Positions 1 to 64,000 of a DNA stretch of 64,000 nucleotides are shown piece after piece. The notes under the pieces are model-generated. The model searched no databases and was not told where the DNA came from. It saw nothing but the letters and a program-made list of their open reading frames with translations. The DNA is taken from the NCBI GenBank assembly GCA_016875395.1, contig VGRF01000010.1, forward strand, positions 1 to 64,000, in the 5' to 3' direction. The DNA comes from Deltaproteobacteria bacterium. Lineage in GTDB: Bacteria > Myxococcota_A > UBA9160 > UBA6930. Position numbers and translations under genes: made by a program. How positions within the stretch are numbered: the stretch's first letter is position 1; every line of letters starts with the position of its first letter.

Positions 1-126
1 CGTGGATGAACCGATTCCGCCGGCTCCTCGTCCGCTGGGAGAAGCGCGAGCAGAACTACGAGGCAATGCTCCATCTCGCCTGTGCCTGGATCACGATGAA
101 ACTGGCTGGGGTTTTCGGATAGGCTC
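1..126 (+). mobile_element. 3' end of an IS5-family insertion sequence (transposase C-terminus)
   Basis: Frame 3 encodes the last 39 residues of a transposase and stops at TAG 120-122; the rest lies outside the window. The stretch with NRFRRLLVRWEK, then NYEAMLHLACA, matches the C-terminal end typical of one IS5-family DDE transposase group. The likely right terminal inverted repeat is GTTTTCGGATAGGCTC at 111-126, which overlaps the stop codon; its reverse complement (GAGCCTATCCGAAAAC) has the look of an IS5-type left end. The element ends inside the neighbouring ATP-binding protein gene. The family call is from recognition; the exact ends are inferred because the other end is not visible. 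Confidence 0.75.
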
Positions 127-1415
127 TTAGGTTCGCGACTCCTGTCGAGTATCGATTCCCGCGAGATGGGGTTCCGAGTGGAGAGGTCGAAATCGATGCC
201 GACGGCTGGGCGCGGGAAGTTGTCGACGGAAAAGTGATTCGTTGGTGGATCGGCTTCACCGAGAAACCTCTCGATGAGAGCGCGCAGCAGGGCATCTCCG
301 TGCTCGCCAACGGAAAAATGGCCCAACGCCCATTCCAGTTCGGGCGATCCCAGGGGACCGAGGGCCAGCTGGGTCAGGAGTATCTAGTCGGCGAGGTCGA
401 GGCGAACTGGATCGATGCTGGGGCCGACATTGAGGATGACTTGATTCAGTCGAACCGAGATCAGCTTCAGATTGAGGAGGACCGACTGGCGGGATTTCTC
501 TCTTGGGGCCGGGACCGCCTGAGATGGGCGTTGAAGGAGAGGAATCGACTTCGATCGCTCAAACGGATCGAGGAGTTCGAAGAGGAGAACGATCTAGCTG
601 AGTTGTTTAGTGGGAACACCAAGCATGAGCGCGAGCGCCTCATGAAGGTTGCGAAGACCGTTGCGCGGCTCCCCGAGTTGCCGACCAGCGGGGTTGCTGA
701 TGTGATGCGAGAGGTGATTAACGCACAAGCGGATGTCGTCGTGCGCGAGATGATCGAGAAAATCAGCGAGGAGGATGACCACGTTCAGGAGCGAATGTGG
801 GAGCTAGTCCGCGAGTTTGGCCTGATTGATGCCCGACGAACTCAGACCATTATCGAGGGGCGAATTGGCGCGACCGATCGTCTGGCGACCCAGGTCGCGG
901 ACGGAACTCGAGAGGTGCCTGACCTCCACAACACCGTCCGCGAGAACGCGTGGCTACTGGACCCCAGGTGGCACCTGTATGACGATGAAGTCGATGTATC
1001 CGATTGGAATCCAGACTACGCGCCGGAGTTGGACGAGACCGGCGAGCGAATCGATTTCCTCTTCGTTCTCAAGCCCAAGGCACCGGCTCCCATCGACGAA
1101 GTGATCGTCGTCGAGATCAAGAGAGCCCGGAAAGCGAGTGGAGCGATCCACAACGTTTCCGAGGGAGAAGTGAACAAATTCCATTCCTATGTCTTGACGG
1201 CGATTGACCACTATTCGAAGAGCACGAACCCGCCGCGTGTTCGAGGGTTGATGATTGCCCAGGGGTACACCGAGAAAGCGAACCGCATGCGGAGATCCGT
1301 TGAGAAGACCGACTACGCGGAGTTCAAAACCTGGGACCTCGTCATCGACGAGACCCGAAGAATGCACCTTGGATGGCTGGAAGTGTCCAAGAAGCGAGGT
1401 AGCAGAGGGGCGTAA
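127..1415 (+). pseudogene. GHKL-type ATP-binding protein, 5' part removed by the IS5 element
   Basis: The frame is open from the IS end to TAA at 1413-1415, about 429 codons. Residues with homology-like character begin straight after the IS (FATPVEYRFP), well upstream of the first ATG at 234, so that ATG is not the natural start. The segment IRWWIGFT...GISVLANGKMAQRPF resembles the region after the ATPase core in HSP90/MORC-like 'ATP-binding proteins'; the GHKL ATPase domain itself is missing. Near the C-terminus, IDFLF followed by VIVVEIKRARK looks like a PD-(D/E)XK nuclease pattern. GC is visibly lower than in the rest of the window, which suggests acquired DNA. Probably inactive. The role is unknown; a defence function is only a guess. 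Confidence 0.55.
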
Positions 1416-1426
1416 CGTCCCCCCGC

Positions 1427-2050
1427 CTACAGCGCCCCCTTCACGCTCATCACCGCCCCCGCGGCGCGCGGGTCGATCTCGCACGCGACGCGCAGCGCGC
1501 GCGCGAGGCCCTTGAAGATCGCCTCGATCGCGTGGTGCGGGCTCATGCCGTATCGAAGCTCGACGTGCAGATCGAGGCCGGCGTTCTGCGCGAAGGCGTA
1601 GAGGAAGTCCTCGACCAGCGAGACGTCGAAGTTGCCGACGCGGTCGTTGGCGAGCGCGACGCGGTAGACGAGGAACGGGCGGTTCGAGACGTCGACGGCG
1701 ACGTCGGCGCGCGACTCGGCCATCGGCAGCGCTTGCTGCCCGTAGCGGCGGATGCCCCGCGCGTCGCCGAGCGCTTGGCGCAGCGCTTGACCGAGCACGA
1801 TGCCGACGTCCTCGACGGTGTGGTGCAGGTCGACCGCGAGATCGCCCTGCGCGCGCAGCGTCAGGTCGAACAGGCCGTGCTTCGCGAACGACTCGAGCAT
1901 GTGGTCGAAGAACGGGATGCCGGTCGCGACGTCGTAGGCGCCGGTGCCGTCGAGCGTGAAGTCGGCGCGAATCTCGGTCTCGCGCGTCTTGCGCTCAATG
2001 CGGGCTCGTCTGCTCGGTGCTTCGCTCGTCATGCCATCTCGTTTCGTCAC
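1427..2050 (-). CDS. hisB: Imidazoleglycerol-phosphate dehydratase
   Basis: Dehydrates imidazole glycerol phosphate to imidazole acetol phosphate in histidine synthesis (cytoplasm). The 207-residue product is the single-domain form without the N-terminal phosphatase fused in enterobacteria. Family motifs are intact: GIPFFDHMLE (about 44-53), HHTVED (76-81) and SPHHAIEAIFKG near the C-terminus, which supply the metal-binding His and Glu residues. The start taken is GTG at 2050; an in-frame ATG at 2032 is equally possible and neither has a clear Shine-Dalgarno. It is the last gene of a leftward series prfA-prmC-hisD-hisB and lies 24 nt after hisD. Confidence 0.95.
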   Translation of the reverse strand: MTKRDGMTSEAPSRRARIERKTRETEIRADFTLDGTGAYDVATGIPFFDHMLESFAKHGLFDLTLRAQGDLAVDLHHTVEDVGIVLGQALRQALGDARGIRRYGQQALPMAESRADVAVDVSNRPFLVYRVALANDRVGNFDVSLVEDFLYAFAQNAGLDLHVELRYGMSPHHAIEAIFKGLARALRVACEIDPRAAGAVMSVKGAL

Positions 2051-2052
2051 GC

Positions 2053-2076
2053 AGCCGCGCGCTCGTGAGCGCGGCT
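2053..2076. repeat. GC-rich hairpin between hisD and hisB
   Basis: AGCCGCGCGCTC-GT-GAGCGCGGCT is an imperfect dyad that overlaps the hisD stop codon and fills most of the short hisD-hisB gap. A related right arm ending GCGGCTAC recurs at 25788-25797 between convergent genes, so this may be a REP-like palindrome. It could also attenuate or stabilise the transcript. No T run follows on either strand. Confidence 0.4.
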
Positions 2077-3454
2077 ACCAGTCCATCTCCGCCTCGGTCT
2101 CCGCGTCGCGCGCGGCTTCGCGCTCGCGGCGGGCTTTGCGGATCTTAGCGAGGCGCAGCTCGACGCTGTTGCCGTGGCCGGTGAAACCTTCGAGGTTCGC
2201 GAGGCGGATCACGTCGCTCCCGAGCTCGCGCAGCTTCGGCGCCTCGAAGCGCACGAACGCGGTGCGCTTCAGGAAGTCGTCGACGCCGAGCGGCGAGAAG
2301 AAGCGCGCGGTGCCGCCGGTGGGCAGCACGTGGTTCGGGCCGGCGAGGTAGTCGCCGACCGCGACGGGCGTGTAGTGCCCGAGGAACACGGTGCCCGCGT
2401 TCTTCACCTTCTTGAGCTGCGCCTCCGCGTCGTCGGTCGCGATCACGAGGTGCTCGGGCGCGTAGCGATTCGCGAGCTCGAAGGCGTGCTCGATGTCCTT
2501 CGCCACCACGATCGCGCCATTCGCGAGCGCCGCGCGCGCGATCTTCTCGCGCGAGAGATCGCCGAGTTGCTTCTCGAGCTGCTCTTTCACCTTCTGCGCG
2601 ATCGCCTTCGTCGTGGTGATCAGGATCGCGCTCGCGCCTTCCTCGTGCTCTGCCTGCGAAAGCATGTCCGCTGCGACCCACGCCGGCGTCGCGCTCTTGT
2701 CCGCGATCACGACGACTTCGGTCGCGCCGGCTTCGCTGTCGATCGCGACTTCGCCGAACACGAGCTTCTTTGCGTGCTGCACGTAGGCGTTGCCCGGGCC
2801 CACGATCTTGTCGACGCGCGGCACGCTCTGCGTCCCGAACGCGAGCGCCGCGACGGCCTGCGCGCCGCCGAGGCGGAACACGCGGTGCACGCCCGCGACG
2901 CGCGCCGCCATCAGCACCTCGTCGCGAATCTCGCCGTTCTTTCCCGGCGGCGTGACCATGATGATGTCGGGCACCTCGACGACCGAGGCCGGCACCGCGT
3001 TCATGATCACGGTGCTCGGGTAGCTCGCCTTGCCGCCGGGCACGTAGATGCCCACGCGCTCGAGCGCGCGCACCTTGTGTCCCATCAGCGCGCCGCCCTC
3101 TTCGCGCATCTCCCAGCTCGACGGGATGCGCTTGCGGTGGAACTCGCGCACGCGCATCGCGCTCTTGCCGAGCGCCGCGCGGTCCGCCGGCGGCACGCGG
3201 TCGCACGCCGCGTCCCAGTCCTTCTTGTGGACTTCAAATTTTTCGAGGTCGCATCCGTCCAGTTTCTTGGTGAGCGCGAACAGCTCCGCGTCGCCGTTCT
3301 CGCGCACGTCGGCCACGATCTTCGCGACGGTCTTATCGACCGACTCTTCTTGTGCCGCGCGCCGCGCGCACAGCTTGTTGAAGGCGCGCTCGAAGCCGGC
3401 CTCGCCGGCTTGCAGAAACGCGATGCCGCCCTTGGGCGCGCTCGTCTTGGCCAT
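2075..3454 (-). CDS. hisD: Histidinol dehydrogenase
   Basis: Catalyses the last two oxidations of histidine synthesis, L-histidinol to L-histidine, using NAD and zinc. The 459-residue protein has the normal family length. Recognisable blocks are RVGIYVPGGKASYPSTV, VDKIVGPGNAYV, AGATEVVVIADKSA, LSQAEHEEGASA, NRYAPEHLV, AGTVFLGHYTPVAVGDYLAGPNHVLPT and EGFTGHGNSVELR. ATG at 3454 is chosen because GGGGAGAAGCTG lies just upstream and because it overlaps the prmC stop by one base (TGATG), which suggests coupled translation. The last 30 residues are a charged Arg/Glu-rich tail. Having hisD with prfA-prmC rather than in a full his operon shows the pathway genes are dispersed. Confidence 0.96.
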   Translation of the reverse strand: MAKTSAPKGGIAFLQAGEAGFERAFNKLCARRAAQEESVDKTVAKIVADVRENGDAELFALTKKLDGCDLEKFEVHKKDWDAACDRVPPADRAALGKSAMRVREFHRKRIPSSWEMREEGGALMGHKVRALERVGIYVPGGKASYPSTVIMNAVPASVVEVPDIIMVTPPGKNGEIRDEVLMAARVAGVHRVFRLGGAQAVAALAFGTQSVPRVDKIVGPGNAYVQHAKKLVFGEVAIDSEAGATEVVVIADKSATPAWVAADMLSQAEHEEGASAILITTTKAIAQKVKEQLEKQLGDLSREKIARAALANGAIVVAKDIEHAFELANRYAPEHLVIATDDAEAQLKKVKNAGTVFLGHYTPVAVGDYLAGPNHVLPTGGTARFFSPLGVDDFLKRTAFVRFEAPKLRELGSDVIRLANLEGFTGHGNSVELRLAKIRKARREREAARDAETEAEMDW

Positions 3455-4329
3455 CAGCTTCTCCCCGTTCGTCGAGCACGCGCCGTAACAACTCGCGCTC
3501 GTCCCCCCAAATCGCGGTGCGTTCGCGGCCCCTCGAAGCCGCACCGCGCGAGGGTTTGTGTCAACTCGTCCGCCTGCGCAGGCGCAAGCTCTAGCGCAAT
3601 CAGGCCACCCTGATTCAAGAAGAGTGGCGCTTCGTGCGCGATCTTGCGCAGCAGCGCCGCGCCATCGGAGCCCGCGAACAGCGCGCCGCGCGGCTCGTGC
3701 GCGAGCTCGGGTGCAAGCGAGTCTGCTTCGGACTCCGCGAGATAGGGCGGGTTCGACACGATCACGTCGAAGCGCTGGCCCAGAACGGGTGTGAAGCCCT
3801 CGCCGTGCACGAAGCGCACGCGATCGCCGAGGCTGTGCGCGCTCGCGTTTCGTTCGGCAACCGCGAGCGCTGCGGCGGAGAGGTCGCCCGCCACGACGCG
3901 CAGCTTCGGGCGCTCCTTCGCGAGCGCGAGCGCGATCGCGCCCGAGCCCGTGCCGAGGTCGAACGCGGTGAGCTCGGCCTCGACGTCGGGCAGCTCGGCG
4001 AGCACCGCCTCGACGAGCGTCTCGGTCTCGGGCCGGGGCACGAGCACGTCGGGGGTGACCGCGAGCGGCATCGACCAGAACTCGCGCGTGCCGGTGAGGT
4101 ACGCGACCGGCGTGCGCGCCTCGGTGCGCTGCTTCACGAGCTCGCGGAAGCGCGCGCGCTCGTCCGCGAGCACGGGCTTCTCGAAGTCGAGGTAGAGCCG
4201 CAGGCGATCCGTGCCGAGCGCGAAGGCGAGCAGGGCCTCGGCGTCGAGGCGCGCGCTCTCGATGCCTTTCTGCTTGAAGTAGTCCGTGGTCCACTTCAGC
4301 AGCGCGAGCACGGTCCAGGTGTCGCTCAC
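3454..4329 (-). CDS. prmC: Release-factor glutamine methyltransferase PrmC (HemK)
   Basis: Methylates the glutamine of the GGQ motif of peptide release factors with S-adenosylmethionine. The 291-residue product has an N-terminal helical region, DLGTGSG (124-130) as SAM-binding motif I, and NPPY (193-196), the signature that holds the target glutamine. GTG at 4329 overlaps the prfA stop as GTGA. That tight coupling with its substrate gene prfA is typical and supports the assignment. Its TGA overlaps the hisD start by one base. Confidence 0.95.
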   Translation of the reverse strand: MSDTWTVLALLKWTTDYFKQKGIESARLDAEALLAFALGTDRLRLYLDFEKPVLADERARFRELVKQRTEARTPVAYLTGTREFWSMPLAVTPDVLVPRPETETLVEAVLAELPDVEAELTAFDLGTGSGAIALALAKERPKLRVVAGDLSAAALAVAERNASAHSLGDRVRFVHGEGFTPVLGQRFDVIVSNPPYLAESEADSLAPELAHEPRGALFAGSDGAALLRKIAHEAPLFLNQGGLIALELAPAQADELTQTLARCGFEGPRTHRDLGGRARVVTARARRTGRS

Positions 4330-5429
4330 GCGGCGCGGCCCTCGCTCGCGAGCGCCTTCTCGCGCTCGCTCAGCATGTAGCTCGCGACGCCTTCGAGCAG
4401 GTCGCCCACCTCGCCTTCCATCACGCGATCGAGCTGGTGGAGCGTCAAGCCCGCGCGGTGATCGGTGACGCGGTTCTGCGGGTAGTTGTAGGTGCGGATC
4501 TTCTCGCTGCGGTCGCCCGTCCCGACTTGCGAGCGGCGCTCGCTCGCGCGCTCGTTCGCCTGGCGCTCGAGCTCCGCCTCGAGGAGCCGCGAGCGCAAGA
4601 CCTTCAGCGCCTTCGCCTTGTTCTTGTGCTGGCTCTTCTCGTCCTGGCACTGCACCACCACGCCGCTCGGGATGTGCGTCACGCGCACCGCCGAGTCGGT
4701 CGTGTTCACGGACTGCCCGCCCGGCCCACCCGAGCGAAACACGTCGATGCGCAGATCGGCGGGGTTGATCGTGATGTCGACCTCTTCCGCCTCGGGCAAC
4801 ACCGCCACCGTGACGGTCGAGGTGTGAATGCGGCCGGCGCCCTCGGTCGCGGGCACGCGCTGCACGCGGTGCACGCCGCGCTCGTGCTTGAGGCGCCCGA
4901 ACACGTCCTTGCCCGAGATGCCGACGATGATCTCCTTGAAGCCGCCAGACCCGGTCTCGGAGATCGAGAGCGGCTCGATCTTCCAGCGCAGCCCTTCCGC
5001 GTAGCGCGAGTACATGCGGAACAGGTCCGACGCGAACAGCGCCGCCTCTTCGCCGCCGGTGCCCGCGCGAATCTCGAGGATCGCGTCGCGCTCGTCGGTC
5101 GGATCCTTGGGGATGAGCAGCCGGCGGATCTCCTGCACGAGCTGGTCGCGCTTGGCTTCGAGGTCTGGCAGCTCGGCCTGCGCGAGCGCCGCGATCTCGG
5201 CGTCGGAGTCGCGCGCCATCTCCTGGTTGTCCGCGATCGCCTGCAGCGTCTTCTTGTAGACGGAACCCGCGTCCACGACGGGCCGCAGGTCCGACAGCTC
5301 CTTCCCCACCTTCGCCAGCTCGCCCTGCTTCTGCGCCGTGGCGGGGTCGGCAAGCCGCGACTCGAGCGCCGCAACGCGCGTCTCCACGTCGCGGATGCGT
5401 TCGAGCCAGTCGGTTTGCGGGGAAGCCAT
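4326..5429 (-). CDS. prfA: Peptide chain release factor 1
   Basis: Recognises UAA and UAG stop codons and triggers hydrolysis of peptidyl-tRNA. The product has 367 residues. The anticodon-like PAT tripeptide (193-195) fits the PxT of RF1 rather than the SPF of RF2, and GGQ is at 237-239. ATG at 5429 is taken because MASPQTDWLERI is followed at once by the expected coiled N-terminal domain. It heads the leftward prfA-prmC-hisD-hisB series. The upstream 346-nt gap holds the palindrome cluster, and a promoter is expected there. Confidence 0.96.
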   Translation of the reverse strand: MASPQTDWLERIRDVETRVAALESRLADPATAQKQGELAKVGKELSDLRPVVDAGSVYKKTLQAIADNQEMARDSDAEIAALAQAELPDLEAKRDQLVQEIRRLLIPKDPTDERDAILEIRAGTGGEEAALFASDLFRMYSRYAEGLRWKIEPLSISETGSGGFKEIIVGISGKDVFGRLKHERGVHRVQRVPATEGAGRIHTSTVTVAVLPEAEEVDITINPADLRIDVFRSGGPGGQSVNTTDSAVRVTHIPSGVVVQCQDEKSQHKNKAKALKVLRSRLLEAELERQANERASERRSQVGTGDRSEKIRTYNYPQNRVTDHRAGLTLHQLDRVMEGEVGDLLEGVASYMLSEREKALASEGRAA

Positions 5430-5598
5430 GGGTGAATCCGAATGCGAGGGGCGAGGCGAGCCCGCGCGCGAGCCGCGCGGAGGCGCCGTCCGGGGGAAAG
5501 CGGCGCAGCGCGGCGCAAGGTCGCGGAGTGGCCCCGCTGCCGCAAGCGAGCGCGGGCGCTGGGGAATTCGGCTGCGCAGCGTCGGACCGCGGAAGCGA

Positions 5599-5741
5599 AC
5601 GTTTCGGCCGGGCCAAAACGACCGCCCCTGCGACGATTCGGCCCGGCCAGATCGTTCGATGCCCTCGGACCGTCGGCCCGCGACACATTTCGGCCGGGCC
5701 AAAGTGACTCACCGGCGACACATTTCGGCCCGGCCGGAATG
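5599..5741. repeat. Cluster of four short palindromes (TTCGGCC-S-GGCC core)
   Basis: Four imperfect dyads lie between the divergent prfA and PAP2 genes, at about 5599-5620, 5634-5654, 5684-5706 and 5718-5741. Each has the core TTCGGCC(G/C)GGCC, flanked by different but self-complementary arms (CGTTT/AAACG, CGAT/ATCG, CAC/GTG, ACATT/AATGT). The conserved core with compensating arms suggests selection for dyad symmetry. They could be operator sites for a dimeric regulator, or REP-like elements. The rest of the 5430-5775 gap shows no gene that I can support. Confidence 0.6.
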
Positions 5742-5775
5742 TCTCAGGGCCAAGATCGGCGCGGCGGAGGGGTGA

Positions 5776-6474
5776 GTGGCGATCAGTGGGGATGCGCGGC
5801 GCGCAGCGCGGCAGATCGGCGTTCGCGCGCGGCTTGCGTCCCATCTCGGCGCGAAGCTGCGGCTCTTCGCGGGGCTCACGGTGGGGATTTGTGTGCCCTA
5901 CTTCGCGCTGCAGCGCGTCGCGTTCGGCGCGCCGTTCGCGCCGCCGGCGCTCGCCCTCGACGCGCTGATCCCCTTCGCGCCCGGCTGGGTGTGGGCGTAC
6001 GCGTCGCTGTTCGCGCTCGTGCCGCTCTCCGCCCTGCTCTCCGCCTCGCGCGACGAGGTGCGCGCCTTCGGCCGCGCGCTCGTGTGGCTGTGTACGCCGA
6101 GCTTCGCGTTCTTCGCGCTGTTCCCGAGCGCGGGCCCGCGTCCGCCGGAGGCGATGCACGCGGCCGAGCTCGGCTGGCTCGTCGCGGTCGACACACCCGG
6201 CAACGCGTTCCCGTCACTTCACGCGGGGCTCACCGTAATGTGTCTGCTCCACGCGCGGCGCGTGTGCGGCATGCAGCTCGCACGCCCCTTGCAGCGCGCG
6301 CTCTGGGACGCGGGCTCGCTCGCATGGGCGGGCGTGATCGCGTTCGCGGCGCTCGCGAGCAAGCAGCACTGGGCGGTGGATCTGGTGGCGGGCGGGTTGT
6401 TAGGCGCGACGGCTCATTCGTTGGCTTTCGCGCGGACGGCACGCGCGCTCAGGGAGTCGCCGCCCGCTTCCTGA
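5776..6474 (+). CDS. PAP2-superfamily membrane phosphatase-like protein
   Basis: A 232-residue integral membrane protein with about five or six hydrophobic segments. The motif PSLHAGLT (central) and SKQHWAVDLVAGG near the C-terminus correspond to the second and third PAP2 phosphatase motifs with their His and Asp residues. The first motif (KxxxxxxRP) is not clear, as in the inositol-phosphorylceramide synthase-like branch of PAP2. The probable substrate is a lipid phosphate. GTG at 5776 is preceded by GGAGG at 5766-5770. It converges with the Lgt-like gene, and their 3' ends overlap by 26 nt. Confidence 0.75.
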   Translation: MAISGDARRAARQIGVRARLASHLGAKLRLFAGLTVGICVPYFALQRVAFGAPFAPPALALDALIPFAPGWVWAYASLFALVPLSALLSASRDEVRAFGRALVWLCTPSFAFFALFPSAGPRPPEAMHAAELGWLVAVDTPGNAFPSLHAGLTVMCLLHARRVCGMQLARPLQRALWDAGSLAWAGVIAFAALASKQHWAVDLVAGGLLGATAHSLAFARTARALRESPPAS

Positions 6475-7225
6475 CCAGCCACCCCAGCGCCGCGAGGCTC
6501 GCGCCCAGCATCAGCCACTGCGCGGGCGTGAGCCCTGCGTAGCGCGCTTCGCCCACGCGCAAGAAGTCGAGTGCGAAGCGCCCCGGCCCGTAGAGCGCGA
6601 AGAACAGCGCGGCGAAGAAACCTGGCGCGCGAAGTTGTTGCGGCCGCGCACGATCGAGCAGCAGGAACGCGGCGCCGATCGCGAGGCACAGCAGCGCCTC
6701 GAGCAGGCCCAGGTCGAAGCGCGGGCCGCCCCACGGCGCGCCTTCGGGGAAGCTCACGGCGAACACGCTCGTGGAGGCGATGCCGAGGTGATCGTGCTGC
6801 AGCGCGCAGCCGAAGCGGCCGACCGCGAGCGTGAAGGGCAGCGCGAACATCACCACGTCGAAGAAGCGCGCGATCTCGCCGGCTGCGAGTCCCCTGCGCC
6901 GCGCGACGAGGAAGAGCCCCGCGAGCCCGCCGAGCATTCCCCCAGTCGACGAAAGCTCGCCCCACACCCGAAACAACTCGAGTGGATCCTCGCGCAGCAC
7001 GTGAGGGCGGTAGGCGAGCACGTCGAAGACGTGCGCCGAGGCGAGGCCGAGCACGACGGCCCACAGGATCAGCGCGCTCGCCGTCTCGCGCGCGATGCCC
7101 ACGCCCGGCGCGCGGCGCACGGTCAGCTCCACCTGCACCACGATCGCGGCGAGCGCGAGCAGGCGAAACGCCTGCAGCGTGTAGCCCCCGATCTCCCAGG
7201 TGGGATGCTCGACGTACGGGATCAC
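6449..7225 (-). CDS. Lgt-like prolipoprotein diacylglyceryl transferase homologue
   Basis: A 258-residue multi-pass membrane protein with the general layout of Lgt, which moves diacylglycerol from phosphatidylglycerol to prolipoprotein cysteines. Resemblances are SSTGGMLGGLAG, the signature-like GRFGCALQHDHLG and the C-terminal LYGPGRFALDFLR. The normal Lgt signature is GRxGNxxNxE; here the two Asn are Cys and Gln and the Glu is not in place. It may therefore be a paralogue with another substrate rather than the essential enzyme. It lies 13 nt downstream of the murein synthase gene, so it is probably co-transcribed. Confidence 0.65.
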   Translation of the reverse strand: MIPYVEHPTWEIGGYTLQAFRLLALAAIVVQVELTVRRAPGVGIARETASALILWAVVLGLASAHVFDVLAYRPHVLREDPLELFRVWGELSSTGGMLGGLAGLFLVARRRGLAAGEIARFFDVVMFALPFTLAVGRFGCALQHDHLGIASTSVFAVSFPEGAPWGGPRFDLGLLEALLCLAIGAAFLLLDRARPQQLRAPGFFAALFFALYGPGRFALDFLRVGEARYAGLTPAQWLMLGASLAALGWLVRKRAATP

Positions 7226-7238
7226 GCGCGCGCCCCCG

Positions 7239-9476
7239 TCACCACCAGCGCCACCACCGCTGCGGGCGCGGGCAGCGCTCGGTCGGGCGCGTGCCGCGCA
7301 GGAAGACCTCCTCGACGCCGTCGCACCACGAAGCGGCGAGGAGGCCCGTGCCGGTGTGGATCTCGGCCGTAACGACTCCCGCGGGCACGGCGAAGTCTGC
7401 CCAGCCGCTCGCGCCGAGCGCCCCCTTCACGAAGCGCGCGACGACGGGCAGCGCGGCCTCGGCGCCGGAAAGCCCCACGCGCGCGCCGTCGTCGAAGCCC
7501 ACCCACGCGACGACGACGACTTCCGGCGTGTAGCCCGCGAACCAAGCGTCGCGGCGATCATTCGTGGTGCCGGTCTTGCCCGCGAAGGCGCCGCGCACGC
7601 CCAGGCCGCGCAGGCCGCGCCCGGTGCCGCGGTCGACGGCGCCCTGCAGCGCCGAGGTGATTAGGTACACGGGCTCTGCGTCGAACACGCGCGCGCTGTC
7701 CGCGACATCGCCGCCGAGGTCGCCGCCGTCCGCCTCGCGCACTGCGAGCGTCATGCGCGGGCGCGAGAGCACGCCGCCGCTCGCGAACACGGCGTAGGTG
7801 CGCGCCACTTCGAGGGGGGTCATCTCGAAGGCGCCGAGCGCGATCGAGGGCACGGGGCGCAGCGCGCTCTCGATGCCGAGCTCGCGCGCGGTCTCGGCCA
7901 CGCGCACGAGGCCGGTCTCGAGCCCGAGCCGCGCGAAGGGCACGTTGAGCGAGTCCTCGAGCGCACGGCGCAGCGTCACGGGTCCGCGGTAGCGCTTGTC
8001 GTTGTTTTCGGGCGCCCAGGCCTTGTCGTCGATCGTGATGCTGAGCGGCTCGTCTTCGAGGATCGTCGCGAGCGTGAAGCGCTCGGCGTCGCGCTCCGTG
8101 CTTGTTAGGGCAGCCAGCGCGACGATCGGCTTGAACACGCTGCCCGGCTGGCGGTGCGCCTGCACGACGCGATCGAGCGTGCCGCGCGCCGCCTTGCGAC
8201 CGCCCACGTACGCGAGCACGTCGCCGTTCTTCGCATCCAGGGCAACGAGTGCGGCTTGCAGCGGCTTTTTCGCGCGCCGCAGCTTCGGGTAGGCGCGCTC
8301 GAGCGCCGCGAGCTGGTCGGTCACCGCGGCCTCGGCTGCGGCCTGATGACTCGCGTCGAGCGTGGTGAAGACGCCGAAGCCCGCGCGGCTGAGGGAGTCC
8401 TCGTCGACGCGCGCTGCAAGATCGCTGCGAATCTTCGTCACGAAGCTCGCGGCGAAGGTCGGCCGCGCCTTCTCGCGCTTCACGCCGAGCGGCTGCGACT
8501 TCGCGGCGTCGCGCGCGGCGGCGTCGATGCGGCGCTCGTCGTGCATCACGTCGAGCACGAGATTGCGGCGGATCTTCGCCTTCTCCGCTTGCCGGAACGG
8601 TGAGAGCCCGTTCGGGCCTTGGATCAGCGCCGCGAGCAGCGCGCCGTCCGCGAGCGTCAGCTCCTTCACGTCCTTTCCGAAGTAGAAGCGCGCCGCGCGC
8701 GAGACGCCGTGCACCGCCAGCGCGCCGTCCTGCCCGAGGTAGATCTCGTTGAGGTACGCCTCGAGAATCTCGTCCTTCGAGTACCGCAGCTCGAGCCACA
8801 GCGCGCGAAAGATCTCTTTGAGCTTGCGCGTGAAGGTGCGCTCGGGCGACAGGTAGACGTTCTTAACGAGCTGCTGCGTGATCGTGCTGCCGCCTTCCGC
8901 GATGCGCTGTTCTTTCGCGTTCTCGACGGCCGCGCCGAACATGCGGATCGGGTCGACGCCGATGTGCGAGTAGAAGCGGCGGTCCTCGGTCATCAGGACC
9001 GCGTCGACGACGTGCAGCGGAATGTCGGCGAGCCGCACGACCTCGCGGTCTTCGCCGCTCTCGGCGAGCGATGCCAGCAGCGGCGGCTCGAGCACGACCT
9101 TGCTCGCTTCGCCGCCATTCACCGAGAGCGAGGCGACCGCTCCGCTCGGATGCAGCGTGCCGGTGATCAGCGCTTCGGGCGCGGGCGCGCCCGGATACGC
9201 GAGGCGCCGCGCGCGCAGCGAGAACGCGCTCTTTGCCGCGCGAAACTCGCCGGGCTTCGGCTCTGCCTTCGCGGCCTGATAACCGGCCGCGCGCAGGTGC
9301 TTCTCGATGCGCGCGAGGCCCGCAGGCTTCCCCACTTCGAGCGTGAGCGAGCGACCGTACACGCGCGTGGGCAGCGGCAGCACCTGCTCCGAGAGCGGCG
9401 GGCGCGGCCCGAGCGAGCACGCGAAGGCGAGTGCGCACGCACACAGCGCGGCGGCGAGCGCGCGGCGCGCCGTCAT
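7239..9476 (-). CDS. Bifunctional class A penicillin-binding protein (PBP1B-like)
   Basis: Polymerises and cross-links peptidoglycan at the inner membrane. The 745-residue product has a hydrophobic N-terminus, a UB2H-like region (about 45-130), a GT51 glycosyltransferase domain with EDRRFYSH (164-171) and EGGSTITQQLVKN (194-206), and a transpeptidase domain with SVFK (446-449), SLN (509-511) and KTGTT (634-638). All catalytic motifs are intact. ATG at 9476 is preferred over a codon 36 nt upstream because it overlaps the previous gene's stop as ATGA. The Trp/Arg-rich C-terminal end (PQRWWRWW) is unusual. PBP1B-type rather than PBP1A is inferred from the UB2H-like region. Confidence 0.92.
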   Translation of the reverse strand: MTARRALAAALCACALAFACSLGPRPPLSEQVLPLPTRVYGRSLTLEVGKPAGLARIEKHLRAAGYQAAKAEPKPGEFRAAKSAFSLRARRLAYPGAPAPEALITGTLHPSGAVASLSVNGGEASKVVLEPPLLASLAESGEDREVVRLADIPLHVVDAVLMTEDRRFYSHIGVDPIRMFGAAVENAKEQRIAEGGSTITQQLVKNVYLSPERTFTRKLKEIFRALWLELRYSKDEILEAYLNEIYLGQDGALAVHGVSRAARFYFGKDVKELTLADGALLAALIQGPNGLSPFRQAEKAKIRRNLVLDVMHDERRIDAAARDAAKSQPLGVKREKARPTFAASFVTKIRSDLAARVDEDSLSRAGFGVFTTLDASHQAAAEAAVTDQLAALERAYPKLRRAKKPLQAALVALDAKNGDVLAYVGGRKAARGTLDRVVQAHRQPGSVFKPIVALAALTSTERDAERFTLATILEDEPLSITIDDKAWAPENNDKRYRGPVTLRRALEDSLNVPFARLGLETGLVRVAETARELGIESALRPVPSIALGAFEMTPLEVARTYAVFASGGVLSRPRMTLAVREADGGDLGGDVADSARVFDAEPVYLITSALQGAVDRGTGRGLRGLGVRGAFAGKTGTTNDRRDAWFAGYTPEVVVVAWVGFDDGARVGLSGAEAALPVVARFVKGALGASGWADFAVPAGVVTAEIHTGTGLLAASWCDGVEEVFLRGTRPTERCPRPQRWWRWW

Positions 9477-9919
9477 CGCGCGCGCTCCATGCGCCGCTCT
9501 TCCTCGTCCCACCAGTCGTCTGCTTCTCGCGCGCGCTCGGCGTCGCGTCGCGCGCGCTCCATGCGCCGCCGTTCGCGCTGTTCGCGGCGCAGCTCCTCGC
9601 GCGAGCGCTCGCGCCGCGGCTCGGCGGCGCGTTCCTCGGCGCGCTCTTCCGCGCGGCGGAAGAGGCGATCGAAGAAGTCGCCGAGAGTCTCGACCTCACC
9701 GCCGTCCTCGGGTCGCTGCGGCGCTTCGCGGGGCATCGGGGCGGACTCGGCGCGGATGTCGCCGCGCGCGACACGCCGGCGGTACTCGGCGGCGCGCGCC
9801 GCTTCCTCGGCTTGAAGCCGCTGCGCCTCGGCGACATCGGCGGGATCCCACGTCTCGGCGCTCGCTAGCGTCGCAGCCACCGACAACCCGAACGCGAGGG
9901 CGACGTGCCGCACGCTCAC
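9473..9919 (-). CDS. Small highly charged secreted protein, unknown function
   Basis: A 148-residue product. Residues 1-21 form a signal peptide (MSVRHVALAFGLSVAATLASA, likely cleaved before ET). The mature part is almost all Arg and Glu in long mixed runs, probably a charged helix or coiled coil, with a WW pair near the end. No known family was recognised. GTG at 9919 overlaps the pgeF stop (GTGA) and its own stop overlaps the PBP start (ATGA), so translation is coupled on both sides. The position suggests a periplasmic partner of the murein synthase, but that is inference. Compositional bias makes chance similarity to other proteins likely. Confidence 0.65.
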   Translation of the reverse strand: MSVRHVALAFGLSVAATLASAETWDPADVAEAQRLQAEEAARAAEYRRRVARGDIRAESAPMPREAPQRPEDGGEVETLGDFFDRLFRRAEERAEERAAEPRRERSREELRREQRERRRMERARRDAERAREADDWWDEEERRMERAR

Positions 9920-10572
9920 GCGCTCGCCTCGATCCAGTGCGCGAGGCGGCCGGCGCTCGCGCCGTCGCGGCGGAACGAGTGGAAGCGCGCGGCGTCGCAG
10001 CGCGTGCACTCGCGCGCGGCGACGCCGACGGCGCGCGGTGCGATGCCCGCGCGCGCGAGAGCAAGCTGCGCGAGCAAGCCGAGGTCGATGCGCGCGTGCC
10101 CGGGGCGCGTCGGCGTGAGCGTCACGTCGACGAGCTTCCCGTAGCGCGCGCGCAGCGGATCGATCACGGGTGCATCGACTTCGTAACAACAGCCGCCGAT
10201 GCACGGCCCGATCGCCGCCGCGATCTCTGCGCCGCGCGCCGCGCTCGAAAGCTCGGCGAGCGCGTTCTCGATCACGCCCGCCGCGAAGCCGCGCCAGCCC
10301 GCGTGCACCGCGCCGACGCAGCCGCCCGCCGTGAGCAGAATCGGCACGCAATCGGCGGTCGCGATGCCGACGCGCAGGCCGCGTTCGCGCGTCAGCACGG
10401 CGTCCGCGTCGCCGAGCTCGTTCGCGCGCTCCGCCCACACGACGCGCGCGCCGTGTACTTGGCGCGGGCGGCGCCACGGCGGCTCGCTGCTCGTGCGCAG
10501 GCCGAAGCCGTGCGCGACTCCGCGCGCGGTGAGCACCGGATCGAGCAGGAAGCTCGCAGCGGCGTCAGCCAC
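9916..10572 (-). CDS. pgeF: YfiH-family protein PgeF (laccase-domain, peptidoglycan editing / purine nucleoside enzyme)
   Basis: A 218-residue single-domain member of the multicopper-polyphenol-oxidase-like YfiH family. Members hydrolyse or phosphorolyse purine nucleosides, and E. coli PgeF prevents wrong amino acids in murein precursors. The motifs TADCVPIL, VHAGWRG and IGPCIGGCCYEV carry the conserved Cys and His metal ligands. GTG at 10572 overlaps the rluD end by 8 nt. The rluD-pgeF pairing is common in proteobacteria and supports the call. The extra Cys pair in GGCCYE is worth noting. Confidence 0.88.
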   Translation of the reverse strand: MADAAASFLLDPVLTARGVAHGFGLRTSSEPPWRRPRQVHGARVVWAERANELGDADAVLTRERGLRVGIATADCVPILLTAGGCVGAVHAGWRGFAAGVIENALAELSSAARGAEIAAAIGPCIGGCCYEVDAPVIDPLRARYGKLVDVTLTPTRPGHARIDLGLLAQLALARAGIAPRAVGVAARECTRCDAARFHSFRRDGASAGRLAHWIEASA

Positions 10573-11503
10573 GGCGCGGCTCCGCAGCAGCGAGCGCGTC
10601 CTCGAGCGCGACGAGATCGGCGGGAAGCGGCGCTTCGAAGCGCAGCGCGGCGCCGCTCGTCGGGTGCGTGAAGCCGAGCACCGCGGCGTGCAGCGCCGGG
10701 CGCGCGAGCTGCTTTGCGAACGCGCCGCCCGCGGCCTTGCCGTAGGTCTCGTCCCCTAACAACGGGAGGCCGTGGGAGGAGAGGTGTACGCGAATCTGGT
10801 GCGTGCGGCCGGTCTCGGGCCGTACCTCGAGCTTCACCACGCCGCTCTTCGCGAAGCGGCGCAGCACTCGCCAGCGCGTCGCCGCCGCGCGCCCGCGCTT
10901 CGTGGCGATGCTCATGCGCTTGCGGTCGCTCGGGTGCCGGCCGATCGCGCGCTCGATGCGCCCCTCGTCCTGCGCCGGCGCGCCGCGCGCGAACGCGAGG
11001 TAGACGCGCTCGATCGTGTGGTCGTGAAACTGCTTCGAGAGCGCGGCGTGCGCGGCGTCGGTCTTCGCCGCGACCATCACGCCCGAGGTGCCGCGATCGA
11101 GGCGGTGCACGATGCCGGGCCGCGCGACGCCGCCGATGCCCGCGAGATCGCGCACGTGGTGCAGCAGGGCGTTCACCAGCGTGCCCTGCGCGTGACCGGG
11201 CGCCGGGTGCACGACCAGGCCCGCGGGCTTGTCGAGCACGACCAGCGCGTCGTCTTCGTGAAGAATCGTGATGGCGATCGGCTGCGGCACCAGCTCGCTC
11301 GGAGCCGCCTCCGGCGGATCCGCGAGCACGCGGTCGCCAGCCTCCACGCGTTGGCTCGCCCGCGCCGGCGCGCCATTCACGCGCACGCGCTCCTCCTTGA
11401 TCCAGCGCTGCGCCTGCGCCCGCGCCACGCCCGCGAGCGCCGACAGCGCGCGATCGAGCCGCTCGCCGGCGTGCTCGGCGTGAACCACGTACTCCGGCGC
11501 CAC
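10565..11503 (-). CDS. rluD: 23S rRNA pseudouridine synthase, RluD family
   Basis: Isomerises uridines of helix 69 in 23S rRNA. The 312-residue product has an N-terminal S4 RNA-binding domain (about 12-60, with RWIKEERVRVNG) and a catalytic RluA-type domain with HRLDRGTSG, where the Asp is catalytic, and RTHQIRVHLSSHGLPLLGD. Length and S4 domain favour RluD over RluA; RluC cannot be fully excluded. The start is GTG at 11503, 4 nt after the upstream small gene. It is followed by pgeF with an 8-nt overlap. Confidence 0.88.
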   Translation of the reverse strand: MAPEYVVHAEHAGERLDRALSALAGVARAQAQRWIKEERVRVNGAPARASQRVEAGDRVLADPPEAAPSELVPQPIAITILHEDDALVVLDKPAGLVVHPAPGHAQGTLVNALLHHVRDLAGIGGVARPGIVHRLDRGTSGVMVAAKTDAAHAALSKQFHDHTIERVYLAFARGAPAQDEGRIERAIGRHPSDRKRMSIATKRGRAAATRWRVLRRFAKSGVVKLEVRPETGRTHQIRVHLSSHGLPLLGDETYGKAAGGAFAKQLARPALHAAVLGFTHPTSGAALRFEAPLPADLVALEDALAAAEPRRG

Positions 11504-11507
11504 GCCG

Positions 11508-11774
11508 CTACCAGAGTCGCGAGCGAACGTGCTTGTTACGGGCGACGAGTACGTCCACGAGCGCGCGGTTCCACGCGTTCGTCGTGCGCGCAGTGTCCGC
11601 TTCGACGCGCTCGTCGAAGTAGTCGCGCCCTTCTTTCAGCTCGCTCGCCATGCGCTCGAACAGGTCGTCGTTCGCGAGGCCCTCGCGCACGAGCTCGGGG
11701 TGGTAGAGCACGATGTCCGACACCACGGCTCGCGCGAGCCGCAGCGCGCGAGCCGGATCCGCGATGCGCGTCAT
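11508..11774 (-). CDS. Small conserved-looking protein, unknown function
   Basis: An 88-residue soluble, mostly helical protein that begins MTRIADPARALRLARAVVSDIVLYHPELV, with a charged middle (LKEGRDYFDERVEAD) and a C-terminal RALVDVLVARNKHVRSRLW. No family was recognised. ATG at 11774 overlaps the stop of the J/RodZ-like gene as ATGA, which supports it being real and coupled. It lies at the end of the HNH-ParA-J/RodZ series, 4 nt before rluD. A role with its upstream partners is inferred only from position. Confidence 0.6.
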   Translation of the reverse strand: MTRIADPARALRLARAVVSDIVLYHPELVREGLANDDLFERMASELKEGRDYFDERVEADTARTTNAWNRALVDVLVARNKHVRSRLW

Positions 11775-12391
11775 CGCGCGCGCCGCACGACGGGCCGCGC
11801 GGGCTTCTCGGGCCGCGCGGCCAGCACGCGCTGCATGTAGATCGGGACGACGCGGTCGGCGTCGAGGCCCACCGCACGCACGTACGCCGTGACGAAGCCG
11901 CGCACGTACACGGTCGCGGGCAGCGCGGCGAAGTCCTCTTCTTCGAGCGACTTCAGATAGCTCGCACCGATCTTGGTCGCGCTCGCGATGCGCTCGAGCT
12001 CGATGCCGCGCGCCATGCGCCAACGCCGGAGCCGCGCGCCGTCGACGCCGCCTTCGTACACGCTCTCTTCGAAGCCGCGAATCTCGGGCGCCGCTTCCAG
12101 CTCGTCCTCGCTCTCGTCGGCGAAGCTGAGCGCGAGCTCGACGCGCGGCTCGCCGCCGAGCGTCGCGTCGTACGCCGCGCGCTGGTCGACGTCGCGCAGC
12201 ACGCTGTACGCGAGCTCGATGCGCTCCTGCAGCGCGGACACCTCCTTGTCGTCGTAGACCGAGTAGGTGGCGAGCGAGTCGGCCGAGTACGTCGCGCGTG
12301 CGATGCGATACGCGCGCTCGATCTGCTCGGCGTTCGCGTCGCGCGCGACTTCGAGGATCTCGTAGTGGGTTTGATCCGAGAACGGCCTCAT
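11771..12391 (-). CDS. Degenerate J-domain plus RodZ-like helix-turn-helix protein
   Basis: The 206-residue product has two parts. Residues 9-77 (HYEILEVARDANAEQIERAYR, ending LRDVDQRAAYDA) copy the pattern of a DnaJ J-domain but lack the HPD tripeptide needed to stimulate Hsp70. Residues 119-178 (LRRWRMARGIELERIASATKI, then LPATVYVRGFVTAYVRAVGLD) match the N-terminal HTH of RodZ, without a membrane segment. ATG at 12391 overlaps the ParA stop as ATGA. Coupling to a MinD/ParA-type ATPase suggests a positioning or assembly role. It is an adaptor rather than a chaperone on present evidence. Confidence 0.72.
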   Translation of the reverse strand: MRPFSDQTHYEILEVARDANAEQIERAYRIARATYSADSLATYSVYDDKEVSALQERIELAYSVLRDVDQRAAYDATLGGEPRVELALSFADESEDELEAAPEIRGFEESVYEGGVDGARLRRWRMARGIELERIASATKIGASYLKSLEEEDFAALPATVYVRGFVTAYVRAVGLDADRVVPIYMQRVLAARPEKPARPVVRRAR

Positions 12392-13287
12392 CGCGCGTCT
12401 TCCCTCGGCAGCGGCACACCTTCTGCGAGCTTGCGTGCGATGCGCTTCAGGTACACCGCGGCGTCGCCATCGGGCTGGATGTCGAGCAGCGGGCGGCGCT
12501 GCTTCACGGCTTCGCGCACCGCCGCGTCGCGGTTCAGGTAGCCGATGTAGTCGGCGTCGATGCCGAAGAAGCGCCTGCACACGCTGCTGATCGAGAAGCC
12601 GAGCTTCACGTCCTCGGCGCTCGCGACTTCGTTCACCACGATGCGCGGGCGGAAGCGGCGCATCGTGTCGACGAAGCGCTGCCCCTCCTCGGGATCCATC
12701 TGCTCGACTTCCCGCAACAAGTCGAGCGGCGTCGAGATGCCGCGCGCGTTCTTCTGGTCCATCGCTTCGCGCACGAGCGCGCGCACGTCGTGCTTGTTGA
12801 GCGCGGCTTGCATGCGCCGGTAGAAGGCGGCGCGCACGAACGTGTAGGCGTTCTCGATCGAGGTGGGCTCGGGGTGCACGACGATCAGGCCGTCGTCGCT
12901 GACGAGGAAGTAGTCGAGCGTGGCGGCGTGTGCGCCGGCGCCGCAGTCGACGATCACGAAGTCGCACGGCATGCGGCGCAGCTGCGCGAGCAGGTCCGCG
13001 CGCCGCGCGGCGTCGGGCTGCGCGCCGGCGAGGTTGCCCTGCGTCGCGGCGATGAGGCCGAGGTTCTCGCTGGGCGTGGCGACGATCAGCCGCAACAAGT
13101 TCGGCTCGCGGCCCGCGATGAAGTCCGCGAGCGTGCGCGCGGGCGCCTTCACGCCGGTGAGCGTGTGGAGATTCGGGCCCTCGACGTCGGTGTCGACCGC
13201 GATCACGCGGTAGCCCGCGCGCGCGAGCGTGATCGCGAGGTTCGCCGAGAGGAACGTCTTGCCGACGCCGCCCTTGCCGCCGCCCAC
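12388..13287 (-). CDS. MinD/ParA-family ATPase; start codon uncertain
   Basis: Contains the deviant Walker A KGGVGKT, AVDTDVEGPNL (A') and VIVDCGAG, as in MinD, FleN and ParA ATPases that act as dimers on membrane or DNA. The length from GTG 13287 is 299 residues. That GTG leaves only MG before GGKGG and cuts off the first beta strand: the upstream codons read PRPRLIAV, as expected for the family. Between the in-frame TAG at 13357 and 13287 there is no ATG, GTG or TTG. An ACG at 13338, about 7 nt after CGGAG, would give METGPYISDVPRPRLIAV. Either a non-canonical start or a sequence error is possible. Its stop overlaps the J/RodZ-like start. Confidence 0.8.
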   Translation of the reverse strand: MGGGKGGVGKTFLSANLAITLARAGYRVIAVDTDVEGPNLHTLTGVKAPARTLADFIAGREPNLLRLIVATPSENLGLIAATQGNLAGAQPDAARRADLLAQLRRMPCDFVIVDCGAGAHAATLDYFLVSDDGLIVVHPEPTSIENAYTFVRAAFYRRMQAALNKHDVRALVREAMDQKNARGISTPLDLLREVEQMDPEEGQRFVDTMRRFRPRIVVNEVASAEDVKLGFSISSVCRRFFGIDADYIGYLNRDAAVREAVKQRRPLLDIQPDGDAAVYLKRIARKLAEGVPLPREDAR

Positions 13288-13356
13288 CGCGATGAGGCGC
13301 GGGCGCGGAACGTCCGAGATGTAGGGACCGGTTTCCGTAGGAGCGCTCCGCGTCGA

Positions 13357-13953
13357 CTATTCGACGAGCTCGGTGTTCCAGTACGAGACGTCGACCACGC
13401 TCAGGAACGGACGCCATTCCTTGTACCGCACGCTCGAGAACATCAGGTTCATGAGCGGCGTCCAGCGCGGGCGCTCCGGCCGCTTCATCAGCTTCATGCT
13501 CGCCTGCTTCGGCGTGCGCCCGCCCTTCAGCCGATTGCAGTCGATGCAGCTCGTCACCACGTTCTCCCACGTGCTCTTGCCGCCGAGCGCGCGCGGGATC
13601 ACGTGGTCGAGGTTCAGCTCCGCGCGGCGCGGCTTCACGCCGCAGTACTGGCACTGGAAGTCGTCGCGGGCCATCAGGTTGATGCGGCTGAAGCGCACGT
13701 GGCGGCGCGGCAGGCGATCGAACGCGACGAGCACGATCACGCGCGGGATGCGGACGCGGCCGTGGGGCGTGCCGATCGACTCCTCGTTGCGGGCGACCGC
13801 GAGCTGCGTCCAGCTGTCGAAGTCGAAGGTCTTGTACTCCTCGTCGATGACGCGCGCGATGCCCTGATAAACGAGCGTGAACGCCCGACGCACCGACGTG
13901 ACGTGAATCGGCAGATACGAGCGATTGAGGACGAGAACGCTCGACGACAGCAT
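13357..13953 (-). CDS. HNH endonuclease family protein
   Basis: A 198-residue protein of a widespread bacterial family that begins LVLNRSYLPIHVTSVRRAF. The HNH core is CQYCG, then LDHVIPRALGG, and CIDCNRLKGGRTP, with two CxxC zinc knuckles. The natural target is not known for this family; DNA or RNA nicking is assumed from the fold. The start is ATG at 13953 with no clear Shine-Dalgarno. Its stop TAG (13357-13359) is in the same frame as the next gene, the ParA ATPase. It lies 38 nt after selA. Confidence 0.85.
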   Translation of the reverse strand: MLSSSVLVLNRSYLPIHVTSVRRAFTLVYQGIARVIDEEYKTFDFDSWTQLAVARNEESIGTPHGRVRIPRVIVLVAFDRLPRRHVRFSRINLMARDDFQCQYCGVKPRRAELNLDHVIPRALGGKSTWENVVTSCIDCNRLKGGRTPKQASMKLMKRPERPRWTPLMNLMFSSVRYKEWRPFLSVVDVSYWNTELVE

Positions 13954-13991
13954 CGGCGCGCCAGAGTACGCGACGCGCCTAGGGCCATCAA

Positions 13992-15404
13992 TCAACGCGC
14001 GAGGGAAGTGAGCGCTCTCACGACCTCGGCGTCGTCGCCCGCGAGCAGGGTGCGCACGTCGAGCAGCACGCGCGCGTCCTGCACGCGCGCGAGCACGGCG
14101 GGCGGGGCGGCGCGCAGCGCGGCGGCGAGCTGCGCCGCGCTCTGCCTCGACTCGAGGGCGACCGCGTGCGACGGCAGCACGAAGCCCGGCAGCGAGCCGC
14201 CCCCGACAGGCGACTCGGTGCGCACCACGCTCGCCTTCACGCCCGCGGCCGTGAGCTGCGCCGCGAGCTCGCGTGCGCGCGCCTCCAGCTCGCGCTCGGG
14301 CGCGAGCAGCATGCGCAGCGTCGGGATCTCGCTGTGGCGCCCGTCGAGCAGCGCGGTGGCGAGCCAGTCGAGCGCGGCGAGCGTGAGCTTGTCGACCCGC
14401 AGTGCGCGCGCGAGGGGGTTCTTGCGCATCGCGCGGATGCGCTCCGGCGCACCGAGCGCGATGCCGGCCTGCGGGCCGCCGAGCAGCTTGTCGCCGGAGA
14501 AGCACACCACGTCGACGCCGCTCGCGAGCCGCGCGGGCACGAAGGACTCGGCGGGAAAGCCGCGCTCGCGCAGGTCGAAGAGGGTGCCGCTGCCGAGGTC
14601 CTCCACGACGGGCACGCCGCGCCGCTTCCCGATTGCGGCGAGCTCGCCTAGCTCGACCTCGGCCACGAAGCCGCGCTGCTCGAAGTTCGAGCGGTGCACC
14701 TTCAGCAGCAGCCCCGTGTCCGGCGAGATCGCGTCCTCGTAGTCCCGCGCGTGCGTGCGATTGGTGGTGCCGACCTCGACCAGCTTCACGCCCGCCCGGG
14801 CGAGGATCTCGGGCACGCGGAACGAGCCCCCGATCTCGACCAGCTCCCCGCGCGAGACCACGACCTCCTTGCCGCGGGCGAAGGTGTCGAGCGCGAGCAG
14901 CACGGCCGCGGCGCAGTTGTTTGCGACCGCCGCCGCGCCGGCGCCCGAGAGGAGGCGCAGCTTCGTCTCGAGGCCGGCGAGCCGGTCGCCGCGCTCGCCG
15001 CTCGCGAGGTCGAGCTCGAGGTCGGAGTAGTGCGCCGCCGCGTGGCGAACGGCCTCGGCGGCGCCGTCGCCGAGCACCGAGCGGCCGAGGTTCGTGTGGA
15101 GCACGACACCGGTCGCGTTGATCACGCGCGCGGGGCGCGCGCCGCTGAGCGTGCGCGCGGCACGCAGGGCGTTGGCTCGGACGTCGCCCGGCAACTCGCC
15201 TGCTTCGACCCGCCCTCGCGCCTCCGCGATGGCCCATCGGACAGCCTCCGCGAGCGCCCATCGCGGGAGGTCGCAGCCCTCGGCGGCCTCCAGCTCGCGC
15301 AGCAAGCGATCGACCGAGGGCAGCGAGCGCCGCAAATCCTGCTCAGGATCTGCCGATCCCTTGCCGAAACCCATTCCATTCTTGACCGGCGGGACGCGAT
15401 CCAT
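13992..15404 (-). CDS. selA: L-seryl-tRNA(Sec) selenium transferase
   Basis: A pyridoxal-phosphate enzyme that converts Ser-tRNA(Sec) to Sec-tRNA(Sec). The 470-residue length is normal. Blocks seen are the N-terminal LPSVDRLL, INATGVVLHTNLGR, VVEDLGSGTL and FSGDKLLGGPQAG, which holds the cofactor lysine. ATG at 15404 is preferred over TTG at 15416 because GGGGAG lies 5 nt upstream of it. It implies that selB, selC, selD and at least one selenoprotein exist elsewhere; I found no selC-like tRNA in the flanks. It probably leads the transcript that also holds the HNH gene. Confidence 0.93.
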   Translation of the reverse strand: MDRVPPVKNGMGFGKGSADPEQDLRRSLPSVDRLLRELEAAEGCDLPRWALAEAVRWAIAEARGRVEAGELPGDVRANALRAARTLSGARPARVINATGVVLHTNLGRSVLGDGAAEAVRHAAAHYSDLELDLASGERGDRLAGLETKLRLLSGAGAAAVANNCAAAVLLALDTFARGKEVVVSRGELVEIGGSFRVPEILARAGVKLVEVGTTNRTHARDYEDAISPDTGLLLKVHRSNFEQRGFVAEVELGELAAIGKRRGVPVVEDLGSGTLFDLRERGFPAESFVPARLASGVDVVCFSGDKLLGGPQAGIALGAPERIRAMRKNPLARALRVDKLTLAALDWLATALLDGRHSEIPTLRMLLAPERELEARARELAAQLTAAGVKASVVRTESPVGGGSLPGFVLPSHAVALESRQSAAQLAAALRAAPPAVLARVQDARVLLDVRTLLAGDDAEVVRALTSLAR

Positions 15405-15705
15405 GATGCTCCCCAAGTCATTTTTTCGGCCAGAACGGACTTCGCTTCGAAGGCATTTCCCTCGGAAACGGCAGAGTGCCGGAGGGTGCCTGAGAAATCG
15501 TGGCGAGGTCTAGGGGTGACGACAGGCGCTGGACGTGAGGCGGGAACCCGCGGAGCGCCAAGGAACCCTGGGCCGCGAACGAAACGAAACCCTGAAATGC
15601 CTCGATTGAATCGAACAGGCATCGGCCAGCTCGGGACGCTCCAGCGAGATCCCGTCCAGCTGCGCGACCCCGAGTCGGGCGTCGCCCCCTCCGCCTGATC
15701 CCGCC

Positions 15706-15723
15706 CCGCTCCCGCGGGAGCGG
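15706..15723. promoter_or_regulatory. Perfect 18-bp palindrome in the 5' leader region of rng
   Basis: CCGCTCCCGCGGGAGCGG is self-complementary and lies 102 nt before the rng start, in the 409-nt gap (15405-15825) between divergent selA and rng. RNase E/G genes are often autoregulated through structured 5' leaders, so an mRNA hairpin is one option; a protein binding site is another. No T run follows. I see no coding gene or tRNA in the rest of the gap, and no promoter that I would defend. Confidence 0.45.
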
Positions 15724-15825
15724 TTCTCGCAGACAAAGCCTGAGCTCGGCACACAAGCGCTGGAGGCGCGTGGTGAGCGAGATCCAAGGCGCTGCACCTC
15801 TCGGCCCCAGGCCTACGGAACGAGG

Positions 15826-17670
15826 ATGCAGAACGAAATCCTGATCAATGCGACGCCCGGCGAGACCCGCGTCGCGATTCTCGAAAAGAAGCAGTTCATC
15901 GAGTTCCACCTCGAACGCGCGCGCAGCAAGAGCGTGGTCGGGAGCGTGGTCAAAGGGAAGGTGATGCGGGTGCTGCCTGGTATGCAGGCGGCGTTCGTGG
16001 ACATCGGCCTCGAGAAGGCGGCGTTCCTCTACGCCGGCGACTACGTCGAGGACATCGAGGAGCTGGACGACGGCGGTGACCCGCGCCAGCGCGGGCGGCG
16101 CAACCGCCGCGCCCCCTCGATCGAGACGCTCGTGCGCGAGGGCCAAGAGATCGTGGTGCAGATCGCCAAGGAGCCGATCGGCACCAAGGGCGCGCGCATC
16201 ACCTCGCACATCTCGATCGCCGGGCGGCACCTCGTGCTGACGCCGTGGGCGCAGCGCGTGGGCGTGTCGCGCAAGATCGACTCCGACAGCGAGCGCCGGC
16301 GCCTGCGCGACATCGTGCAGCGCGTGAAGCCCGCGGACCTCGGTTTCATCATCCGCACCGCGGGCGAAGGCACGCGCGACGCCGACCTCGAGGCCGACGT
16401 GCGGTACCTGACGACGGTCTGGGACGACATCCAGATCCGCAAGGATCAGGTACGCGCGCCGGCGTTCCTCTACAGCGAGCCGAGCCTGGCACTGCGGGTA
16501 CTGCGCGACTTTGCGAACAGCGACACAAAGCGAATCGTGATCGACTCGCCGAGCGTTCACGCGGAGATCCAGGGCTTCGCCGACCGCTTCATGGCCGACC
16601 CGAAACCGCGCATCGAGCACTACCAGGGCGCGCTGCCGGTCTTCGACGAGTTCGGGATCGAGGAGCAGATCGACACCAACCTCGGCCGCAAGGTGTGGCT
16701 CAAGAGCGGTGGCTACCTGATCGTCGACCAGAGCGAGGCGCTCACCGCGATCGACGTGAACACGGGCCGCTTCGTGGGCAAGCGCGACCTCGAGGAGACG
16801 GTGCTGCGCACCAACCTCGAAGCGGTGCGCGAGATCGTGAACCAGCTCCGCTTCCGCAACATCGGCGGGCTGATCATCCTCGACCTGATCGACATGGAGT
16901 CGAGCGAGAACCGCGAGAAGGTTTACCGCGCGCTCCAGCAGGAGCTTCGCCAGGACAAGGCGAAGACGAACATCCTGAAGATCAGCGAGCTTGGGCTGGT
17001 CGAGATGACCCGCAAGCGCACGCGCGAGAACCTCGTGCAGATGTTGTGCGAACCCTGCGCGTACTGCGAGGGCAAGGGCTACGTGCTGACCCCGGAGTCG
17101 GTGGCGCACAAGGTGCTGCGCGAGATCCGCAAGGACCTGCCGCGCTTCGGCGGCCGGCGCGTGGTGGTGACGGTGCACCGCTCGGTGGCCGAGCAGCTGA
17201 TGACCCACGAGCGGTCGAGCCTGCAGGCCGTCGAGCGCGAGCTCGGCCGCGAGATCGAGATTCGGGCGCGGGTGGAGCTGCACCAGGAGCAGTTCGAGAT
17301 CGTATCCGCGGGCGAGGGGGAGCCGATCACGGTGCCGCTGCCGTGGCTCGCAGACCGCAAGAGCGAGCGCCAGCAGCAGGCGGAGGCCCGTGAAGCCGCG
17401 GCGCGCGCCCGGGCGGAACGCGCCGCCGAGCGAGCCCAGGAGACGGCGGCCCCCCCGGAGCCCGCGGCGCCCCAGGCGCCCCGTCCCGAGTACCTCTCGA
17501 TGTCGCTGCTCGACGACGAGGACGACCTCGAGGCCCCGGCTGCGGCCCCTTCGGCCAGCAACGAGCCGGAAACCGCCGCGGGTCCTGCAGAAGTCGCCGC
17601 CGCGCCGGTTGACGGGCAAAGCGAATCTTCGATACTGCCGCGCTTCCGTGAGCAAGAAGAGGGCGTGTGA
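15826..17670 (+). CDS. rng: Ribonuclease E/G family endoribonuclease
   Basis: Cleaves AU-rich single-stranded RNA in mRNA decay and rRNA processing. The 614-residue product has an S1 domain (about 38-128), the RNase H-like and 5'-sensor regions, catalytic AspS in AIDVNTGRF (D310) and LDLIDMES (D353), and the Zn-link CEPCAYCEGKG (C411, C414). After residue about 515 there is an Ala/Pro/Glu-rich tail of about 100 residues, much shorter than the RNase E scaffold, so the protein is intermediate between RNase G and E. Its TGA overlaps the rplU ATG by one base, and the rng-rplU-rpmA-obgE order is common. Confidence 0.93.
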   Translation: MQNEILINATPGETRVAILEKKQFIEFHLERARSKSVVGSVVKGKVMRVLPGMQAAFVDIGLEKAAFLYAGDYVEDIEELDDGGDPRQRGRRNRRAPSIETLVREGQEIVVQIAKEPIGTKGARITSHISIAGRHLVLTPWAQRVGVSRKIDSDSERRRLRDIVQRVKPADLGFIIRTAGEGTRDADLEADVRYLTTVWDDIQIRKDQVRAPAFLYSEPSLALRVLRDFANSDTKRIVIDSPSVHAEIQGFADRFMADPKPRIEHYQGALPVFDEFGIEEQIDTNLGRKVWLKSGGYLIVDQSEALTAIDVNTGRFVGKRDLEETVLRTNLEAVREIVNQLRFRNIGGLIILDLIDMESSENREKVYRALQQELRQDKAKTNILKISELGLVEMTRKRTRENLVQMLCEPCAYCEGKGYVLTPESVAHKVLREIRKDLPRFGGRRVVVTVHRSVAEQLMTHERSSLQAVERELGREIEIRARVELHQEQFEIVSAGEGEPITVPLPWLADRKSERQQQAEAREAAARARAERAAERAQETAAPPEPAAPQAPRPEYLSMSLLDDEDDLEAPAAAPSASNEPETAAGPAEVAAAPVDGQSESSILPRFREQEEGV

Positions 17671-17981
17671 TGTACGCGGTCGTGAAGACGGGCGGGCTGC
17701 AGGTTCGCGTGACGCCGGGGACGGCGGTGCGCGTGGGCAAGCTCGCGGGTGAAGTGGGCGCCGCCATCGAGTTCGACCAAGTGCTGATGGTCGGCGGCGA
17801 GGGCGAGGCGAAGATCGGCAAGCCGCTCGTGAGCGGGGCCAAGGTGCTCGGCACGATCCGCGCGCACGGTCGCGGCGAGAAGATCACGATCTTCAAGAGC
17901 AAGCGGCGCAAGAACTACCGGCGCAGGCAAGGCCACCGCCAGGACTACACCGAAGTCCAGGTGACCGAGATCCGCGCTTAA
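17670..17981 (+). CDS. rplU: 50S ribosomal protein L21
   Basis: A 103-residue protein with the family start [14 protein letters not shown] and the basic C-terminal loop [26 protein letters not shown], which binds 23S rRNA. ATG at 17670 overlaps the rng stop as TGATG, implying coupling. L21 is followed by L27 as in most bacteria, with a 91-nt gap. Confidence 0.97.
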
Positions 17982-18072
17982 CTGCGAGCAACCGAGCCCG
18001 GCAAGCGACCGAACGCCGCAAAGCGGCGTAGGCCGCGCGCAGCGAGGCGAAGCCGAGCGGAGAGTCGAAGAG

Positions 18073-18327
18073 ATGGCACACAAAAAGGGTCAGGGTTCCT
18101 CCCGCAACGGTCGCGACAGCCACGGCCAGCGCCGCGGCGTGAAGCGCTACGCGGGCGAAATGGTGAAGGCCGGCAACATCCTCGTTCGCCAGGTCGGCAC
18201 GCGCATTCACCCCGGCCGCAACGTCGGTGTCGGCCGCGACTGGACGCTGTTCGCGCTGGTCGACGGCGTCGTCAGCTACGGCCCTTCGAAGGGCAAGCTC
18301 GTCGCCAAGGTCGAGCCGGCAGCCTGA
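18073..18327 (+). CDS. rpmA: 50S ribosomal protein L27
   Basis: An 84-residue protein beginning [26 protein letters not shown], whose flexible N-terminus reaches the peptidyl transferase centre. The N-terminal extension that is cleaved in Firmicutes is absent, so the mature N-terminus is encoded directly. The core [21 protein letters not shown] is typical. It lies between rplU and obgE with short spacers. Confidence 0.97.
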
Positions 18328-18381
18328 GGAGTTAGGGGAGCGCCCGCGCGTCTGGCTGGGTCCTCTCCAGCAGGACGTGCA

Positions 18382-19434
18382 ATGAACCACGAGGGCGATC
18401 CCTTCATCGACGAAGCCGTCGTCACCGTTCGCGCGGGCGACGGCGGCAACGGCTGCGTCTCGTTTCGCCGCGAGAAGTTCGTGCCGCGCGGTGGGCCAGC
18501 GGGTGGCGACGGCGGCAACGGCGGCAGCGTCGTGTTCCTCGCGGACGCGAATCTCTCGACGCTGCTCGACCAGAAGTATCAGCGCCGCATCGAAGCGCCG
18601 CGCGGCGGCGACGGCGCGGGGCGCAACATGGCGGGGCGCAACGGCGAGGACGCGACCGTGCGCGTGCCCGTCGGCACGCAGATCTACGACGCCGACGCCG
18701 AGCCCGGCGATGCGCCGCTCGCCGATCTCGCGGAGGCGGGGCAGCGCTTCGTCGCCGCGCGCGGCGGCATCGGCGGCTTCGGCAACGCGCGCTTCGCGAC
18801 GCCGACGCGCCAGACGCCCGACTTCGCGAAGCCCGGCACGACGGGCGAGGCGTGCAAGCTGCGTCTCTCGCTCAAGCTGCTCGCGGACGTGGGCTTGTTA
18901 GGTCTCCCGAACGCCGGCAAGTCGACGCTGCTCGCGCGCATCTCGGCCGCGAAGCCGCGCATCGCCGACTACCCGTTCACGACGCTCACGCCGAACCTCG
19001 GCGTCGTCACCCTCGACGATCAGCGCTTCGTGGTCGCCGACATTCCGGGCCTGATCGAGGGCGCGAGCGAAGGCGCCGGCCTCGGCGACCGCTTCCTGCG
19101 CCACATCGAGCGAACGCGCGTGCTGCTGCACCTGCTCGACTGCACCGCGCTGCTCGACGACTCGCGCGACGTGCTCGGCGAGTACGAGACGATCCGCAAG
19201 GAGCTGGCCGCATACGACACGGCGCTGAGCGAGCGCCGCGAGCTCGTGCTGCTGAACAAGATCGACGCGCTCGGCGATCGCGGCGTGCTCGATGAAGTGC
19301 AGCGCGCGCTCGAGGCGCGCGGCTGCAGCGTGCTGCGCGGCTCGGGCGTGAGCGGCGAAGGCATCCCCGCGCTGGTGCGCGCACTCTGGCGCGCGATCCA
19401 GGAGGAGCGCGCACTGCAGGAGAGCACCAGGTGA
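18382..19434 (+). CDS. obgE: Obg-family GTPase
   Basis: A GTPase linked to 50S maturation and stress control. The 350-residue product has the glycine-rich Obg fold (about 1-165, with GGDGGNGG repeats) and a G domain with G1 GLPNAGKS (174-181), DIPG (220-223) and NKID (292-295). It lacks the extra C-terminal OCT domain. ATG at 18382 follows AGGACG in the short gap. It overlaps proB by 4 nt (GTGA), so ribosome assembly and proline synthesis genes are co-translated here. Confidence 0.96.
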   Translation: MNHEGDPFIDEAVVTVRAGDGGNGCVSFRREKFVPRGGPAGGDGGNGGSVVFLADANLSTLLDQKYQRRIEAPRGGDGAGRNMAGRNGEDATVRVPVGTQIYDADAEPGDAPLADLAEAGQRFVAARGGIGGFGNARFATPTRQTPDFAKPGTTGEACKLRLSLKLLADVGLLGLPNAGKSTLLARISAAKPRIADYPFTTLTPNLGVVTLDDQRFVVADIPGLIEGASEGAGLGDRFLRHIERTRVLLHLLDCTALLDDSRDVLGEYETIRKELAAYDTALSERRELVLLNKIDALGDRGVLDEVQRALEARGCSVLRGSGVSGEGIPALVRALWRAIQEERALQESTR

Positions 19435-20576
19435 CGGAGGAGCTGCGCAGAGATGCGGCGCGCGCGAAGCGCATCGTCGTGAAAATCGGCAGCGGCACGC
19501 TCACCGAGGCGGGCCGCGTGCGCACGCGCGTCGTCGCGGAGCTGACGAGGCAGATCGCGGCGCTCGCGGACGCGGGCAAGGAAGTCGTCGTCGTCTCGTC
19601 GGGAGCGATCGCGATCGGCAGCCACCGGCTTCGGTGGAAGCAGCCCGGCAAGACGATTCCGGAAAAGCAGGCCGCGGCAGCGGTCGGCCAGATCGGGCTC
19701 TCGGAGCTGTGGCGCAAGGCGCTGCGCAAGCGCGGCCGCGAAGTCGCGCAGATTCTCGTGACGCGCTCGGGGCTCGAGGACCGCGAGGGCTTCCTCAACG
19801 CACGCAACACGCTCGCGAAGCTGCTCGAGCTCGGCGTGATCCCGGTCGTGAACGAGAACGACACGGTCGCGACCGAGGAGATTCGCTTCGGCGACAACGA
19901 CAACTTGTCGGCGACGATGGTGAACCTGATCGGCGCCGAGCTGCTCGTGATCCTCACCGACGTCGACGGGCTCCATCAGGCGCCGCCTGAGAAAGGGAAG
20001 CCGCTTCCTCCGCTGTATGGCGTGGTGGAGCACGTCGGGGACGTGGCGCAGGCCGCGGGCGGCGCGGGCACTGCGTTCGGGCGCGGCGGCATGGTCACGA
20101 AGCTCGAGGCGGCGCGGAGCGCGGCAGGCTCGGGCGCCGCGACCGTGCTGTGTCACGGGCGCGCGAAGGACGTGCTGCTGCGCGTCGCGGCAGGCGAGCC
20201 TGTGGGCACGCTGTTCCGCGCCGGCAACAAGCTCGCAAGCAAGAAGCACCGCATCGCGTTCACCGCGAAGCCGCGCGGCGTGCTCGTGCTCGACGAGGGC
20301 GCCGTGCGCGCGCTGACCGAGCGCGGGCGCAGCCTCCTGCCCGCTGGAGTCGTGCGCGTGGAGGGCAAGTTCCAGCGCGGCGACCCGGTCGCGTGCGTCG
20401 ACACTCGCGGGCGCGAGTTCGCACGCGGGCTCGCCACGTACTCGGCCGATGAGGTCGAGCGCATCAAGGGCGCGCCGACTTCGCGAATTCTCACGGTGCT
20501 AGGGTTCACCAACGGCGACGAAGTGATCCACCGCGACGACCTCGTGCTGCTGCCGTCGCGCTCGCCCAACAGCTGA
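19431..20576 (+). CDS. proB: Glutamate 5-kinase
   Basis: Phosphorylates glutamate, the first step of proline synthesis. The 381-residue product has the amino-acid kinase domain (KIGSGTLTE, VVSSGAIAIG, NENDTV, FGDNDNLSA, TDVDGL) and a C-terminal PUA domain (about 285-365, RGVLVLDEGAV, then FQRGDPVACVD). The normal feedback inhibitor of such enzymes is proline. GTG at 19431 overlaps the obgE stop. proA follows 8 nt later. Confidence 0.95.
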   Translation: MTEELRRDAARAKRIVVKIGSGTLTEAGRVRTRVVAELTRQIAALADAGKEVVVVSSGAIAIGSHRLRWKQPGKTIPEKQAAAAVGQIGLSELWRKALRKRGREVAQILVTRSGLEDREGFLNARNTLAKLLELGVIPVVNENDTVATEEIRFGDNDNLSATMVNLIGAELLVILTDVDGLHQAPPEKGKPLPPLYGVVEHVGDVAQAAGGAGTAFGRGGMVTKLEAARSAAGSGAATVLCHGRAKDVLLRVAAGEPVGTLFRAGNKLASKKHRIAFTAKPRGVLVLDEGAVRALTERGRSLLPAGVVRVEGKFQRGDPVACVDTRGREFARGLATYSADEVERIKGAPTSRILTVLGFTNGDEVIHRDDLVLLPSRSPNS

Positions 20577-20584
20577 GACTTCGC

Positions 20585-21841
20585 ATGGACGTTGCACGAG
20601 AAATCCAAGAGCTGGCCGCGCGCGCGAAGGCCGCGGCGCCCGCGGTCGCGAACTTGTCGACGCGCGAGAAGAACGCGTGGTTGTTACGGGCCGCGCAGCG
20701 CCTCGAAGCCGCGAAGGAGCGCATCCTCGCGGTGAATCGCGAGGACATGCGCGAGGCCGAGCTGAAGGGCGTCGCCGCGCCGATGGTGAAGCGCCTCGAT
20801 CTCGCGGGGTCGAAGTGGGCGGACATGCTCGACGGCCTGCGGCAGGTGGCGCAGCTGCCGGATCCCGTCGGCGAGATCAGCGAGATGCGCGTGCGCCCGA
20901 ACGGCCTGCGCGTGGGCCGCATGCGCATTCCCCTCGGCGTGATCGGGATCATCTACGAGTCGCGACCGAACGTGACCGTCGACGCGGCAGCACTGTGCGT
21001 GAAGGCGGGCAACGCGGTGATCCTGCGCGGCGGCAGCGAGGCGATTCGCAGCAACCTCGCGCTGGCCGAGGAGCTGCGCTGCGCGGCGCAGGATACGGGC
21101 TTGCCCGAGGCTGCCGTGACGGTCGTCGCGACGACGGATCGCGCGGCGATCGATCACCTCGTGAAGCTCGACAAGCACATCGACCTGATCATTCCGCGCG
21201 GCGGCAACGCGCTGATCCAGCGCGTTCTCGACGGCGCGCGCGTGCCCGTGATCAAGCACGACGCCGGCGTGGTGCACGTGTTCCTCGACGCGAGCGCGGA
21301 TGCCGAGATGGCGCGCGCGATCGCGATCGACTCGAAGATTCGCCAGGTCGCCGTGTGCAACGCACTCGACACACTCTTGTGTCACGAAGCGGCGGCGCCG
21401 CGAGTGCTGCCCGTCGTGCTCAAGGCGCTGCACGAAGAAGGCGTCGAGATTCGAGGCTGCGCGCGAACCCGCGAGCTGTTCGCCGAAGCCGTGCGCGCGG
21501 GCGAAGCAGACTGGACGACGGAGTACCTCGACAAGATTCTCGCCGTGCGCGTCGTGCGCGATCTCGACGAAGCGATCGCGCTGATCCAGCGCAACGGCAC
21601 CGAGCACACGGACGTGATCGTCACGAACGACTACGCGAACGCGCAGTCGTTCACGCGCCGCGTGAACTCGTCGACGGTGGGCGTGAACTGTTCCACCGCG
21701 TTCAGCGACGGCTACCGCCTCGGCCTCGGCGCCGAGATCGGCATCAGCACCTCGAAGCTCCACGCCTTCGGCCCGATGGGCCTCGAAGAGCTGACCACGC
21801 GCAAGTTCGTGCTCTTCGGAGACGGTCAGCTGCGCGAATGA
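20585..21841 (+). CDS. proA: Gamma-glutamyl phosphate reductase
   Basis: Reduces glutamyl phosphate to glutamate semialdehyde with NADPH. The 418-residue product is an aldehyde-dehydrogenase-fold enzyme with ESRPNVTVDAAALCVKAGNAVILRGG split over the cofactor site, the catalytic Cys in QVAVCNALDTLL, and the C-terminal RLGLGAEIGISTSKLHAFGPMGLEELTT. It is the second proline enzyme and lies directly after proB. Its stop overlaps the nadD start as ATGA. Confidence 0.96.
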   Translation: MDVAREIQELAARAKAAAPAVANLSTREKNAWLLRAAQRLEAAKERILAVNREDMREAELKGVAAPMVKRLDLAGSKWADMLDGLRQVAQLPDPVGEISEMRVRPNGLRVGRMRIPLGVIGIIYESRPNVTVDAAALCVKAGNAVILRGGSEAIRSNLALAEELRCAAQDTGLPEAAVTVVATTDRAAIDHLVKLDKHIDLIIPRGGNALIQRVLDGARVPVIKHDAGVVHVFLDASADAEMARAIAIDSKIRQVAVCNALDTLLCHEAAAPRVLPVVLKALHEEGVEIRGCARTRELFAEAVRAGEADWTTEYLDKILAVRVVRDLDEAIALIQRNGTEHTDVIVTNDYANAQSFTRRVNSSTVGVNCSTAFSDGYRLGLGAEIGISTSKLHAFGPMGLEELTTRKFVLFGDGQLRE

Positions 21842-22509
21842 CTGCGGGCGCTGATCGCATCGGGATTCTCGGCGGCACCTTCAATCCGATCCATCGAGGG
21901 CATCTCCACGCCGCAGAGCTCGTGCTGAAGCGACTCGGCCTCGCGCGCATCGTGTTCGTGCCGGCTGCGGATCCGCCGCTGAAGCGAGATGGCGCGCACA
22001 CGATCGCACCCGCTGCGCTGCGGCTGGCGTGGGTCGAGGCCGCGCTGCGCGGTCACGCGCACTTCGTCGCGGACGACCTCGAGCTGCGGCGCGCGGGGCC
22101 TTCGTACACGGTCGACACGTTGCGCGTGCTCGGCGCGCGTTTCGCGCCCGCGCGGCTCGTGTTCATCGTCGGCGAGGACGCCTTCGCCGAGCTCGATCTC
22201 TGGCGAGAGCCGAGCACGCTGCTAAGCCTCGCCGACTTCGCGGTGATGACGCGCCCGCCGGGCCTCGGAAAGCCGCTCCGCAACCTGATTTCCGAGGCGC
22301 TCGCCGCGCCGATCGAGTGGGCCGCGGACGGCGAGAGCGGCACGCATCGCACGGCGAGGACGAGCCTCGCGCGCGTCCTGATCGACGCGCTCGACATCTC
22401 GGCCACCGACATTCGGCGCCGCATCGGGGCCGGCGAGAGCGTGCGCTACCTCCTGCCCGACACGATTCACGACGCCGTGCTCGCGAGCGGCGCCTACGAA
22501 GTGAAGTGA
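21838..22509 (+). CDS. nadD: Nicotinate-nucleotide adenylyltransferase
   Basis: Adenylates nicotinate mononucleotide in NAD synthesis. The 223-residue product has the nucleotidyltransferase motif GILGGTFNPIHRGHL (with HxGH-type His residues), PSYTVDTLR, IVGEDAFAEL and the C-terminal ISATDIRRRI, which corresponds to the ISSTxIR motif. ATG at 21838 overlaps the proA stop, and its TGA overlaps the rsfS start by one base. The obg-proBA-nadD-rsfS order is widely conserved. Confidence 0.95.
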   Translation: MTAGADRIGILGGTFNPIHRGHLHAAELVLKRLGLARIVFVPAADPPLKRDGAHTIAPAALRLAWVEAALRGHAHFVADDLELRRAGPSYTVDTLRVLGARFAPARLVFIVGEDAFAELDLWREPSTLLSLADFAVMTRPPGLGKPLRNLISEALAAPIEWAADGESGTHRTARTSLARVLIDALDISATDIRRRIGAGESVRYLLPDTIHDAVLASGAYEVK

Positions 22510-22925
22510 TGACGCAAGAAGCCCCTAACAAGACCGAAGCCAAGCTTCCTGATCCTGCGCAGCTCGCGCGGGCGCGCGCGCTCGCGAGCGCCGCCTACGA
22601 GAAGCAAGCGGAGGACGTCGTCGCGCTCGACGTGAACGGGCTGACTTCGCTCGCCGACACGTTCCTGATCGCGTCGGGTCGCTCGCGCCAACAGGTGCGC
22701 GCGATCGCCGATGGCGTGCAGGAAGCAGCGCGGCGCGATGGCATTCGCTCGCTCGGCGCCGAGGGCGAGACCGAGGGCGTTTGGGCGCTGCTCGACTTCG
22801 GGAGCGTGATCTTCCACGTGTTCCTCGAAGACACGCGCAGGCACTACGACCTCGAGCGTTTGTGGGCCGACGCGCCGCGCATGGACGTCGAGCCCGCCGA
22901 GCTGAAGCAGCGCAGAGCGAGGTGA
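22509..22925 (+). CDS. rsfS: Ribosomal silencing factor RsfS
   Basis: Binds L14 and blocks subunit joining when nutrients are scarce. The 138-residue product has the family core KAEDVVALDV-like EDVVALDVNGLTSLADTF, ASGRSRQQVRAIAD, then EGETEGVWALLDFGSVIFHVF and YDLERLWADAP. It has a short extra N-terminus and C-terminal tail. ATG at 22509 overlaps the nadD TGA. Its stop overlaps the gpmI GTG, so the whole nadD-rsfS-gpmI block is coupled. Confidence 0.94.
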   Translation: MTQEAPNKTEAKLPDPAQLARARALASAAYEKQAEDVVALDVNGLTSLADTFLIASGRSRQQVRAIADGVQEAARRDGIRSLGAEGETEGVWALLDFGSVIFHVFLEDTRRHYDLERLWADAPRMDVEPAELKQRRAR

Positions 22926-24469
22926 GCTCGGTGGCGCGCGGGCCCGTGATGCTGGTGGTGCTGGACGGTTTCGGTCTCGGCGACGGCGGCCCTGCGGACT
23001 CGACTGCGCTCGCGCACGCCACGTTCTTAGCGCGCGCGCGCCGCGAGTTCCCGATGTCGAAGCTCGAGACGTCGGGCGAAGCGGTCGGCCTGCCGCCGGG
23101 TCAGATGGGCAACTCCGAAGTCGGCCACATGACGCTCGGCGCGGGGCGCATCATCGACATGGACATGACGCGCATCTCGAAGGCGCTCGCGAACGGCGGC
23201 GCAGCGCGCGTGCCGGAGATCGCGAGCGCCGTCGCCGCCGCGCGAGCGGGCCGCGGGCGCATTCACTTGTTAGGGCTCGTGAGCGACGGCGGCGTGCACA
23301 GCCACCAGGATCACCTCGAAGCGCTGATCGCCTACTGCGCGTCGCAGGCAGTCGCGCCGATCGTGCATGCGTTCCTCGATGGCCGCGACACGCCGCCGCG
23401 CTCGGCGGACGGCTACATCGCGCGGCTCGCGCCTCACGTCGCGCGCGCCGGCGGCAAGATCGCGACCGTCATCGGCCGCTACTGGGCGATGGATCGCGAC
23501 AACCGCTGGGAGCGCGTGCAGCGCGCCTACGACGCGATCGTGCTCGCGCGCGGCAAAGCGGCGCCGGATGCGCTCGCGGCGGTGACGCAGGCGTACGCGA
23601 AGGACGTCGGCGACGAGTTCGTGGACGCCACCGTGATCGCGGGGGGCGTGCCGCTCGACGACGGCGACGTCGCGCTCTTCTTCAACTTCCGCGCCGACCG
23701 CGCGCGCCAGCTCACCTGCGCGCTCGCGAGCGTTTGCGAGGAGCGCTTCGCGGGGAAGCTCACGCGCGCGCGCGTGCCGAGGCTCGCGCGCTTCGTGTGC
23801 CTCAGCGAGTACGACGCGCAGTTCGGACTGCCGGTCGCGTTCACGAGCGAGCAGCCGCGCCAGATTCTGGCGGAGCTGCTCGCGGCGCGCGGCATGTCGC
23901 AGCTGCGCATCGCCGAGACCGAGAAGTACGCGCACGTGACGTTCTTCTTCAACTGCGGCCTCGAAGAGCCGTTCCCCGGCGAGGACCGCGTGCTCGTGCC
24001 GTCGCCGCGCGACGTGCCCACCTACGACCACAAGCCCGAGATGAGCGCGCAGGTTGTTACGGAGAAGCTGCTCGCCGGCATCGCCGACGAGGACTACGCG
24101 TTCATCCTCGTCAACTTCGCGAACCCCGACATGGTCGGGCACACGGGTGTGCTGCCGGCCGCGGTGAAGGCGGTCGAAACGATCGACGCGTGCCTCGAAC
24201 GCGTCGTCGACGCCGTGCTCGCGCGCGGCGGCGAGGCCCTCATCACCGCGGACCACGGCAACTGCGAGCTGATGGTCGACCCCGTCACCGGCGAGCCGCA
24301 CACCGCGCACACCACCAACCCCGTGCCGCTCTGGTGGGCAACGCGCAGCGCCGCCGGTCGCAAGCTGCGCGACGGCGGCCTCGCCGACGTCGCGCCCACG
24401 CTCTGCGCGCTGCTCGGCATCCCGCAGCCGGCAGAGATGACGGGGCGCAGCCTGATCGTCGGGGTGTAG
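22922..24469 (+). CDS. gpmI: 2,3-bisphosphoglycerate-independent phosphoglycerate mutase
   Basis: Interconverts 3- and 2-phosphoglycerate in glycolysis, using manganese. The 515-residue product shows VVLDGFGLGD, GQMGNSEVGHMTLGAGR with the phosphoserine nucleophile, GLVSDGGVHSHQDH, FLDGRDTPP, NFRADRARQLT, NFANPDMVGHTG and TADHGNCE. GTG at 22922 overlaps the rsfS stop; a later GTG at 22931 or 22946 is possible. It closes the rightward housekeeping series and is followed by two long hairpin repeats. Confidence 0.95.
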   Translation: MSSVARGPVMLVVLDGFGLGDGGPADSTALAHATFLARARREFPMSKLETSGEAVGLPPGQMGNSEVGHMTLGAGRIIDMDMTRISKALANGGAARVPEIASAVAAARAGRGRIHLLGLVSDGGVHSHQDHLEALIAYCASQAVAPIVHAFLDGRDTPPRSADGYIARLAPHVARAGGKIATVIGRYWAMDRDNRWERVQRAYDAIVLARGKAAPDALAAVTQAYAKDVGDEFVDATVIAGGVPLDDGDVALFFNFRADRARQLTCALASVCEERFAGKLTRARVPRLARFVCLSEYDAQFGLPVAFTSEQPRQILAELLAARGMSQLRIAETEKYAHVTFFFNCGLEEPFPGEDRVLVPSPRDVPTYDHKPEMSAQVVTEKLLAGIADEDYAFILVNFANPDMVGHTGVLPAAVKAVETIDACLERVVDAVLARGGEALITADHGNCELMVDPVTGEPHTAHTTNPVPLWWATRSAAGRKLRDGGLADVAPTLCALLGIPQPAEMTGRSLIVGV

Positions 24470-24528
24470 AGCCGATCCCGGGCGCTGCCGATGGCGAGCA
24501 GGGGGCGGCAAGGCGGGGACGGCAGACC

Positions 24529-24587
24529 GGGGACGTTCCGCAAGAAAGTAAAGCAGGACTTTCTTTACTTACTTGCGGAACGTCCCC
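24529..24587. repeat. Long hairpin repeat, copy 1
   Basis: A 59-bp inverted repeat. The left arm begins GGGGACGTTCCGCAAG and continues AAAGTAAAG; the right arm is CTTTACTTACTTGCGGAACGTCCCC in two parts (24563-24570 and 24571-24587). Stem of about 25 bp with one or two mismatches and a 7-nt loop. The CGGAACGTCCCC end resembles REP-type palindromes moved by RAYT transposases. It lies 60 nt downstream of gpmI, but lacks a T run, so it is not a standard terminator. Confidence 0.75.
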
Positions 24588-24694
24588 GACTGGCGCGTCT
24601 CCGATTGGCGCTCAGCGCTTCCATTCCAGCACCCGCACAGTCAGCAGGAGGCCGGCGCCCGCCCGCGAGCGCAGCCGCGAGCCGTGAGGAGCGA

Positions 24695-24751
24695 GGACGT
24701 TCCGCAAGAAAGTAAAGCAAGCCTTCCTTTACTTACTTGCGGAACGTCCCC
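24695..24751. repeat. Long hairpin repeat, copy 2
   Basis: A second, near-identical copy of the 24529-24587 element in the same orientation, 107 nt further on. The arms match copy 1 except at the 5' end (GAGG for GGGG) and in the loop. The 24470-24869 gap therefore holds two copies and no gene that I can support. Tandem REP pairs can act as transcription or mRNA-decay barriers. The right copy ends about 118 nt before comF. Confidence 0.75.
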
Positions 24752-24869
24752 GCGCAGAGTCGCCGGATCGAATGCCCGCTCGCGCATTGCGTGAACGCGC
24801 GTTCACACGGCTCGCAGCGCTTCTTCGCGCTACCTCCCGCGCACCCCGCTCGGTCCCGCGCAGGCCCCC

Positions 24870-25523
24870 ATGCGCGACCTCCTCCGCGAAGCCCTCGATT
24901 TTCTCCTGCCGCCGCTCTGCGCCGATTGCGGCGCCCTAACAAGCGGCGAGCCGCTCTGTGCACACTGCGAAGAGCCCGCCTGTGACCCGCTGCCCGCGCC
25001 GCCGCGCCCACTCGCCGCGTGGCGGGCGGGCGTCTCGTACGAGGGCCGCGCTGCCGACTGGGTGCAGCGCTTCAAGTACCCGCAGCCCGGCTTTCGCGGC
25101 CTCGACCCCGGCGCCGACGCCGTCGCGATCGCGTGGGTCTTGCGCGCTGCACACGCGAGCGGCGCGGCGCCCGACGCGATCGTGCCCATCGCGCTGCACC
25201 CACGACGCCTGCGCGAGCGCGGCTTCAGCCCGCCTGGCGTTCTCGCACGCGCAGTCGCTCGCGAAGTCGGCGCGCGCTTCCAGCCGGCGCTGCTCGAGCG
25301 CATGCGCGACACGCCGAGCCAGACCGGGCTGAATCGCCGCGACCGCAGACGCAACGTCGCGGACGCCTTCCGCGCGCGCAGTCCCGCGCCGCCGCGCGTG
25401 TGGCTCGTCGACGACGTCGTCACGACCGGCGCCACGCTCGCCGCCGCCGCACGCGCACTGCGCCGCGCCGGCTCACGCGAGATCTGCGCGCTCGCCGCCG
25501 CCTATCGCCCCCTCGCGCGTTGA
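24870..25523 (+). CDS. comF: ComF-family phosphoribosyltransferase-like protein
   Basis: A 217-residue protein with an N-terminal zinc-binding CADCG/CAHCEEP pair of CxxC knuckles, the FKYPQPGFRGL segment and a type I phosphoribosyltransferase site VWLVDDVVTTGATL near the C-terminus. In naturally competent bacteria ComF helps single-stranded DNA uptake, but homologues (GntX) occur widely in non-competent cells. ATG at 24870 is the family-like start, MRDLLREALDFLLPPLCADC. No other competence genes are in the window, so the role in uptake is open. Confidence 0.88.
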   Translation: MRDLLREALDFLLPPLCADCGALTSGEPLCAHCEEPACDPLPAPPRPLAAWRAGVSYEGRAADWVQRFKYPQPGFRGLDPGADAVAIAWVLRAAHASGAAPDAIVPIALHPRRLRERGFSPPGVLARAVAREVGARFQPALLERMRDTPSQTGLNRRDRRRNVADAFRARSPAPPRVWLVDDVVTTGATLAAAARALRRAGSREICALAAAYRPLAR

Positions 25524-25576
25524 ACGCTCACGCCCGCGCGGCTACAAACGCGCGCCCCGCACGGAGGAGCCGCGAC

Positions 25577-25759
25577 ATGGCCACGATCACCAAGGCGCTC
25601 ACGCTCAAGCATCAGTCCAACCTGAGCGAGGACGTCGAAGAGGTCTCCTTCGCCGCGGGCGACTCCGTGACCGTGCTGAAGGAGTGGGACGCGCGCTTCC
25701 TCGTGAAGAACGACGACGGGAAGCTGTTCAACGTGCCGAAGGATGCGGTGGCGAAGTAG
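25577..25759 (+). CDS. Small SH3-like protein, unknown function
   Basis: A 60-residue product starting MATITKALTLKHQSNLSEDVEEVSF, then AAGDSVTVLKEWDARFLVKNDDGKLFNVPKDAVAK. The pattern of short strands around GDSVTVLKEW and NVPKDAV looks like a single SH3-type barrel. A good GGAGG at 25563-25567 precedes ATG 25577, which supports expression. No family name was recognised. It stands alone between comF and the convergent PAS-DHp-REC gene. Confidence 0.65.
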   Translation: MATITKALTLKHQSNLSEDVEEVSFAAGDSVTVLKEWDARFLVKNDDGKLFNVPKDAVAK

Positions 25760-25774
25760 CGGCGACAGAGACAG

Positions 25775-25793
25775 GCCGCGCGATCTCCGCGGC
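25775..25793. terminator. Hairpin between convergent genes
   Basis: GCCGCG (25775-25780) pairs with CGCGGC (25788-25793) around a 7-nt loop. It sits in the 39-nt gap between the small SH3-like gene (plus) and the PAS-DHp-REC gene (minus), so it could end both transcripts. It lacks a clear T run. Its right arm GCGGCTAC is shared with the hisD-hisB hairpin at 2053-2076, so a REP-like origin is the alternative. Confidence 0.4.
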
Positions 25794-25798
25794 TACTG

Positions 25799-26857
25799 CT
25801 ACTTCGCCCCCACCGCCTCCAGCAGCTTCTCCCTCAGCTTCCCCGGATCCACCGGCTTCTTGAACAGCACCGTCGCGAGGCCGGCGACTTTGCTGCGCTT
25901 GATGATGTGGTCCTTGTCGTAGTGGAACGCGGTCATCATCAGCACGGGCAGGCCGGGCCAGCGCTGCTGGATGGTCAGGAACAGCTCGTGGCCGTCCATG
26001 TTCGGCATCACGACGTCGGTGAGCACGGCGTCGAACTTCGCGGTCGCGAGCTTGTCGAGCGCTTCGAGGCCGTCGCTCGCCGTCACCACCTCGCAGCCGT
26101 CGCGCTCGAGGATCTCTTTCATGCTGCGCGCGATGCCGAGGTCGTCGTCGGCGACGAGCACGCGCAGGCCCGCGAGGCGCGTGTCGCGCGGTGCGCGCGC
26201 GTCGCCGCGGCGACCGCGCAGGTCGATCATGCGCGCGGGGCCGATGTACGTGACGGTCTCGTAGGTCTCCTCGCGCGCCATCTGCCCCAAGCGCTCGACG
26301 ATCTCGGCGATGCGCGCGAGCTCGCGGCGGATCGCGTCGAGGCGCTCCAGCTCGACGGGGCACTCGGCTTCGCCCGCGAGGCGCTCGACGTCGCGCTCCA
26401 ACAACTCGGCTTGGTTGAGGATCACCGCGAGCGGATTGTTGATCTCGTGCGAGACGCCGATCGCCACCTCACCGAGCGTTGCGAGCTGGTCCTTGCGCAG
26501 GATCTCGCGCAGGTCCTTGAGGAACCCGATCGTGCCGTCGTGCTCACCGGAGTCGTCGCGCAGCACGGTGCCTGTGATCGCGACGGGGATGATCTCGCCG
26601 CTCTTCGCGAGCAGCCGCGTCTGGAAGTTCGCGACGCTGCCGCCGCCGTCGCGCATCGCCTTCATCACGCGCTTGGCTTCGTCGAGGCTCGGGTACAGCT
26701 CGGCAACGCGGTGGCCGCGAATCTCGTCGCCCGAGTAGCCGAGGCTCTTCGCCGCACCGTCGTTGTAGTAGATGACGGTGCCCTTGCGATCGGTCGCGAC
26801 CACGAGGTCGGGCGACCGCGCGATCAGCTGCAACAGGCGTTCTTGTGTGAGGGCCAC
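25799..26857 (-). CDS. PAS-DHp-receiver protein lacking a kinase ATPase domain
   Basis: The 352-residue product has a PAS domain (about 8-125, VVATDRKGTVIYYNDGAAKSLG), a histidine-kinase dimerisation and phosphoacceptor helix with the H-box GVSHEINNPLAVIL (about 150-165), and a receiver domain (about 235-350, VLVADDD, TDVVMPNMDG, FKKPVD) with the phosphorylatable Asp. No N, G1 or G2 box follows the H-box. It therefore cannot bind ATP like a normal kinase and may relay phosphate to or from a partner. The REC-PAS regulator at 30156-31301 is a nearby candidate, but the link is inference. Confidence 0.82.
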   Translation of the reverse strand: MALTQERLLQLIARSPDLVVATDRKGTVIYYNDGAAKSLGYSGDEIRGHRVAELYPSLDEAKRVMKAMRDGGGSVANFQTRLLAKSGEIIPVAITGTVLRDDSGEHDGTIGFLKDLREILRKDQLATLGEVAIGVSHEINNPLAVILNQAELLERDVERLAGEAECPVELERLDAIRRELARIAEIVERLGQMAREETYETVTYIGPARMIDLRGRRGDARAPRDTRLAGLRVLVADDDLGIARSMKEILERDGCEVVTASDGLEALDKLATAKFDAVLTDVVMPNMDGHELFLTIQQRWPGLPVLMMTAFHYDKDHIIKRSKVAGLATVLFKKPVDPGKLREKLLEAVGAK

Positions 26858-26942
26858 GCGGCTCCTCGCCTAATTACTCGCCGCCCAGGGCGCGGAATGA
26901 CGCGTTCAGCTCGTCCCAGGACTTTGAGGCCACTGTTCGACC

Positions 26943-26987
26943 TCCGCTCGGCTCCGAGGACTCCGCCTCGCTGCGCGCTTCGCTTGC
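26943..26987 (+). repeat. Dispersed intergenic repeat, copy A
   Basis: CCGCTCGGCTCCGAGG, then CTCGCTGCGCGCTTCGCTTG (26968-26987), lies directly downstream of the trxB stop and between trxB and the PAS-DHp-REC gene. The 20-base core recurs at 28396-28416 (reverse), 31516-31535 and 51491-51510, always outside genes. See the repeats at those positions. Confidence 0.65.
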
Positions 26988-26988
26988 A

Positions 26989-28194
26989 CTACTCGCCGCC
27001 GCGCTCCGCGAGCCAGCGCTCCGCGTCGATCGCGGCCATGCAGCCCGTGCCCGCGGCGGTGACGGCCTGACGATAGGTCGGATCCATCGCGTCGCCGCAC
27101 GCGAACACGCCCTCGACGTTCGTGCGCGAGGAGCCGCGTTCGACCTTCAGGTAGCCGACGTCGTCCATCTCGAGCACGCCCTTGAAGAGGTCCGTGTTCG
27201 GCTTGTGCCCGATCGCCACGAACAGCGCCTCGGTCGCGACCTCGCGGGTCGCGCCCGTTTTCAGGTTCTTCACGCGCACGCCCGTGACGTAGTCGCCGCC
27301 GAGCACTTCGTCGACCGCCGAGTCCCAGATGAACTCGATCTTCTCGTTCTTCAGCGCGCGCTCGGCCATGATCTTCGACGCACGCAGCTCATTGCGGCGG
27401 TGAATCACCGTGACCTTCGGCGCGGCGTAGCGCGTGAGGAAGAGCGCCTCCTCCATCGCGGTGTCGCCGCCGCCCACGACGGCGATCGGCTTGCCGCGGA
27501 ACAGTGCGCCGTCGCACGTCGCGCACGCGGACACGCCGCGGTTCATGAAGGTCTGCTCGCTCGGGATGCCGATCCACTTCGCGCTCGCACCGGTCGCGAC
27601 GATCACCGCATCGGCGAGGAACGCAGCGCTCTCGCTCTCGACGCGGAACGGGCGCGTCGAGAAGTCGATGCGCGTCGCGTCTTCCTGATAAATGCGCGTG
27701 CCGAAGCGCTCCGCCTGCTTTTGGAAGCGCTCCATCATCTCCGGGCCCGTAATGCCTTCCTGGAAGCCTGGGTAGTTCTCGACCTCGGTCGTGAGCATCA
27801 GCTGCCCGCCGAACTGGAGCCCCGCGAACATCACGGGCTTGAGATCCGCGCGCCCCGCGTAGATCGCCGCCGTGTAGCCCGCGGGCCCGCTGCCGATGAT
27901 GAGCAGCTTCACGTGCTCCGCAGCGCGCTCCGCCTTCTTCTCCTGGCCGAGCAGTGCGTCGAGCTTGCCCGCGCGCTCGAGCGCGGCGAGATCGTCGAAG
28001 CCGCCCACGTGCGTGTCGCCGATGAAGATCTGCGGAACCGTCGTGCGCTGCGCACGCCGCACCATCTCCTCGCCCTTCTCCGGCTCCGCCTCGATGTCGA
28101 TCTCCGCCCAGGTCTGCCCCTTCTGCGTCAGCAGCGCCTTCGCGCGATCGCAGTACGGGCACCAGCTCTTCGTGTACATGGTGATGTTCGCCAT
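26989..28194 (-). CDS. trxB: Glutaredoxin-thioredoxin reductase fusion
   Basis: A 401-residue flavoprotein. Residues 1-85 are a glutaredoxin with the active site CPYC (12-15). From about 95 it is a low-molecular-weight thioredoxin reductase: FAD site GSGPAG (101-106), redox CATC (224-227), NADPH site GGGDTA (241-246) and FACGDAMDPTYRQAVTAAGTG. The reductase part would pass electrons from NADPH to thioredoxin, and possibly straight to the fused glutaredoxin. ATG at 28194 follows GGAG at a spacing of 6; a TTG at 28206 is less likely. Separate genes are usual; the fusion is uncommon. Confidence 0.92.
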   Translation of the reverse strand: MANITMYTKSWCPYCDRAKALLTQKGQTWAEIDIEAEPEKGEEMVRRAQRTTVPQIFIGDTHVGGFDDLAALERAGKLDALLGQEKKAERAAEHVKLLIIGSGPAGYTAAIYAGRADLKPVMFAGLQFGGQLMLTTEVENYPGFQEGITGPEMMERFQKQAERFGTRIYQEDATRIDFSTRPFRVESESAAFLADAVIVATGASAKWIGIPSEQTFMNRGVSACATCDGALFRGKPIAVVGGGDTAMEEALFLTRYAAPKVTVIHRRNELRASKIMAERALKNEKIEFIWDSAVDEVLGGDYVTGVRVKNLKTGATREVATEALFVAIGHKPNTDLFKGVLEMDDVGYLKVERGSSRTNVEGVFACGDAMDPTYRQAVTAAGTGCMAAIDAERWLAERGGE

Positions 28195-28326
28195 CGCGGT
28201 CTCCAACGAAACGGGCTGCGCAAGGTAGGGGCTCGGATGCGCCGCCGCCGCGCGCCGTTTCGGTCACCCTCTTTCCCATCGGCAATAAGCCCGCAAAAAG
28301 TGGGACTGCTCGCGCCGGCTGACCGA

Positions 28327-28347
28327 TGACGCAGCTTCACTGCGTCA
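28327..28347. terminator. Perfect hairpin downstream of the large membrane protein gene
   Basis: TGACGCAG (28327-28334), loop CTTCA, CTGCGTCA (28340-28347): an 8-bp perfect stem. It lies between the 3' end of the membrane protein gene (28476) and trxB, both on the minus strand. No run of T follows on the minus strand, so intrinsic termination is unproven. Confidence 0.35.
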
Positions 28348-28357
28348 GAATGACTCC

Positions 28358-28450
28358 GATGACGAACGCTCCTCCCGAGCAGGTCGGCCGAGGCCGCAAG
28401 CGAAGCGCGCAGCAAGCGCCGGAGTCTTCGGAGGCGCTTGCGAAGTAAAC
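28358..28450 (-). repeat. Dispersed intergenic repeat, copy D
   Basis: Read on the minus strand this gives GTTTACTTCGC..GAAGACTC.., the core CTTGCTGCGCGCTTCGCTTG, then CGGCCTCGGCCGACCTGC and AGCGTTCGTCAT. All of these blocks recur, in the same order but on the opposite strand, at 31385-31575. The two copies flank the two-gene unit of membrane protein and REC-PAS regulator as a long inverted repeat. Confidence 0.7.
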
Positions 28451-28475
28451 AAGGAAGAGCGCGAACCTCGTTGCT

Positions 28476-30149
28476 TCAAAGCGGCTCGGTGATGGGCAGA
28501 TCCTCCCAAAGCAGCTGCAAGAACGTCCCGATGAAGAAGCTCAGGAAGCTCATCAGGAGAATGGCCCACGGAAACGCACTCAGCGGCTCGAAGCCGATGA
28601 TGCGCGGGAGCTCGCCCACGAGTGGCTCGAGCGTGGGGCGGATCGCGTGCAGCGGGGCTTCGTAGAGGCCCCAGTTGCGGGCGGCCATGAGCGGGCCGAG
28701 CAGGCTCGTGGCGAGCACGCCGAAGCCCGCGGCTTCGATCAGGCCGAGCAGGAAGATGTCGCGCGCGCGGCGGAAGGCGAGGTGCGGCTCGCCGAGCCGG
28801 CGCTGCACTTCGACGAAGAGGTAGAGCAGCGTGGTCGATCCCAATAACAACACGGTGGCCGCGAGGAACACGATCGGCTGGTTCGCGAGGTCCCACACCT
28901 CGTCGATGATGAAGACCGGCGCGTAGCCGACGATGATGCCGGCGCCGACGCGCGGCACCGACGTGTAGAAGAGCGTCAGGTCCTTCTTCCACATGAACTG
29001 AACGAACAAGAACCACGCCGCCGCTCCCAGCACGAGCGCGACGACGCCGGAGGCGAGCGCGTCGAAGAGCGCCGGCGCCCGCTCGTACTCGAGCGCCGCG
29101 CCGATGAACGGGAGTGAGGGGATCAAGAGCGCGATCGAGTAATAAGTCGTGCTGTGGATCGACAGGCGCCTGTCCGCGGTCTCCTCGCCGCGCTTCAGGT
29201 ACTCCGCGTGGCGGCGCACGACGGCGGCGTGGTGCACGTCGTAGCGGCGCAGGAAGTACGTCTCGAGCTTGCCGAGCAGGCGCGCGCAGTCGCGGTCGAA
29301 CGGGCGCCGCAGGAACGGCGAGAGATCGCGCCCGCGCGTCGCGCGATGCTTCTCGGTGGCGAGCGCGGCGCGCAGCACCTCCGCATCGCGCTCGGCGAAC
29401 GGCGAGCGCTCCTCCTCGAAGACGCGGTTTTCGGTGTCGAGACACACGTCCTCGAGCCAGCGGTGATAGGCGCGCTCAGCGGCGCCGAGCAGCTGGCCGT
29501 CGATGCGCTCTGCGTCGCCGCTCGCGAGCGCGGCGAAGAAGCCCACGTCCGTGGGATCCGCGCTCGCCTCCGCGCGCACCTCGCCGCGCACGTACTTCGG
29601 GACGAACTCGGGGCGCACGCGCGAATCCACCAGCGCGAGCAGCGCGTGCAGATGCAGCCGGCGCAGATGCAGCGCCGCGACGCGCAGGCGCGGCGTCTCG
29701 GCGAGCTCCTTGTCCGCGAGAAAGCGCAGCGCGATCGCCGAAAACACCGCGATGTCCTCGCACGCGCGCAGATGCGCCGCCGCGTTCGTGCCCGCCGCGA
29801 GGCGCGCGAGCACGTTCTCGAGCGTGGCGGGCAACGCGGCGAGGAGGCGCGTCATCAGCTCCTCGGCGTCGCGGCGGCTCGCCTGCGCAGACAGGCGGCG
29901 CGGGTTCGACCAGAGATCGTCGAGGCGCAGATACAGCTCGGCGGGATCGTGCCGCGCGGCGTGGAACGAGAACGTCTCGGGGAACACGCTCTGGAAGCCG
30001 TCGCCCACATCGCGCTCGAAGCGGACCTCGCGCGCGTGGAAGGCGTAGGTGAAGCGGTAGCTCGCCTTCAGGCGCTCGATGCGCAGCTCGAGCCGCGGAA
30101 TCGGCGGCGGCGCGCTCGCTGCGACGGGTGCGGGAGTCGCCGCGGACAT
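28476..30149 (-). CDS. Large membrane protein, unknown function
   Basis: A 557-residue product. The first about 340 residues are soluble, rich in Arg, Leu and Ala and probably helical (after a Pro/Ala-rich start). The last about 210 residues hold about six hydrophobic segments (for example SIALLIPSLPFIGAAL, ALASGVVALVLGAAAWFLFV, FLAATVLLLGSTTLLYLFV, AILLMSFLSFFIGTFLQLL). No family was recognised. It follows the REC-PAS gene by 6 nt, so they are co-transcribed, and its cytoplasmic part may be controlled by that regulator. Repeats D and C flank the pair. Confidence 0.72.
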   Translation of the reverse strand: MSAATPAPVAASAPPPIPRLELRIERLKASYRFTYAFHAREVRFERDVGDGFQSVFPETFSFHAARHDPAELYLRLDDLWSNPRRLSAQASRRDAEELMTRLLAALPATLENVLARLAAGTNAAAHLRACEDIAVFSAIALRFLADKELAETPRLRVAALHLRRLHLHALLALVDSRVRPEFVPKYVRGEVRAEASADPTDVGFFAALASGDAERIDGQLLGAAERAYHRWLEDVCLDTENRVFEEERSPFAERDAEVLRAALATEKHRATRGRDLSPFLRRPFDRDCARLLGKLETYFLRRYDVHHAAVVRRHAEYLKRGEETADRRLSIHSTTYYSIALLIPSLPFIGAALEYERAPALFDALASGVVALVLGAAAWFLFVQFMWKKDLTLFYTSVPRVGAGIIVGYAPVFIIDEVWDLANQPIVFLAATVLLLGSTTLLYLFVEVQRRLGEPHLAFRRARDIFLLGLIEAAGFGVLATSLLGPLMAARNWGLYEAPLHAIRPTLEPLVGELPRIIGFEPLSAFPWAILLMSFLSFFIGTFLQLLWEDLPITEPL

Positions 30150-30155
30150 CGCGCC

Positions 30156-31301
30156 CTACAGCACTGCGCGCTTCGGGTTCTCGCCCGAGTCGTAATAAGT
30201 CTCGACGCGCTGCGCGAGCTCCTTCACGCGCGCGGGCAGGCGGCCCGAGAGGGGCCAGCGCGCGCCCGCGACGCGCATGCGCTCGCGCAGCAGCTGCGCG
30301 TCGGGGTAGTCCTCGCGCGCGAGCGAGTCGTCGACCGTGAGCCAGTGGTCGATCGCGGTGAGCGTGCGATTCGTGCGCTCGCGCAGCTCGCCCATGCCGG
30401 GGGCCACGATCTGCTTCTCGCGCAGCTGCTGCGAGAGCTTGCCGAGCTCGCCTTGCGCACTCGCGAGCTTCGGACGCAGCGCGCCGTCCGCGTGGTTCGC
30501 GAGCCCCTCGACGATCTCGTCGAAGCGCAGCCGCAGCGGCTCGTGCGAAATCTCGCGCGCGAGAATCACCTCGCCGATCGCCTCGCCGCCCGGCCCCTTC
30601 AGCGCGTGCAGCTTCACACGCAGGCGCACGCCGTCGCCGACGGGGAGGTCGATGTCGCAGTGCCCGACCTCCGTGTCGCCGCGCATGCACGTGACCGCGT
30701 CGGAGAAGCGCTCATAAACCTCCGGGTCAGTGAGGTCGCGCATCGTCTTTCCGCGCGGGTCCCCCGTCATCCCGAAGAACGCGCGCGCGGGCTTGTTCAC
30801 CGCGCGTACGAAACCTTTCGCGTCGAGCGCCACGGCGCCCGTATCGAGCTGGTCCATCACGCCTTCGAGGAACACGTTCGCGCCGCGCAGATCCCCTAAC
30901 AGGCGCTCGTTCTCGCAGGTGAGCGCGTGGTGATCCGCCGCGCGCCGCACGATCTGCTTCAGGTGATCGGGCTCCCACGGCTTCGTGATGTAGGCGTAGA
31001 CGTGGCCGTCGTTGATCGCGCGGATGATCGCGTTCATGTCCGCGAAGCCGGTGAGGATGATCCGCTGCGTCGCGGGCGAGCGCTTGAACACGCGCGCCAG
31101 GAACTCGACGCCAGTCATCTCGGGCATGCGCTGGTCCGAGATCACGACGGCGACTGGCGCGTGCTTGTCGAGCAGCGCGAGCGCTTCGTTCGCGGACGTC
31201 GAGGTGAACACCTCGTAGTCGTCCTCGAACGTGAAGGTCATGGTTTCGAGGATGGCCTCCTCATCGTCGACGATGAGAAGGCGCGGACGAGTCTTGGCCA
31301 T
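30156..31301 (-). CDS. Response regulator: receiver plus PAS-like domain
   Basis: The 381-residue product starts with a receiver domain (5-120): LLIVDDEEA, VVISDQRMPEMTG with the phosphoacceptor Asp, ILTGFAD and YITKPWEPD. This matches regulators with a HD-GYP/RpfG-type receiver, but the output is a PAS-like region (about 150-265, FLEGVMDQLDTGAVALDAKGFVRAVNKPAR) and a helical C-terminus, with no DNA-binding or enzymatic domain seen. ATG at 31301 is the clear start. It is co-transcribed with the membrane protein 6 nt downstream, its probable partner. Confidence 0.82.
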   Translation of the reverse strand: MAKTRPRLLIVDDEEAILETMTFTFEDDYEVFTSTSANEALALLDKHAPVAVVISDQRMPEMTGVEFLARVFKRSPATQRIILTGFADMNAIIRAINDGHVYAYITKPWEPDHLKQIVRRAADHHALTCENERLLGDLRGANVFLEGVMDQLDTGAVALDAKGFVRAVNKPARAFFGMTGDPRGKTMRDLTDPEVYERFSDAVTCMRGDTEVGHCDIDLPVGDGVRLRVKLHALKGPGGEAIGEVILAREISHEPLRLRFDEIVEGLANHADGALRPKLASAQGELGKLSQQLREKQIVAPGMGELRERTNRTLTAIDHWLTVDDSLAREDYPDAQLLRERMRVAGARWPLSGRLPARVKELAQRVETYYDSGENPKRAVL

Positions 31302-31384
31302 GGCGAGTTCAACCTAGCCCGGGGGTTGGTTGGCGTGAGGGGGCGCTGGAGTCGTTAGGCGCACCGAGGTTGGCGCTTCTCCAT

Positions 31385-31575
31385 GTTTACTTCGCATCGG
31401 GCTCGAAGACTCGCCCGCTGCTGCGCGCTTCGCCGACGCGCACCGATGCATACAGGTTCCCTCAGGCTCGGGGGCGCGTCGGCGAATCCTCCCGGTTGAC
31501 TTCGCTCGCTTGCCGCTCGCTGCGCGCTTCGCTTGCGGCCTCGGCCGACCTGCGTGGGACTAGCGTTCGTCATCG
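31385..31575 (+). repeat. Dispersed intergenic repeat, copy C (composite)
   Basis: Fills much of the 31302-31653 gap. It starts GTTTACTTCGC...GAAGACTC, has a 13-bp perfect inverted repeat (31429-31441 and 31474-31486, TTCGCCGACGCGC/GCGCGTCGGCGAA), then TCCCGGTTGACTTCGCTCGC, the core CTCGCTGCGCGCTTCGCTTG (31516-31535) and CGGCCTCGGCCGACCTGC. The first half is shared with 63907-64000 and the outer parts with 28358-28450. I see no gene in this gap. Confidence 0.7.
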
Positions 31576-31653
31576 AGGTCGCTCTTCGTTAGGGGCGGCG
31601 CGTCAAGGCGTGTTTGCAGTACCGCGATTCTGATGAGTTCGGGAGATCGAGGC

Positions 31654-33003
31654 TCAGAAGCGCGTTGCGGCGATCAGCTTGTTGAGGTCGCGGTGGAGGT
31701 CGCCTTCCCAGGCGTCGACGAGCTCCTCGCCGAGCGAGCGGCCCTTCGCGAGCTGGGCGTGGAGCGGGTCGAGCAGGACGCGCTCGTCGGGATGCGGGCC
31801 GTCGCCGTGGCCGATGCGGCGCAGGCCCTCGCTCGCGATCGCGGCGAGCTCGCGCGCGAGGGGGAGCACGGGCTGGCCCGCGGCGCTCGCGGCGAGGCCG
31901 CGGCGCGCGACATCTTCGAGCGCGGCTTCGCGTTCCGCGAACGACCAGTCCTTTGCGAGATCGAAGGCGGCATCGAGTGCGGTGTCGTCGTAGAGCAGGC
32001 CCTTCCACAGCGCGGGCAGCGCGCTGAGGAACGGCACGCAGTCCGCGCCGCGCACTTCGATGATGCGCTTGAGGCGCACTTCGTGGAACAGCGTGGTGAG
32101 GTGCAGATCCCAGTCCGCGGCGGTAGGGCGGTGGCCCTCGAAGCCGCGCGCGAGGAACTGGCGGAACGTGCTCGTGTGCGCCGGGAGCGACACGCCGTCG
32201 CGCACGATGAAGAACATCGGGACGTCGAGCGCCCAACGGGCGTAGCGCTCGTAGCCGAAGCCGTCCTCGAACACGAACGGGAGCAGGCCGCAGCGATCGG
32301 GGTCGGTGTGGCGCCAGATGTGCTCGCGGCGCGTGATGAAGCCCGAAGGCTTGCCGAGATAGAGAGATGAGTTCGCGAACATCGCGGAGACGATGGGCGT
32401 GACCGCCATCGCGGCGCGCAGCTTGCGCACCATGTCGGCCTCGCTCGCGAAGTCCATGTTCGCCTGCACCGTCGCGGTGAGGTGCATCATGTGCAGCGCG
32501 AGCTCGCCGCGCGTCGGCAGATACGTGCGCATCAGGCCGTAGCGCGTCTTCGGCATGCGCGGGATCTCGGAGAGATCGTGTACCGGGTGGTGCGCGAGCG
32601 AGGTCCAGGTGATGCCGAGCGGCGCGGAGAGGCGCTTCACGAGCTCTAAGTGCGCGCGAATCTCACGGTCGGTCTCGAAGATCGTGCGCAGCGGAGCGCC
32701 CGAGAGCTCGAACTGGCCGCCCGGCTCGAGCGTGATCGAGGCGCCGTTCTTCTTGAGCGCGATCAGCTTCCCGTTGTCGAAGCCGCGCTCCCAGCCGTCG
32801 GCCTGCGCGATCGCCTCGAGCAGCGCCGCGATGCCGTTCGCGCCCTCGTACGGGACGGGCTTCCCGCCCGCGGTGAAGCCGATCTTCTCGTGCTCGGTGC
32901 CCACGCGGAAGCGCTCGCGGGGCTTCTCGCCGCTGGCGAGGAAGGCGATCAGGTCCGCGAGGGACTCGACCGGAGTGGGGGCTGTGTCGAGCTGTCCACT
33001 CAC
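31654..33003 (-). CDS. gshA: Glutamate-cysteine ligase, plant/alphaproteobacterial type
   Basis: Makes gamma-glutamylcysteine, the first step of glutathione synthesis. The 449-residue product has the family blocks FRVGTEHEKIGF, LEPGGQFELSGAPL, LPTRGELALHMMHLTATVQANMDF split across the substrate site, FANSSLYLGKPSGF, HLTTLFHEVRLKRIIEVRGADCVP. GTG at 33003 follows GGAGAACC. It is unlike the E. coli GshA class. A glutathione synthetase gene (gshB) is not in the window. The fused glutaredoxin at 26989-28194 fits a glutathione-using cell. Confidence 0.93.
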   Translation of the reverse strand: MSGQLDTAPTPVESLADLIAFLASGEKPRERFRVGTEHEKIGFTAGGKPVPYEGANGIAALLEAIAQADGWERGFDNGKLIALKKNGASITLEPGGQFELSGAPLRTIFETDREIRAHLELVKRLSAPLGITWTSLAHHPVHDLSEIPRMPKTRYGLMRTYLPTRGELALHMMHLTATVQANMDFASEADMVRKLRAAMAVTPIVSAMFANSSLYLGKPSGFITRREHIWRHTDPDRCGLLPFVFEDGFGYERYARWALDVPMFFIVRDGVSLPAHTSTFRQFLARGFEGHRPTAADWDLHLTTLFHEVRLKRIIEVRGADCVPFLSALPALWKGLLYDDTALDAAFDLAKDWSFAEREAALEDVARRGLAASAAGQPVLPLARELAAIASEGLRRIGHGDGPHPDERVLLDPLHAQLAKGRSLGEELVDAWEGDLHRDLNKLIAATRF

Positions 33004-33091
33004 GAGGTTCTCCGGGGCGCGCTGAAGGGGCCGCGATGCCGCGAGCCGGGGGGAGGTTTCTGCGTTGCCGGGTGAGTGCCAGTGACGCGCG

Positions 33092-33523
33092 CTACGGCGT
33101 CGCGGCTTCTGCCAGGAACTTTTCGAGGAAATCGCCGAGCGCGGCCCGAATCTCGTGGTCCGCGCCGAACGGGAAGGACTTGCACGGCCCCTCGGCCTTC
33201 CCCTGATGGAAGGGGCCCACCAACGTGACTTCGCCGCGCGACTTCACGACCACGATCGCGCGGTGCCGGCCGCGCGTGAGGTCGAACTCGACCGAGCGCA
33301 GGTGCTTGTCGTCCGTGCGAGTCTCGCCGAGCCGCACCGCGAGCTGCGGCGCACCCGCCTGCGTGGCGGCCGCCGTGAACGCATCGAGCGCCTCGGCGAC
33401 CTCGACGCGCAGCGCGCCTGCCCGTCGCCACGCCTGCGTGATCGCATCCGCATGCTCAGCCTCGCGCGCACCGAGCGCCGAGCCGAGCTGCGCCATGCGC
33501 TGTGCGAGGGGAGACGTGCTCAT
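33092..33523 (-). CDS. Conserved-looking protein, unknown function
   Basis: A 143-residue soluble protein. The N-terminal half is helical (MAQLGSALGAREAEHADAITQAWRRAG), the C-terminal half has strands (LRSVEFDLTRGRHRAIVVVKSRGEVTLVGPFHQGKAEGPCKSFPF) and a final helix. No family was recognised. It lies 88 nt upstream of gshA on the same strand and may share its transcript. The start is ATG at 33523 with no clear Shine-Dalgarno. Confidence 0.6.
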   Translation of the reverse strand: MSTSPLAQRMAQLGSALGAREAEHADAITQAWRRAGALRVEVAEALDAFTAAATQAGAPQLAVRLGETRTDDKHLRSVEFDLTRGRHRAIVVVKSRGEVTLVGPFHQGKAEGPCKSFPFGADHEIRAALGDFLEKFLAEAATP

Positions 33524-33603
33524 AGGGGGAGCCGGAACGTGGCACAGCCGAGCGGGCCCGGGCTAGGGGGTGATTAGGGAGCCCGGGCGGTGCGAGATCG
33601 TCA

Positions 33604-33625
33604 GGGCGGGGTCTGACCCCAGCCC
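33604..33625. repeat. GGGGTCTGACCCC palindrome downstream of the M23 gene
   Basis: GGGGTC-T-GACCCC at 33608-33620, extended by GGGC and GCCC on the sides. It lies 12 nt after the M23 peptidase stop on the minus strand. This palindrome type is common in REP-like sequences of many bacteria, and could also stop transcription. A T run is missing. Confidence 0.45.
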
Positions 33626-33636
33626 GCGATTCCGCG

Positions 33637-34977
33637 TTACAGCGCCTCGTTCGTCGGGATGCGGAACGGCGTCGGGCCGATCAGCGCGAGCAGCTCGTTG
33701 CGCGCCTTCGTGAACTCGCCCATGCGGCCGGGACCGATCGGGTCGCCTTGCGGGATTCGCACGGTCGCCGGGTTCACTTGCTTCTTGTTGAGCGTGAACT
33801 CGAAGTGAAGGTGCGGGCCGGTCGAGAGGCCGGTCGAGCCGACGAAGCCGATCACCTGCTTCTGCCGCACGCGGTCGCCGACGCGCAGGCGTTTCGCGAA
33901 GCCCGAGAGGTGCCCGTAGCGCGTCTCGTAACCGGCGCGGTGGCGAACCGTGACGGTGTTGCCCAGGCCGCCGTTCCGGCCCACGAACACCACCGTGCCG
34001 TCCGACACGCTCCACACCGGCGTGCCGTGCGCCGCGGCGTAATCGACGCCGAGGTGCGGGCGGCGAATGCCGAGCACGGGGTGCAGGCGGCTCGCGGCGT
34101 ACTGCGAGCTGATGCGCCGATAGTTCAGCGGCGCCTGCAGGAACTGGCGCTGCGCCGCGCTTCCGTCGGGTCGGTAGTAGCCGCCCTTCGCCGGGTTCGT
34201 CTCGAAGTAGATCGCGGTGAAGTCGTCGTCGCGGTTCGAGAAGCGCGCTGCGAGGATGCGGCCGGGCCCGAGGTAGACGGGGCCAGACTTCGTCTCGTAG
34301 AAGCGGCGCTCGTAGACGGCGTTGAACTCGTCGCCGGGCTGCGCCTTCGAGAAGTCCACGTCCCAGGCGAAGATCTCGGCGAAGTCGTGCGCGAGCTCGC
34401 CGCTCTCGCCGAGCGCGACCACCGACTGGTAGAGGTTGTTCGTGATCACGCCCGCGAGCTGCGCGCGCTGGACCACCACCTTCGGCTCGTGCTTCTGCGC
34501 GACGAGATCCTCGCCCTGGCGCTTCAGCGTGTACGCCTCGATCGGCGAGCGCGTGTAGGCGAACTCGATCAGCTCGCCCGCCGGCGAGAGCGATGCGCGG
34601 AAAGCGTCGCCGACCTTCGCGTAACGGAAGTTGAACACGGGCGACATCGCGTCGACGATCTGATCGATCACGCCGCCGTCGATGCCGGCCTTGCGCAGCG
34701 CGTGACCGAGCGTTTGGCGCCGTGCGAGCGCTCCCTCGACGACCGTGAGCGCAGGCTCGACCGGCTTCGCGGGCGGCGCCGCGACCTTGGGAGCTTCGGG
34801 CTCCGCCTTCGCGACGACCGAGAGCTCGGTGGGGGCAATCGGGGTGCTGGCCGGCTCTCGCGCTTCGAGGCGCGCGAGCGCGGCGACGGCGAAGAAGATC
34901 GCGAGTGCGAGCGCGCCGCCGGTCGCGAGCTCGTGGGCGCGCGCGCGGGCGTCGGCTTGCAGCGTTCGCAGCTTCAT
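33637..34977 (-). CDS. M23-family (LytM) cell-wall peptidase
   Basis: The 446-residue product has an N-terminal membrane anchor (GGALALAIFFAVAALARL), an Ala/Pro-rich linker, a middle region like the OapA/LysM-like part of YebA/MepM (LGHALRKAGIDGGVIDQIV, YAKVGDAF) and a C-terminal LytM domain with HLGVDYAA and HLHFEF, which carry the zinc ligands. The motifs are complete, so an active endopeptidase of peptidoglycan is expected in the periplasm. ATG at 34977 is preferred; open frame upstream has no good start. It diverges from the M20 gene. Confidence 0.88.
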   Translation of the reverse strand: MKLRTLQADARARAHELATGGALALAIFFAVAALARLEAREPASTPIAPTELSVVAKAEPEAPKVAAPPAKPVEPALTVVEGALARRQTLGHALRKAGIDGGVIDQIVDAMSPVFNFRYAKVGDAFRASLSPAGELIEFAYTRSPIEAYTLKRQGEDLVAQKHEPKVVVQRAQLAGVITNNLYQSVVALGESGELAHDFAEIFAWDVDFSKAQPGDEFNAVYERRFYETKSGPVYLGPGRILAARFSNRDDDFTAIYFETNPAKGGYYRPDGSAAQRQFLQAPLNYRRISSQYAASRLHPVLGIRRPHLGVDYAAAHGTPVWSVSDGTVVFVGRNGGLGNTVTVRHRAGYETRYGHLSGFAKRLRVGDRVRQKQVIGFVGSTGLSTGPHLHFEFTLNKKQVNPATVRIPQGDPIGPGRMGEFTKARNELLALIGPTPFRIPTNEAL

Positions 34978-35122
34978 CGGGCCTCCGGCAAGTCGCGAAC
35001 CCCGTCCCCCCCGAGACACAGTTCGCACGTCTTCCGTTCCGTTTGCCACCGCTCTCATCGGCAGCTTGGGTGATCCCCTTAGTGATTCGCGTGCAGCGGA
35101 AGGTGCTAAATACACGCCGCTC

Positions 35123-36637
35123 GTGAGGTTGTTCGTGCGCTCCGTCACCAAACGCCGTTGGAGCCGCGAATTCGAGGCCGCCCGCCGGCGCTCCCTGCGG
35201 AGACTTGGAGTGTGTGCCCTGGCCGCGTGCCTGGTGGCTTGCGCAACGACGCCCGAGCCACCGACGAAGCGCGGCGCCACGCCGGACTTTCCTTCGCTCG
35301 ATGGCGACTTGGGCAGCGTCGCTGCCGCTCTGTTGACGCGCGCGATTTCCTTCGACACGACCAACCCGCCCGGCAACGAACGCGCACTCGCGGAGTACCT
35401 CGCGCGCGTGCTCCAGCGCGAGGGCATCGAGGCGCGCGTGATCCCGCTGCCCGCGCCGAACAGCCAGCGCGCCGCGCTTTGGGCGCGCGTGCCCGGCCGC
35501 GGCGAGCGCGCGCCGCTGTTGCTGCTCTCGCACCTCGACGTCGTCGCCGCGACCGAAGCGAGCTGGGCGGTGGATCCGTTCGCAGGCGTCGAAGGCGGCG
35601 GCTACGTCGTCGGCCGCGGCGCGCTCGACGCAAAGGGCGTCACCGTGTCGCACCTGCTCACGCTCGTGGAGCTCGCGCGCGCGAAGCGGCCGCTCGCGCG
35701 CGACGTGATCCTGCTCGCGACGCCCGACGAAGAGACCGGCGGCGCCGGCGGCGCGGGCCTCGTCGCGCGGGGCAATCCCGAGTTGTTACGGGGCGCGGCG
35801 TACTTGCTCACCGAGGGCGCGGGCATCCTGCCCGGCGAGAACGGCGACCGCGACGTGTGGGGCGTCGCGTTCACCGAGAAGACGCCGTGTTGGGTGCGGC
35901 TCACGGCGCGCGGCGTGCCGGGCCACGGCTCGACCGCGAGCGACACCGCCGCGGGTCAGCACCTCGTGCGCGCGCTCGGGCGAGTGCTCGACATGAAGCA
36001 CGAGCTGCGCGTCACACCCGAGGTGGCGCAGATGTTCGCGCGCATGGCGCCGCTCGCGCCGAAGGCCGAGCAGCGCCAGTGGCGCGAGCTGCGCGGCGCG
36101 CTCGCGCTGCACCCGCAGTTCCGCGAGCGCTTCCTCTCCGATCCCGGCCGCCGCGCGCTCGTGCAGAACACCACGTCGATCACGCAGCTCGCGGGCAGCG
36201 ACGCGCCGAACGTCGTGCCCGCCGAAGCCAGCGCCACCGTCGACGCGCGCCTCCTCCCCGGCGAGAGCTGCGCGGAGTTCGTGAGCGAGATGGCGAGCGC
36301 CATCGACGACCCCACGGTCGAGCTCGCCGTGCTGCTCGAGTTCCCCTCAGTCGCTTCGCCGACGCAGACTCCCCTCATGACTGCGATCGAGCGAGTCGCC
36401 GAGCGCAGTAAGCCCGGCGGCACCGTGGTGCCGCGCGTGATCGCCGGCTTCACCGACGCGCACTACTTCCGCTCGCTAGGCATCACCGCCTACGGCTTCG
36501 TCCCGCGCCGGCTCCGCCTCCAAGACTCGCTCGGAATCCACGGGCCGAACGAGCGCGTGTCGCTGGAGAACCTGGCGCTGAGCGTGCGGAAGACGGTGGA
36601 GATCTTGCGGGAGCTGGAGCGGGTGGAGGAGGAGTAG
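35123..36637 (+). CDS. M20-family metallopeptidase, lipoprotein
   Basis: A 504-residue product. The lipobox LVAC (about 34-37) after a hydrophobic stretch indicates a lipoprotein. The peptidase has LSHLDVVAA, GRGALDAKG and PDEETGGAGG with the metal ligands, and a lid dimerisation region. It resembles carboxypeptidase-type M20 enzymes that cut peptides or N-acyl amino acids. GTG at 35123 is taken; GTG at 35135 is also possible. It diverges from the M23 peptidase with a 145-nt gap, in which TGCTAAAT near 35104 is a possible -10 site. Confidence 0.85.
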   Translation: MRLFVRSVTKRRWSREFEAARRRSLRRLGVCALAACLVACATTPEPPTKRGATPDFPSLDGDLGSVAAALLTRAISFDTTNPPGNERALAEYLARVLQREGIEARVIPLPAPNSQRAALWARVPGRGERAPLLLLSHLDVVAATEASWAVDPFAGVEGGGYVVGRGALDAKGVTVSHLLTLVELARAKRPLARDVILLATPDEETGGAGGAGLVARGNPELLRGAAYLLTEGAGILPGENGDRDVWGVAFTEKTPCWVRLTARGVPGHGSTASDTAAGQHLVRALGRVLDMKHELRVTPEVAQMFARMAPLAPKAEQRQWRELRGALALHPQFRERFLSDPGRRALVQNTTSITQLAGSDAPNVVPAEASATVDARLLPGESCAEFVSEMASAIDDPTVELAVLLEFPSVASPTQTPLMTAIERVAERSKPGGTVVPRVIAGFTDAHYFRSLGITAYGFVPRRLRLQDSLGIHGPNERVSLENLALSVRKTVEILRELERVEEE

Positions 36638-36640
36638 GAG

Positions 36641-37981
36641 CTACTCGCTCCGCAGCTCCTGGATCCCCCGGTGCACCACCTCGAACAGCGGCTCGACGTC
36701 GCTCGCTTCGAGGCACGAGAACGCGATGCGCAGGTCCGTCGGCGAGGTGCTGATCAGGCCCGTCTGGTGCTTGTCGAGCAGGTGGATGCGCAGCTTCTCG
36801 CTGTCGACCCCTTTGAGCTTGATGCACATGAAGTACCCGCTGTTGAACGGGTACACGCTCCAGCTCTCGCGGAAGCGCGGCGCGTTCGCGACTTCGTACA
36901 CCTTGGTCGCGCGCTCCCGTAACAGCTCGCACTTCTCTTTGCGCTCGGCGTCGAGCGAGCTCGAGGCGAGCGCCTTCTCGACGAGCGACTGCGAGAGCAT
37001 CGGGCTGTTCGACATCGCGCCGCGAATGGCGCCTTTGGTCTTCGCCTCGAGCGCGTCGAGCACGGCCTGCGCGCCTTCGCTCTTGCCCGGGCCGTAGGTG
37101 ATGAAGCCGCAGCGCAGGCCCCACACGAACAGCTCCTTGGTCGCGCCGTCGAGCTTGATCGCGAGCAGGTTCGGGTGCGCGTTCGCGATCTTCCCGAACA
37201 GCGACTCGGTCATCGACTCGCCGCCGAGGTGGAAGAACAGGCCGAAGTACGCGTCGTCGGTGACGACCACGAGCTTCGTGCCGCGCTGCGCCTGCGCGAC
37301 GAGCGCTCTCGCGATGGCGTCACCCTCCGCGGGCGTGGGCATGTAGCCGGTCGGATTGTTAGGGAAGTTCAGGATCACGAGCAGCTTCTCGCGGCCATCG
37401 GCGTGCTTCGCGAGCGCCTCGGCGAAGCCGGCGGAGTTGAAGCCGCCGCCCTCGTAGAACGGGAACGTCACGCACTTCGCGCCGAGCCGGACTTCGTAGG
37501 TGAGGCGGTAGTTGCCCCAGAGCTGGTCCGGCAGAAGGATCAGGTCGCCCGGCGCGACGAACAGGTCGCCCACGAGCGCGAGGCCATGTGTTAGGGCGCT
37601 CGTCACGATCGGCAGGCCCACGTTCTTCCCGCGCTGCGACGGATTCTCCGCGAGCTGCTTCTCGCGCCAGCGCTCGCGCAGCGCCTGCTTGCCCGAGGCC
37701 GGCGCGTAGTTGTAGGCCTCGTCGGGCGACACACCGGTCAGGTGCTTCTGCATCGACGGCAAGTACATGGGCGCCTTGCCCTCGGTCGCGATGCCGATCG
37801 TCGCGTTGAAGCGCGTGCCCTTCACCTTCGCCTCGGCGCCCTGCGTGAGGATGCCTTTCGGGAAGTAGAGGCGGCGGCCGAGCGGCGAGAGCATCGCGAG
37901 GATCTCGGGCGCGGCGGCGCCGATCTTCTCGTTCAGCTCCTTGGCCAGCGGGTTCAGCACTTCGTTCGCAGGAGCGGACAT
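36641..37981 (-). CDS. Class I/II aminotransferase
   Basis: A pyridoxal-phosphate enzyme of 446 residues. Cofactor and substrate motifs are FPNNPTGYMP, VVTDDAYFGLFF and LDGATKELFVWGLRCGF with the PLP lysine. It is longer than a usual aspartate aminotransferase and begins ANEVLNPLAKELNEKIG. The substrate is not clear. ATG at 37981 has AAAGG upstream. It converges with the M20 gene (4-nt gap), and the gene downstream of it is unrelated. Confidence 0.88.
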   Translation of the reverse strand: MSAPANEVLNPLAKELNEKIGAAAPEILAMLSPLGRRLYFPKGILTQGAEAKVKGTRFNATIGIATEGKAPMYLPSMQKHLTGVSPDEAYNYAPASGKQALRERWREKQLAENPSQRGKNVGLPIVTSALTHGLALVGDLFVAPGDLILLPDQLWGNYRLTYEVRLGAKCVTFPFYEGGGFNSAGFAEALAKHADGREKLLVILNFPNNPTGYMPTPAEGDAIARALVAQAQRGTKLVVVTDDAYFGLFFHLGGESMTESLFGKIANAHPNLLAIKLDGATKELFVWGLRCGFITYGPGKSEGAQAVLDALEAKTKGAIRGAMSNSPMLSQSLVEKALASSSLDAERKEKCELLRERATKVYEVANAPRFRESWSVYPFNSGYFMCIKLKGVDSEKLRIHLLDKHQTGLISTSPTDLRIAFSCLEASDVEPLFEVVHRGIQELRSE

Positions 37982-38137
37982 GACGGGCCTTTCGTGGCGA
38001 GAGGAAAACGGCGGCGCAAGCTAGCCGAGCGATTCTGGCAAGCGCGGCTGCGACGCCGCGCCGAAGTGCTCGCTGCCGATCGGCTGCGCGAGGTCTGCGC
38101 GCGAGAACTGTGTCAGCCCCGCACGGTCTCTCAGGGA

Positions 38138-39070
38138 TCAGTGTGCGCGGCGGCGCGCCCAGAGTCCGGCGAGGGAAGCCGCGGCTCCCAGAGCGAACGT
38201 CGACGGCTCAGGCACGAACTGGTTGTCGACGATGTTCGCGCTCACGGAGTGCAGCGTGTAGCCGGCGGGGAGGTCGAACACGGGGCCCGTCGTGGGGAAC
38301 TGGACGGTCGCGCTGAAGTCCGCGTCGCCGAGCGAAGCCACATCCGTACGGTCGTTCGCATCGGCTGGCGTGCCGCCGACCGACGCCGCCGACCTTGCCC
38401 CGGCGATCGCGAAGACGTGAACGCTGAGCGCCTGGTTGACGGGGAGCATCAGGAACTGGCTCTTCACCGCCGCGTGAACCTGCGCGCCCCCCTGGTAGAG
38501 ACTGAGGAAAAGGCCGTCCACGGTCTCGGTTACGACACCGTTCTGCTGGCGGCGGATGATCTCGCCGTACCCCACATCGATCCCGTTGATCTCGATCTGA
38601 AAGAAGAAATCGGCGTTCGAGCTCGAACTCGAAGTGAGCGGACCGTTCAGGTCGAAGAACGACGTGAGCGTCGATAACAGGCCCGAGATTTGAAGGTTGA
38701 GCGCCGCCAGCACCGGTGCCGTGGAACCCGCCGGCCCGAGCACGACGAAGTCGTCATAGGTCCACTCGGCAAACGCCTGCGCACTACGAACGACCGTTGT
38801 CGGCTGTTTAACAAAAAAGCCGAAGGTCGAGCTCTGGGCGTCCAGCCGCATCACGCCGGGCCCGGAACTCGCCGACGCGGCCTCCTGGACCTCCAGCTCG
38901 CCGACGGAGGAGCTGGGCGGGCTGCAGCTCGACGTGGCGGAGAAGTTCGACGTGTCCTGCACGGTCGGACCGTTGCATCCGACGCCGGCCAGAAACAAAG
39001 GCGTGGCGCCCGCCGCCGAGGCGAGCAGCGCCGCGGTCGCCAGGGTCACGAGGCTTGCTCGACACCGCAT
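38138..39070 (-). CDS. PEP-CTERM sorting-signal protein
   Basis: A 310-residue secreted protein. The signal peptide is about 1-22 (SLVTLATAALLASAAGA). The mature part is rich in Ser, Thr and Gly with predicted beta structure, and has no recognised domain. The C-terminus VPEPSTFALGAAASLAGLWARRR is a full PEP-CTERM signal: the VPEP motif, a hydrophobic helix and Arg residues. It implies an exosortase elsewhere and surface or extracellular polymer deposition. The start is ATG at 39070; GC is slightly lower than in the neighbours. Confidence 0.85.
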   Translation of the reverse strand: MRCRASLVTLATAALLASAAGATPLFLAGVGCNGPTVQDTSNFSATSSCSPPSSSVGELEVQEAASASSGPGVMRLDAQSSTFGFFVKQPTTVVRSAQAFAEWTYDDFVVLGPAGSTAPVLAALNLQISGLLSTLTSFFDLNGPLTSSSSSNADFFFQIEINGIDVGYGEIIRRQQNGVVTETVDGLFLSLYQGGAQVHAAVKSQFLMLPVNQALSVHVFAIAGARSAASVGGTPADANDRTDVASLGDADFSATVQFPTTGPVFDLPAGYTLHSVSANIVDNQFVPEPSTFALGAAASLAGLWARRRAH

Positions 39071-39220
39071 TGAGCCGATCCTCCAGCGCCCTCGGTAGTG
39101 GTCGCGCGAGGCTCGTGGTGGCACGATAATTTTTGGCGATCGCGCAAGAAACCCCTACTGCCTATCTCGCGCACTGCGCGGGTACATTTGAGACGATGCG
39201 TCCGAGCTCGAGGAGACCCA

Positions 39221-39493
39221 ATGACGCCGCGATGCCTGTTTCCCGTGCTCGCTTTCTTGCTGTTCACGTCGCTGGGGGCGCCGGCATCGAGTCAGGCGCC
39301 CGCCACGGGCGAGTCGTGGGAGGTCACCTCGTGGAACATGGCCTGCACCGGCCCCGACGCGATGAGCGGGCGCGGCGAGATCACACGCACGCCGAACAGC
39401 TACGCGGGCGCGATCACGATGGACTCGGAGTACGGCGCGATGAAGATCCAGCTGAGCGGGAAGCTGTTAGGCGAGTGCACGCTGCCGAAGTAG
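39221..39493 (+). CDS. Short secreted DUF3617-like protein
   Basis: A 90-residue product with a signal peptide (MTPRCLFPVLAFLLFTSLGAPASSQA, split at about residue 26). The mature part has WNMACTGPDAMSGRGEIT..YAGAITMDSEYGAMKIQLSGKLLGEC, which follows the C-terminal half of DUF3617 (a family with a conserved GKxxGxC end). It lacks the usual N-terminal part, so it may be a short variant or a truncated gene. GGAGA lies 5 nt before ATG 39221. Function is unknown. Confidence 0.6.
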   Translation: MTPRCLFPVLAFLLFTSLGAPASSQAPATGESWEVTSWNMACTGPDAMSGRGEITRTPNSYAGAITMDSEYGAMKIQLSGKLLGECTLPK

Positions 39494-39499
39494 GGCGTC

Positions 39500-41110
39500 T
39501 CAGATCTTCCGCACCACGTCCGGGAAGGTCTTCCACACGGGCACGCCGCAGAAGTGGTCGCCCTCGGTGCAGCGCGGCGAGACGAGACCGCTGCGCACGC
39601 TGCACGGCGGGCCGACGTGACGCGTCAGCTCGGGATGCACCGCGGCCACCTGCGCGATCTCGTCCATCGAGGCGTCGAAGATCTCGCGCTGCGCGTTGAA
39701 GCACGTGCGCATCGTCCACTTGTGCAGCAGGTGCAGCAGCGAGCCGCTCTCTTCGAAGCGCACCGCGAGCGCGTTCGGCAGCACGTAGAGCGCGAGCTGC
39801 GGCGAGACGCCGAGCGCGACGAGCTGCGCGCGCGCGTGCCACTGCGCCTCGACCGTCTCGCGGAAGACGGCACGCGAGGCGGGATCGCTCGCGATCAGGC
39901 CCGGCTCGATCACGTCGACTCGCGCGGACACGACGCGCGAGAGCAGTGGACGCGAGCCGGGCACCATGCGGTGGCGCTGGTCCTGCGAGTCCGCCGTGTG
40001 CGAGAGCTTCTTGCGGAACGTGTAGTGCGCGTGATTCAGCGCGCGCATCAGCGGGCTGTGCACGCCCACGTTCAGCGTGTCGAGGCGATACTTGTTACGG
40101 GCGGGATCGAGCACCAGCGCGAGCGCTTCCGCGTCGGCGAGATCGGGCCGGCCGAGCACGTTGCGCACCGCGCTCGCGACGGACGCCGGCCCGTTCACGC
40201 CGTAGTCGACGAGCCGCGCGCTGCGGCCGTTCAGCGATTTGTCGAACGCCTCGATCCAGACGGGGTCGACCGGCCGCGTCTCGACGCGGCTCTCGGGCAG
40301 CTCGGCTTCCGCGAGCTCACCCTCGCCGATCTCGTCGAAGAAGCCCGGATCGAACGCGCGCACGGCGGCGACCATCTTGCCGACGACGTCCCGCGCTTCC
40401 TCGGGCACGTCGCTCGCGAGGGCCATGCGCTGCAGGCGATGCAGCGTGATGCCCGAGACCGTGTAGACGAGCGCGGTGTGGCAGGCGAGCGGGATCACGT
40501 AGCGCGCCGTCTCGATCGACTTCTTCTCGGCCTCGCGCCGCACGCTGCGCCCGAACGCCTTGTTCTGGCGCTGCTTCAGCCGCCAAAGCTCGGTGAGGAT
40601 CTCCATCACGACGGGCTTCAGGCGCTCCGTCAGCTCGCGGTAAGCGCGCCAAGCATCCGCGACGCTGCGCTCGTAGATCGCGCGCGCCTCGCCCGCGAGC
40701 GCCGGCGGAACGTGCGCGCGGATCTCGTCGAGGCGCACGTAGCGCTGGCTCTGCTGCTCGCTGTTGTAGAACGGGAAGGAGTGCAGCAGCGACCACACCA
40801 GCTGGCGCGACACGCCCTCGAGCCCGAACTCGAACGTCGCGTGCTGGAAGACGGTGTGGTGCCCGCCCTGATAAGTGAGCGCGCCGATGCGCCCGCGCTG
40901 CTCGGGCGTGATCTCGTCGGCGCCGATCACGCGGGGGGAGTAACAAGTGCGCGCCGCGGCGATCGCGTCGTCGTAGGGCGCGTCGAACCAGTTGCGCAGG
41001 CGCACCTGTGCGCCGCCATCGAGCACCGCGTCCTGCGTGCTGTGCGCCCCTGCCGCCACGGCTTCCCCCTGAGCGGGCGAAACTTCGCACCGGCTCGCCC
41101 GCCGCACCAT
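39500..41110 (-). CDS. thyX: Tandem FAD-dependent thymidylate synthase (ThyX) with split signature
   Basis: Makes dTMP from dUMP with a reduced flavin and methylene-tetrahydrofolate. The 536-residue product is about twice a normal ThyX and holds two ThyX-like halves. Half 1 (about 35-260) has GGHHTVFQHATFEF, SRQLVWSLLHS, then NSEQQSQRY (116-124) but not RHR. Half 2 (about 285-530) has RHR (379-381), HAHYTFRKKL and RTCFNAQREIF but not the NExSxR part. Together they make one full RHR...NExSxRY signature. The start used is ATG at 41110, and the N-terminal about 30 residues look non-homologous, so the true start may be later. No thyA was seen. Confidence 0.85.
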   Translation of the reverse strand: MVRRASRCEVSPAQGEAVAAGAHSTQDAVLDGGAQVRLRNWFDAPYDDAIAAARTCYSPRVIGADEITPEQRGRIGALTYQGGHHTVFQHATFEFGLEGVSRQLVWSLLHSFPFYNSEQQSQRYVRLDEIRAHVPPALAGEARAIYERSVADAWRAYRELTERLKPVVMEILTELWRLKQRQNKAFGRSVRREAEKKSIETARYVIPLACHTALVYTVSGITLHRLQRMALASDVPEEARDVVGKMVAAVRAFDPGFFDEIGEGELAEAELPESRVETRPVDPVWIEAFDKSLNGRSARLVDYGVNGPASVASAVRNVLGRPDLADAEALALVLDPARNKYRLDTLNVGVHSPLMRALNHAHYTFRKKLSHTADSQDQRHRMVPGSRPLLSRVVSARVDVIEPGLIASDPASRAVFRETVEAQWHARAQLVALGVSPQLALYVLPNALAVRFEESGSLLHLLHKWTMRTCFNAQREIFDASMDEIAQVAAVHPELTRHVGPPCSVRSGLVSPRCTEGDHFCGVPVWKTFPDVVRKI

Positions 41111-41155
41111 CGCGAAATGCTCCGCACGTTCACGCGCGGCGAGTAAGCTGGGGCC

Positions 41156-41590
41156 ATGGCAGGCTGGATCTGGGTCGCGGGTGGTCTCCTTCTACTCGGG
41201 GCCGAGGCGCTCACGCCGGGCGGCTTCTTCATCATGTTCTTCGGCTTCGGCGCGATTGTGACGGGCGCCGCCGCGGCGAGCGGCCTCGTGACCGGCGTCT
41301 CCGCCCAGTGGCTGCTCTTCACCGTGTCGTCGATCGCGGGCCTGCTGCTGTTCCGCGGCAAGCTACTCGCGCGGATGTCGCCGACGGGCCCAGGGCCGCA
41401 GGTCGACACGATGGTGGGGGAGATCGGGCGAACTCTCGAGGACATCGCGCCGCGCGCCGTCGGTCGCGTCTCGCTGCGCGGCACGTCCTGGGAAGCCCGC
41501 AACGAGAGCGATGCGCCCCTCGCGGCGAACCAACGCTGCCGCGTGGTGCGCGTGTCGGGTCTTCAGCTCGGCGTCGTCCCCGAGTCCTGA
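41156..41590 (+). CDS. NfeD-family membrane protein (short form)
   Basis: A 144-residue protein with two or three transmembrane segments (WVAGGLLLLGAEAL, FFGFGAIVTGAAAASGL, WLLFTVSSIAGLLLF) and a C-terminal OB-fold (MVGEIGRTLEDIAP, then GTSWEARNESDAPLAANQRCRVV). Short NfeD proteins pair with SPFH/stomatin proteins to organise membranes. The gene downstream here is exactly such a protein, 60 nt away. ATG at 41156. Confidence 0.87.
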   Translation: MAGWIWVAGGLLLLGAEALTPGGFFIMFFGFGAIVTGAAAASGLVTGVSAQWLLFTVSSIAGLLLFRGKLLARMSPTGPGPQVDTMVGEIGRTLEDIAPRAVGRVSLRGTSWEARNESDAPLAANQRCRVVRVSGLQLGVVPES

Positions 41591-41650
41591 CTTCTGATTT
41601 CCGGTTCCCGCGGCGCGCGCCCTTCGGCCCGCGTGGCAGAAGGAGAGTGC

Positions 41651-42586
41651 ATGGAAGGCGGATTCGTGATCGTCGTGCTGTTCGCGATCATCGCGCTGAT
41701 CGTGATCGCGAAGTCTGCGGTCGTGGTGCCGCAGCAGAGCGCTTACGTCGTCGAGCGCCTCGGCCGTTTCAGCGGAATCCTCGACGCGGGCTTCCACATC
41801 CTGCTGCCCTTCGTCGACGTGATCCGCTATCGGCACTCGCTGAAGGAAAACGCCGTCGACATTCCCGCGCAGGTCTGCATCACGCGCGACAACGTCCAGG
41901 TCGGCGTCGACGGCGTGCTCTATCTGAAGGTGCTGAACCCTGAGCGCGCGTCGTACGGAATTCAGGACTACCTGTTCGCGATCGCGCAGCTGGCGCAGAC
42001 GACCCTGCGCTCGGAGGTCGGCAAGATCGATCTCGACCGCACGTTCGAGGAGCGCACCAACATCAACACCGCGCTGGTGACCGAGCTCGACAAGGCGAGC
42101 GAGCCGTGGGGCGTGAAGGTGCTGCGCTACGAGATCAAGAACATCACGCCGCCCTCGGACGTGCTCGCCGCGATGGAGAAGCAGATGCGCGCCGAGCGCG
42201 AGAAGCGCGCGGTGATTCTCACCTCCGAAGGCCAGCGCGACGCCGCGATCAACAACGCCGAGGGCGAGAAGCAGCAGACGATCAAGGCCTCCGAAGCGCG
42301 CAAGCAGCAGCAGATCAACGAGGCCGAAGGCGAGGCGTCGGCGATTCTCGCGGTGGCAACCGCGACGGCGGCGGGAATTCGCAGTGTCGCCGAAGCGAGC
42401 CAAGCTGCGGGCGGGCGCGAGGCGATCCAGCTGCGCGTTGCAGAGCAGTACATCGGGGAGTTCGGCAAGGTGATCAACCAGGCGAACACGATCATCCTGC
42501 CCGCAAACCTCTCCGACGTGGCCTCGATGATCACGACCGCGATGTCGCTGATCGGGCAGCAGCCGAAGCCGCCGGCGCAGAGCTAG
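41651..42586 (+). CDS. SPFH/stomatin-family membrane protein (paraslipin-like)
   Basis: A 311-residue protein with one N-terminal transmembrane segment (about 5-22), an SPFH domain (about 22-180, VPQQSAYVVERLGRFSGIL) and a long Ala/Glu/Gln-rich coiled coil (about 180-240), matching QmcA and paraslipins. It probably forms ring-like oligomers that scaffold membrane proteases or microdomains with the NfeD partner just upstream. ATG at 41651 follows AGGAGAG at the right spacing; an in-frame codon at 41633 is less likely. Confidence 0.9.
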   Translation: MEGGFVIVVLFAIIALIVIAKSAVVVPQQSAYVVERLGRFSGILDAGFHILLPFVDVIRYRHSLKENAVDIPAQVCITRDNVQVGVDGVLYLKVLNPERASYGIQDYLFAIAQLAQTTLRSEVGKIDLDRTFEERTNINTALVTELDKASEPWGVKVLRYEIKNITPPSDVLAAMEKQMRAEREKRAVILTSEGQRDAAINNAEGEKQQTIKASEARKQQQINEAEGEASAILAVATATAAGIRSVAEASQAAGGREAIQLRVAEQYIGEFGKVINQANTIILPANLSDVASMITTAMSLIGQQPKPPAQS

Positions 42587-42858
42587 GCGCGCGGAGATCG
42601 ACGTTCGGGACCGCGCGCGGATCGTCGAAGAGCGTCGTTTCGTGCCAGGCCCGAAATGGGCGCTCGCATTCGCCACTCGCTGAATCGCGACACCCAGTTG
42701 CGTTTCGGCTGCACCTGGCAACGTGAGCGCGCGAGAATCGCGCCGCACCGAGGCGCTAGCGCTGCGAGTTGCGCACGCGCGTGCGACCGGCATGCCGCTT
42801 GCGCAAAGCGGGTGCCGGGCGCGAGCGCCCAGCAGGTAGCGGCTCGGGAGTGGCGGCG

Positions 42859-44805
42859 GTGGTGCACGAGATCTGGGTGGCGGCGAGCGACGAGCAGGCG
42901 CGGGCGACCCTCGCGCGCATGCTCCCTGCGCCCGCGCACGCGGGGCCGCCCCAGCTCGAGGCGTTCCCGTCGTCGCCGGCGCCAGCGGCCGTCGTGCTGC
43001 ACGTGCCGGCCGCGGAGGCGCGCGCCGCCGTGCACTTCGCGCAGCTTGCGGGCGCTCAGCATCCGCGCGCGCAGCTGCTGCTCGCCGCCGATCCCGAGCT
43101 CGATCCGATCTGGCTGAGCACTGCATTCGCTGGCCTGCGCGCGACTCGTCTCGCGTGGCCTCCCGATGCTCACGCACTGCAAGCTGCGCTGCGGCGCGCG
43201 CTCGCCGGCGCCGCGGCGAGCTCGGCCGCGCGGCGCCAGCGCGACGTGCTCGTCGCGCGCATGACGCGCACGCTCGGCGACCTCGCGCTGCCCGAGCTCG
43301 ATCGCGCCGCCTCGGGGCACCTCACGATCACCGGTGAGCGCGGCACGGGGAAGCTACTGCTCGCGCGCACGCTGCATGCGGTGTGGAACGAGGCCGACGA
43401 CACCCGCGCCGGCTTCGTGCTGCTCGCCGGCGACGCGACCGCGACATCCGCTCAGCTCGAAGCGCAGCTCGCCGAAGCTGCCTCGCGCGCGGGGCGCCTC
43501 GCGATCTGCGTCGCCGAGCCGGCCGCGTTCGCGTCGCCGCTGCAGCGCGAGCTCGCGAGCTGGGTCGAGCTCGGTCCGCCGAGTGCCGCGCTCTCGCCAC
43601 TCGACCTGTTGTGGATCTTCGTGCGCACGGAAGCGCTCGGCGCACTGGCGCCCCTCGACGGCGCGCTCGCGGACGCGTGCGAAGCGCCCGCGCTGCGCAT
43701 TCCGCCGCTGCGCGAGCGCGCGGGAGCCGCTGTGCGCATCGCGGAGGAGTGGTTGCGGGAGTCGGGCGCCGCGCCGCGCGCGCTCGCCGAGAGCGCGCGT
43801 GCCGCGATCGCACGCGACCCGTGGCCCGGCAATGTGCGCGAGCTCGAAGCCGCGCTGCGCCGCGCCGTGCTCGCGCCAGGCAGCGAGCCGCTCGAGGCCG
43901 ACGCGTTCGGGCTCCCGAGCGCAGGCGCCCCAGCGCCGGGCGACGACGTCGCAGCGGCGGCCGAGATCGCCTCCCACGTGCGCGAGTTCACGAGCGTGAG
44001 CGACGAGCTCGAGGCCGCGCGCGGCTCCGAGGCGAACGCGCGCGCGGAGTCGGCTGCGCGCCGTGGGCTCGGAGCGGTGTTCGACGCGCATGGGATCGAG
44101 GACGCGAGCGCAGGCGCGGGGTCAACCCCTGAGAAGTCGAGCCCAGAGGAGAGCGCTAGCCCGATCTCTCTCGAGCCCGATTCACCTCCAGCGGGGCCCG
44201 ACCCGCTCGCATCACGCGAGCCCGTCGCCGCGGAGCGCGTCGAGATCGAGCGCGCCGCGCGCAGCGAGGCGCTGCGTGTGCTCGCGCGCGCTGCAGCGCT
44301 CGAGCTCGCGGCAGCGCTCCCGGTGTTGCGCGCGCGCGACGAGCCGAGCGCGGCGCGCCTGGCCCGCCGGCTCGCGCGGCTCGAGGAGTTCGCGCAGCTC
44401 GAGGCCGTGCCCAGCGACCGCAGCGCGGTCGCGCCGCTGCTCGGCACGCTGCTCGAAGAGCGTCAGCGCGAGCTGCGCGCGAAGCGGATCCTCGCACTGC
44501 GCGGCCTCGAAGACGCGCTGCCGCCCGCACGCGGGAGCGAAGCCGCGCTGCGCTTCGCGCTCGGCGCGCTGTTCGACGCGCTGCTCGAAGCCACGCCAGA
44601 TCGCGCGAGCCTCTACCTCGCCGCGAGCGCGCGCGAGGGCAGCGTCGAGGTGCTGCTGCGCGCGAGCGGCGCGAGCGCGCTGCCCGAGAACGCGCTCGAC
44701 GTGCTGCTCGCGCGCGACGTGCTCACGCGGCTCGGCGCCGAGCTGCAGTGCAGCGAGGCCGAGGGCGGGCAGCGCGACGTGCGGGTGGCGCTGGCGAGCT
44801 GTTAG
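42859..44805 (+). CDS. Degenerate NtrC-type AAA+ protein with extra C-terminal region
   Basis: The 648-residue product has an N-terminal receiver-like region, an AAA+ region with a Walker A-like GERGTGKLLLA (about 155-165) and the end of a sigma-54 activator ATPase (RIPPLRERAGA, WPGNVRELEAALRRAVL). The GAFTGA sigma-54 contact loop is absent, and the Walker B region is not clear. After an Ala/Glu-rich linker, the last about 180 residues (LRGLEDALPPARGSEAALRFALGALFDALLE) recall a degenerate histidine kinase ATPase. It is probably not a classical activator. GGGAG at 42846 favours GTG 42859; GTG 42850 is possible. The 42587-42858 gap shows no gene. Confidence 0.65.
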   Translation: MVHEIWVAASDEQARATLARMLPAPAHAGPPQLEAFPSSPAPAAVVLHVPAAEARAAVHFAQLAGAQHPRAQLLLAADPELDPIWLSTAFAGLRATRLAWPPDAHALQAALRRALAGAAASSAARRQRDVLVARMTRTLGDLALPELDRAASGHLTITGERGTGKLLLARTLHAVWNEADDTRAGFVLLAGDATATSAQLEAQLAEAASRAGRLAICVAEPAAFASPLQRELASWVELGPPSAALSPLDLLWIFVRTEALGALAPLDGALADACEAPALRIPPLRERAGAAVRIAEEWLRESGAAPRALAESARAAIARDPWPGNVRELEAALRRAVLAPGSEPLEADAFGLPSAGAPAPGDDVAAAAEIASHVREFTSVSDELEAARGSEANARAESAARRGLGAVFDAHGIEDASAGAGSTPEKSSPEESASPISLEPDSPPAGPDPLASREPVAAERVEIERAARSEALRVLARAAALELAAALPVLRARDEPSAARLARRLARLEEFAQLEAVPSDRSAVAPLLGTLLEERQRELRAKRILALRGLEDALPPARGSEAALRFALGALFDALLEATPDRASLYLAASAREGSVEVLLRASGASALPENALDVLLARDVLTRLGAELQCSEAEGGQRDVRVALASC

Positions 44806-44808
44806 GGC

Positions 44809-45948
44809 TCAACGCAGCTTCCCAAAACACCCCCGCACCTCCCTCACGAACGCCTCCGGCTGCTCGAACGCCGCGAAGTGCCCGCCCTTCTCCAGCTCGT
44901 TGAAGTGCACGAGCTTCGGGAAGCGCTTCTCCGCCCAGCGGCGTGAGGTGCGGAAGATCTCCTTCGGGAAGATCGAGCAGCCCACCGGGATCGTGACGGG
45001 GTCCATCGGCGGCGTGCGGAAGCTCTCCCAGTACAGGCGCGCCGAAGAAGCAGCGTTCGCGGGCAGCCAGTAGAGCATCACGTTGTCGAGCAACTCGTCG
45101 CGCGTGAGCACGTTCTCCGGGTGCCCGTCGCAGTCGGTCCACGACCAGAACTTCTCGACGATCCACGCGGCTTGACCCGCGGGCGAATCTGTTAGGCCGT
45201 AGCCCACGGTTTGCGGGCGCGTGCTCTGCTCCTTCGAGTAGCCCGAGTCCCAGTCGTTGTAGTGCTGCATGCCGGCGAGCGCGGACTTCTCCTTGTCCGT
45301 GAGGTCCGCCATCGTCGCGGGGTCCGGCGGCGCGATCGGCATGTTGAGGTGGATGCCGAGGCAGTTCTGCGGGTCCTGGATGCCGATGCAAGTCGTCACC
45401 ATCGCACCCCAGTCGCCGCCCTGCGCCGCGTAGCGCGCGTAGCCGAGCCGCGGCATCAGCACGGACCAGGCGCGCGCGATGCGCTGCACGTTCCAGCCGT
45501 TCCTCGCGGGCTTGCCCGAGAAGCCGTAGCCGGGCAGCGACGGCGCCACGACGTGGAAGGCGTCGCGCGCGTCGCCGCCGAATGCGGTCGGGTTCGTGAG
45601 CGGCTCGATCACTTTGTGGAACTCGACGATCGAGCCTGGCCAGCCGTGGGTGATCACGAGCGGCATGGCGTTCGCGTGGGGCGAGCGCACGTGCAGGAAG
45701 TGGATGTCGACGCCGTCGATCTGGGTCTTGAACTGTGGGAAGCGGTTCAGCCGCGCCTCGCGCGCCCGCCAGTCGTACTTCTCGGCCCAATAGGCGCAGA
45801 GATCCTGCACGTACGCGAGCGGGATGCCCTGCGACCAATCGTCGACGCACTCGCGCTCGGGAAAGCGCGTCGCCCGCAGGCGGCGGCGTAGGTCATCCAG
45901 CTGTTCGTCGGTCGCGGCGATGCGGAAGGGCTCGATGCGGTCGGACAT
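44809..45948 (-). CDS. Epoxide hydrolase (EHN-domain alpha/beta hydrolase)
   Basis: Opens epoxides to diols through an ester with an active-site Asp. The 379-residue product has the N-terminal EHN domain (about 1-75, RIEPFRIAATDEQLDDLRRRL), the oxyanion HGWPGS (101-106), the nucleophile in GGDWGA (D179) and the catalytic His in KGGHFAAFEQP. All residues are intact. ATG at 45948 has GGAGG 6 nt upstream; an in-frame start 105 nt earlier is less likely. It converges with the AAA+ gene with a 3-nt gap. Confidence 0.92.
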   Translation of the reverse strand: MSDRIEPFRIAATDEQLDDLRRRLRATRFPERECVDDWSQGIPLAYVQDLCAYWAEKYDWRAREARLNRFPQFKTQIDGVDIHFLHVRSPHANAMPLVITHGWPGSIVEFHKVIEPLTNPTAFGGDARDAFHVVAPSLPGYGFSGKPARNGWNVQRIARAWSVLMPRLGYARYAAQGGDWGAMVTTCIGIQDPQNCLGIHLNMPIAPPDPATMADLTDKEKSALAGMQHYNDWDSGYSKEQSTRPQTVGYGLTDSPAGQAAWIVEKFWSWTDCDGHPENVLTRDELLDNVMLYWLPANAASSARLYWESFRTPPMDPVTIPVGCSIFPKEIFRTSRRWAEKRFPKLVHFNELEKGGHFAAFEQPEAFVREVRGCFGKLR

Positions 45949-46050
45949 GTGGGCCTCCAGGCGTGCTCGCCCACGCTGGCACTCCCGGTTGAGCGCGCGC
46001 AATCGCGCTGAGCGAGTGGTCTGCGGCTCGGCCGAAACTCCGGGAAACGC

Positions 46051-46115
46051 CAAGGGGCTGCCCCCTTGCTGGCGGCTCCGAGAAGGCCGCTGCTAGGGTG
46101 CCCGGCCGAAAGGCC
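46051..46115. promoter_or_regulatory. Two hairpins in the gap before the RRM gene
   Basis: CAAGGGG (46051-46057) pairs with CCCCTTG (46062-46068) around CTGC, and GGCC-GAAA-GGCC (46104-46115) is a tetraloop hairpin. They lie in the 361-nt gap between the divergent epoxide hydrolase and RRM genes, so the RRM transcript may have a structured leader of up to about 260 nt. RRM proteins of bacteria are often cold-regulated, which would fit, but no consensus promoter or cold-box was found. Confidence 0.35.
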
Positions 46116-46309
46116 TTCCGATTGGTTCTTCGCAACTGGCCCAGTCAGCCCGCGTCTAGTTCCCCTCGAACGCGCCTTTCCCGCGCGAGCGCAGTCGCGC
46201 AGCACGCGGTCAAACCAAGCGAGGGGTTTCGCCTGCCCGGATTGTCCGGCTCCGAGCCCACGCAGGTCGCTCCCACCTATTAGGGTGGCGCGGCAGAGGA
46301 AACGAGTTC

Positions 46310-46738
46310 TTGGCAAAGAAGCTCTACGTAGGAAACATCCCCTTCACCACCACCGAGGCAGATCTCCGCGCGATGTTCGAGACGCACGGAGCCGTCACGT
46401 CCGTGAAAGTCATTACGGATCGTGAGACGGGCCGCTCGCGCGGCTTCGCGTTCGTCGAGATGGACGACGCGACTGCGGCGCAGAACGCGATTCGCGCGCT
46501 CGACGGCTCCCAAATGGGTGGCCGCAGCCTGCGCGTGAACGAAGCGCAGGATCGCCGCGAAGGCGGCGGTGGCGGTGGCGGAGGCCGCGGCGGCTACGGC
46601 GGCGGCGGCGGCCGCGGTGGCTACGGCGGCGGCGGTGGCGGCGGCTACGGCGGCGGCGGTGGTGGTGGCCGCGGCGGTTACGGCGGCGGCGGCGGTGGTT
46701 ACGGCGGTGGCCGGGACCGCGACCGCGACCGCTACTAG
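46310..46738 (+). CDS. Glycine-rich RNA-binding protein (RRM)
   Basis: The 142-residue product has one RRM domain (3-80) with RNP2 LYVGNI and RNP1 RGFAFVEM, followed by a Gly-rich tail of RGGYGGGG-type repeats and an RDRDRDRY end. It resembles the cyanobacterial and plant GRP-type proteins that bind mRNA, often in cold. The start is TTG at 46310 with GAGGAAACG upstream; no ATG in frame precedes the RRM. The repetitive tail makes copy number variation by slippage likely. Confidence 0.9.
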   Translation: MAKKLYVGNIPFTTTEADLRAMFETHGAVTSVKVITDRETGRSRGFAFVEMDDATAAQNAIRALDGSQMGGRSLRVNEAQDRREGGGGGGGGRGGYGGGGGRGGYGGGGGGGYGGGGGGGRGGYGGGGGGYGGGRDRDRDRY

Positions 46739-46759
46739 ACCGGGCGATTCGGCCAGCTG

Positions 46760-47761
46760 TTAGGCCCGCGCGGGCCGCGACACGCACACGCGGTTGCGGC
46801 CCGCGCTCTTCGCCTCTTCCGTGGCGCGCAGCGCGCGCGCTACGAGCACTTCGCTCGCCTCGAGCAGAGGCCCCGTACTCGCGACGCCCGCGCTCACGCT
46901 GAGCGTGACCTCCGAGCCGCCCCAGACCGGGAAGCTCGCACCTTCGACGCGCAGGCGGATGCGCTCCGCGACGACGCTCGCCGCTTCGGCGTGGCAGCCG
47001 AGCAGCGCCACGACGAACGCGTCGACTCCCCAGCGTCCGGTCCAGTCCGCCGGCCGCACGGTGTCGTGCACCATGCGCGCCACACGCGCGAGCGCTTCAT
47101 CGAAAGCGGCGGGGCCGACGCGCCCGGCGAGGAGCTTCGCGTGATCCACATCGACGAGGATCAGCGCGAGCGGCAGCCCCGCGGAGTGGGAGCGGGTCAC
47201 GGCGTCCTCGAGCGCACGCTGCGAGGCCGCGCGGGTGGCGAGGCCCGTGAGCCCGTCGAGCTGCGCGCCGCGGCGCAGGTGACGCTGCGAGCGCACCAGA
47301 TCGTCCTCTGCCCGCGCTCTGATCGCCGCCCGCTCATAGCCGAGCAGCAGCACGGCGCACGCTTCGGCGAACGGCTCGAGCGCCGCGCGCAGGCTCGGCG
47401 CGTCGGCGCCAGCAGGCGCGAGCAGCACGATCTCGCCGAGTGACTCGCCAAGCGCTTCGAGCGCGAGCACGATGCCGCCGTCGAGCGCGGGCTCGCGCGC
47501 GAGCTCTTCACCGCGAACCTGGAGCTCGCTCGCGCCGCCGCAGGCCGCGAGCACGCGCAGGGCGCCTCCGCCGCGTGCTGTCGGAACGCGCTCCGCGACG
47601 ACGCCGCCGCTGCACTGCGCGAGCGCGACCACTTCCTCGAGCACGCTCCCGACCGCCTCGTGCTTCGCGCGCGCGGGCCCAGCCGCGAGCTCGCCGAGCG
47701 CGCGCACGGCGACTCGCAGCGCATCGCGCTCGAGGTCCGCGGCAGAAAGCACACTCGGCAT
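46760..47761 (-). CDS. GAF-like plus degenerate GGDEF protein
   Basis: The 333-residue product has an N-terminal GAF-like region (about 1-160) and a GGDEF-type domain (about 165-330) with LDGLTGLATRAA, LILVDVDHAKLLAG and SAGVASTG. The signature is RWGVDAFVVAL instead of RYGGDEFVVLL: one Gly and the Glu are missing. The protein is therefore probably not an active diguanylate cyclase, but could bind nucleotide or act as an effector. ATG at 47761. It lies 31 nt after the MFS gene on the same strand. Confidence 0.75.
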   Translation of the reverse strand: MPSVLSAADLERDALRVAVRALGELAAGPARAKHEAVGSVLEEVVALAQCSGGVVAERVPTARGGGALRVLAACGGASELQVRGEELAREPALDGGIVLALEALGESLGEIVLLAPAGADAPSLRAALEPFAEACAVLLLGYERAAIRARAEDDLVRSQRHLRRGAQLDGLTGLATRAASQRALEDAVTRSHSAGLPLALILVDVDHAKLLAGRVGPAAFDEALARVARMVHDTVRPADWTGRWGVDAFVVALLGCHAEAASVVAERIRLRVEGASFPVWGGSEVTLSVSAGVASTGPLLEASEVLVARALRATEEAKSAGRNRVCVSRPARA

Positions 47762-47792
47762 TGCGCACTCATCGGCGCGCGCGAGCGAGGCC

Positions 47793-48980
47793 CTAAGCGT
47801 CGCGCGTCTCGTGGGGCGCTGGGCGGTGGCCGAAGCCGGCGAGTAGCAGCAAGTCGTAGGCAATCTTGAGCACGCCGCCGGTCGCGAGCGCCCACTGGAA
47901 CGCGCCCGCCGCGAGCATGGGGCCGGCAATCAGCGCGCTCGGCGCGCCGCCGAACGCGCGCGGCACGTTGGTCACGCTCGCAGCCGCAGCGCGTTCGCCC
48001 TCGGGCACGACCGACATCACGTAGGCCTGCCGCGCCGGCACGTCCATCTGCGAGAGGCTCGCGCGCAGCCACAAACACGCGATCGCGAGCGGGAGCGTCG
48101 GCATGAAGCCGAGCGCGATCATGAAGCAGTTGGCCGGGATGTGCGTGTAGACCATCGTGCGAATCAGCCCGATGCGGCGCGCGACGAGGGGAGCGGCGAG
48201 CTGCGAAGCCGCGCTCAGGCCCGAGGCGACGCTCATCGCGAGGGCCACCTGCGCCACGCTCGCGTCGTGGCGCGCGATCAGCCATGCGATCACGAGCGTG
48301 CGCACGCTGAAGCCACCGCCGAACGAGTCGAGCGTGAACAGCGCGGAGAGCTTGAGCACGACGCCGCGCGACTCGCGCAGGGGCTGCGCGGGGGTGCGCT
48401 CACCGGCGCGCGCGCGTCCCACACGCAGTGGCGCGTAGAGCGCAGCGAGTAGCGCGCCGCACGCGGCGTACGCAATGAGCGCGAGCTGCGCGTCGCCATG
48501 CGCGCCGGCGCCAGCTTGCGCGAGGAGCCCGGCTGCCTGGCTGCCGAGCATCATGCCCAGAGCGCCCGCGACGTTGTAGTAGGCGAAACGCGAGGCGCGG
48601 CCCTCGGCGTCGCCGGTCTCGGCGAGCAGCGCCTGCTCGATCGGCAGAAACAGCGAGAGGTCCGAATCGCCGGGATTGAACGTGCCGACGAAGACGATCG
48701 CGAGCAGCCAGAGCGGGCTCGGTGCGAACGCCATGCCCACGCCTGTCAGGGCGAGCAGGGCGCACGAGGCGACGAGCAAGCTGCGCGCGGCTAAGCGGTG
48801 CGCGACGAGCCCGGCCGCGAGCGTCGCGAGCGCGGAGCCGAGCAGCGCGGCGAAGGTGAGCGTGCCGAGCTCGCCAGCGCGGCCGGCGTCGACGAGCCAG
48901 CGCGAGACGAGGATCACCAGAGCGCCGTCGGCGAGGCCGCGCAGCCCGCGCGCGAAGATGAGCCGCGCCGAGTCGCTCAC
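47793..48980 (-). CDS. Major facilitator superfamily transporter
   Basis: A 395-residue membrane protein with about 11-12 hydrophobic segments and internal repeat character; examples are LIFARGLRGLADGALVILVSRW and SLLVASCALLALTGVGMAFA. The substrate cannot be predicted. GTG at 48980 overlaps the ceramidase-like gene stop as GTGA, so the two membrane proteins are co-translated. It ends 31 nt before the degenerate GGDEF gene. Confidence 0.82.
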   Translation of the reverse strand: MSDSARLIFARGLRGLADGALVILVSRWLVDAGRAGELGTLTFAALLGSALATLAAGLVAHRLAARSLLVASCALLALTGVGMAFAPSPLWLLAIVFVGTFNPGDSDLSLFLPIEQALLAETGDAEGRASRFAYYNVAGALGMMLGSQAAGLLAQAGAGAHGDAQLALIAYAACGALLAALYAPLRVGRARAGERTPAQPLRESRGVVLKLSALFTLDSFGGGFSVRTLVIAWLIARHDASVAQVALAMSVASGLSAASQLAAPLVARRIGLIRTMVYTHIPANCFMIALGFMPTLPLAIACLWLRASLSQMDVPARQAYVMSVVPEGERAAAASVTNVPRAFGGAPSALIAGPMLAAGAFQWALATGGVLKIAYDLLLLAGFGHRPAPHETRDA

Positions 48981-49672
48981 GGTCGCGGCTGCGCTGCGTA
49001 GAAGCGCTGCAGCGAGACGAGCGCAGCGGCCGAGAGCACGTGCCACAGCGCGTGGCCCTGGAGCCAGCTCTCGGGATCGCACCAAGCGCGCGTCACGTCG
49101 GCGAGCGAGAACGCGCTCGCAGCGGCGAGGAGCGCGAGAGCGGCCCAATAACTTGCATACGAAGCGGACGCGTCACGCCTCCGGAACAGCGCGAGCTCCT
49201 GCGCGACCGAGCCGAGGATCAGCACGAACACCGTCGCCTGAATCGGCACGCCCGCGTAGAAGAGCGGCGGCACGCACGCGCTGGCGGCGACCGTGCCCGC
49301 GAGCCACGCCGCGCGTTCGCGCTGCGGCGCGATCCAGCCGAGCCGCACGGCATTGCGCGCGAGCACGAGGAAGCAGAACACGAACATCCCGACGAAGTCG
49401 AAGAACTGCAGCAGCCACGTGTAGGAGGCGTGGTAGGCGAACGAGAACGCGCCCACCGCGAGACTCGCCGGTGCGAAGTGCGCGAGGTCGCCGCTCGAGC
49501 TCGTTCGTGCGAGGCGCCACATCGCGAGCGCGCCCAACAAGTACGCGACGTTGGACCAGGCTTCGGCCGGGTTCACGATCCACGCGCACGCCTCCCGCTC
49601 GCACCAGTCCACGTTCGGCGGCGTGAAGCCGCTCCACGGGCAGCCGGGCGGAAGCGCAGGCGCGAGGCGCAT
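48977..49672 (-). CDS. CREST-superfamily, alkaline ceramidase-like membrane protein
   Basis: A 231-residue multi-pass membrane protein. NVDWCE (20-25) near the N-terminus, EAWSNVAYLLGAL, HASYTWLLQFFD and the C-terminal GHALWHVLSA match the pattern of alkaline ceramidases and related CREST hydrolases, which use zinc to cut amide bonds of lipids. Bacterial substrates are poorly known. It is co-translated with an MFS transporter (4-nt overlap). Confidence 0.75.
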   Translation of the reverse strand: MRLAPALPPGCPWSGFTPPNVDWCEREACAWIVNPAEAWSNVAYLLGALAMWRLARTSSSGDLAHFAPASLAVGAFSFAYHASYTWLLQFFDFVGMFVFCFLVLARNAVRLGWIAPQRERAAWLAGTVAASACVPPLFYAGVPIQATVFVLILGSVAQELALFRRRDASASYASYWAALALLAAASAFSLADVTRAWCDPESWLQGHALWHVLSAAALVSLQRFYAAQPRP

Positions 49673-49712
49673 GCGCGGAGCCTACGCGAGCGCGTCGGGC
49701 GCGGTCGTTCTG

Positions 49713-50402
49713 TTAGGCAGCGGTGCGGGTGAGGCGCTCGCGGTAGAAGCGCGGCGGTGCGAACGCGAGCAGCGTGCACGACGCCATGGTCGTTCCCGAG
49801 ACCGTCGTCGCGATGAGCACGAGCGGTTCTTGCAGCGGCGTCAGGTCCGAGGCGATCGCCGCGGCGTTCGCGAGCGCGCCGGCGACGACCGCGCAGCCGA
49901 TTCCCGTGAAGAGCTGAAAGCGGTTGTGGACGATGCGATCGCCGAGCCCGAGGGCGAGTTGGCGGTGAAGCCTGCGCGCGGTGAGGCCGGCCTCGAGCGC
50001 GCCCCATCCGTAAGCGATCGCGGCGAGCGTCATCTGCCAGAAGGTCGGCGCCTGGCCACGCTCCGGCGTGCACAGCGCGGACTGCGCCACGAATGCGGCG
50101 ACGAGAACGAGCGCGAGCGTCTTTGCCCACGCGGCCTCGGGGCGGAACACGCGCTGAACGAACACCGCGAACAGCGCGAAGCCGGCGCTCACGCACGCGT
50201 TGCCGAGCCAGTCGAGCGCGGGGCTGCCGCTGAGCGGGCCGACGATCCGCAGCGGGTATCCGATGGCGACGGCCAGCAACAACGAGAAACCGAGCAGCCG
50301 CTCCGGCAGCTCGCGGGTGCGGCGAGCGAGCGTGAGCAGTCGGATCGCGACGATCCATCCCACGAGCGTTTGAAACGCTACCGCGAGCAGGGCACCCACC
50401 AT
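49713..50402 (-). CDS. Multi-pass membrane protein, unknown function
   Basis: A 229-residue protein with about seven hydrophobic segments: LLAVAFQTLVGWIVAIRLL, LLGFSLLLAVAIGYPL and GNACVSAGFALFAVFV among them. No catalytic motif was found. ATG at 50402 is taken as start; an open frame continues upstream but is Arg/Pro-rich and unlikely to be coding. It lies 40 nt upstream of the ceramidase-like gene on the same strand and may share its transcript. Confidence 0.65.
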   Translation of the reverse strand: MVGALLAVAFQTLVGWIVAIRLLTLARRTRELPERLLGFSLLLAVAIGYPLRIVGPLSGSPALDWLGNACVSAGFALFAVFVQRVFRPEAAWAKTLALVLVAAFVAQSALCTPERGQAPTFWQMTLAAIAYGWGALEAGLTARRLHRQLALGLGDRIVHNRFQLFTGIGCAVVAGALANAAAIASDLTPLQEPLVLIATTVSGTTMASCTLLAFAPPRFYRERLTRTAA

Positions 50403-50523
50403 GCGCAGCCCAATCGGTCGCCGGGCGGACGATCTTGAGCGGCTCGTCTCGGTCAGCACGCGCGGAGGCCCCGGAGGCACATCCGTCGCGCCCGGGCCGG
50501 CGCCGCCCTGGCGCGCGGGACGC

Positions 50524-51444
50524 CTAGCTCCCGGTCGCCGCTGCGTCGAAGCTCGCGAGCGCACCGCGCGCCATCTCCGCGTAGCGCGCCAGCGGAAAGT
50601 TCTCGCGCGCGAGGCCGGTGTGCCCGAGCGCGGCGATCAGAGCGCCGCGCGCGACATCCCGGTTCCAGCCGAGGGCCGAACTGTGCGCAGCGATCTCGCG
50701 CCCGAGCCGCGAGCGCGAGACGCCGAAGGAGCGCGCGGCGCGCACGAGGTCGAGGATCGGGAAGCCCGAGACACGCGACGTATCCCAATCGATCAGCACG
50801 AAGCGGCGCGAGAAGGGCGCAGCGGAAGGCGCGCCCAACACGTTGCCGGCCCACAGGTCGCCGTGCATGACGACGTGGCGCGGGCGCCAGGCGGCGGCCG
50901 CGATGCGCGCTCGCGCGGCGCGCGCGCCCGCACGAATCTCGTCGCCTAGCGCAGGCTCGCTCTCCGCGTAGGCAAGCGCCTCTCCGTAGCAGCTCCGCGC
51001 TGATTCATCGGCCGCGCCCGCCGCGCGCCGCGCCACCTCGCGCAGCCACGCGAGTAGCGCACCCGCAAGCCAGCGCCGCTCGGCGCGCGCAGCAAGGCCG
51101 TGGCCCAGCACGCGCGCCTGCGGCATCAGCGCCCAGGTTCGACCCGCGTGCTCGCCCTCGGCGCGCGCAGTCACGACGACGCGCCCGAGCTCCTCGCCGA
51201 GCGCCGCGCGCGCCGCACGCCCGCGCTCGCAGCCGCGCGCGATCAGCCGCGGCGCGATCTCGGGCGCGTACAGCACAACGCCGATCGCCTCACCTCGCGC
51301 CCCACGCGCCGCAAGCTTCAGCGTTTCATCCGCGACGCCCTTGTGCTCCGCGAACGCCGCGAGCGAGACGCGCTCGCCGAGCGCCCGCGCAAGCTGCTCT
51401 TCGAGCGCAGCAATCAGCGCAGGCGAGATCTGCTGGAGCGACAT
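50524..51444 (-). CDS. Aminoglycoside phosphotransferase-fold (APH/choline kinase-like) protein
   Basis: A 306-residue protein with the kinase motifs HGDLWAGNVL (catalytic loop) and IDWDTSRVSGFPILDL (metal site). The N-lobe is weak but has VVLYAPEIAPRL. The family phosphorylates small alcohols such as choline, homoserine or aminoglycosides; the substrate is not clear, and resistance should not be inferred. ATG at 51444. Confidence 0.82.
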   Translation of the reverse strand: MSLQQISPALIAALEEQLARALGERVSLAAFAEHKGVADETLKLAARGARGEAIGVVLYAPEIAPRLIARGCERGRAARAALGEELGRVVVTARAEGEHAGRTWALMPQARVLGHGLAARAERRWLAGALLAWLREVARRAAGAADESARSCYGEALAYAESEPALGDEIRAGARAARARIAAAAWRPRHVVMHGDLWAGNVLGAPSAAPFSRRFVLIDWDTSRVSGFPILDLVRAARSFGVSRSRLGREIAAHSSALGWNRDVARGALIAALGHTGLARENFPLARYAEMARGALASFDAAATGS

Positions 51445-51467
51445 CGAGCGCAGCGTATCCCGCTTCC

Positions 51468-51568
51468 GCGTTCACTTCGCTCGGCCTTGCCTCGCTGCGC
51501 GCTTCGCTTGCGGGCTTTTCCGAGCGAAGTGAATGCGAGAGCAGCGACGCGAAGCCGAGCGAAGCAAA
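51468..51568. repeat. Dispersed intergenic repeat, copy B, with 14-bp inverted arms
   Basis: TTCACTTCGCTCGG (51471-51484) and CCGAGCGAAGTGAA (51520-51533) are perfect inverted arms. The core CTCGCTGCGCGCTTCGCTTG (51491-51510) lies between them. A second, weaker copy of the arm pattern follows (GAAGCCGAGCGAAGC). It lies in the gap between two divergent genes, upstream of the second MFS gene. See copies A, C and D. Confidence 0.65.
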
Positions 51569-51606
51569 CGCGATAGCCTCGCGCGCCCCGCGATGAGGAG
51601 CGCGCC

Positions 51607-52779
51607 ATTTCGCAGACGCAGAGCCAGGCTTCGCTCGCGAGCCTCTTCGCGGTCGTGATCGTCGATCTGATCGGCTTCGGCATCGTGATGCCGATCCTAC
51701 CGTTCTGGGCGAGCGAGCTCGGCGCGAGCTCGACGACCTACGGGCTCATCCTCTCGTCGTACGCCGCAGCGCAGTTCGTCTGCTCGCCGCTCTGGGGCGC
51801 GCTCTCGGATCGCATCGGGCGCCGCCGCGTGCTGCTGATGACCGTCGCGGGCACTGCGGGAGCGCTCGCGCTGCTGGCCTTCGCCGAAGCGATCTGGCTC
51901 GTGTTCGCGGCGCGCATCCTCGCGGGCGCCTTCGCCGGCAACATCGGCGTCGCGTCCGCCTACATCACGGACCTGACACCTCCCGAGCAGCGCACGGGGA
52001 AGCTCGCGCTGATCGGGCTGTGCTTCGCAGTAGGTTTCTCGATCGGGCCTGCGCTCGCCTGGCCGCTCGCGTCGCTCGGCCCGCACGCGCCGCTCTGGTT
52101 CGCGGCAGGGCTCGCGGCGCTCAACTGGATCGCGGCGTTCGCGTTCCTGCGCGAGCCGCCGCGCGCCGAGGCCGCCGCGGCGAGCGGCGAGTCGCTTCGC
52201 TTCGGTGCGCTCGCGGACCCGCGCGTGCGCACGCTCGCGCTCGCGAACCTCGCGTTCTCGCTCGCGGTGACGCAGCTCGAGTCGATGTTCCCGCTCTTCA
52301 TGAAGGACGAGTTCGCGTACACCGAGCGCGAGTTCGTTCCGCTCCTGCTCGCGATGGCCCTCGTGATGGGCGTCGTGCAGGGCGGCATGCGCCGCATCGT
52401 GCCCCGCGTTGGCGAAGCGCGACTCGCGCTGCTCGGGTGCGCCGCGTTGGCGCTCGTGTTCGCGGCGATTCCGATGATGCCGACCGTCGGCGTGCTCTTG
52501 CTGCCGCTCGCACTCTCGGCGATCGGCCGCGCCCTTGCGCAGCCGAGCATGCTCGGGCTCGTCTCGGTCGCGGCGACGCCGGAGTCGCGCGGTCAGGTGA
52601 TGGGCACGTTCCAGTCGATGGCGTCGCTGGCGCGCGTGGTCGGGCCCACCGCCGCGGGCGCGCTCTACGCCGCGAACACCGCGCTTCCGTTCTGGCTCGC
52701 GGGAGCGCTCTGTGCCGGCCTCCTGCTCGTGCCTTGGCGTGGTCTCGCCCGCGACTTGGCGACGTCGCGCGCGACCTAA
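51607..52779 (+). CDS. MFS transporter (drug:H+ antiporter type), probable ATT start
   Basis: A 390-residue membrane protein with about 12 segments and DHA1-type motifs: IDLIGFGIVMPILPF, SDRIGRRRVLL (loop 2-3 motif A) and IGPALAWPLA. Several TetA-like blocks are present, so export of small molecules is likely. The first in-frame ATG or GTG (GTG 51655) would cut off the expected ASLASLFAVV before VDLIGFG. ATT at 51607 has a perfect GAGGAG at 51595-51600, 6 nt upstream, and restores it. ATT is a known rare start. Confidence 0.78.
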   Translation: MSQTQSQASLASLFAVVIVDLIGFGIVMPILPFWASELGASSTTYGLILSSYAAAQFVCSPLWGALSDRIGRRRVLLMTVAGTAGALALLAFAEAIWLVFAARILAGAFAGNIGVASAYITDLTPPEQRTGKLALIGLCFAVGFSIGPALAWPLASLGPHAPLWFAAGLAALNWIAAFAFLREPPRAEAAAASGESLRFGALADPRVRTLALANLAFSLAVTQLESMFPLFMKDEFAYTEREFVPLLLAMALVMGVVQGGMRRIVPRVGEARLALLGCAALALVFAAIPMMPTVGVLLLPLALSAIGRALAQPSMLGLVSVAATPESRGQVMGTFQSMASLARVVGPTAAGALYAANTALPFWLAGALCAGLLLVPWRGLARDLATSRAT

Positions 52780-52838
52780 CAGCTGAGCGCGCGAGATTTC
52801 CTCCCAGCGCGGTTTCTCGCCGTCGTAGCATTCGCGGC

Positions 52839-53843
52839 GTGGCCGCCTCGGTAGCCCCGCTTCGCATCGGCATCCTCGGCGCGGCGAACATCGCGCCGCT
52901 CGCACTCATCGCGCCGGCGCGCGAGGTCGCCGGCGCCGAGGTGCTCGCGGTCGCCGCGCGCGACGCCGAGCGGGCGCGCCGCTTCGCCGCGCGCCACGGC
53001 ATCTCGCGCGTGCACAAGAGCTACGCCGCGCTGCTCGCGGATCCCGACGTCGACGCGGTCTACAACCCGTTGCCGAACTCGCATCACGGCCTCTGGACGC
53101 TGCGCGCGCTCGCGGCCGGGAAGCACGTGCTGTGCGAGAAGCCGTTCGCGGCAAATGCGGAGGAGGCGCAGCGCGTGGCCGACGCCGCGCGCACTTCGGG
53201 CCGCGTCGTGATGGAGGCGTTTCACTGGCGCTACCACCCGCTCGCGGCGCGGCTCCTCGAGATCGTGCGCAGCGGCGAGCTGGGTGAGGTGACGCGCGCC
53301 CGGGCTTCGCTGTGCGCGCCGCTCATCAGGCCGGGCGACATCCGCTACCGCGCGGACCTCGCCGGCGGCGCGATGATGGACATGGGCTGTTACACGGTGT
53401 CGGTCGTGCGCGCGCTCGCGGGCGAGGAGCCGCGCGTCGTCTCCGCGCGCGCGAAGCGCTCGTCGCAGCGAGTCGACCGCGCGATGGAGGCGGAGCTCGC
53501 GTTTCCGAGCGGAGCGACGGGCCACGTCGTGTGCTCGATGCTGTCGTGGCGCTTGTTAGGCGTCTCGGCGCGGGTGACTGGCACGCGCGGAACGCTGCAC
53601 GTCACGAACCCGATCGCGCCGCAGCTCTTTCATCGCGTGACGGTGACGAGCGACGGCAAGAAGCGGCGTGAGCAGGTGAAGGACGGCACGAGCTACGGCC
53701 ACCAGCTCGCCGCCTTCGTGAGCGCGGTGCGCGAGGGCGCGCCGTTCCCGACGACAGCGGATGACGCGGTCAGGAACATGGCGGTGATCGACGCCGTGTA
53801 TCGCGCCGCAGGAATGGAGCCGCGCAAGCCCGCTGCGGAGTGA
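52839..53843 (+). CDS. Gfo/Idh/MocA-family oxidoreductase
   Basis: A 334-residue NAD(P)-dependent dehydrogenase-type enzyme: Rossmann motif IGILGAANIAP (10-20), YNPLPNSHH, CEKPFA (the EKP motif) and EAFHWRYHP. Members act on sugars, inositol or dihydrodiols; this one looks like the dimeric dihydrodiol dehydrogenase-like branch (FHWRYHPL). GTG at 52839. It follows the MFS gene by 59 nt on the same strand. Confidence 0.85.
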   Translation: MAASVAPLRIGILGAANIAPLALIAPAREVAGAEVLAVAARDAERARRFAARHGISRVHKSYAALLADPDVDAVYNPLPNSHHGLWTLRALAAGKHVLCEKPFAANAEEAQRVADAARTSGRVVMEAFHWRYHPLAARLLEIVRSGELGEVTRARASLCAPLIRPGDIRYRADLAGGAMMDMGCYTVSVVRALAGEEPRVVSARAKRSSQRVDRAMEAELAFPSGATGHVVCSMLSWRLLGVSARVTGTRGTLHVTNPIAPQLFHRVTVTSDGKKRREQVKDGTSYGHQLAAFVSAVREGAPFPTTADDAVRNMAVIDAVYRAAGMEPRKPAAE

Positions 53844-53893
53844 CTAGAACCCATCTCGCGCGCCGGGCTCGGTCCGTAATTCCGAGATGGGTT

Positions 53894-55135
53894 CTACGGC
53901 GCGAAGCTCGGCGCTGGGACCGCGTCGGCCTGAGGCACGCCCGGGTGAAGGGGCGCGGCTTCGAGCTCGGGCTCGAGGCTCGGCGGCTTCGGCGCGATCG
54001 CCTGGTAGCGCGCCTCTTCGAAGTCGCGCGGCAGGATCTCGCTGAGAAAGCGCGCACTCTCGGAGCGCTGCTCCGGCGCGTCGCCCCACGCGCTCGCAAA
54101 GAACGCGCGCAGCGCGAGCGTCGTGATCATGATCTGGCGCCCGGGAGCGAGCGCCTTCGCCGGGGCGTCACGCGCGCACGGGAGCGCGACATCGCTCGCA
54201 GCGGCGATGCCTTGCTCTGCGCCGCCAAGCCCCGCGAACGGATTCTCGCCGCGCCGCAGCTTCAGGTTGCGCGAAAGCGCCCAGCAGCCGAGGCGATCGG
54301 GGTTGTCGAGCAGGCGCATCGCGCCGTCTGCCATCGACGCGAAGCCGGCGTGCGAGCCGCCCGCGAGCGTGAGCAGCGCGCCGCCGTGCACGAGCTTTTC
54401 GGGGAGCGGCGCGGCGTTCGCGGAGTAGTCGACGATCACGTCGGCGTCGCCCGCGATCATCAGGAAGGGAATGCGCGCACTCTCGAAGGAGCGCGGCGTG
54501 AACTGCGCGCTCGGCCCCGCGATCGAGACCGCGGCGACGATGCGCGGATCGCGCAGCGTGGGATGGAACGCAGCGGCGGTCGAGGTGAATCCGCCGAGCG
54601 AGAGGCCCGCGGCGCCGATGCGGCGCACGTCGACCGAGCCGCCGAAGCCCGGCTCGCTCGCGGCCCACTCGCTCGCCGCGTCGATCAAGAACGCGACGTC
54701 GCCCGGTTGGTTCGCGGCGTCGGAGATGTTCGGTCCGCCGGGCGCCCGGAAGTTCGTGGCGGGATAGTCCGCCGCGATCACGAGGGTGCCGTCGCTCGCG
54801 AGATCGCGCGCGTATCGCTCCGCTTCGGCGCGCATCGACATGAAGCCGTGGCTGTAGACGACGAGCGGGCGAGCGCCGGGCGCGTTCAGCGGGTAGTAGA
54901 GCGTCGTTTCGAGCGTGCGGGTCGCAGCGCCCGGGAAGTCGCCGTGCGCGGGCGTCGGGCGCGTGTCGTCGACGAGCGTGCGATCCGATGTCGCCACTTC
55001 GTACGGCCCGGGCGCGAGGCGCGCCGCGCTGGCGCTGACCGAGGACGGCTGAGCGGGCGCGCGCTTCGCCCAATACACGTAGACGCCGACGGCGAGCAGA
55101 GTGATTAGGGCGAGCAAAAACCTTACGACGCGCAT
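53894..55135 (-). CDS. Secreted/anchored alpha/beta hydrolase (dienelactone hydrolase or PET-hydrolase-like)
   Basis: The 413-residue product has an N-terminal membrane segment (RFLLALITLLAVGVYVYW) and an alpha/beta hydrolase fold: VVYSHGFMSM, GLSLGGFTS with the nucleophilic Ser, MIAGDADVIVDY and GGSHAGFAS with the His. It matches the family of plasma PAF-acetylhydrolase or cutinase-like lipases of bacteria. The substrate is not known. ATG at 55135 follows AGGAGACGGC. It lies 16 nt after the secreted paralogue gene. Confidence 0.83.
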   Translation of the reverse strand: MRVVRFLLALITLLAVGVYVYWAKRAPAQPSSVSASAARLAPGPYEVATSDRTLVDDTRPTPAHGDFPGAATRTLETTLYYPLNAPGARPLVVYSHGFMSMRAEAERYARDLASDGTLVIAADYPATNFRAPGGPNISDAANQPGDVAFLIDAASEWAASEPGFGGSVDVRRIGAAGLSLGGFTSTAAAFHPTLRDPRIVAAVSIAGPSAQFTPRSFESARIPFLMIAGDADVIVDYSANAAPLPEKLVHGGALLTLAGGSHAGFASMADGAMRLLDNPDRLGCWALSRNLKLRRGENPFAGLGGAEQGIAAASDVALPCARDAPAKALAPGRQIMITTLALRAFFASAWGDAPEQRSESARFLSEILPRDFEEARYQAIAPKPPSLEPELEAAPLHPGVPQADAVPAPSFAP

Positions 55136-55151
55136 GCCGTCTCCTGCACCA

Positions 55152-56024
55152 CTACTCCGCGACCGCTTCCTCTGGGGATTTCTTCGGCGGCGCCACGAAC
55201 GTGAAGCGCTCGACCTCACACGCCGCGCGCTGGGCCACGCGGTCGAGCTTGCGCGTCGTCTTGGCGGCGGCGTCGACGCACGCGACGATCTCGGGCGCGG
55301 CCGGCTCCGCGAGCGCGCCCAGCGCCGCGATCACGGCGCGAGCGTTCAGGTGCGGGGTCTGCAGCAGCGCCTGCGGGTGCGCGTCTTGCCACTCAGGATC
55401 GGACCAGAAGCCGCCGCCTTCGAGCTTCCAGAGCGGCTCGATCCCGCCGGCGCGCACGAGTAGCTCCGTGCCGTCGAGGGTGCGCAGAGCGAGCCACAGC
55501 GAGAGACCGTCGGCGGTACCGAGATACAGCTCACCGCCGCCCATGGAGTGGCGCACGTAGTCCCACGACGCGACGCCGGTTTCCCAGCGCAGCCGCACGA
55601 GATGAATCTCGGCGTGCAGCACGGCCTTGCAGCCGAGGCGCGCGAGCGCAGCGCGCTGCGCGCTCTCGACTCCCGCTCGTTTGGCCGGCATCGCGCGCCC
55701 CGTGAGCGTGTCGTAGATGCCGCCGGCCTCCCGCTCCGCCGCTGCGCGTGCCTCTGCGACACGCGCGCTCGGCACGGTCTCGAAGCCGGCGTGAGCGAGC
55801 TTGTGAGCCAGGAACTGCTCGATCCAGGCCGCGCGGCTCTCCCACTCGAGGATCTCGAGGTCGCTCTCCAGCGGCGTGAGGCAGATGCGACTCACGGTGT
55901 CGATGAGATCGCTCGGTCCAACGCGGAACCCTTCGCGCGAGAGATCGGGCTCCGCCTCCGCGCTGCCAGCCGTCACGACAGCGAGCGCGAGGCCGAGGAA
56001 CACTGTCATGGGGCTGAGCCGCAT
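55152..56024 (-). CDS. Secreted protein, paralogue of the diverging 56080-56853 product
   Basis: A 290-residue product with a signal peptide (TVFLGLALAVVTAGSAEA). Features are DTVSRICLTPL, EQFLAHKLAHAGFETV, then GGIYDTLTGRAMPAKR and VASWDYVRHSMGGGELYLG. The diverging neighbour has the same layout with GGIYDPITGKPDPAKW. No Pfam family was recognised. ATG at 56024 or 56009. It may form one transcript with the alpha/beta hydrolase 16 nt downstream. Confidence 0.7.
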   Translation of the reverse strand: MRLSPMTVFLGLALAVVTAGSAEAEPDLSREGFRVGPSDLIDTVSRICLTPLESDLEILEWESRAAWIEQFLAHKLAHAGFETVPSARVAEARAAAEREAGGIYDTLTGRAMPAKRAGVESAQRAALARLGCKAVLHAEIHLVRLRWETGVASWDYVRHSMGGGELYLGTADGLSLWLALRTLDGTELLVRAGGIEPLWKLEGGGFWSDPEWQDAHPQALLQTPHLNARAVIAALGALAEPAAPEIVACVDAAAKTTRKLDRVAQRAACEVERFTFVAPPKKSPEEAVAE

Positions 56025-56079
56025 GAAGCGAGCGTAAGCGGAGCTTGACCAGCTTGCCTCGCCGAATACAAGATTGGGC

Positions 56080-56853
56080 ATGCGAACGGCGCTTGCTGCT
56101 GCGCTCACCCTCGTGCTGCCCGTCGCCGCGGCTGCGGCTCCCCACGATCCGTTCACGGTGCCCGCTGCGCAGGTGACGTCGCGCATCCGCAGCGTTGCAA
56201 TCTGCCCGCCCCGCAACAGCTCGCCGCACGAGCTACCGACGCCGGTCACCGGCCGGCACGCGACCAAGCTCGCGAGCGAGTTCGAACGCGCGAACGTGCG
56301 CGTCGTGGGCCTCGGCATTTGCGCGCGCGCCTGGATCGAGGCGGCGGCGCTGTTAGGGGGGATCTACGACCCGATCACCGGCAAGCCGGACCCTGCGAAG
56401 TGGAAGCTCGCGCGCGAGCACACCCTGCGCGAGCTCACGCGCGAGCATCAGATCGATGGAGTCGTCGACTGGGGTTACTACGAAGCGCCCGTCTTCGACC
56501 TCTCCGACGCCGGGCCGTGGTGGACGGTCGCGGGCGAGCCGCTCTCAATCGGCGCCAAGAAGCTGAGGGTGTACGAGCTGGGCATCGGCGCGAATCGCGT
56601 GGTCGGGCTGTGGGCGTGGCTCGCGGTCTCCGACCGCAGCGACGCCACGCTCTATCGCGAGACCGCGACGATCGCTTGGAGCGAGCTGCGCCTCGGTGCG
56701 CGCACCGAGAGGCGCGGAGTTCCGGCGCTCACCTCGCCCGAGCGTGATGCCGGCATCAAGAACCTGCTCGAGCACTTCGTGCGCGCGTACCGCAACGCGG
56801 ACATGCCGGCGGCGCGCGAGGCGGCCGCGGCGTACACGGAAGAGCCGAAGTGA
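56080..56853 (+). CDS. Secreted protein, paralogue of the 55152-56024 product
   Basis: A 257-residue product with signal peptide (MRTALAAALTLVLPVAAAAA). It shares with its divergent neighbour the order IRSVAICPP, a helix, GGIYDPITGKPDPAKW, a helix, VVDWGYYEAPVF and a strand-rich end. Two divergent paralogues across a 55-nt gap suggest an inverted duplication. Its stop overlaps the M48 gene (GTGA), so it is co-translated with a protease lipoprotein. Function unknown; a link to envelope quality control is inferred from the neighbour. Confidence 0.72.
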   Translation: MRTALAAALTLVLPVAAAAAPHDPFTVPAAQVTSRIRSVAICPPRNSSPHELPTPVTGRHATKLASEFERANVRVVGLGICARAWIEAAALLGGIYDPITGKPDPAKWKLAREHTLRELTREHQIDGVVDWGYYEAPVFDLSDAGPWWTVAGEPLSIGAKKLRVYELGIGANRVVGLWAWLAVSDRSDATLYRETATIAWSELRLGARTERRGVPALTSPERDAGIKNLLEHFVRAYRNADMPAAREAAAAYTEEPK

Positions 56854-58046
56854 TCGCGCGCGGCGCGTGGGTCGCGCTCGCGTTGCTACTCGCGGGCTGT
56901 CTTCCGAGCGTGCCGCCGATGCTCGAGCCCCTGCGCGGAAAGCCCACGCAGGCGAGCGAAGAAGCCGGCATTTGGGACCAAGCCGAGCGCTTCGAGCGCG
57001 AGCTCGCGAAGTCGAAGGCGGTGATTCGCGACGAAGTGCTCGCCGCGTACCTGGATGGCGTCACCGCACGCGTCTACGCGCATCTCGATCCGCCTAGAGG
57101 CATCACGCCGCGCGTCGTGGTCGTGCGACAGCCGCTGATCAACGCCTCGGCGACACCGAACGGCGTCGTCCTGCTCCACACCGGGATCCTCGCGCGCATC
57201 GGGAACGAGGCCGAGCTGGCGACGCTGCTCGGCCACGAGCTGGCGCACTTCGTCCGCCGTCACTCCATCCGGGAACGTCAGGCACGCCGCGCGACGGAGC
57301 AGAGCGCGCGGCTGAAGAACGCGCTCTCGCTCGGGCTGCTCGAGAGCCCGGCCGGCCTGGAAGACGAGATCGCGCGCCAGGTCAGCGGCTACTCGCAACA
57401 GCTCGAGCTCGAGGCGGATCGGCTCGGGTTCGAGGCGATGGCGGCGGCCGGTTACGACGAGCGCGCCTCCGTGCGCTTGTTCGAGGTGGTGCTGCTCGAC
57501 GAGGAATCCCCCGACATCGAGGATCCGTACTACTACGCCGATCACCCATCGATGGCAGCGCGCGCCGCGCACTACCGGGAGCTGATCGCGCACGCACGCG
57601 ACGCCGGCGGCGAGCTGGGGCCGGAGCGTTACGAAGCGGCGGTGCTCCGCGTGCTGCCGCAGAACGTGCGCGATGACCTCGCGCTTGCGCGCGTGCGCTC
57701 CGCGCGCCGCGGCATCGACCGCTTGCTCGCCGCGCCCAAGGCTTCGAGCGAGGCGCACTTCCTGCTCGGCGAGTGGCACCGCCTGACTGGCCGCGGTGCG
57801 CGCGCCGGGGAGGAGGCCGATAGCGCCTACGCGCGCGCGGTGGAGGTCGACGCGAACGACGCGCAGGCGTGGCGCGCGCTCGGCCTCGTGCAGCGCGAGC
57901 GCGGGCGCCGAGAGCAGGCGATCGCGTCGCTCGAGCGCGCGCTCACCCTCGATCCTGGCGCGCTCGACCGCCCGATTCTGGAGGCGTACGTGCGCGAGCT
58001 GCGCAAGCAAGCTGCGGCACAGTCCTCCAAACCGAGCGCGCCGTAA
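56850..58046 (+). CDS. M48-family metalloprotease lipoprotein with TPR repeats
   Basis: The 398-residue product has a lipobox LLAGC (cleavage at about residue 17), an M48 protease domain with GHELAHFVRRHS (zinc HExxH) and ELEADRLGFEAM (third ligand), and a C-terminal TPR region (AYARAVEVDANDAQAWRALGLVQRER and a following repeat). It resembles periplasmic quality-control protease BepA/YfgC. GTG at 56850 overlaps the stop of the secreted paralogue. It probably acts in the periplasm on outer-membrane proteins. Confidence 0.88.
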   Translation: MIARGAWVALALLLAGCLPSVPPMLEPLRGKPTQASEEAGIWDQAERFERELAKSKAVIRDEVLAAYLDGVTARVYAHLDPPRGITPRVVVVRQPLINASATPNGVVLLHTGILARIGNEAELATLLGHELAHFVRRHSIRERQARRATEQSARLKNALSLGLLESPAGLEDEIARQVSGYSQQLELEADRLGFEAMAAAGYDERASVRLFEVVLLDEESPDIEDPYYYADHPSMAARAAHYRELIAHARDAGGELGPERYEAAVLRVLPQNVRDDLALARVRSARRGIDRLLAAPKASSEAHFLLGEWHRLTGRGARAGEEADSAYARAVEVDANDAQAWRALGLVQRERGRREQAIASLERALTLDPGALDRPILEAYVRELRKQAAAQSSKPSAP

Positions 58047-58136
58047 CGCGCAGCTCGCCTACGATGCGCGGCGAGGCGGACTGCTGGAACCTCTCGCGAA
58101 CGCAACCGAGAACGCGGCGACGCCGCCGGAGGCGCG

Positions 58137-58958
58137 ATGAAGGATCTCACCGACAAGGTGGCAGTTGTTACGGGCGGAGCGAGCGGGGTCGGGCTCGGCA
58201 TCGCGAAGGCGCTCGCGCGCGCGGGCGTGAAGGTCGCCCTGCTCGATCTCGAGGAGCGCGCGCTCGCGCCGGCCGAAGCCTCGGTGCGCGACATCGGCGG
58301 CGACGTGGTCGGCATCCCCGCCGACGTGTCGAGCCGCTACTCGCTCGACGCCGCTGCGCAGCGCGTGATCGAGAACTACGGGCGCGTCGACATCCTGTGC
58401 AACAACGCCGGCGTGGTCGTGCTCGGCGCGCTCGCCGAAGCGAGCGCCGAAGACTGGCGCTGGGTGATGGGCGTGAACCTGATGGGCGCCGTGAACGGCG
58501 TCGCCGCGTTCCTGCCGCACATCCGCGCACAGGGCGGCGGGCACATCGTGAACACCGCGTCGACGCAGGGCCTCTCTGCCGCGCCCGGCCTCGGCGTCTA
58601 CACCGCGAGCAAGTACGCCGTCGTCGCGTATTCCGAAACGCTGCGCCTGGAGCTCGCGCCGGAGCACGTCGGCGTCTCGGTGGTGTGCCCCGGCGTCGTG
58701 AACACGAAGATCCTCGAAGCCGCGCGCAATCGGCCCGCCGAGCTCGCGAGCGGCGCGAGCGCACCGCCCACCGCCATGCTCGACGTGCTGAAGCCGGCCG
58801 TCGCGCAGGGCCTCGATCCCGCGCGCGTCGGCGAGCTCGTGCTGCGCGGCATTCGCGAAGACGCCGCCTACATCGTCACGCACGCAGACACGCGCGGCGC
58901 GTTCACGGCGCGCGCCAAGGCGATCGAAGAAGCCTACGACGCGCTCGCGCGCAGCTGA
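58137..58958 (+). CDS. Short-chain dehydrogenase/reductase 1
   Basis: A 273-residue classical SDR. The cofactor motif TGGASGVG, NNAG, the Ser in NTASTQG and YTASK are intact. The acidic residue in LLDLEERAL favours NAD. ATG at 58137 has GGAGG just upstream. The substrate is unknown. The first SDR of three in the last 6 kb, near a luciferase-like monooxygenase. Confidence 0.88.
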   Translation: MKDLTDKVAVVTGGASGVGLGIAKALARAGVKVALLDLEERALAPAEASVRDIGGDVVGIPADVSSRYSLDAAAQRVIENYGRVDILCNNAGVVVLGALAEASAEDWRWVMGVNLMGAVNGVAAFLPHIRAQGGGHIVNTASTQGLSAAPGLGVYTASKYAVVAYSETLRLELAPEHVGVSVVCPGVVNTKILEAARNRPAELASGASAPPTAMLDVLKPAVAQGLDPARVGELVLRGIREDAAYIVTHADTRGAFTARAKAIEEAYDALARS

Positions 58959-59459
58959 CTACGCGCGCAGCTCGGCGACGACGAGGCGATACCCGAGGTC
59001 GAGCGCGTCCAGGCCGAACAGCGCGCCGTGGCGCGCTTCCCACGCGCCGGAGTCGAGGTCGAAGCGAAGGCGCTCGAGGCCGGTAGCAATCTCGGTCTGC
59101 GAGATCTTCGCGAAGCTGGATATCGCGGAGCGCACGTTCGCGTCGAGGTAAGCGCCCGGGCGCCGCCAGTACGCGCCGAGGAAGCCGTCGATGCAGTCGT
59201 GGGGAACCGGCACGGCGCTCACGCAGACCGGCCCGAGCGCGCGCTCGAAGTCGGCGAGCGTCGGGAAGATTTCGTGGTCGATCTCGCGAATGCCGGGGAA
59301 GTACTCGCCGAGCCAGAACGACGCGAGGTGAAAGTGCGTGAGGATCACGACGCGCTTCTTTGCGATGCGGCGCATCTCGGCGAGCCCACGCACGCGATCG
59401 GGCCAATGATGGATCGTGAGCACCGCGAGCGACGCATCCACGCACGCGTCCGCGGGCAA
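58959..59459 (-). pseudogene. N-truncated SAM-dependent methyltransferase
   Basis: The 166-residue open frame begins LPADACVDASLAVLTIHHWPD, which corresponds to the middle of a class I (type 11) methyltransferase; motif I, the SAM-binding glycine loop, is missing. The rest follows the family (GLAEMRRIAKKRVVILTHF). The reading frame upstream holds only the other gene's code. It is the right-hand partner of a deletion scar near 59456-59462. A remnant rather than a functional enzyme. Confidence 0.7.
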
Positions 59460-60003
59460 AGTTGTAGACGTCGCTCGCGAGCGAGGCGACGGTCTTCGCG
59501 GTTCCCAGCAGCGTGATCGCGAGCGTGCCCATCGAGAGCGCCGCCGCGGTCACCGAAGCGGCGATGCTGATCGCGTTCAGCGTCGTCTTCGCGGCGAACA
59601 CGATTCGGAACGTGCGCAGGTCCGTCACCTTCTTCTGCTGCACCTGCCACTCGGTCGTCGCCGCCTTGATCGCCACGCCGCACTGCGCCTCGGCGATCTG
59701 CCTGCAGACCGTGTTGAAGGTCTTTACGCGCTCTTCGCCGTCGCGTGGGCTGTCCGGCGGCTTCGCGGCGAGCTCGGCGTCGAAGGCCTTGATCGCCTTG
59801 TGGATCTCGCCGCGCGACTTGTTCAGCGCCTCGAACGCCGCAGCCGCGACCTTTTGTAGGACGAGCTTGTCCTTGGCCACCGCCTTCGCGAGCTCCGGTG
59901 GCGCGTTCGCGATGACGACTCGCGCGAGCATCGGCGGCACGACGAGGTGTTTCACGGCGAGGCCCTTCGCGAAATCCACCTGTGCGATCTCGAGGTCGGC
60001 CAT
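59456..60003 (-). pseudogene. C-truncated helical protein fused out of frame to the methyltransferase remnant
   Basis: ATG at 60003 follows a strong GGAGGGAG. The first about 182 residues (MADLEIAQVDFAKGLAVKHL) are Ala-rich helices with a hydrophobic end (ISIAASVTAAALSMGTLAITLLG). After DVYNFA the frame runs on through the methyltransferase DNA in another frame, giving an Arg-rich tail to a stop at 58903 that would overlap the SDR gene. So the natural C-terminus is lost. Family not recognised. The good Shine-Dalgarno suggests the gene was real before the deletion. Confidence 0.6.
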
Positions 60004-60096
60004 GGAGCTCCCTCCGCGCTCGCGAACTCCGCGGTGCCCGCGTGCACGAGCGATTCGCAGCATGGCATACCGTGATTGCCGTGCGGAGGAATCCAG

Positions 60097-60873
60097 GTGA
60101 GCTCTCTCTTCGGACTGGCAGGCAGAAGCGCGCTCGTGGTCGGCGGCGGCCAGGGCATTGGGCGCGCGACGGGGCTGCTCCTCGCGCGGCTTGGGGCGCA
60201 GGTCGCCCTGCTGGATGCCGAGCGCGAGCGGGCGGAGCGCGTGGCAGCGGAGGCACGCGCTTTCGGCGTACGCGCTGCGGCCGTGGTTGGGGACGTGACG
60301 CGCGCGGACGATGCGGCGCCCTGCGTCGGCGAAGCGCGCACGGCGCTCGGCGGGCTCGACATCGCGGTGAACATCGTCGGCTCCGCCTCGTGGGGCACGC
60401 TGCTCGAGATGGACGACGCCACCTGGGAGCGCGACTTCGCGGTGAACCTGAAGCACCACTGGTACGTCGCGCGCGCCGTCGCGCGCGGCTTCATCGCCGC
60501 GAAGCAGCCGGGCGCGCTGTGCGTGGTCGGCTCGGTGAGCGGGATGTTCTCCGCCGCGAACCACGGCGCATACGGCGCCGCGAAGGCGGGCCTGCACGCA
60601 TTCGTGCGCACTGCGGCGGAGGAGTGGTGGCCGCACGGCATTCGCGTGAACGCGGTAGTGCCGGGAACCGTGCGCACGCCGCGCATCGAGGCGGCTTGGG
60701 CGAGCGGCGCGGTGCGCACGCCCGCCGCCGAGGACCAAGCGCGCATGGCGATGCCGCACGACATCGCGAACGCGGCGGTGTTCTTGGTGAGCGATCTCGC
60801 GCGACTTGTTACGGGCCAGACGCTCGTCGTGGACGGCGGGCAGACGACGCGGTTTCCGTTCGAGTTCGCGTGA
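60097..60873 (+). CDS. Short-chain dehydrogenase/reductase 2
   Basis: A 258-residue SDR with GGGQGIG, the catalytic YGAAK, and the C-terminal VVDGGQTTRFPF. The second dinucleotide-motif residue LLDAER favours NAD. NNAG is replaced by VNIVGS. GTG at 60097 follows CGGAGGA at 60085. It lies 76 nt before the luciferase-like gene. Confidence 0.86.
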   Translation: MSSLFGLAGRSALVVGGGQGIGRATGLLLARLGAQVALLDAERERAERVAAEARAFGVRAAAVVGDVTRADDAAPCVGEARTALGGLDIAVNIVGSASWGTLLEMDDATWERDFAVNLKHHWYVARAVARGFIAAKQPGALCVVGSVSGMFSAANHGAYGAAKAGLHAFVRTAAEEWWPHGIRVNAVVPGTVRTPRIEAAWASGAVRTPAAEDQARMAMPHDIANAAVFLVSDLARLVTGQTLVVDGGQTTRFPFEFA

Positions 60874-60949
60874 CGCGTTCGCGCAACACCGGACGCGGCG
60901 AGCCGCGCCGGGTTCGCGCTATCTCGCTGCTCTCGCCCGAGGTCCGCGC

Positions 60950-62071
60950 ATGAAGCTCGATCTGCTCTACGAAGTCGACGCGCCGAAGCCGTGGGGGAAG
61001 CCGCATCCGTGGGGGCAGCGCGAGCGCGAGCGGCGCGCCTATCACGAAGCGATCGAGCAGATCAAGCTCGCCGACAAGCTCGGCTTCCACACGATCTGGG
61101 CGGTGGAGCACCACTTTCGCGAGGGCCGCTCGCACTGCCCCGCGCCCGAGGTGTTGTTAGGGGCGCTCTCGCAGATCACGGAACGCATCCGGCTCGGCTT
61201 CGGCGTGACGCTCACGCCGTTCGGCTTCACGCACCCGGCGCGCATCGCCGAGAAGGTCGCGACGCTCGACATCCTCTCGCGTGGCCGCGCCGAGTGGGGC
61301 ACGGGCCGCTCGACGCCGATGGAGCAGACCGCGTTCCACGTCGATCGCGAGAAATCGCGCGATCAGTGGAAGGAGGCGATCGAGATCGTGTGCGGCATGT
61401 GGCGCGAGGAACGCTTCTCGTGGGACTCACCCACGTTCAAGTTCCCGGAGCGCGTCGTCACGCCGAAGCCGTATCAGGATCCGCATCCGCCGTGCTGGAT
61501 GGCGGCGACGAGCGACGGCTCGTGCGAGGTCGCCGGCGAGAACGCGCTTGGCATGCTCTCGTTCGCGATCATGCAGCCGCTCGAGCGCATGGCGCAGCAG
61601 ATCGAGGGCTACCGCAAGGCGCAGCTGCGCGCGAAGCCGCTGACTGACGTGGCCACGAACAAGGTCGCGGCCTACACGCTCGTGCACTGCGCGGACACGA
61701 TGGCGCAGGCCGAGGCGAACGAGATCTGGAAGAGCGTCGCCTGGTGGTACCAGCACCTCGCGCAGTTCACGCTCGACTGGGAGCTCGTGCACCTAACAAA
61801 AGCTGAGCAAGACGCGACGTTCCCGCTGATGAAGCCGCTGCTCGAGGGCAACATCCCGATCCAGCACTTCCACGACGCCGACATGATCGTCGTGGGCGAC
61901 GCCCAGCGCTGCCTCGCGAAGATGAAGCACTACGCCGACCTCGGCGTCGACCAGCTCATTTGTTACGTGCAGTTCGGGTACCACTCGCACGAGTCGGTGA
62001 TGCGCACGATCGAGATTCTCGGCAAAGAGGTGCTGCCCGAGATCGAGCGGTACACGCCGAAGACTCGCTGA
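60950..62071 (+). CDS. LLM-class (luciferase-like) flavin monooxygenase
   Basis: A 373-residue protein with the bacterial luciferase-type TIM barrel: AWAVEHHF-like IWAVEHHFREG near residue 46, LGFGVTLTPF, RAEWGTGRS and PPCWMAATSD. Members oxidise or desulfonate small organics with reduced flavin. The TG-Arg segment and the DMIVVGD ending match the LLM family of soil bacteria. ATG at 60950. It may form an operon with the flanking SDR and SGNH genes. Confidence 0.88.
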   Translation: MKLDLLYEVDAPKPWGKPHPWGQRERERRAYHEAIEQIKLADKLGFHTIWAVEHHFREGRSHCPAPEVLLGALSQITERIRLGFGVTLTPFGFTHPARIAEKVATLDILSRGRAEWGTGRSTPMEQTAFHVDREKSRDQWKEAIEIVCGMWREERFSWDSPTFKFPERVVTPKPYQDPHPPCWMAATSDGSCEVAGENALGMLSFAIMQPLERMAQQIEGYRKAQLRAKPLTDVATNKVAAYTLVHCADTMAQAEANEIWKSVAWWYQHLAQFTLDWELVHLTKAEQDATFPLMKPLLEGNIPIQHFHDADMIVVGDAQRCLAKMKHYADLGVDQLICYVQFGYHSHESVMRTIEILGKEVLPEIERYTPKTR

Positions 62072-62077
62072 GCGCGC

Positions 62078-63085
62078 GTGCCGATCACTCGTCCCGCCGC
62101 CGTCGAGCCGTTTCTGCGGGGTTGCCTCTGGCCTGCGGGCGAGCTTGCGGCGTATCCGCGCTGCGATCCGGGCCCGCTCGGGCTGCGGCTGCCGGCCGAC
62201 ACGCGTGCGAGCGCGCAGCTGCCCGTCGGCGCGCGGCTCGAGCTCACCGGCGCGTGCGACGCGATCGAGCTCGACTACCGCACCGAGACGCGCGAGCTCG
62301 GCTACCGCGGTGCCGGCGCGGGCACCAGCTTCGTGCTGTTTCGCGATGGCGCGCGCGTGAGCGAGGCGGAAGCGCAGCTCGGCGTGGGCACCGCGCGCCT
62401 CGCTGCGGGCAGCGGTGCGGGCCGCGCGGTGATCTATCTGCCCGAGGGCATGAGGCCGACGCTGCTGTCGTTGCGCGCGCTCGGCGGCGAAATCGCGCCC
62501 GCGCCCGAGCAGCCGCGCTGGATTTGTTATGGCGACTCGATCGCCGAGGGCTGGTGCGCGAGCGAGCCCGCGGGCGCGTGGCCGCACGTCGCGGCGCGCG
62601 AGTACGGCCTCGACGTCGCGAACCTCGGCTACGCGGGCGCGGCGCGCGGCGAGATCGCGAGCGCGGAGGAGATCGCGCAGCTCCCTTCGCGCGTGATCTC
62701 GATCGCGCACGGCACGAATTGCTGGACGCGAACACCGCACAGCGCGGAACAGCTCGCGGCGAATCTGCGCGCATTCCTCGACGTCTTGCGCTCTTCGCAT
62801 CCGCACGGCCCGATCGTGGCGGTCAGCCCGATTCTGCGCGCCGATGCGGAGAGCACGCGCAACAAGCTCGGCGCCACGCTCGCGGACCTGCGCGCCGCGT
62901 TCGAGGGCGCGATCGAAGCGCGGCGGCGCAGCGATCCCGCGCTCACGCTCGTGCGCGGCCTCGCGCTCGTGCCGCGCGAGCGGTTGCCCGACGGCATCCA
63001 CCCCGACGACGCGGGGCACGATCTGATGGCGCGCGCGATCGGCCCCGTGCTTCGCGCCGCACTCGAAGGAGCGCAGCATGCGTGA
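62078..63085 (+). CDS. SGNH/GDSL-family hydrolase
   Basis: A 335-residue protein. The N-terminal about 145 residues are strand-rich (carbohydrate-binding-like), then an SGNH hydrolase domain with GDSIAEGW (Ser) and DGIHPDDAGH (Asp, His). Such enzymes are esterases or acyltransferases. GTG at 62078 is 6 nt after the luciferase-like stop. It overlaps the third SDR by 8 nt. Confidence 0.83.
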   Translation: MPITRPAAVEPFLRGCLWPAGELAAYPRCDPGPLGLRLPADTRASAQLPVGARLELTGACDAIELDYRTETRELGYRGAGAGTSFVLFRDGARVSEAEAQLGVGTARLAAGSGAGRAVIYLPEGMRPTLLSLRALGGEIAPAPEQPRWICYGDSIAEGWCASEPAGAWPHVAAREYGLDVANLGYAGAARGEIASAEEIAQLPSRVISIAHGTNCWTRTPHSAEQLAANLRAFLDVLRSSHPHGPIVAVSPILRADAESTRNKLGATLADLRAAFEGAIEARRRSDPALTLVRGLALVPRERLPDGIHPDDAGHDLMARAIGPVLRAALEGAQHA

Positions 63086-63881
63086 CGCGCAGCAGGTCTT
63101 CCGGCTCGAGGGCCGGGTCGCAGTCGTTACGGGCGCCGCGAGCGGCATCGGCCGCGCGGCGGCGGAAGTGCTCGCGGCGGCGGGCGCGCGCGTGGTCGTG
63201 GGCGATCTCGACGCGCGCGGCGCGGAGGAAGTCGCGGCGGCGATTCGCGCGGATGGCGGCGCCGCGGTCGCGCAGCGCGTGAACGTCGCGACACGCGAGG
63301 AGGTCGATGCGCTCGTCGCGCGCGCGATCTCCGAGTGGGGGCGACTCGACGTGATGTGCAACGTCGCGGGCGTGCCGTCGGATGGGCCGCTCGGCGAGCT
63401 GGCCGAGAGCGAGTTCGATCGCGTGGTCGCGATCAACGTGAAGGGCACGCTCTTCGGCTGCCAAGCCGCGGTGCGCGCGATGACGCCGCGCGGCAGCGGC
63501 AGCATCATCAACGTCGCGAGCGGCGCGATCGACCGCGCGGTGCCGAACTACGGCCTCTACGCGCTGACGAAGGCGGCGGTCACGCAGCTCACGCAGACCC
63601 TCGCGACGGAGGTCGGCGCTGCGGGCATTCGCGTGAACGTGCTCGCGCCGGGCGCGACGCTCACGAAGTTCACCGAGCGCCACCTGCGCCGCCCCGACGG
63701 CTCGCTCGATCCCGCGCGCTACGACGCCTTCGTCGCCTCGATGAAGTCGATGTCACCGCTCGGGCTGGTCGGCGATCCGCTCGATCAAGCGTGGCTCGTG
63801 CTCTTCCTCGCGAGCGATGCTTCGCGGTTTTGCACGGGGCAGGTGTGGAGGAGCAATGGAGGAGCCACGATCCCTCGGTGA
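63078..63881 (+). CDS. Short-chain dehydrogenase/reductase 3
   Basis: A 267-residue classical SDR with TGAASGIG, CNVAG, NVASGA and YALTK. VVGDLDARG favours NAD. Its ATG at 63078 overlaps the SGNH stop region (ATGCGTGA), so the two are co-translated. It ends 26 nt before the terminal repeat. The luciferase-like, SGNH and SDR genes form a tight unit that looks like a catabolic cassette. Confidence 0.88.
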   Translation: MRDAQQVFRLEGRVAVVTGAASGIGRAAAEVLAAAGARVVVGDLDARGAEEVAAAIRADGGAAVAQRVNVATREEVDALVARAISEWGRLDVMCNVAGVPSDGPLGELAESEFDRVVAINVKGTLFGCQAAVRAMTPRGSGSIINVASGAIDRAVPNYGLYALTKAAVTQLTQTLATEVGAAGIRVNVLAPGATLTKFTERHLRRPDGSLDPARYDAFVASMKSMSPLGLVGDPLDQAWLVLFLASDASRFCTGQVWRSNGGATIPR

Positions 63882-63906
63882 CCTTGCTCGCATCGAGGTT
63901 CACGTT

Positions 63907-64000
63907 TTCGCCGACGCGCATCTGCCATCCGTTCACGCGCGTGTGCGGAGGCGCGTCGGCGAATCTTCCCGGTTGACTCCGCTCGCCTTCGGCTCGCTGC
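63907..64000 (+). repeat. Dispersed intergenic repeat, copy E (runs off the window)
   Basis: Arms TTCGCCGACGCGC (63907-63919) and GCGCGTCGGCGAA (63951-63963) with a 31-nt spacer, followed by TCCCGGTTGACTCCGCTCGC and GGCTCGCTGC, which ends at the window edge. The arms, spacer length and following block match 31429-31520. The spacer sequences differ, so the arms, not the loop, are conserved. Confidence 0.7.

Follow-up and report, generated by a model that had tools for sequence, protein, structure and literature searches.

The flavin-dependent thymidylate synthase of the cell that carries the analysed window (the whole stretch of 64,000 nucleotides, from a 4.5-Mb draft genome of 96 contigs that is 96% complete) is very probably a pseudo-dimer derived from a duplicated and fused thyX gene, with the active site divided between the two halves of the chain. 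The 536-residue open reading frame is a fusion of two ThyX domains, both of which score above the PF02511 (Thy1) cut-off of 24.8 bits (Table 1), and the frame as a whole also passes the NCBIfam thyX equivalog model (TIGR02170; 91.5 against a cut-off of 87.9). Its start codon may lie up to ~30 codons further downstream, where conservation across the family begins. An AlphaFold model of the chain, made with a 72-member alignment, has a mean pLDDT of 89 and a pTM of 0.88, and when this model was used as a Foldseek query the top matches were ThyX crystal structures (TM ~0.7 by target length); in the model both halves adopt the ThyX fold. No PDB chain covering both halves in tandem was found, all of the matched chains being single-domain ThyX proteins of 217-270 residues, and no Rfam match was found near the gene.

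Table 1. Features of the tandem ThyX gene, with positions in the window, and weak ThyA-family matches in genomes that carry a tandem ThyX (genome:contig:positions). Subunit roles and ligand contacts are predicted from homology; T. maritima numbering is given for the equivalent residues.
Feature	Position	Strand	Evidence or remark
Tandem ThyX gene, 536 aa	39500..41110	(-)	PF02511 twice, NCBIfam thyX, AlphaFold, Foldseek
Half 1, residues 46-255, ThyX domain with B- and C-subunit roles	40346..40975	(-)	PF02511 104.6 bits; aligns with M. tuberculosis ThyX
HHTVFQH, residues 84-90, equivalent to T. maritima H53-x-T55-x-x-E58-H59, B role	40841..40861	(-)	H84, T86 and H90 invariant in 84/84
L109-H110-S111, at the place of the normal RHR, no Arg	40778..40786	(-)	Relatives and profile alignment
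SEQQSQRY, residues 117-124, C-role dUMP-binding loop	40739..40762	(-)	S121 = S88, R123 = R90, Y124 = Y91
R203, equivalent to T. maritima R147, half 1 only	40502..40504	(-)	R in half 1 of 41/41 diverse tandems
A230 of half 1, where catalytic Arg174 would stand	40421..40423	(-)	Alignments including 41 diverse tandems
Half 2, residues 299-494, ThyX domain with A-subunit role	39629..40216	(-)	PF02511 62 bits; aligns with C. glutamicum ThyX
RHR, residues 379-381, equivalent to R78-H79-R80, FAD/dUMP-binding, A role, half 2 only	39968..39976	(-)	84/84 close relatives, 41/41 diverse tandems
R468, equivalent to T. maritima R174, dUMP-activating, half 2 only	39707..39709	(-)	84/84, 41/41, profile alignment
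C470, two residues after catalytic R468	39701-39703	(-)	With the tail Cys, predicted four-Cys metal site
C-terminal extension, residues 498-536, with C503, C514, H519 and C521	39503..39619	(-)	Cys in 84/84 close relatives
Weak ThyA-family match	G003:C242:19279-19659		
Weak ThyA-family match	G012:C456:13839-14183		
Weak ThyA-family match	G019:C319:2816-3202		
Weak ThyA-family match	G021:C285:15890-16285		
Weak ThyA-family match	G048:C146:6842-7219		

The two halves carry different parts of the ThyX signature. The first-pass annotation had described half 1 as keeping NSEQQSQRY without an RHR, and the half does read SRQLVWSLLHSFPFYNSEQQSQRY, with no RHR. S121 and R123 of its loop are invariant in all 84 close relatives and Y124 is retained in 83, the remaining one having Phe; profile alignment with PDB entries matches half 1 to the SQRYV loop of the M. 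tuberculosis enzyme. Half 2 was likewise described correctly as possessing the RHR and lacking NExSxR, since it contains a single RHR and no [N/E][E/Q]xSxRY. The position of R147 is occupied in half 2 by L441, and among the commonest residues listed there for the diverse tandems no Arg occurs.

The identity of the half-2 RHR follows from its alignment on the canonical RHR of C. glutamicum ThyX (3GE9; profile alignment, E 3e-9), from its predicted location in the AlphaFold secondary structure at the C-terminal end of the helix that follows a strand, which is the proper place of an RHR, and from the invariance of the tripeptide and its surrounding motif in all 84 close relatives. A different reading, in which these residues are a chance RH within a shifted ExSxRY loop and RKK 366-368 is the true RHR equivalent, was rejected because residue 366 varies (A/R/L/V) while 379-381 does not, and because the landing on the 3GE9 RHR and the order of strand and helix both fit the assignment given here. 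With a profile built from single ThyX proteins only (Myxococcota and T. maritima), the score of the tandem was too low for the motif region to be aligned, and global hhalign placed parts of half 1 wrongly; PDB profile alignments and distant tandems were used instead.

This division of motifs is the rule of a large family. RHR and Arg174 are separated from the SxR(Y) loop and Arg147 in the same manner in 84/84 close relatives, with the retained residues essentially invariant. Among 41 diverse tandems from remote families of the Myxococcota and Acidobacteriota, RHR and R174 are confined to half 2, and S88, R90 and R147 are present in half 1, without exception; the full [EQ]xSxR[YF] pattern occurs in half 1 of 40 of these proteins and in half 2 of none, and at the H53 position five have Asp and one has Arg. 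A normal ThyX had been expected to hold both parts in one chain, and RHR and ExSxRY do occur together in each of the 31 single-domain proteins compared. As neither half of the window's protein combines RHR and NExSxRY within one domain, it is filed as a fused, split-motif variant and not as a canonical ThyX. In a phylogenetic tree the first halves, the second halves and the single ThyX proteins form three groups with no mixing (support of 90 for the half-2 group and a weak 41 for the half-1 group), the pattern expected from a single ancient duplication and fusion. Searches of viral contigs found no tandem ThyX relatives.

The active sites of canonical ThyX lie between three subunits (PMC5954106, PMC3498832). 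In the M. tuberculosis enzyme, subunit A gives RHR95-97 and Arg199, subunit B gives Ser71 and Arg190, and subunit C gives Arg87, Ser105, Arg107 and the lid residue Tyr108 (PMC6514825); in our alignment, Arg199, Ser105, Arg107 and Tyr108 correspond to T. maritima R174, S88, R90 and Y91. R174 activates dUMP (PMC8316439) and H53 is supplied by a third monomer (PMC11940539). In the tandem, half 2 holds all of the A residues, and half 1 holds the C residues along with H53/T55 from the B set. Because RHR and Arg174 come from A and the S/R/Y loop comes from C in the solved enzymes, half 2 appears to have specialised into the A role and half 1 into the B/C roles. The initial proposal of complementary active-site parts in the two halves is thus supported, these parts being invariant and matching the published subunit roles (PMC6514825). 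Taken across both halves, R78, H79, R80, S88, R90, Y91, R147, R174 and H53 are all present, and N163/R165 are missing in the window's subtype. We infer from homology that the RHR of half 2 meets the SQRY of half 1 in one site.

The proposed scenario starts from an ancestral thyX that underwent duplication and fusion, after which each copy would have shed the part of the site that the other retained. Half 2 would play the role of subunit A, its RHR holding the flavin and its Arg174 equivalent activating dUMP. Half 1 would play the roles of subunits B and C: its H53/T55 helix would sit at the pocket for flavin and folate, and its SxRY loop would bind dUMP and close over it. A pair of chains would pack as a pseudo-222 tetramer in which half 2 occupies positions A and D, and half 1 positions B and C. 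This arrangement is predicted to leave two hybrid sites complete and the other two dead, devoid of anything essential; were the half-2 domains at A and C instead, there would be no complete sites. We infer that the tandem assembles in this way, that it has this number of sites and that it is catalytically active. A thymidylate synthase whose hybrid sites form otherwise, either inside a single chain or in some larger complex, seems improbable. The four-Cys extension of the window's subtype could make new contacts, but both halves keep the ThyX fold and the placement of A in half 2, with B and C in half 1, is one distribution that allows complete sites in a 222 pseudo-tetramer; furthermore, as the canonical site needs three subunits (PMC5954106, PMC6514825), one two-domain chain is not expected to suffice.

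The genomic context indicates that the window's gene is very likely the thymidylate synthase of its cell. The first-pass annotation had proposed a search of the genome for another thyA or thyX, and none was found: the genome yielded no second Thy1 match, no ThyA, no DHFR_1 and no TK1-type thymidine kinase, absences that are not absolute because the genomes are draft MAGs. Absence of DHFR_1 is common in ThyX users. Of 61 near relatives, 41 carry the tandem (one copy being cut by a contig end) and only one of these, G021, has an intact ThyA, which is present in 18 of the 20 relatives that lack the tandem. Across 191 Myxococcota, 56 genomes carry a tandem (truncated at a contig end in one of them), 40 have a single ThyX and 76 have ThyA; two of the 56 carriers possess ThyA (G021 and G091) and none a single ThyX, and 114 of the 135 genomes without a tandem have one or the other. 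The three enzymes are almost mutually exclusive in these genomes, with a Fisher p of 9e-13 for exclusion between tandem and ThyA that ignores shared ancestry. About 60 of 119 sampled Acidobacteriota have a tandem (counted as two adjacent matches in one frame), and none of the 28 tandem genomes of Acidobacteriota type that were tested yielded another Thy1 or an intact ThyA; in a published table, six of six Acidobacteria are entered with ThyX and without ThyA (PMC5954106). Tandem ThyX is usually the sole probable thymidylate synthase of its carriers, many of which are soil and sediment bacteria. The tandem of genome G091 (L157) has a very long branch and a half-1 loop decayed to EKSGRP, as expected once the intact ThyA in the same genome relieves the tandem; it serves as a natural test case for relaxed constraint. 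The ThyA family also gave weak, incomplete matches (profile positions about 92-229) in several tandem-ThyX genomes, within open reading frames of ~465-613 residues that encode distant ThyA-fold proteins (Table 1).

These distributions also bear on whether the tandem might be a degenerate ThyX paralogue without activity, serving a regulatory or nucleotide-binding function while dTMP is made by an unknown enzyme. Either half alone does lack essential residues, and N163/R165 have gone from both halves in the window's subtype. However, the catalytic residues are invariant over two phyla, yet divided between the halves, ThyA, single ThyX and TK1-type kinase were all missing from the window's genome, and the near exclusion of ThyA and single ThyX, like the decay of the loop where ThyA is present, is contrary to an inactive protein, so that this explanation is quite unlikely. 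An artefact of assembly or annotation, whether two neighbouring thyX copies joined in error or a chimera, was considered in view of the 96-contig draft and is already refuted, as the same fused open frame of ~480-600 residues, free of stops, recurs in many tens of independent genomes from two phyla.

In the window's subtype the cysteines of the C-terminal extension have an invariant spacing, C503-x10-C514-x6-C521, and together with C470 they are present in all 84 close relatives and in 12 of the 41 diverse tandems; C470 is absent from the other 29. The co-occurrence of four Cys near the catalytic Arg suggests a metal site, possibly Zn or Fe-S. We know of no four-Cys site of this kind described for ThyX. 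Neither half of this subtype retains the FAD-contacting N163/R165 (S219/I221 and S457/L459 in the window's protein), which implies that flavin binding differs in detail and that the mode of cofactor binding has been remodelled. A speculative and rather doubtful extension is that the enzyme is an obligate half-of-the-sites one: its dead pockets would have taken on a new task, and the four-Cys metal or iron-sulphur site would tune the flavin or feed it electrons.

Canonical ThyX (T. maritima TM0449 and the M. tuberculosis enzyme; PF02511, TIGR02170) shares with the tandem the fold of both halves, the same main catalytic residues in total and the same genomic role in replacing ThyA. It is, however, a chain of ~220 residues in which every motif is present and which assembles into a homotetramer with four equivalent sites, whereas the tandem has two domains per chain, each with a non-overlapping part. 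The nearest solved relative of half 2 by profile is the atypical C. glutamicum ThyX (3FNN, 3GE9). Unlike the tandem, this protein is a single domain with both motifs; its PDB title states that thymidylate synthesis does not require it. Thermus thermophilus Thy1 (6J61) resembles the tandem in bearing a C-terminal addition but has a single ThyX domain. Histidine biosynthetic genes such as hisA took the same route of fused paralogous modules that diverge (PMC7284861); unlike in that elongation, divergence in the tandem would divide a single multi-subunit active site between the modules. Some single-domain ThyX proteins of other Myxococcota/Acidobacteriota contain an insert between RHR and NExSxRY (L153:1-2712 (+), L154 and L189:511-2586 (-)); the insert contains an intein splicing domain in L153, gives a weaker intein match together with an HNH endonuclease in L189, and was recognised from its layout only in L154.

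No account of a ThyX protein with two domains, whether called tandem, fused or duplicated, or of how such halves share the work, was found in the openly accessible literature. Databases recognise the tandem proteins as ThyX, and automatic annotation labels them as plain ThyX, which should serve as a warning. If the proposed division is correct, the three-subunit active site of an essential enzyme has been divided by duplication and fusion into specialised, non-interchangeable halves, and this divided ThyX is present in about half of the Acidobacteriota sampled and in many of the Myxococcota. Residues that are genetically inseparable in a homotetramer are already apart here, and the tandem thus offers a ready test of what each subunit contributes; ThyX is a drug target, and the tandem may help to assign these contributions.

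The gene is flanked on the divergent side by genes for an NfeD-like protein and then an SPFH/band 7 protein (41156-42586 (+)), a usual membrane-microdomain pair. Downstream of thyX, 38138-39124 (-) encodes a protein that has a signal-like stretch at its N-terminus and ends in a PEP-CTERM sorting motif.
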